From: a bacterium
Lineage (GTDB): Bacteria > ARS69
DNA: 13,598 nt
Assembly: GCA_025774805.1 (NCBI GenBank)
Contig: JALGZR010000105.1
Coordinates: forward strand, 1 to 13,598
Reading direction: 5' to 3'
The translations under genes were made by a program, and so were the position numbers. Below, in pieces: positions 1 through 13,598 of the stretch (position 1 is the first letter of the stretch; every line of letters begins with the position of its first letter). The notes under the pieces are model-generated. The model did not search any database. It saw nothing but the letters and a program-made list of their open reading frames with translations, and had not been told where the DNA came from.

Positions 1-773
1 CCCACCCGATGCCCGGAGGGATAGAGCGACGTGAGGAGGGACGCGACCGAGGGCTTCGTATAGGAGCTCTGGCTCGTGAACGACGAGAAGCGAACGCCCC
101 GCGAGGCGAGCTCGTCCAGGGCCGGGCTCGTCGGTCGCTCGTATCCCTCTCCGGAGAGATGATCGCGGCGGAGCGTGTCGATCAGGACGAGGACCACGTT
201 CGGGCCGTCGGACGGCGCGACGACCGTCGGAGGGGCTACGGCTCCCACGCCGCCGCGCCAGAGGAGCGTGGCCGCGAACCCGGCGAGAGCGGCGAGGGTC
301 ACGCCGCCCCGCCACGTCGCGAGGAGCCATCGGAGGGGACCGGTCGCGCCCGGTCGGAACGCCCCCTCGAGTGCCCAACCGAGAGCGACGACCGAGATCA
401 CCGATCCGAGAAGGACGGCTCCGTCGACGAGAAGAGCCCGGCGACCGGTATCGGTCGCGAGGAGAGAGACGTTCACCCAGACCAGAAAAAGAAAGGCCGC
501 CGAGAACACGACGCCCGCTCCGGTCCCGAGCGCGGCGAGGCGAGCCGCGGAGCGCCCGCCCCGCGGCCGATCCGGGTCGGCGAGCCCCGCGAGGACCGCC
601 CCGAGGACGGTCCCCGCGACGGACCAGCAGACGACCCAGGCCAGCACCGAGATCCAGAGGAAGGAGCGGTCGAGGAATCGATGGTCGGTGGTGAACGCGT
701 CGGCGATCCCGGAGCCGACGCCGGCGAGGAGCGCGGTCCGGAGGCCGTGCCCGAGGAGGCCGGCCCGGCTCAC
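1..773 (-). CDS. Membrane-anchored sulfatase-like / alkaline-phosphatase-superfamily protein (3' end missing)
   Basis: The first 257 residues are visible; the gene runs off the left edge. The GTG start at 773 overlaps the nfo stop as GTGA, with GGAGAAGG just upstream, so the two genes are translationally coupled. The N-terminal part has about four hydrophobic segments (residues about 38-64, 78-104, 113-135, 155-171). The start of a sulfatase-type catalytic domain follows: PNVVLVLIDTLRRDHL at 191-206 holds the first metal-binding Asp (D199), and YTKPSVASLLTSLYPS is at 238-253. In arylsulfatases the second block is C/S-x-P-x-R; here the nucleophile position is Thr239 and the Arg is Val243, so the formylglycine chemistry of true sulfatases is not expected. 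Thr nucleophiles occur in phosphatases, phosphodiesterases and the LtaS and EptA transferases of this superfamily, which also have membrane segments before the catalytic domain. The superfamily is well supported; the substrate is unknown. Confidence 0.8.
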   Translation of the reverse strand, partial: MSRAGLLGHGLRTALLAGVGSGIADAFTTDHRFLDRSFLWISVLAWVVCWSVAGTVLGAVLAGLADPDRPRGGRSAARLAALGTGAGVVFSAAFLFLVWVNVSLLATDTGRRALLVDGAVLLGSVISVVALGWALEGAFRPGATGPLRWLLATWRGGVTLAALAGFAATLLWRGGVGAVAPPTVVAPSDGPNVVLVLIDTLRRDHLSGEGYERPTSPALDELASRGVRFSSFTSQSSYTKPSVASLLTSLYPSGHRV

Positions 774-1801
774 GCCTTCTCCGGTCGGGAGGCGCGCCTC
801 CTCGGGGGTTTCGACGGAGCGCCGGACTTCGACCGGGTGCGGGATTTCGACTTCGCCCTCGTGCCGCGCTTCCCGGTTCCCCGGCCCCGGTCTCCGGCGA
901 GCGTTCCCTTCCGCCACTCGAGAGAGCGCAGTCCGGGGCGTCGCCGGGGATTCCGGCCCGACGCGAGCGCGCGAAGGAGATCGAGATTCTTCGCATCCTC
1001 CTTCAGGCCCTCCCCCTTCGGCGTCTCGAGAATCATGGGAACGTCGGCGACCCGGGGATCGCGCAGAAGGCCGGCGAATCCCTTCCGTCCGATCTCCCCC
1101 TCGCCGATGTGCGCGTGTCGGTCGCGGCGACTGGCGAACGGTCGAAGGGAGTCATTCAAGTGGATCGCTCCCAGGCGGTCCAACCCGCACACCGCGTGGA
1201 AACGATCCAACGTCTCCTTTACGGCCTCCGCGGTACGAAGATCGTACCCGGCGGCGAAGACGTGACACGTATCGAGGCAGAAGCCGATGCGGTCCGGGCT
1301 TCGGCTGCCGTCCCGTATGCGTGCGAGGTGCTCGAATCGGTTTCCGAGGTTCGATCCCTGCCCGGCGGTGGTTTCCAGCAGCACCCGGCACCGGAAACCC
1401 CGGCACCGATGGAGGACCTTCCGGAGGCCCTGCGCGATCCGCTTCAGTCCCGCCGCCTCTCCGGATCCCACGTGCGAGCCGGGATGGATCACGAGCCCTT
1501 CCAGACCGAGCGCCTCGCACCGCTCGAGCTCGTCGACGAGCGCATCGATCGATCGCTGCCAGAGCTCCGGATCGGGGGTCCCGAGGTTGATGAGGTACGA
1601 ATCGTGGGCGACGACCCGGTCGATCCCGGTGCGGGACCGCTCCTCGGCGAAGAGCCGGGCGTGCTCCTCCTCCAGCGGCTTCGCCCGCCACTGGCTCGCG
1701 TTCTTCACGAAGATCTGGAGCGCGGTGCACCCGACCGATTCGGCCCGGGCGAACGCGGTGTGAACGCCTCCCGCCACGGACATGTGCGCGCCGATGAGCA
1801 T
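770..1801 (-). CDS. nfo: Endonuclease IV (AP endonuclease) with basic C-terminal tail
   Basis: This base-excision-repair enzyme cuts DNA 5' of abasic sites using three metal ions in a TIM barrel. The 343-residue protein starts at ATG 1801, preceded by GAGGAGGGTCC. An in-frame start at 1849 would add 16 residues outside the family. The family's metal ligands are all recognisable: H66 (AHDSYLINL), H106 (IHPGSH), E143 (LLETTAGQGSNLG), D177 and H180 (CLDTCHVFAAGYD), H214 (IHLNDS), D227 and H229 (DRHAHIGEGEIG) and E259 (ILETPKGE). The catalytic domain ends near residue 283, matching the roughly 280-285 residue length of typical homologues. A further ~60 residues are dense in Arg, Lys and Ser. The gene is read divergently from the small peptide genes and is coupled to the downstream sulfatase-like gene by a four-base overlap; no functional link between those two is evident. 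Confidence 0.95.
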   Translation of the reverse strand: MLIGAHMSVAGGVHTAFARAESVGCTALQIFVKNASQWRAKPLEEEHARLFAEERSRTGIDRVVAHDSYLINLGTPDPELWQRSIDALVDELERCEALGLEGLVIHPGSHVGSGEAAGLKRIAQGLRKVLHRCRGFRCRVLLETTAGQGSNLGNRFEHLARIRDGSRSPDRIGFCLDTCHVFAAGYDLRTAEAVKETLDRFHAVCGLDRLGAIHLNDSLRPFASRRDRHAHIGEGEIGRKGFAGLLRDPRVADVPMILETPKGEGLKEDAKNLDLLRALASGRNPRRRPGLRSLEWRKGTLAGDRGRGTGKRGTRAKSKSRTRSKSGAPSKPPRRRASRPEKA

Positions 1802-1820
1802 GGACCCTCCTCGGTTCGGC

Positions 1821-1849
1821 AGTCTTCCCGACGCGCCCGGCAGCGTCAA
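1821..1849 (-). promoter_or_regulatory. Candidate promoter of nfo
   Basis: On the minus strand TTGACG (1849-1844) is followed by a 17-base spacer and AAGACT (1826-1821). The -35 is a 5/6 match to consensus but the -10 matches only 3/6. Transcription would begin about 13 bases before the nfo ATG. Proposed from spacing alone. Confidence 0.35.
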
Positions 1850-1870
1850 GCCGGGGGGAGCTTCAGGCCA

Positions 1871-1889
1871 GCCCCCCTCTCCGGGGGGC
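1871..1889. other. Perfect 7-bp GC hairpin
   Basis: GCCCCCC at 1871-1877 pairs with GGGGGGC at 1883-1889 around the loop TCTCC. There is no T-tract on either strand, so it is not a typical intrinsic terminator. The same C run could instead pair with the G run at 1853-1858, giving two mutually exclusive structures. Confidence 0.55.
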
Positions 1890-2151
1890 GACGATTTCGC
1901 GAACCCGGGGGGTCACCCCGCAATCGCTTCCCCGGTCGCGAGTTGCGGCGAAGAGCAGAGGTCGCCGTCCCCGGGCGGTGGCGGGAGGCGAAGCGCGGGC
2001 CGACTCGGCGGGCCGCCGGAGCCGTCTCGTTCGGCACGGCCCTTGCGGAACCCCTCCTCTCCGGGAAGAGACCGAGCGTCATCGTCCCCGCGGTTGTCCC
2101 ACCTCGCTTTCGGGACTCGCTCGCCTGGTTCGCGGAGACGATCGGCTCTCT

Positions 2152-2197
2152 CCGGATCCGGTCCGCGCCCACCGGGACGGATCCGGTCTTCCCGGTC
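2152..2197. promoter_or_regulatory. Direct repeats and palindrome upstream of the peptide operon
   Basis: GGATCCGGTC occurs at 2154-2163 and again at 2179-2188, 25 bases apart. The core CCGGTC recurs at 2192-2197. The first copy lies in the perfect palindrome CCGGATCCGG (2152-2161). The cluster ends about 30 bases before the first peptide ATG, a reasonable place for an operator, but short G/C-only repeats can arise by chance at this base composition. Confidence 0.3.
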
Positions 2198-2227
2198 CCG
2201 TCTCACGACTCCCCGGGAGACAACGTC

Positions 2228-2446
2228 ATGAAGACAACAATGGTGGTCCTCTGCGCCGCCACCCTCCTGTCGATTCCGGCCGGTCACGGGGTCGCCGAGC
2301 TGCCTCCCGTTCCGGAGGATGTCGTCGGCGGCGCCTGGTGGATCTGTCCCGCGCTCGGCATCGTCACGGGACTCCAGGTCGCGAGCGGTCAAATCCTGGG
2401 AGCGATCACGACGGTCGTCGCCGCCGCCACCCACGGCTGCATTTGA
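2228..2446 (+). CDS. Small exported two-cysteine peptide 1 (bacteriocin-like precursor)
   Basis: A 72-residue protein of no family I recognise. The start is ATG 2228, with GGGAGA about ten bases upstream. Residues 1-23 look like a Sec signal peptide ending near HGVA. A short Pro/Glu spacer (ELPPVPEDVV) then leads to Gly-Gly, and after it comes a core opening with AWWIC and closing with HGCI. The two core cysteines have 30 residues between them, all small or hydrophobic, including two GxxxG motifs (GIVTG, GQILG). A membrane-active or membrane-inserted peptide, possibly disulfide-closed, is the natural reading. The next gene encodes a protein of the same plan. Class IIb bacteriocins share paired peptides, GxxxG and Gly-Gly leaders, but lack a Sec signal and the leader residues here do not fit their consensus well. 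The gene is likely real; the function is unknown. Confidence 0.7.
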   Translation: MKTTMVVLCAATLLSIPAGHGVAELPPVPEDVVGGAWWICPALGIVTGLQVASGQILGAITTVVAAATHGCI

Positions 2447-2517
2447 CTCCCGGCTCTTCGCCCCGATCCCCTGATCCGCTCCCCGATTCTTCCGTCCCCT
2501 CCCTGAGGAGACCCAAG

Positions 2518-2781
2518 ATGAGATCCCACGTCGCCCTGGCCCTACTCTGTCTTCTCTGCATTCCGGTCGGCGTTTCGTCTTCCGCTGACGTCTCCGCTCC
2601 CGTGCCGCCGGACACGGCCCCGGCCGTCTCGCTCGCGCCCGCCGACGCGACGGGAGGTGGCAACTTCTACTTCTGCGCTGCCGCGCAGACATTCAAGATC
2701 ATCGGCCTGTTCACGGCGAATGCGGGAATGGTCCTGGCCGGAGCGGTTGCCGGCGGCGTCGCCTGCGGAATGGGGTGGTAA
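2518..2781 (+). CDS. Small exported two-cysteine peptide 2 (bacteriocin-like precursor)
   Basis: An 87-residue protein starting at ATG 2518, seven bases after a GAGGAG ribosome site. Residues 1-23 form a signal peptide with a long hydrophobic core, ending near SSSA. A Pro/Ala/Asp spacer of about 25 residues leads to Gly-Gly-Gly, followed by NFYFC and a hydrophobic stretch that ends ACGMGW. The two core cysteines have 29 residues between them, almost the same as in peptide 1. GxxxG motifs occur at GAVAG and GVACG, and one lysine sits in the core. The plan is the same as peptide 1: signal, spacer, Gly-Gly, aromatic residues, Cys, helix-like core, Cys. Residue identity between them is low, so they may be ancient paralogues or functional partners. 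The downstream Yip1 gene starts four bases after this stop, which suggests one operon. Function unknown. Confidence 0.7.
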   Translation: MRSHVALALLCLLCIPVGVSSSADVSAPVPPDTAPAVSLAPADATGGGNFYFCAAAQTFKIIGLFTANAGMVLAGAVAGGVACGMGW

Positions 2782-2785
2782 CGAG

Positions 2786-3553
2786 GTGACGCTGATCTCG
2801 GTGCCGCCCGTCCCCGCAGGCCGGTTCGGGGCCTTCGTTCGGGACATGCGCGCGACGGGTGAGGTACTGATCTCACCCGTCGCCACCTTTCGAAGATTCC
2901 GCGATCGCCGCCCGTTGCTCGGACCGTGGGTGTCGCTGTCGCTGGCCATGCTGATGGTGACGCTCGGCACGGTTTCGATCACACAGCGAGCCGCAACGCA
3001 CCTTCTGCAGGAGACGGCCACCCCGGAGATGGTCGACCGCGTCGAAGCCAGCCTCCATCAGATGAAGGTGTTCTCGGTCGCGATGGCTCCGTTGAGCCTG
3101 GCGGTGCGGTGGGCGGGAATCGCCCTCCTGATGTGGGCCCTCGGCGTCCTGGTCTCTCCGGGCACGTCCTTTCGCACCCTGCTCTCCGTCGTGGCGCTCT
3201 CGGCGGCCCCGGACGTGTTGGGGAGGACCACCGACCTCGCGGTCACGTGGCACCTCGGTCCCGAGTTCCGCCCCGACCTCACACCCTCCATCTCGCCGGC
3301 CACGAGCCTCGCGGCCCTGTTCCCCGCCTCCTTCGGCGGACCGTGGGTCACGGCCCTCCTCGACCAGCTCACGCCGTTCTCGATCTGGACGGGGGCTCTC
3401 TGGATACTGGGTTTGCGCGAGTGGGAGGACATGGGTGGGGTCCGGGCGGCACAGATCGTCCTCCCGCCCTGGATCGCCGTCCGACTGACCGGCGCCGCAC
3501 TCGAAGTCGTTCGCGGATCTCTCGCGTCTCTCGGCGGCTTCCCGCCGGGCTAG
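2786..3553 (+). CDS. Yip1-family integral membrane protein
   Basis: A 255-residue polytopic membrane protein starting at GTG 2786, four bases after the stop of peptide 2. ATG 2846 is a possible later start. The region around residues 26-47 (EVLISPVATFRRFRDRRP followed by LLGP) is the typical entry to a Yip1 domain: an amphipathic segment with a phenylalanine and basic residues, then the first membrane span. Hydrophobic segments lie at about 46-65, 98-124, 130-150, 183-210 and 219-240, matching the five-helix plan. Bacterial Yip1 proteins have no settled function. Its place directly behind two small exported hydrophobic peptides makes an immunity, insertion or export role a fair hypothesis, but nothing in the protein itself shows this. 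The family call rests on topology and the entry motif. Confidence 0.75.
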   Translation: MTLISVPPVPAGRFGAFVRDMRATGEVLISPVATFRRFRDRRPLLGPWVSLSLAMLMVTLGTVSITQRAATHLLQETATPEMVDRVEASLHQMKVFSVAMAPLSLAVRWAGIALLMWALGVLVSPGTSFRTLLSVVALSAAPDVLGRTTDLAVTWHLGPEFRPDLTPSISPATSLAALFPASFGGPWVTALLDQLTPFSIWTGALWILGLREWEDMGGVRAAQIVLPPWIAVRLTGAALEVVRGSLASLGGFPPG

Positions 3554-3699
3554 CCTGCATTTCTCACCCGGCCGGGCACGATCGGGCGGAAAGCGAACGG
3601 TCTGCCCGGAGCGCGGCTCGCACGTCCCGCCGTCGGCAGCGATTCGGAAGGCCGGATTCCCGGGTGCCCCCCGAGATCCCTCGGAGGGCCCGGGAGCCC
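3554..3699. other. Convergent intergenic gap
   Basis: 146 bases separate the ends of the Yip1 gene (plus) and the LysM gene (minus). A 6-bp hairpin (GAGGGC at 3684-3689 with GCCCTC at 3696-3701) sits at the end of the LysM reading frame, but no T-tract follows on either strand. A Rho-independent terminator is not convincing. Confidence 0.4.
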
Positions 3700-4350
3700 T
3701 CAGGGAGCGACCTGCGGGATGAGCAACTCCTGTCCGACCCGGATGAGGTTCGCGTCGGAGAGGTCGTTGGCCGCGACGATCTGCTCCGGAGTCACGTTGT
3801 ACTCCTGCGCGATCGAGGCGATGGTCTCGCCCGGCCGGACCGTGTGCATTCGGCCGAACGTGAACGCGCTCTCCTCGAGCCGCCGCAACCGCTCCGCCAG
3901 GCGGGAGTTCTCCTTCACGACTTCATCCAGAATGACGTTCATCCGGTCCATCAGCTCGCGCCGATCCTCGTCTCTCCGTTCCAGGAGCTCCTCGGAGCTC
4001 TCCGTGGCCTGGGCTGCCGCCCGGCGCAGCTCGTCCGCCGTGCGCTCGTCGCTCTCGGCGAGCTCGAGCAGACGAGCCGAGACCTCCGCCCCCAGGGTCG
4101 CGATCTGGTCGGACAGATCGTCGACCCGGATGCGAAGGGTCTCGTTCTCGGCGCGGACCGCCTCGAGATCCGATTGAAGGCTCTGGATCCGCTCGTCGTT
4201 CCAGGCACTGTTCCGGGTGACGTCGGCCTCGACCATCTCGACGTGCTTCGTGGTGGCGAGGCAACCTCCGAAGGTCACCAGCGCCGCGAGAGCGACCGTC
4301 CCCAACCGGCCCGCCCGAGTGAACCGTCGGTGAGTGAGACGAGCGATCAC
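3700..4350 (-). CDS. Tol-Pal-linked lipoprotein with coiled coil and LysM domain
   Basis: A 216-residue protein with a GTG start at 4350 that overlaps the pal stop as GTGA, so it is the last gene of the Tol-Pal operon. Residues 1-29 form a lipoprotein signal with lipobox-like FGGC and acylated Cys30. Residues about 36-160 are charged, with heptad-like Leu/Ile spacing, and should form a long coiled coil. Residues about 169-212 form one LysM domain (HTVRPGETIASIAQEY, then PEQIVAAND and LIRVGQELLIP), a peptidoglycan-binding fold. This position is normally taken by CpoB/YbgF, which has a coiled coil and TPR repeats; here the coil is kept and LysM replaces the TPR part. A role in coupling outer-membrane constriction to the cell wall is inferred from position and domains. 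Confidence 0.85.
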   Translation of the reverse strand: MIARLTHRRFTRAGRLGTVALAALVTFGGCLATTKHVEMVEADVTRNSAWNDERIQSLQSDLEAVRAENETLRIRVDDLSDQIATLGAEVSARLLELAESDERTADELRRAAAQATESSEELLERRDEDRRELMDRMNVILDEVVKENSRLAERLRRLEESAFTFGRMHTVRPGETIASIAQEYNVTPEQIVAANDLSDANLIRVGQELLIPQVAP

Positions 4351-4901
4351 GCTCCGGGGGCCTCCACGCGGAACTCCGCCCGGCGGTTCCTGGCCCAGGA
4401 CTCCTCGTCGTGCCCGAAGGCGACCGGACGCTCCTCACCGTACGACACGGTCTGGAACCGGCCCTCCGAGATGCCCAGGGAGACGAGGTAGCGCCTCGTG
4501 GAGAGAGCCCGGTTCTCTCCCAGAGCGAGGTTGTACTCGTTCGTCCCCCGCTCGTCGCAGTGTCCCTCGATGAGCACCTTCCATTTCGGATGATCGCCCA
4601 GGAGAGAGGCGATGCCCTCCAGAATCGGCTTCGCCTCATCCGTGATCCGATACTTGTTGAACTCGAAGTGGATCGGCCGGAACACGTCGGCATACTCCAC
4701 GTTCGGGTCGACGTAGACCGGCTGCTCGTCGCGCTCGGTCGGAACCTCTTCGACGACAGGAGGCTCTGCCGTCGTCTCGACCGGCGGCTCGGCGGCGGGT
4801 TCCGGATCGACGGCGGGCTTCGATCCCCCGCAGCCGGAGACGAGGAGCGCCGCGGCGACGATCGACAGGGCCCCAAGAGCCCTCAGGCGGAGAAATGTCA
4901 T
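4347..4901 (-). CDS. pal: Peptidoglycan-associated lipoprotein Pal
   Basis: A 184-residue outer-membrane lipoprotein that binds peptidoglycan and is recycled by TolB and the Tol motor. The ATG at 4901 follows GAGGAGGTAA. The signal peptide ends in the lipobox VSGC, giving acylated Cys24. A Pro/Glu-rich tether (about 28-66) leads to an OmpA-like domain at about 72-181. Recognisable motifs are IHFEFNKYRI (77-86), IEGHCDERGTNEYNLALGE (111-129), YGEERP (154-159) and NRRAEF (172-177), including the Asp and Arg residues that bind diaminopimelate in this family. It lies 25 bases downstream of tolB, the only real gap between tolR and the end of the operon, and has its own strong ribosome site, which suits the high amounts of Pal usually needed. 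Confidence 0.95.
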   Translation of the reverse strand: MTFLRLRALGALSIVAAALLVSGCGGSKPAVDPEPAAEPPVETTAEPPVVEEVPTERDEQPVYVDPNVEYADVFRPIHFEFNKYRITDEAKPILEGIASLLGDHPKWKVLIEGHCDERGTNEYNLALGENRALSTRRYLVSLGISEGRFQTVSYGEERPVAFGHDEESWARNRRAEFRVEAPGA

Positions 4902-4926
4902 GACTCGTTACCTCCTCGAGGATCGA

Positions 4927-6174
4927 TCAGGGAATGGGGGACCAGGCCGGGGCCGAGAAGCGTCCCGATCCCCGGGATACCCGGAGCGCCCGGCGTTCTC
5001 TCAGGTGGGTGATGTAGAGATCGTTCCTTCCTCCGGCCTTTCGGCTATAGAGGATGCTTCGACCGTCGGGTGACCAGCTCGGGGCTTCGCAACCCCCGCC
5101 CTCGGTCACGGTGACGACCCGGCGGGTCGCCAGATCGACGACCTGGATCTGATAGCCGTCGGGACGGAGGGCGCAGTACGCGATCCGCTCACCGTCCGGT
5201 GACCAGTCGGGAGCGGTATTGTAATTGCCGCGAACCGTGAGTCGCTCCAGAAGTGTTCCATCCTCCCGCATCCGGTAGACCTGGGGACTGCCCGTGCGAT
5301 CGGAGACGAAGGCGATCCACTCCCCGTTCGGGGACCAGACCGGCGAAGTGTCCGTGCCGGGGTGGGTCGTCAGCCGTCGGATCTTACCCGAGACAAGGTC
5401 CTTTGAGTAGATTTCCGGATTGCCCGAGTACGAGAGGGTGAGCGCGAGCCGCCTCCCGTCCCGGTGGAGATCACCGAGCGCGTTGAGCCCCTCGTAGTGG
5501 GCGACCCGTTCCCGAGTGCCGACCGCGAGATCGTGCAGGTACACGTCGGGGAATCCGCTGTCGTACGCCGTGTACAACACGCGTCGCCCTTCCGTCGTCC
5601 AGCGCGGGCTGAGCTCGAGCGCCTCCGAACCCGTGAGCGGACGCAAGCCGTGGCCGTCGACGTCCATGATCCCGATCCGCTTGCCGTCTCCCTCGTCCCA
5701 CTCGCAGAGAATCCGCGTCCGGGCGAGCCCCGGCTCGCCGGTCAGCGCGCGCACGACGTCGTCGGCGAACCGGTGGATCCGACCTCGGAGGCTCTCCTCT
5801 CCCTCGCGCGGGTAGGTCGCCTCGAAGAGGACCGTCCCCGTGCCGACGTCGCGGACGCGTCCGTCCAAGCCCCCCTCCCCGTCCTCCATCTCCACGACGA
5901 CCTCCGCGCCCCGGCGGGTCCAGTCGTCCAGGCTCCGGGGCGGTAACAGCCCGGCCGGCAACGGTTGGAACCAGCCGGAGAGCTCGAGGTCGTAAGCCAC
6001 CACGTGCTCCGGCGGCGAGCCGACCTCTCCCGCCGACAGAGTCGGGTACTTGCCGACGCCGACCGCGATGCGCCGATCCGCCTCCTTCTCGACATCGATG
6101 ACGGGACCCTGGGCGAGAGCCGATCCGGCGATCCCCACCGAGAGCCAGACCGGGAGCGGAGCGCGGAAAATCAC
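4927..6174 (-). CDS. tolB: Tol-Pal system periplasmic protein TolB
   Basis: A 415-residue periplasmic protein that binds Pal and receives the pull of TolA. The frame is open far upstream, but the start is GTG 6174: it overlaps the tolA stop as GTGA, has GGGGGAGAG before it, and begins a clean signal peptide (residues 1-22, ending SALAQ). Residues about 24-148 are the TolB N-terminal domain, with the typical VAYDLELSGWFQPLP at 59-73. Residues about 155-415 form the beta-propeller, with blade motifs VWSPNGEWIAFVSDRTG (279-295), DWSPDGERIAY (323-333) and SWSPDGRSILYS (366-377). The last blade ends at AWSPIP, right at the C-terminus. The length is close to the 430 residues of the E. coli protein. 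Confidence 0.93.
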   Translation of the reverse strand: MIFRAPLPVWLSVGIAGSALAQGPVIDVEKEADRRIAVGVGKYPTLSAGEVGSPPEHVVAYDLELSGWFQPLPAGLLPPRSLDDWTRRGAEVVVEMEDGEGGLDGRVRDVGTGTVLFEATYPREGEESLRGRIHRFADDVVRALTGEPGLARTRILCEWDEGDGKRIGIMDVDGHGLRPLTGSEALELSPRWTTEGRRVLYTAYDSGFPDVYLHDLAVGTRERVAHYEGLNALGDLHRDGRRLALTLSYSGNPEIYSKDLVSGKIRRLTTHPGTDTSPVWSPNGEWIAFVSDRTGSPQVYRMREDGTLLERLTVRGNYNTAPDWSPDGERIAYCALRPDGYQIQVVDLATRRVVTVTEGGGCEAPSWSPDGRSILYSRKAGGRNDLYITHLRERRALRVSRGSGRFSAPAWSPIP

Positions 6175-6941
6175 CGCTCTCCCCCGGCGACGGTGAAACG
6201 GACGCCCACGTCCAGGTGGGACTCCTCGTAGGCGTCCGGCAGGACCGGGAAGGGACGGGCCTGCTGCACGGCCCGGCGGGCACTCGCGTCCAGACCGGGC
6301 GTGCCCGACGCGCCCTCGACGACGATGTCGGTGACGCGACCGTCCCGGTGGATTCGGAACCGGACGAGGATCCAGTTCCGTCCGCCGGCCACCATGCGAT
6401 CGGCGGGCGGATCCCAGACGTCGGTGATCCGATTGCGGAGCACGTTGAGATACCAGGCGAAGGGAAAGTCGGCGGCCTCGATCTCGGTCGAGGAGTCCGG
6501 GGACTCGGGCGGCTCCTCGGGCGCGACCGCGACGCTCTCCTCGGGAGCCGCCGTCTCCTGCAGACGGGCCTTCAGCCGATCCGCGAGCGACGGCTCCGAC
6601 GAATCCCGCCGGGGAGCCATTCGGCGATACTCGCGCGGCGGGCGGCTCTCTCGGGGTTGAACGGGCGTCGGCTCGGGACGCTCCGGGGGGGCCTCGTCGG
6701 GCTCCTCGACGACCGGCTCTTCGGATTCGAGCCTCTCCGGAACGGGAGGCTCGTGGACCTCGGGTCGAGGGGGCTCGGGGCGGGCCGACCTCGGAGCGGG
6801 CGGCTCGGGCAGACTTCGGACGAGCTCCACGGCGATCTGCGGCTCGACGTCCCACGACCGGGCCCGGGACCCCGGCCCGAGCAGAAGGAGCGCGAAGCCG
6901 ATCGCGTGGAGCGCGGTCGAGAGGGCGAGACCCCGGTTCAA
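6171..6941 (-). CDS. tolA: TolA/TonB-type energy transducer of the Tol-Pal system
   Basis: A 256-residue inner-membrane protein with one N-terminal span (about residues 5-22). A long linker (about 45-155) is very rich in Pro and Glu (EPPAP, RPEPPRPEVHEPPVPER). A TonB-like C-terminal domain follows (about 158-252: FPFAWYLNVLRNRITDVWDP, VRFRIHRDGRVTDI, then the AVQQARPFPVLP block). The ATG at 6941 overlaps the tolR stop as ATGA, and the stop overlaps tolB. By position it is TolA, which transmits TolQR motor force to TolB and Pal. The E. coli TolA linker is a long Ala-rich helix; the Pro-rich linker and TonB-type end here are more like TonB, so automated pipelines may label it TonB. The operon context favours the Tol role. 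Confidence 0.88.
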   Translation of the reverse strand: MNRGLALSTALHAIGFALLLLGPGSRARSWDVEPQIAVELVRSLPEPPAPRSARPEPPRPEVHEPPVPERLESEEPVVEEPDEAPPERPEPTPVQPRESRPPREYRRMAPRRDSSEPSLADRLKARLQETAAPEESVAVAPEEPPESPDSSTEIEAADFPFAWYLNVLRNRITDVWDPPADRMVAGGRNWILVRFRIHRDGRVTDIVVEGASGTPGLDASARRAVQQARPFPVLPDAYEESHLDVGVRFTVAGGER

Positions 6942-7354
6942 GGCCGCTCGTCCCGCGGCCTCGTCGCGAGGCTGACCCGCGTGAGCCCGGCCAAGCGGGC
7001 CCGGTCCAGAACGTCCAGGACGGCCCCGTACCCGAGGCGGTGATCCCCCTCCAACAGCACGGGAAGCTCGGGATCTCGGCGCGCCCGATTCCGGAGCTCG
7101 TCGTCCAGGCGTTGGGGGAGGATCGGACGCCCGTCCAGGAAGACCTCACCCTCGGGGCCCAGACTGATCCGGAGCCCCCGTTCCGGCTCCGGGGCCGCGG
7201 TGGTCGCCTCGGGAAGGCGCAATTCGATCCCCTGATTCAGGATCGGGGCCACCAGGATGAAGATGATGAGGAGCATCATGGTCACGTCGACGAGCGACGT
7301 GATGTTCACGGTGGTGTCGGGTCCCCGGGTCCTCCGGCGCGGCCTCGCTCTCAT
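6938..7354 (-). CDS. tolR: Tol-Pal system protein TolR (ExbD family)
   Basis: A 138-residue ExbD/TolR protein that works with TolQ as the proton-driven stator. The ATG at 7354 is preceded by GAGGGAGG, ten bases after the tolQ stop. An upstream in-frame start at 7438 would overlap tolQ and add a basic tail not typical of the family. After a short Arg-rich cytoplasmic end comes a single span (about 20-37) with the motif VNITSLVDVTMMLLIIFILV. Asp23 corresponds to the essential proton-carrying Asp23 of E. coli TolR. The periplasmic domain (about 45-135) ends with LGYGAVLDVLDRARLAGLTRVSL-type residues typical of ExbD. Confidence 0.95.
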   Translation of the reverse strand: MRARPRRRTRGPDTTVNITSLVDVTMMLLIIFILVAPILNQGIELRLPEATTAAPEPERGLRISLGPEGEVFLDGRPILPQRLDDELRNRARRDPELPVLLEGDHRLGYGAVLDVLDRARLAGLTRVSLATRPRDERP

Positions 7355-7364
7355 GGGACCTCCC

Positions 7365-8102
7365 TCAGTCTTGGCGGCGGGCGAAGACCGGCGAGGACGT
7401 CTCTCCCTCTCCTTCCGGAGTCGGAAGCGGGCGGGCATCCTCTTCGGAGTGATCGATCACGCGGAGGAACTCCCAGGCGAATCGATCCAGGATCATCTCG
7501 ATCCGACGCACCCTTCCGCTCAACAGGTTGTAGGAAATGACCGCGGGGATCGCGACGGCCAGGCCGGCCACGGTCGTCACGAGGGCTTCGGCCACCCCCG
7601 GGGCCACGGCGGCGATTCCGGCGCTTCCCTCCGCGCTGATGCCGCGGAAGGCGTTCATGATTCCCCACACCGTCCCGAACAGCCCGATGAACGGACACGC
7701 GCTCGCCGCGATGGCGAGGATGAGGTGTCCCCTCTCGAGCCGGCTCAACTCCTGAGCGACTTCGATCTCGAGCGCCGCCTCGATGCGGTTGCGCGCCTCG
7801 CCGGAGAGAGGCAGAGGGGCTCCGAGCTTTCGACGCTGGGCGCGGAACTCGCGGAGCCCTCCCTCGTAGACGGTTCCCAGCGGGCCCGCGACGGGGGTCC
7901 CGCGGTTCGTGCGCAGCCAGTCGGTACTGGCGGCGCGGAACTGATTCAGGAAGGCCTCGCAGGAGCGCTCCGCGCGACGGAGCATCCCGACCTTGGTCAG
8001 GATGACGGCCCACGTGTAAATGGAGAAGACGAGCAGCCCCGCGAGAATCGTCTGACCGACCGGACCGGACCGGAGGAGCGTCGCCAAGAATGGATGATCC
8101 AA
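7365..8102 (-). CDS. tolQ: Tol-Pal system protein TolQ (MotA/ExbB family)
   Basis: A 245-residue inner-membrane motor protein. The frame is open well upstream through the pduO region, but family similarity begins at the TTG at 8102 (DHPFLATLLRSGPVGQTIL), which follows a GGCAGGGGGCAGGG stretch. No ATG fits, so a TTG start is preferred. Three spans are visible: about 17-36, 125-149 and 167-191. The conserved MotA/TolQ/ExbB motifs are present, namely PFIGLFGTVWGIMNAF (137-152) at the second helix and GVAEALVTTVAGLAVAIPAV (169-188) at the third, whose Thr residues line the proton path. The charged C-terminal tail (about 217-245) is longer than the core needs. It is the first gene of the tol operon and has a candidate promoter about 80-110 bases upstream. 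Confidence 0.93.
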   Translation of the reverse strand: MDHPFLATLLRSGPVGQTILAGLLVFSIYTWAVILTKVGMLRRAERSCEAFLNQFRAASTDWLRTNRGTPVAGPLGTVYEGGLREFRAQRRKLGAPLPLSGEARNRIEAALEIEVAQELSRLERGHLILAIAASACPFIGLFGTVWGIMNAFRGISAEGSAGIAAVAPGVAEALVTTVAGLAVAIPAVISYNLLSGRVRRIEMILDRFAWEFLRVIDHSEEDARPLPTPEGEGETSSPVFARRQD

Positions 8103-8182
8103 GACCCTGCCCCCTGCCTGCCGGGGATCCTCCCCCGTCCCGTCCGCCCTTCCCCGGAAGCTGAAGCAACCGGTCGGCGCGG

Positions 8183-8211
8183 ACGGTAGCACACACCCCA
8201 GACCGGAACAA
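8183..8211 (-). promoter_or_regulatory. Candidate promoter of the tol operon
   Basis: On the minus strand TTGTTC (8211-8206), a 17-base spacer and TACCGT (8188-8183) form a sigma70-like pair. Transcription would begin near 8176, about 75 bases before the tolQ TTG. The -35 lies within an inverted repeat (see the separate entry). Confidence 0.45.
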
Positions 8212-8219
8212 GTCCGGTC
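8201..8219. promoter_or_regulatory. Inverted repeat over the tolQ -35 box (operator-like)
   Basis: GACCGGA (8201-8207) and TCCGGTC (8213-8219) are perfect inverted arms around the spacer ACAAG. The repeat covers the whole candidate -35 hexamer, so a bound dimeric regulator would block the promoter. It lies after the pduO stop and before the first tol gene. A transcript hairpin is possible but lacks a T-tract. Confidence 0.4.
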
Positions 8220-8263
8220 ACCCCGACCTCTACCCCGTGGACGGACGGAGGTTCCCCGGTGTT

Positions 8264-8842
8264 TCAGTCGTCGCCGGAGGCGCCGCGGGGGCTGTCGCCC
8301 GACCAGGGGATCTCGGTGTGCCGCTCCCGGTGATTCACGTACCGGGCCACGACGAAGAGCCAATCGGAGAGGCGATTGAGATAGAGGAGGATCTCGGACC
8401 GGATCTCCCCCTCGGCTCCGAGGGCGACGACCTTTCGTTCGGCGCGGCGGCAAACGGTGCGGGCCACGTGAAGCTGCGCTCCCGCCGGACCGCCGCCGGG
8501 CAGGATGAAGGACCGGAGCGACGGCAGCTCCTTTTCCATGGCGTCGATCGATGCTTCGAGCGTCTCGACGTCCTCTCCGCGAACGAGACCCGTCAGCTTC
8601 TTCCTCGCCATCGCATCCGGTGTGGCCAGCTCCGCACCGATTCCGAACAGCACGGCTTGGATGTCCTCGATCCGTTGCCGCAGATCGTGCCAGGAGACGA
8701 GGCGAGCGTGGGCTGCGCCCAGTGCCGCGTTCAGCTCGTCCAGGTCGCCGTACGCGGCCACTCGCGGATGAGCTTTGGAGACCCGCTCTCCCCCGAACAG
8801 GGAGGTCTCCCCCCGATCCCCCGTCCTCGTGTAGATCTTCAT
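8264..8842 (-). CDS. pduO: PduO-type ATP:cob(I)alamin adenosyltransferase
   Basis: A 192-residue cytoplasmic enzyme that moves the adenosyl group of ATP to cob(I)alamin to make coenzyme B12. The N-terminal ATP-binding block is KIYTRTGDRGETSLFGGERV (2-21), followed by YGDLDELNAALG (31-42). The helical core carries LHVARTVCRRAER (124-136) and YLNRLSDWLFVVAR (154-167), the typical Arg/Glu and Asn/Asp residues of the PduO/MMAB fold. The ATG at 8842 was chosen because the conserved block starts right there. The gene is divergent from ptsI with back-to-back candidate promoters. No B12-dependent enzyme or cobalamin-synthesis gene is in the window, so its client enzyme is unknown. The loose symbol cobO is often used, but this is the PduO family, not CobA/CobO. 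Confidence 0.93.
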   Translation of the reverse strand: MKIYTRTGDRGETSLFGGERVSKAHPRVAAYGDLDELNAALGAAHARLVSWHDLRQRIEDIQAVLFGIGAELATPDAMARKKLTGLVRGEDVETLEASIDAMEKELPSLRSFILPGGGPAGAQLHVARTVCRRAERKVVALGAEGEIRSEILLYLNRLSDWLFVVARYVNHRERHTEIPWSGDSPRGASGDD

Positions 8843-8883
8843 GGGCTCCGATTCCCCCTGCCATCCCGGCGCGGACGCCTCTC

Positions 8884-8912
8884 CTCGTACCCTCCCTCCC
8901 GGGGGGCGTCAA
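8884..8912 (-). promoter_or_regulatory. Candidate promoter of the cobalamin adenosyltransferase gene
   Basis: On the minus strand TTGACG (8912-8907), a 17-base spacer and TACGAG (8889-8884). The -35 matches 5/6; the -10 is weaker. Transcription would begin about 35 bases before the ATG. Its -35 lies ten bases from the ptsI -35 on the other strand. Confidence 0.45.
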
Positions 8913-8922
8913 GCCCTCCCGC

Positions 8923-8951
8923 GTGACGTCCGGCGACCGCTGGGATATGTT
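8923..8951 (+). promoter_or_regulatory. Candidate promoter of ptsI
   Basis: GTGACG (8923-8928), a 17-base spacer and TATGTT (8946-8951). The -10 is the most AT-rich hexamer in the neighbourhood and matches the sigma70 consensus at 4/6, as does the -35. Transcription would begin near 8958, about 55 bases before the ptsI ATG. Confidence 0.5.
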
Positions 8952-9012
8952 GGTTCCGCGGCCCCCGGGCAGCGCCCGGGAAACCCGGGAAGGGAGCGGG
9001 ATCGCGGGAATC

Positions 9013-10782
9013 ATGCGAAAAGCGGCAAACGTGAAGCTCGCCGGCCGATCCGTCTCGAAGGGGATCGCGATCGGCCGGGCGGACATCCACCTCGAGGATC
9101 CGTCGATCGTCCCGGCCTATCGCCTGACGAGCGATCAGGAGATCGAGATCGAGATCGAGGCCTTCGCGAGCGCGCTGGAGGCCGCCGATCGGGAGGCCGG
9201 GAGCGACGTCGACTGGGCCCTGGGCAACCTCCCCGAGAGCGAGGCGGAGATCTTCCTGGCCCAGCGGGCCATCCTCCGCGATCCCTCTCTCCGCACGTGG
9301 GTCGAGGACAAGATCCGCTCCGATCGGATCAACGCCGCCTCCGCGGTTCGGCAGCGGTTCGACGAGTTCCGGGCGATCCTCCAGGAGTCGAAGAGCGAGA
9401 TCATCCGCAACCGGATCCTGGATGTCACCGACGCCGAGCGCCTGATTCTCGCGCACGTCTTGGGGCAGCCCCGGCGGCCGGCCTCCCCGGAGCAGATCGG
9501 GGTGGGCGAGCCCCGCGAGGGCCCGGTCGTTCTCGTGACGAACAACCCGCCTCCCAGCCTGCTCGCGAGGATCGACCCCGAGCACGTCGTCGGCGTCGCC
9601 TGCGAGCAGGGGGCCGGCACCGGCCACGTCGCGGTGCTCGCGCGCGCCCTGAACCTGCCCGCCCTCATCCAGGTCGAGGGGCTCTTGGCCGAGGTCCGCG
9701 AGGGGGACTACCTCGTCCTCGATGCGGAGAGCGGGCAGGTCACGGTCCGCCCCGACAAGGCGGCCCTCGAGAAGATGCGGGTCCGGGAGAGGCGGAGGCG
9801 GGCTCTCCTCCCCCCTCAGCCGGTCGACCCGCGAGCCGAGCGGTTCACCGCGGACGGACAGCGGATCTTCCTGCGGGGCAACGCGGGCTCCCAGCGCGAC
9901 GTGGATGCGGCCGCCCAGGTCGACGCCGACGGGATCGGACTCTACCGAACCGAGTTCCTCTATCTCTCCCGGAACCGACTCCCCACGGAGTCCGACCTCG
10001 TCTCGGTCTACTCGGCGGCGGCCCGGTCGTTCGCGCGGGATCCGGTGGACATCCGGCTCCTCGATCTCGGGAGCGACAAGCACCTGCCGGGAACCCGAGC
10101 CCCGTCCGAGCGAAACCCCGCCCTGGGGCTGCGCTCCCTCCGGTTCCTGTTCGCGAATCCGGAGATCCTCCGGATCCAGATCCGGGCCGTGCTGCAGGCG
10201 GCGGCCGACGGACCCGTGCGGCTTCTCCTCCCCATGGTGGCCTCCGTGGCGGACCTGCGCCGGGTCCGGGAGACGGTCGCCGAGTGCCACGAAGATCTCC
10301 GACGGGAGGGGCTCCGGCACGACCCGGACCTGTCCGTCGGCGCGATGATCGAGCACCCGGCGGGGTTCTTCATGGCCGCCGAGATCATCGAAGAGGCCGA
10401 TTTCGTGTCGATCGGGACGAACGACCTCACGATGTACCTGCTCGCCGTGGACCGGGACGCGGCCCATCTCGCCGGATACTACGATCCCCTCCATCCTGCC
10501 GTGATCCGCGCGCTCCGAGAGATCTCCGCGATCGCCGCGGTTCAGGGGAAACAGCTCTCCGTCTGCGGGGAGATCGCCAGCGACCCCTCGCTGACCGGCC
10601 TGCTCCTGGGTCTGGGCCTCCGGTACCTCTCCATGGCCCCCCAGTGGATTCTGCCCGTGGGCATGGGTCTTGCCTCCATCGACGCCGGGGCCTGGCGGGA
10701 GCTGATCGACGAGGCCGTGAGGCTGTCAACAACCGAGGAAATCCGCAAGAAAGTGCGAGAATTCCAAATGACACCCGGCTAG
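9013..10782 (+). CDS. ptsI: PTS enzyme I (phosphoenolpyruvate-protein phosphotransferase)
   Basis: A 589-residue cytoplasmic enzyme that takes phosphate from PEP onto a histidine and passes it to HPr. The frame is open upstream over the promoter region, but ATG 9013 leads straight into the family start (KLAGRSVSKGIAIGRA). The phosphohistidine block is GAGTGHVAVLARALNLPAL with His205, equivalent to His189 of E. coli. The usual TSH is TGH here. The C-terminal PEP-binding barrel is intact: GIGLYRTEFLY (Arg312), LLDLGSDK, NPALGLRSLRF, IEHPAGFFMA, VSIGTNDLTMYLLAVDRD, YDPLHPAV and VCGEIASDP with catalytic Cys518 (Cys502 in E. coli). There is no GAF or HPr domain, and no HPr or EII gene is nearby. 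It may serve a regulatory PTS rather than sugar uptake; that is inference. Confidence 0.93.
   Translation: MRKAANVKLAGRSVSKGIAIGRADIHLEDPSIVPAYRLTSDQEIEIEIEAFASALEAADREAGSDVDWALGNLPESEAEIFLAQRAILRDPSLRTWVEDKIRSDRINAASAVRQRFDEFRAILQESKSEIIRNRILDVTDAERLILAHVLGQPRRPASPEQIGVGEPREGPVVLVTNNPPPSLLARIDPEHVVGVACEQGAGTGHVAVLARALNLPALIQVEGLLAEVREGDYLVLDAESGQVTVRPDKAALEKMRVRERRRRALLPPQPVDPRAERFTADGQRIFLRGNAGSQRDVDAAAQVDADGIGLYRTEFLYLSRNRLPTESDLVSVYSAAARSFARDPVDIRLLDLGSDKHLPGTRAPSERNPALGLRSLRFLFANPEILRIQIRAVLQAAADGPVRLLLPMVASVADLRRVRETVAECHEDLRREGLRHDPDLSVGAMIEHPAGFFMAAEIIEEADFVSIGTNDLTMYLLAVDRDAAHLAGYYDPLHPAVIRALREISAIAAVQGKQLSVCGEIASDPSLTGLLLGLGLRYLSMAPQWILPVGMGLASIDAGAWRELIDEAVRLSTTEEIRKKVREFQMTPG
9139..9159 (+). 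repeat. GAGATC tandem repeat inside ptsI
   Basis: Three and a half in-frame copies of GAGATC encode alternating Glu-Ile in the N-terminal helical region of enzyme I. It is too short for a functional claim, but it is a spot where six-base slippage would change the protein without a frameshift. Confidence 0.8.
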
Positions 10783-10787
10783 CCGGG
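10774..10787. other. Palindrome at the ptsI stop codon
   Basis: CCCGGCTAGCCGGG is a perfect 14-base palindrome that contains the TAG stop. It can form a 5-bp stem with a CTAG loop. The following bases are C-rich, not T-rich, so a role as terminator is uncertain. Confidence 0.4.
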
Positions 10788-10851
10788 CCCTCCCTCCAAA
10801 AACGCCTCACGTGAGTACCTCCTCGGACCGATTCCGGGGGGTCGGTCGAGG

Positions 10852-10880
10852 TGGTCTGTCCCGCATCTCGCTGGTAGACT
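10852..10880 (+). promoter_or_regulatory. Weak candidate promoter of the DHH phosphoesterase gene
   Basis: TAGACT (10875-10880) resembles a -10 box. The hexamer 17 bases before it, TGGTCT (10852-10857), is a poor -35. It lies in the 182-base gap after ptsI, about 85 bases before the start codon. The same gap holds the 10-base palindrome CTCACGTGAG (10806-10815). Confidence 0.25.
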
Positions 10881-10964
10881 CTTTGGCGTTCCGCTTCGGT
10901 TCGCTGGGAGGCCCCTCCTCCCGCCGGGCCGGGTGGCGGTCGCGGAGAGCGATCGGGAGACCGC

Positions 10965-12071
10965 ATGAAGATCACGGAGATGAGCCGGACGCGCCTGCGA
11001 AGGCTCCTGAAGGCCTTCAACGGGCTGAAGAGCGTCCTCATTCTGACCCACGACTACCCGGATCCCGATGCGATCGCCTCCTCCCTCGCGCTCCAGCGCC
11101 TGTTGTCGAGGCGGCTCAAGGGGTGTCGGGTCGACGTGGGATTCGGGGGCATCGTCGGCCGCGCGGAGAACCGGGCCATGGTGAAGGCGGTCCGGGCCTC
11201 GTTTCGCCCCGCCGACGAGATCGTCTTCGCCTCTTACGACGGCTTCGCCCTCGTGGACACCCAGCCCCGCACGGGGAACAACTCCCTGCCACAGGGCAAG
11301 GTCCCCGCGGTAGTCCTCGACCACCATCCGATGAGGCGGGAGACCCGGCGGGTGAAGTTCCACGACATCCGGACCCGGTTCGGGGCCACCGCGACGATGA
11401 TGTACGAGTACCTCAAGACCGCCCGGTTCCGCATCGACGCCGACCTCGCCACCGCCCTGTTCTACGGGATCCGGGCCGAGACCCAGGCGCTGACCCGCGA
11501 GGCCAGCCGGGCGGACCGGGACGCCTACGTGGCGCTCCTCCCGCTCGCCGACTTCCGCCGGATCTCCGACATCGAGAACGCCGGAGTCTCCCGGGAGTAC
11601 TTCGGGCAGATGGGGTCGGCGCTGGCCCACACCCGCCTCTACGGGGACGTGTCCGTCACCTCACTCGGGACGGTCCCGAACCCCGACTTCTGCGCCGAGT
11701 TCTGCGACATGGTCATGCGGCTGGAGTCGATGCGCTGGGCGCTCTGCGTGGGGCGGAAGAAAGGGACCCTGTATCTCTCCCTGCGGACCCGTGAGCGTCG
11801 GGGCCACGCGGGGCGAACGATCGTTCGGGTCGTCGGGAAGGAAGGCAAGGCGGGCGGACACGGAATGATGGCGGGCGGGATCGCGTGGATCGAGAAGTTC
11901 GATCCTCCGACGTACGATTCGGCGCTGAAGGTCATCCGGAAACGCTTCCTCGAGCAGACGCAGGCGACCGACCGCAAGCCGATGAGACTCCTCGACGCCG
12001 CCCCCTCACCGCTCCCTCCAAACTCCGAAAAGAACCGAGGGGTCCCGAGCAAAGCCGCGGTCTCTTCCTGA
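10965..12071 (+). CDS. DHH/DHHA1-family phosphoesterase (NrnA-like)
   Basis: A 368-residue cytoplasmic protein starting at ATG 10965 after GGGAGA. The DHH domain carries motif I as THDYPDPDAIASS (28-40), with metal ligands His29, Asp33 and Asp35, motif II near VDTQ (97-100), and motif III as DHHPM (119-123). The region of motif IV reads FYGIRAETQAL (166-176), with Glu172 where Asp is usual. The DHHA1 substrate-binding domain ends with GGHGMMAGG (297-305). Relatives such as NrnA degrade short oligoribonucleotides, 3'-phosphoadenosine 5'-phosphate or cyclic dinucleotide products; the exact substrate cannot be told here. About 40 residues after the DHHA1 domain are polar and Pro/Ser-rich and look disordered. 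It lies 182 bases after ptsI, so co-transcription is possible but unproven. Confidence 0.88.
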   Translation: MKITEMSRTRLRRLLKAFNGLKSVLILTHDYPDPDAIASSLALQRLLSRRLKGCRVDVGFGGIVGRAENRAMVKAVRASFRPADEIVFASYDGFALVDTQPRTGNNSLPQGKVPAVVLDHHPMRRETRRVKFHDIRTRFGATATMMYEYLKTARFRIDADLATALFYGIRAETQALTREASRADRDAYVALLPLADFRRISDIENAGVSREYFGQMGSALAHTRLYGDVSVTSLGTVPNPDFCAEFCDMVMRLESMRWALCVGRKKGTLYLSLRTRERRGHAGRTIVRVVGKEGKAGGHGMMAGGIAWIEKFDPPTYDSALKVIRKRFLEQTQATDRKPMRLLDAAPSPLPPNSEKNRGVPSKAAVSS

Positions 12072-12093
12072 GGAACGGGGCGGCGAGGGAATC

Positions 12094-12122
12094 GGGAAGC
12101 TTCCCCGGACCGTACGGGCCGG
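12094..12122. other. Tandem palindromes after the DHH gene
   Basis: The perfect 12-base palindrome GGGAAGCTTCCC (12094-12105) is followed by an imperfect one centred on CCGTACGG (12105-12122, one mismatched pair). They begin about 22 bases after the stop. They may be transcript-end hairpins or protein sites; no T-tract follows. Confidence 0.35.
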
Positions 12123-12242
12123 CGAACGGGCGGGGGACGGTCAAGGTAGCCGCCGGGTCTTCCGATAGACCACGAAAGGAACGCGCTGCGATTCGATCGG
12201 AACGCGACTCCGGTGTCGATGCCAGCGAGAGAAGGACCTCCC

Positions 12243-12599
12243 ATGACGCGCGAGAAGAACTCGTTCACGATCGAGGAGGCGGATCGGACGCTCCCGCTCG
12301 TCCGCTCCATCGTCGGTGACGTTGCGGACCGGTGGCGCGAGCTGATTCAGGTTCGCAAAGAGTACGGGAACTCCTCCCCCGAACACGATCGCATCATGCG
12401 CGAGCTGGCCGAGTACATCCACGAGCTGAAGTCCATCGGCTGCCACCTCAAGGACTTCGAGAGGGGCCTCGTCGAGTTCCCCGCGACGATCGAAGGTCGG
12501 CACGTCCAGCTCTCCTGGAAGCTCGGCGAGTCGAAGGTGGTGTTCATGAGCGAGGGCACCGGCAATTCCGCCCGGCGCGTGCGCATCCCCCGCCCCTAG
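12243..12599 (+). CDS. DUF2203 family protein
   Basis: A 118-residue soluble protein of a family without known function. ATG 12243 was chosen because AAGGA lies seven bases upstream and the family starts soon after it. A GTG at 12213 in the same frame has no ribosome site. The family pattern is clear: FTIEEADRTLPLVRSIV (8-24) at the N-terminus, a helical middle with many charged residues, then the signature IGCHLKDFERGLVEFPA (65-81) and VQLSWKLGESKVVFM (88-102). The last ~15 residues are basic. It follows the DHH gene after 171 bases, which hold only small palindromes (12094-12122 and a GGTCT/AGACC pair at 12156-12171). Confidence 0.85.
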   Translation: MTREKNSFTIEEADRTLPLVRSIVGDVADRWRELIQVRKEYGNSSPEHDRIMRELAEYIHELKSIGCHLKDFERGLVEFPATIEGRHVQLSWKLGESKVVFMSEGTGNSARRVRIPRP

Positions 12600-12623
12600 G
12601 CGGACGCGGACTGACCCGTCCGC
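12600..12623 (+). terminator. Hairpin directly after the DUF2203 stop
   Basis: GCGGACG (12600-12606) pairs perfectly with CGTCCGC (12617-12623) around a ten-base loop, beginning at the base after the TAG stop. The tail GGAATCACTCTCCC has no T run, so this would be a weak or Rho-assisted terminator. Confidence 0.4.
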
Positions 12624-12710
12624 GGAATCACTCTCCCGAGACCCGTTCCTCCTCGTCCGCGTCTCTCACCGGGCCGGATCCTGTCGTGGCGACCCGGGCG
12701 TCGTTCTGGT

Positions 12711-12722
12711 AGGTCTAGACCT
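12711..12722. promoter_or_regulatory. Perfect 12-base palindrome upstream of the EamA gene
   Basis: AGGTCTAGACCT lies 87 bases before the transporter start, in a 210-base non-coding gap. It overlaps a weak -10-like TAGGTC (12710-12715). Its position fits an operator for a dimeric repressor, but no regulator gene is in view. Confidence 0.35.
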
Positions 12723-12809
12723 CGTTCCGGGTCTCCCCGGCCTGCGCGTTTGCCGGGAGATCGCCGGCCCGGACTCCTCCGCTTCGCACCGTCCGCCGGA
12801 AGGACCCCG

Positions 12810-13598
12810 GTGAGGATCCCGACGCTCGGCCTGCTGACCGTCTCTCTTCTGTGGGGCACGACGTTCGTGGCCGTGAAGACGGGGCTCGCCGACGCCTCCC
12901 CGCTCCTGTTCGTGGGGATCCGCTTCGCGGTGGCCACGATCGCGTCCCTTCCTCTTCTCGCCCGCACTCCCGGGCTCGGAGCGGCGTTCCGTGCCGGGAT
13001 GCCCCTGGGAATCGTCCTGGCCGCCGGCTACTCCACCCAGACCATGGGACTCGTCACGACGACCCCCGCCCGCTCCGCCTTCGTCACCGCGATGAACGTC
13101 GCGCTGGTTCCCCTGCTGGCGATACCGCTCCTGCGCCGGCGGGCCCGGGGGATGTCTCTGGTCGGTCTCGCGGTGACGATTCCCGGGCTCTGGCTCCTCA
13201 CTTCTCCCGGCGAGGGATCCTGGAACGCGGGGGACTCCTGGACGGCGGCGTGCGCCCTCTTTTTCGCCCTTCACGTGATCCTCGTGAGCCGGTACGGCTC
13301 CGCCCACCCCCCCGGGGGCCTTCTCGTCTCGCAGCTCGCGGTCACGGCGGCCCTCTGCCTGGGGACCGCTCCCCTGCTCGAGGAGGTTCACTGGAACCCG
13401 ACGGTGCGACTCGCCGGCGCCATCGGGCTCACTGCCGTGCTCGCGACGACCGGAACGACCTGGCTGCAGCTCCGATTCCAGCCGCGCGTGGACCCGACAC
13501 GGGCGGCCCTGATCTACGCGACCGAGCCGGTCTTCGCCACCCTGTTTTCCTGGCTCTTCACGGGCGAGGTCCTTTCGGCGGCGGCGTGGGCCGGCGGA
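12810..13598 (+). CDS. EamA-family (DMT superfamily) transporter, 3' end missing
   Basis: 263 residues are visible and the gene runs off the right edge with its frame open. Full-length relatives have about 290-310 residues, so only a short C-terminal part is missing. GTG 12810 follows GGAAGGA at good spacing. The protein is almost wholly hydrophobic, with about ten spans in two EamA repeats. The first (about 4-130) opens with LLTVSLLWGTTFVAVKTGL, including the family WGTTF; the second (about 144-263) carries the typical TEPVFATLFSWLFTGEVLS near 238-256. Members export or import small metabolites such as amino acids across the inner membrane; the substrate cannot be predicted. It stands alone on this strand after a 210-base gap with an operator-like palindrome. 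Confidence 0.9.
   Translation, partial: MRIPTLGLLTVSLLWGTTFVAVKTGLADASPLLFVGIRFAVATIASLPLLARTPGLGAAFRAGMPLGIVLAAGYSTQTMGLVTTTPARSAFVTAMNVALVPLLAIPLLRRRARGMSLVGLAVTIPGLWLLTSPGEGSWNAGDSWTAACALFFALHVILVSRYGSAHPPGGLLVSQLAVTAALCLGTAPLLEEVHWNPTVRLAGAIGLTAVLATTGTTWLQLRFQPRVDPTRAALIYATEPVFATLFSWLFTGEVLSAAAWAGG

What the first reader, a model, noticed from the sequence alone, without database searches (positions are those of the whole stretch)
2228..2781. Paired small exported peptides with the same Gly-Gly / two-cysteine plan
Two adjacent small genes encode different sequences on one blueprint: signal peptide, polar spacer, Gly-Gly, aromatic residues (AWWIC and NFYFC), then a hydrophobic core closed by a second cysteine with 30 and 29 residues between the pair. 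Each core carries two GxxxG motifs (GIVTG and GQILG; GAVAG and GVACG), which often mediate helix pairing. Paired peptides with GxxxG and Gly-Gly leaders recall class IIb two-peptide bacteriocins, but a Sec signal and a conserved cysteine pair do not belong to that class. I do not recognise the family.
Basis: partly seen in the sequence, partly recalled or inferred. Interest (0 to 1): 0.75.

Follow-up and report, generated by a model that had tools for sequence, protein, structure and literature searches.

The report
Two-step-leader, disulfide-type bacteriocin-like peptide pair
Two neighbouring small bacterial genes encode a matched pair of exported, hydrophobic, two-cysteine peptides that look like two-part bacterial toxins, but they carry an unusual double address label (a general secretion signal followed by a double-glycine cleavage site) and belong to a widespread, apparently undescribed system with its own exported protease and disulfide helper.

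Summary
Window 2228-2446 (72 aa) and 2518-2781 (87 aa) encode two exported peptides with one plan: Sec signal, spacer, Gly-Gly, aromatic residues, Cys, hydrophobic Gly/Ala-rich core, Cys. A YIP1 membrane protein follows (2786-3553). Pair, order and flanks recur in genome G004. In G001 the pair sits in one overlapping operon behind a thioredoxin-like CxxC gene and an exported stand-alone C39 (double-glycine) peptidase. The window's genome has that Trx-C39 pair on another contig. Stand-alone C39s in other phyla bring the same module: 22 of 24 loci carry Sec-GG/GA-two-Cys peptides (33 in all), against 0 in 94 control loci and 0 in shuffled sequence. Their leaders show the canonical C39 pattern (hydrophobic at -4/-7/-12). 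Best reading: a two-peptide, class-IIb-like bacteriocin exported by Sec, trimmed after GG by an exported C39 protease (FapD precedent), disulfide-closed, with YIP1/ABC proteins for self-protection. Maturation is well supported; killing is inferred. I found no description of it in the library searched. New variant of a known kind.

The parts
2228..2446 (+). Peptide A gene, 72 aa: Sec signal (about 1-23), spacer ELPPVPEDVVGG, predicted mature core AWWIC-X30-C-I (37 aa)
   Evidence: homologues in G004 and G001
2518..2781 (+). Peptide B gene, 87 aa: Sec signal (about 1-23), Pro/Ala spacer, GG(G), predicted mature core NFYFC-X29-C-GMGW (39 aa), modelled as a helical hairpin with the cysteines near its open end
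2786..3553 (+). YIP1-domain multi-pass membrane protein, 4 nt after peptide B; candidate immunity or export partner
   Evidence: PF04893 E=4.2e-12; recurs beside the module in other lineages
1850..2227 (+). Intergenic region between the divergent nfo-like gene and peptide A; presumed promoter region of the A-B-YIP1 unit
   Evidence: inference

Best explanation
A and B are the two precursors of a two-peptide bacteriocin-like toxin with a bipartite leader. Step 1: the Sec signal carries each precursor across the inner membrane. Step 2: an exported, membrane-anchored stand-alone C39 peptidase (encoded elsewhere in this genome, at C244) recognises the remaining GG-type leader and cuts after Gly-Gly. 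Step 3: the thioredoxin-like CxxC partner encoded with the C39 helps form the Cys-Cys bond that closes each core as a helical hairpin. Step 4: the two mature hydrophobic, near-neutral, GxxxG-bearing peptides (37 and 39 aa) pair in a target membrane and permeabilise it; the YIP1 membrane protein protects the producer or helps export. Shown by sequence evidence: genes, conservation, module linkage, C39 catalytic residues, leader pattern. Inferred: the actual cleavage, disulfide, pairing, killing and immunity.
For: Pair and GG/Cys conserved in 3 genomes of the phylum. G001 operon Trx, C39, A, B, YIP1 with overlapping or abutting genes. Trx plus C39 pair in G000 at C244. Stand-alone C39s keep the catalytic Cys, His, Asp and oxyanion Gln and have an N-terminal hydrophobic anchor. 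33 blueprint peptides in 24 stand-alone C39 loci against 0 in 297 kb of control sequence. Leader hydrophobics at -4/-7/-12: 38 of 75 against a shuffled mean of 21, 0 of 20000 shuffles reach it; these are the canonical GG-leader positions (PMC10885120). A CxxC thioredoxin-like gene lies directly upstream of the C39 in nearly all loci with two-Cys peptides. YIP1 recurs in several lineages. Core of B modelled as two helices, pLDDT about 80. Precedents: FapD, a periplasmic Sec-exported active C39; thiol-disulfide oxidoreductases in class II bacteriocin loci; Yip1 proteins in bacteriocin gene clusters and in SDP protection.
Against: No activity, mass or disulfide data. No C39 detected in G004 (92% complete, 790 contigs), and G003 has a C39 without detected peptides. 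In the window's own genome the C39 is unlinked. Within the window phylum alone the -4/-7/-12 signal is not significant (7 of 18; 1358 of 20000 shuffles reach it). Cores are not cationic, unlike many bacteriocins. No detectable homology to class IIb peptides. The thioredoxin fold of the G000 partner rests on a weak Pfam match and on a shared profile with the CxxC proteins of other lineages; its model was too poor for a fold search.
Confidence: 0.62

Rival explanations
1. The same maturation (Sec, then exported C39, then disulfide) but a non-killing role: the pair are secreted signalling peptides or envelope subunits, comparable with the Fap amyloid system where a periplasmic C39 (FapD) licenses secretion of structural proteins.
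For: FapD is the closest characterised exported C39 and belongs to an amyloid system; the G000 C39 gives a weak match to the FapD model; no toxicity data.
Against: Cores are Gly/Ala-rich hydrophobic hairpins with two cysteines and no amyloid repeats; no FapF-like pore was seen beside the genes; rapid divergence and variable peptide numbers (2-3) with membrane/ABC partners fit conflict systems better.
Confidence: 0.25
2. Ordinary small exported membrane-associated proteins whose GG is incidental; the C39 neighbourhood in G001 is coincidence.
For: C39 is unlinked in the window's genome and not found in G004.
Against: The same linkage of such peptides to stand-alone C39 recurs in three phyla with 0 hits in control DNA, and the leader positions match C39 recognition.
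Confidence: 0.06
3. Classical class IIb bacteriocin exported by a peptidase-containing ABC transporter, with the apparent Sec signal being an unusual long leader.
For: GG leader, two peptides, GxxxG, downstream membrane gene; Abp118 beta has a similar C-X30-C core.
Against: The N-terminus is signal-peptide-like in the homologues; the only C39 found in G000 is stand-alone, with no ABC domain; loci around C39s of ABC-transporter type gave no such peptides.
Confidence: 0.05

Closest known systems
Class IIb two-peptide bacteriocins with cysteines (Abp118 alpha and beta; thermophilin 13; 'Blp family class II bacteriocin')
   Same: Two adjacent small genes, GG cleavage site, core of similar length with GxxxG, Abp118 beta with C-X30-C; in the thermophilin 13 cluster also a thiol-disulfide oxidoreductase and a membrane immunity candidate
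   Different: Known ones have only a GG leader and use a C39-ABC transporter that cuts on the cytoplasmic side; here a Sec signal precedes the GG leader and the C39 is exported and stand-alone; no detectable sequence homology
FapD of the Pseudomonas Fap amyloid system
   Same: Sec-exported, periplasmic, catalytically active C39 peptidase outside an ABC transporter (PMC5557850)
   Different: Substrates are amyloid-system proteins without canonical C39 sites; no two-Cys peptide pair
SDP toxin (SdpC) with YknWXYZ (Bacillus)
   Same: Exported 42-aa peptide with one disulfide; a Yip1-family protein (YknW) belongs to the transporter that protects the producer (PMC4887032)
   Different: Single peptide, no C39/GG step known to me; the YIP1 gene here has no YknXYZ beside it in the window
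Sec-dependent class II bacteriocins
   Same: Export by signal peptide
   Different: No GG leader or C39 step; mining tools treat Sec and GG leaders as separate types (PMC12648078)

Membership tests
Class IIb two-peptide bacteriocin | Two adjacent small precursor genes | tested here: met
   kept in G004 and G001
Class IIb two-peptide bacteriocin | Double-glycine leader with hydrophobic -4/-7/-12 | tested here: met
   Met across 25 non-redundant peptides of the module; not significant for the window phylum alone
Class IIb two-peptide bacteriocin | GG leader at the N terminus and export by a C39-containing ABC transporter | tested here: not met
   A Sec-type signal precedes the GG segment; the only C39 found in G000 is stand-alone
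Class IIb two-peptide bacteriocin | Sequence homology to known members | tested here: not met
   Pfam/NCBIfam none; hhalign probability 0.3% against the Abp118 pair
Class IIb two-peptide bacteriocin | Antibacterial activity needing both peptides | not testable with these tools
   needs bench work
Peptidase C39 family (the C244 protein and its relatives) | C39 domain with catalytic Cys, His, Asp and oxyanion Gln | tested here: met
   PF03412 E=4.5e-18; residues invariant in 6 sequences
FapD-like periplasmic C39 | NCBIfam C39_FapD at curated cut-off | tested here: not met
   24.7 bits against a cut-off of 330
YIP1 domain membrane protein | PF04893 above gathering score | tested here: met
   46.7 bits against 28.6
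YknW family | NCBIfam YknW_fam at curated cut-off | tested here: not met
   45.5 bits against 110

The most novel reading that the evidence does not exclude
A separate, multi-phylum class of two-peptide toxins with a bipartite Sec plus double-glycine leader, matured on the outer face of the inner membrane by a dedicated Trx-C39 pair, independent of C39-ABC export and not described before.
Probability: 0.5. Interest if true: 0.85.

Novelty: new variant of a known kind. Interest (0 to 1): 0.74.

Why it matters
It joins two leader logics that are treated as alternatives and moves the double-glycine cut to the outer face of the inner membrane, coupled to disulfide formation. Class II bacteriocin miners that call either Sec or GG leaders may miss such precursors, and the module occurs in little-cultured phyla. 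It also gives a likely function and clear substrates to a set of orphan exported C39 peptidases, so the question of what periplasmic C39s cut becomes directly testable.

Tried and rejected
Family searches of the peptides (Pfam, NCBIfam, PADLOC, PDB sequences) gave nothing. The peptide-B profile over 386 diverse genomes found only the own family plus chance-level hits. One genome-contig scan gave only G004's contig, JALGZO010000157.1 'bacterium isolate M3-22_Bin_282'. tblastn in plasmids: none. hhalign to Abp118: no homology. AF2 of the G000 Trx-like protein was low confidence and its fold search uninformative. Loci around C39s of ABC-transporter type served as negative neighbours. Papers: no description of a Sec plus GG plus exported C39 peptide module found. 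A first idea that the pair is specific to one small phylum was dropped.

Full report
Observation. Both ORFs are real and have the stated anatomy. Peptide A (2228-2446) and peptide B (2518-2781) lie between a divergent endonuclease IV-like gene and a YIP1-domain membrane protein (2786-3553; PF04893), followed on the minus strand by a Tol-Pal type cluster. B has a GAGGAG Shine-Dalgarno and the YIP1 frame starts 4 nt after B's stop. A strict filter for the blueprint selects just these two ORFs in the window and nothing in 94 control loci (297 kb) or 816 kb of Markov sequence.

Conservation. The window's phylum has only five genomes held. G004 keeps A, B and YIP1 in order with the same flanks. G001 keeps A, B and YIP1 but at another place, next to an exonuclease-type locus. 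GG and both cysteines are invariant. Codon patterns support coding: identity is lowest at third positions, and B keeps 37 identical residues where random placement of the same number of substitutions gave at most 33; A is less clear-cut. A and B are related to each other at profile level (hhalign 91%).

The missing enzyme. In G001 the pair is preceded by a thioredoxin-like CxxC protein and a stand-alone C39 peptidase with an N-terminal hydrophobic anchor, with overlapping genes, so it reads as one operon. The same Trx-C39 pair is in the window's genome on contig C244, the only C39 found there. G003 has a C39 and no detected peptides; G002 has neither; G004 has peptides but no C39 in its 790-contig assembly.

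Other phyla. Searching stand-alone C39s in 386 diverse genomes, then in the phyla of two hits, gave many further loci. Next to them sit two or three small Sec-signal proteins with GG or GA, two or more cysteines and a Gly/Ala-rich core. By the strict filter 22 of 24 such loci carry at least one and 10 at least two; many belong to one genus, so independent cases are fewer (19 non-window peptides after 60% clustering). The 24 loci were chosen as those with a recognisable stand-alone C39 frame, after a first look at the neighbourhoods, so the fraction is descriptive, while the zero in controls is not affected. Aligned at GG, hydrophobic residues peak at -4, -7 and -12 (38 of 75; shuffled mean 21; 0 of 20000), the positions known for C39-cleaved leaders. 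A CxxC thioredoxin-like gene abuts the C39 in nearly all loci with two-Cys peptides; YIP1 proteins and/or ABC permease-ATPase genes recur downstream. One variant (G368) has GG-WWNW peptides without the two-Cys plan and no Trx neighbour, which fits the Trx being for disulfides.

Mechanism. Sec export, then GG cleavage by the exported C39, then disulfide closure, then a two-peptide membrane-active product. FapD shows that a Sec-exported C39 is an active periplasmic protease. The model of B shows two helices (48-65, 69-84) with Cys53 and Cys83 on opposite arms near the open end; distances could not be measured. Yip1 proteins occur in circular and leaderless bacteriocin clusters and in the transporter that protects Bacillus from SDP, which makes YIP1 a candidate for self-protection, not a proven one.

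Known or new. Class IIb members with cysteine pairs exist (Abp118 beta, C-X30-C; ThmA), so the cysteines are not foreign. What differs is the bipartite leader and the exported stand-alone C39. No homology to class IIb was found, so I say it works like a class IIb system and do not file it as a member.

Limits. All functions are predicted; taxon names of most genomes are not given by the tools; literature was one open-access library; signal peptides were judged by simple hydrophobicity rules, not by a dedicated predictor.

Noticed in passing
L112 (G368:C2:281000-294000), 6716-7474 minus: Two exported small proteins sharing GG-WWNW just upstream of an exported stand-alone C39 and an ABC ATPase-like gene: a two-peptide variant without the Cys-Cys core.
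   Followed up: partly
L111 (G176:C131), 4163-5250 minus: Three successive exported two-Cys hydrophobic peptides after Trx, C39 and YIP1; only the first has GG.
   Followed up: partly
L064 (G000:C244), 9667-10440 minus: A cohesin-like exported protein lies directly behind the Trx-C39 pair in the window's genome, in place of peptides.
   Followed up: no
window 3700-7438 minus: Tol-Pal type cluster with a LysM-bearing coiled-coil protein (3700-4350), Pal-like (4347-4901), TolB-like, TolA/TonB-like and ExbD-like genes.
   Followed up: no
window 9-1265 +: Long open frames opposite the endonuclease IV-like gene are probably high-GC shadow ORFs.
   Followed up: no
G003:C196 (L073), about 1307-1876 plus: Exported C39 with catalytic residues but no detected peptide partner; substrate unknown.
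   Followed up: partly
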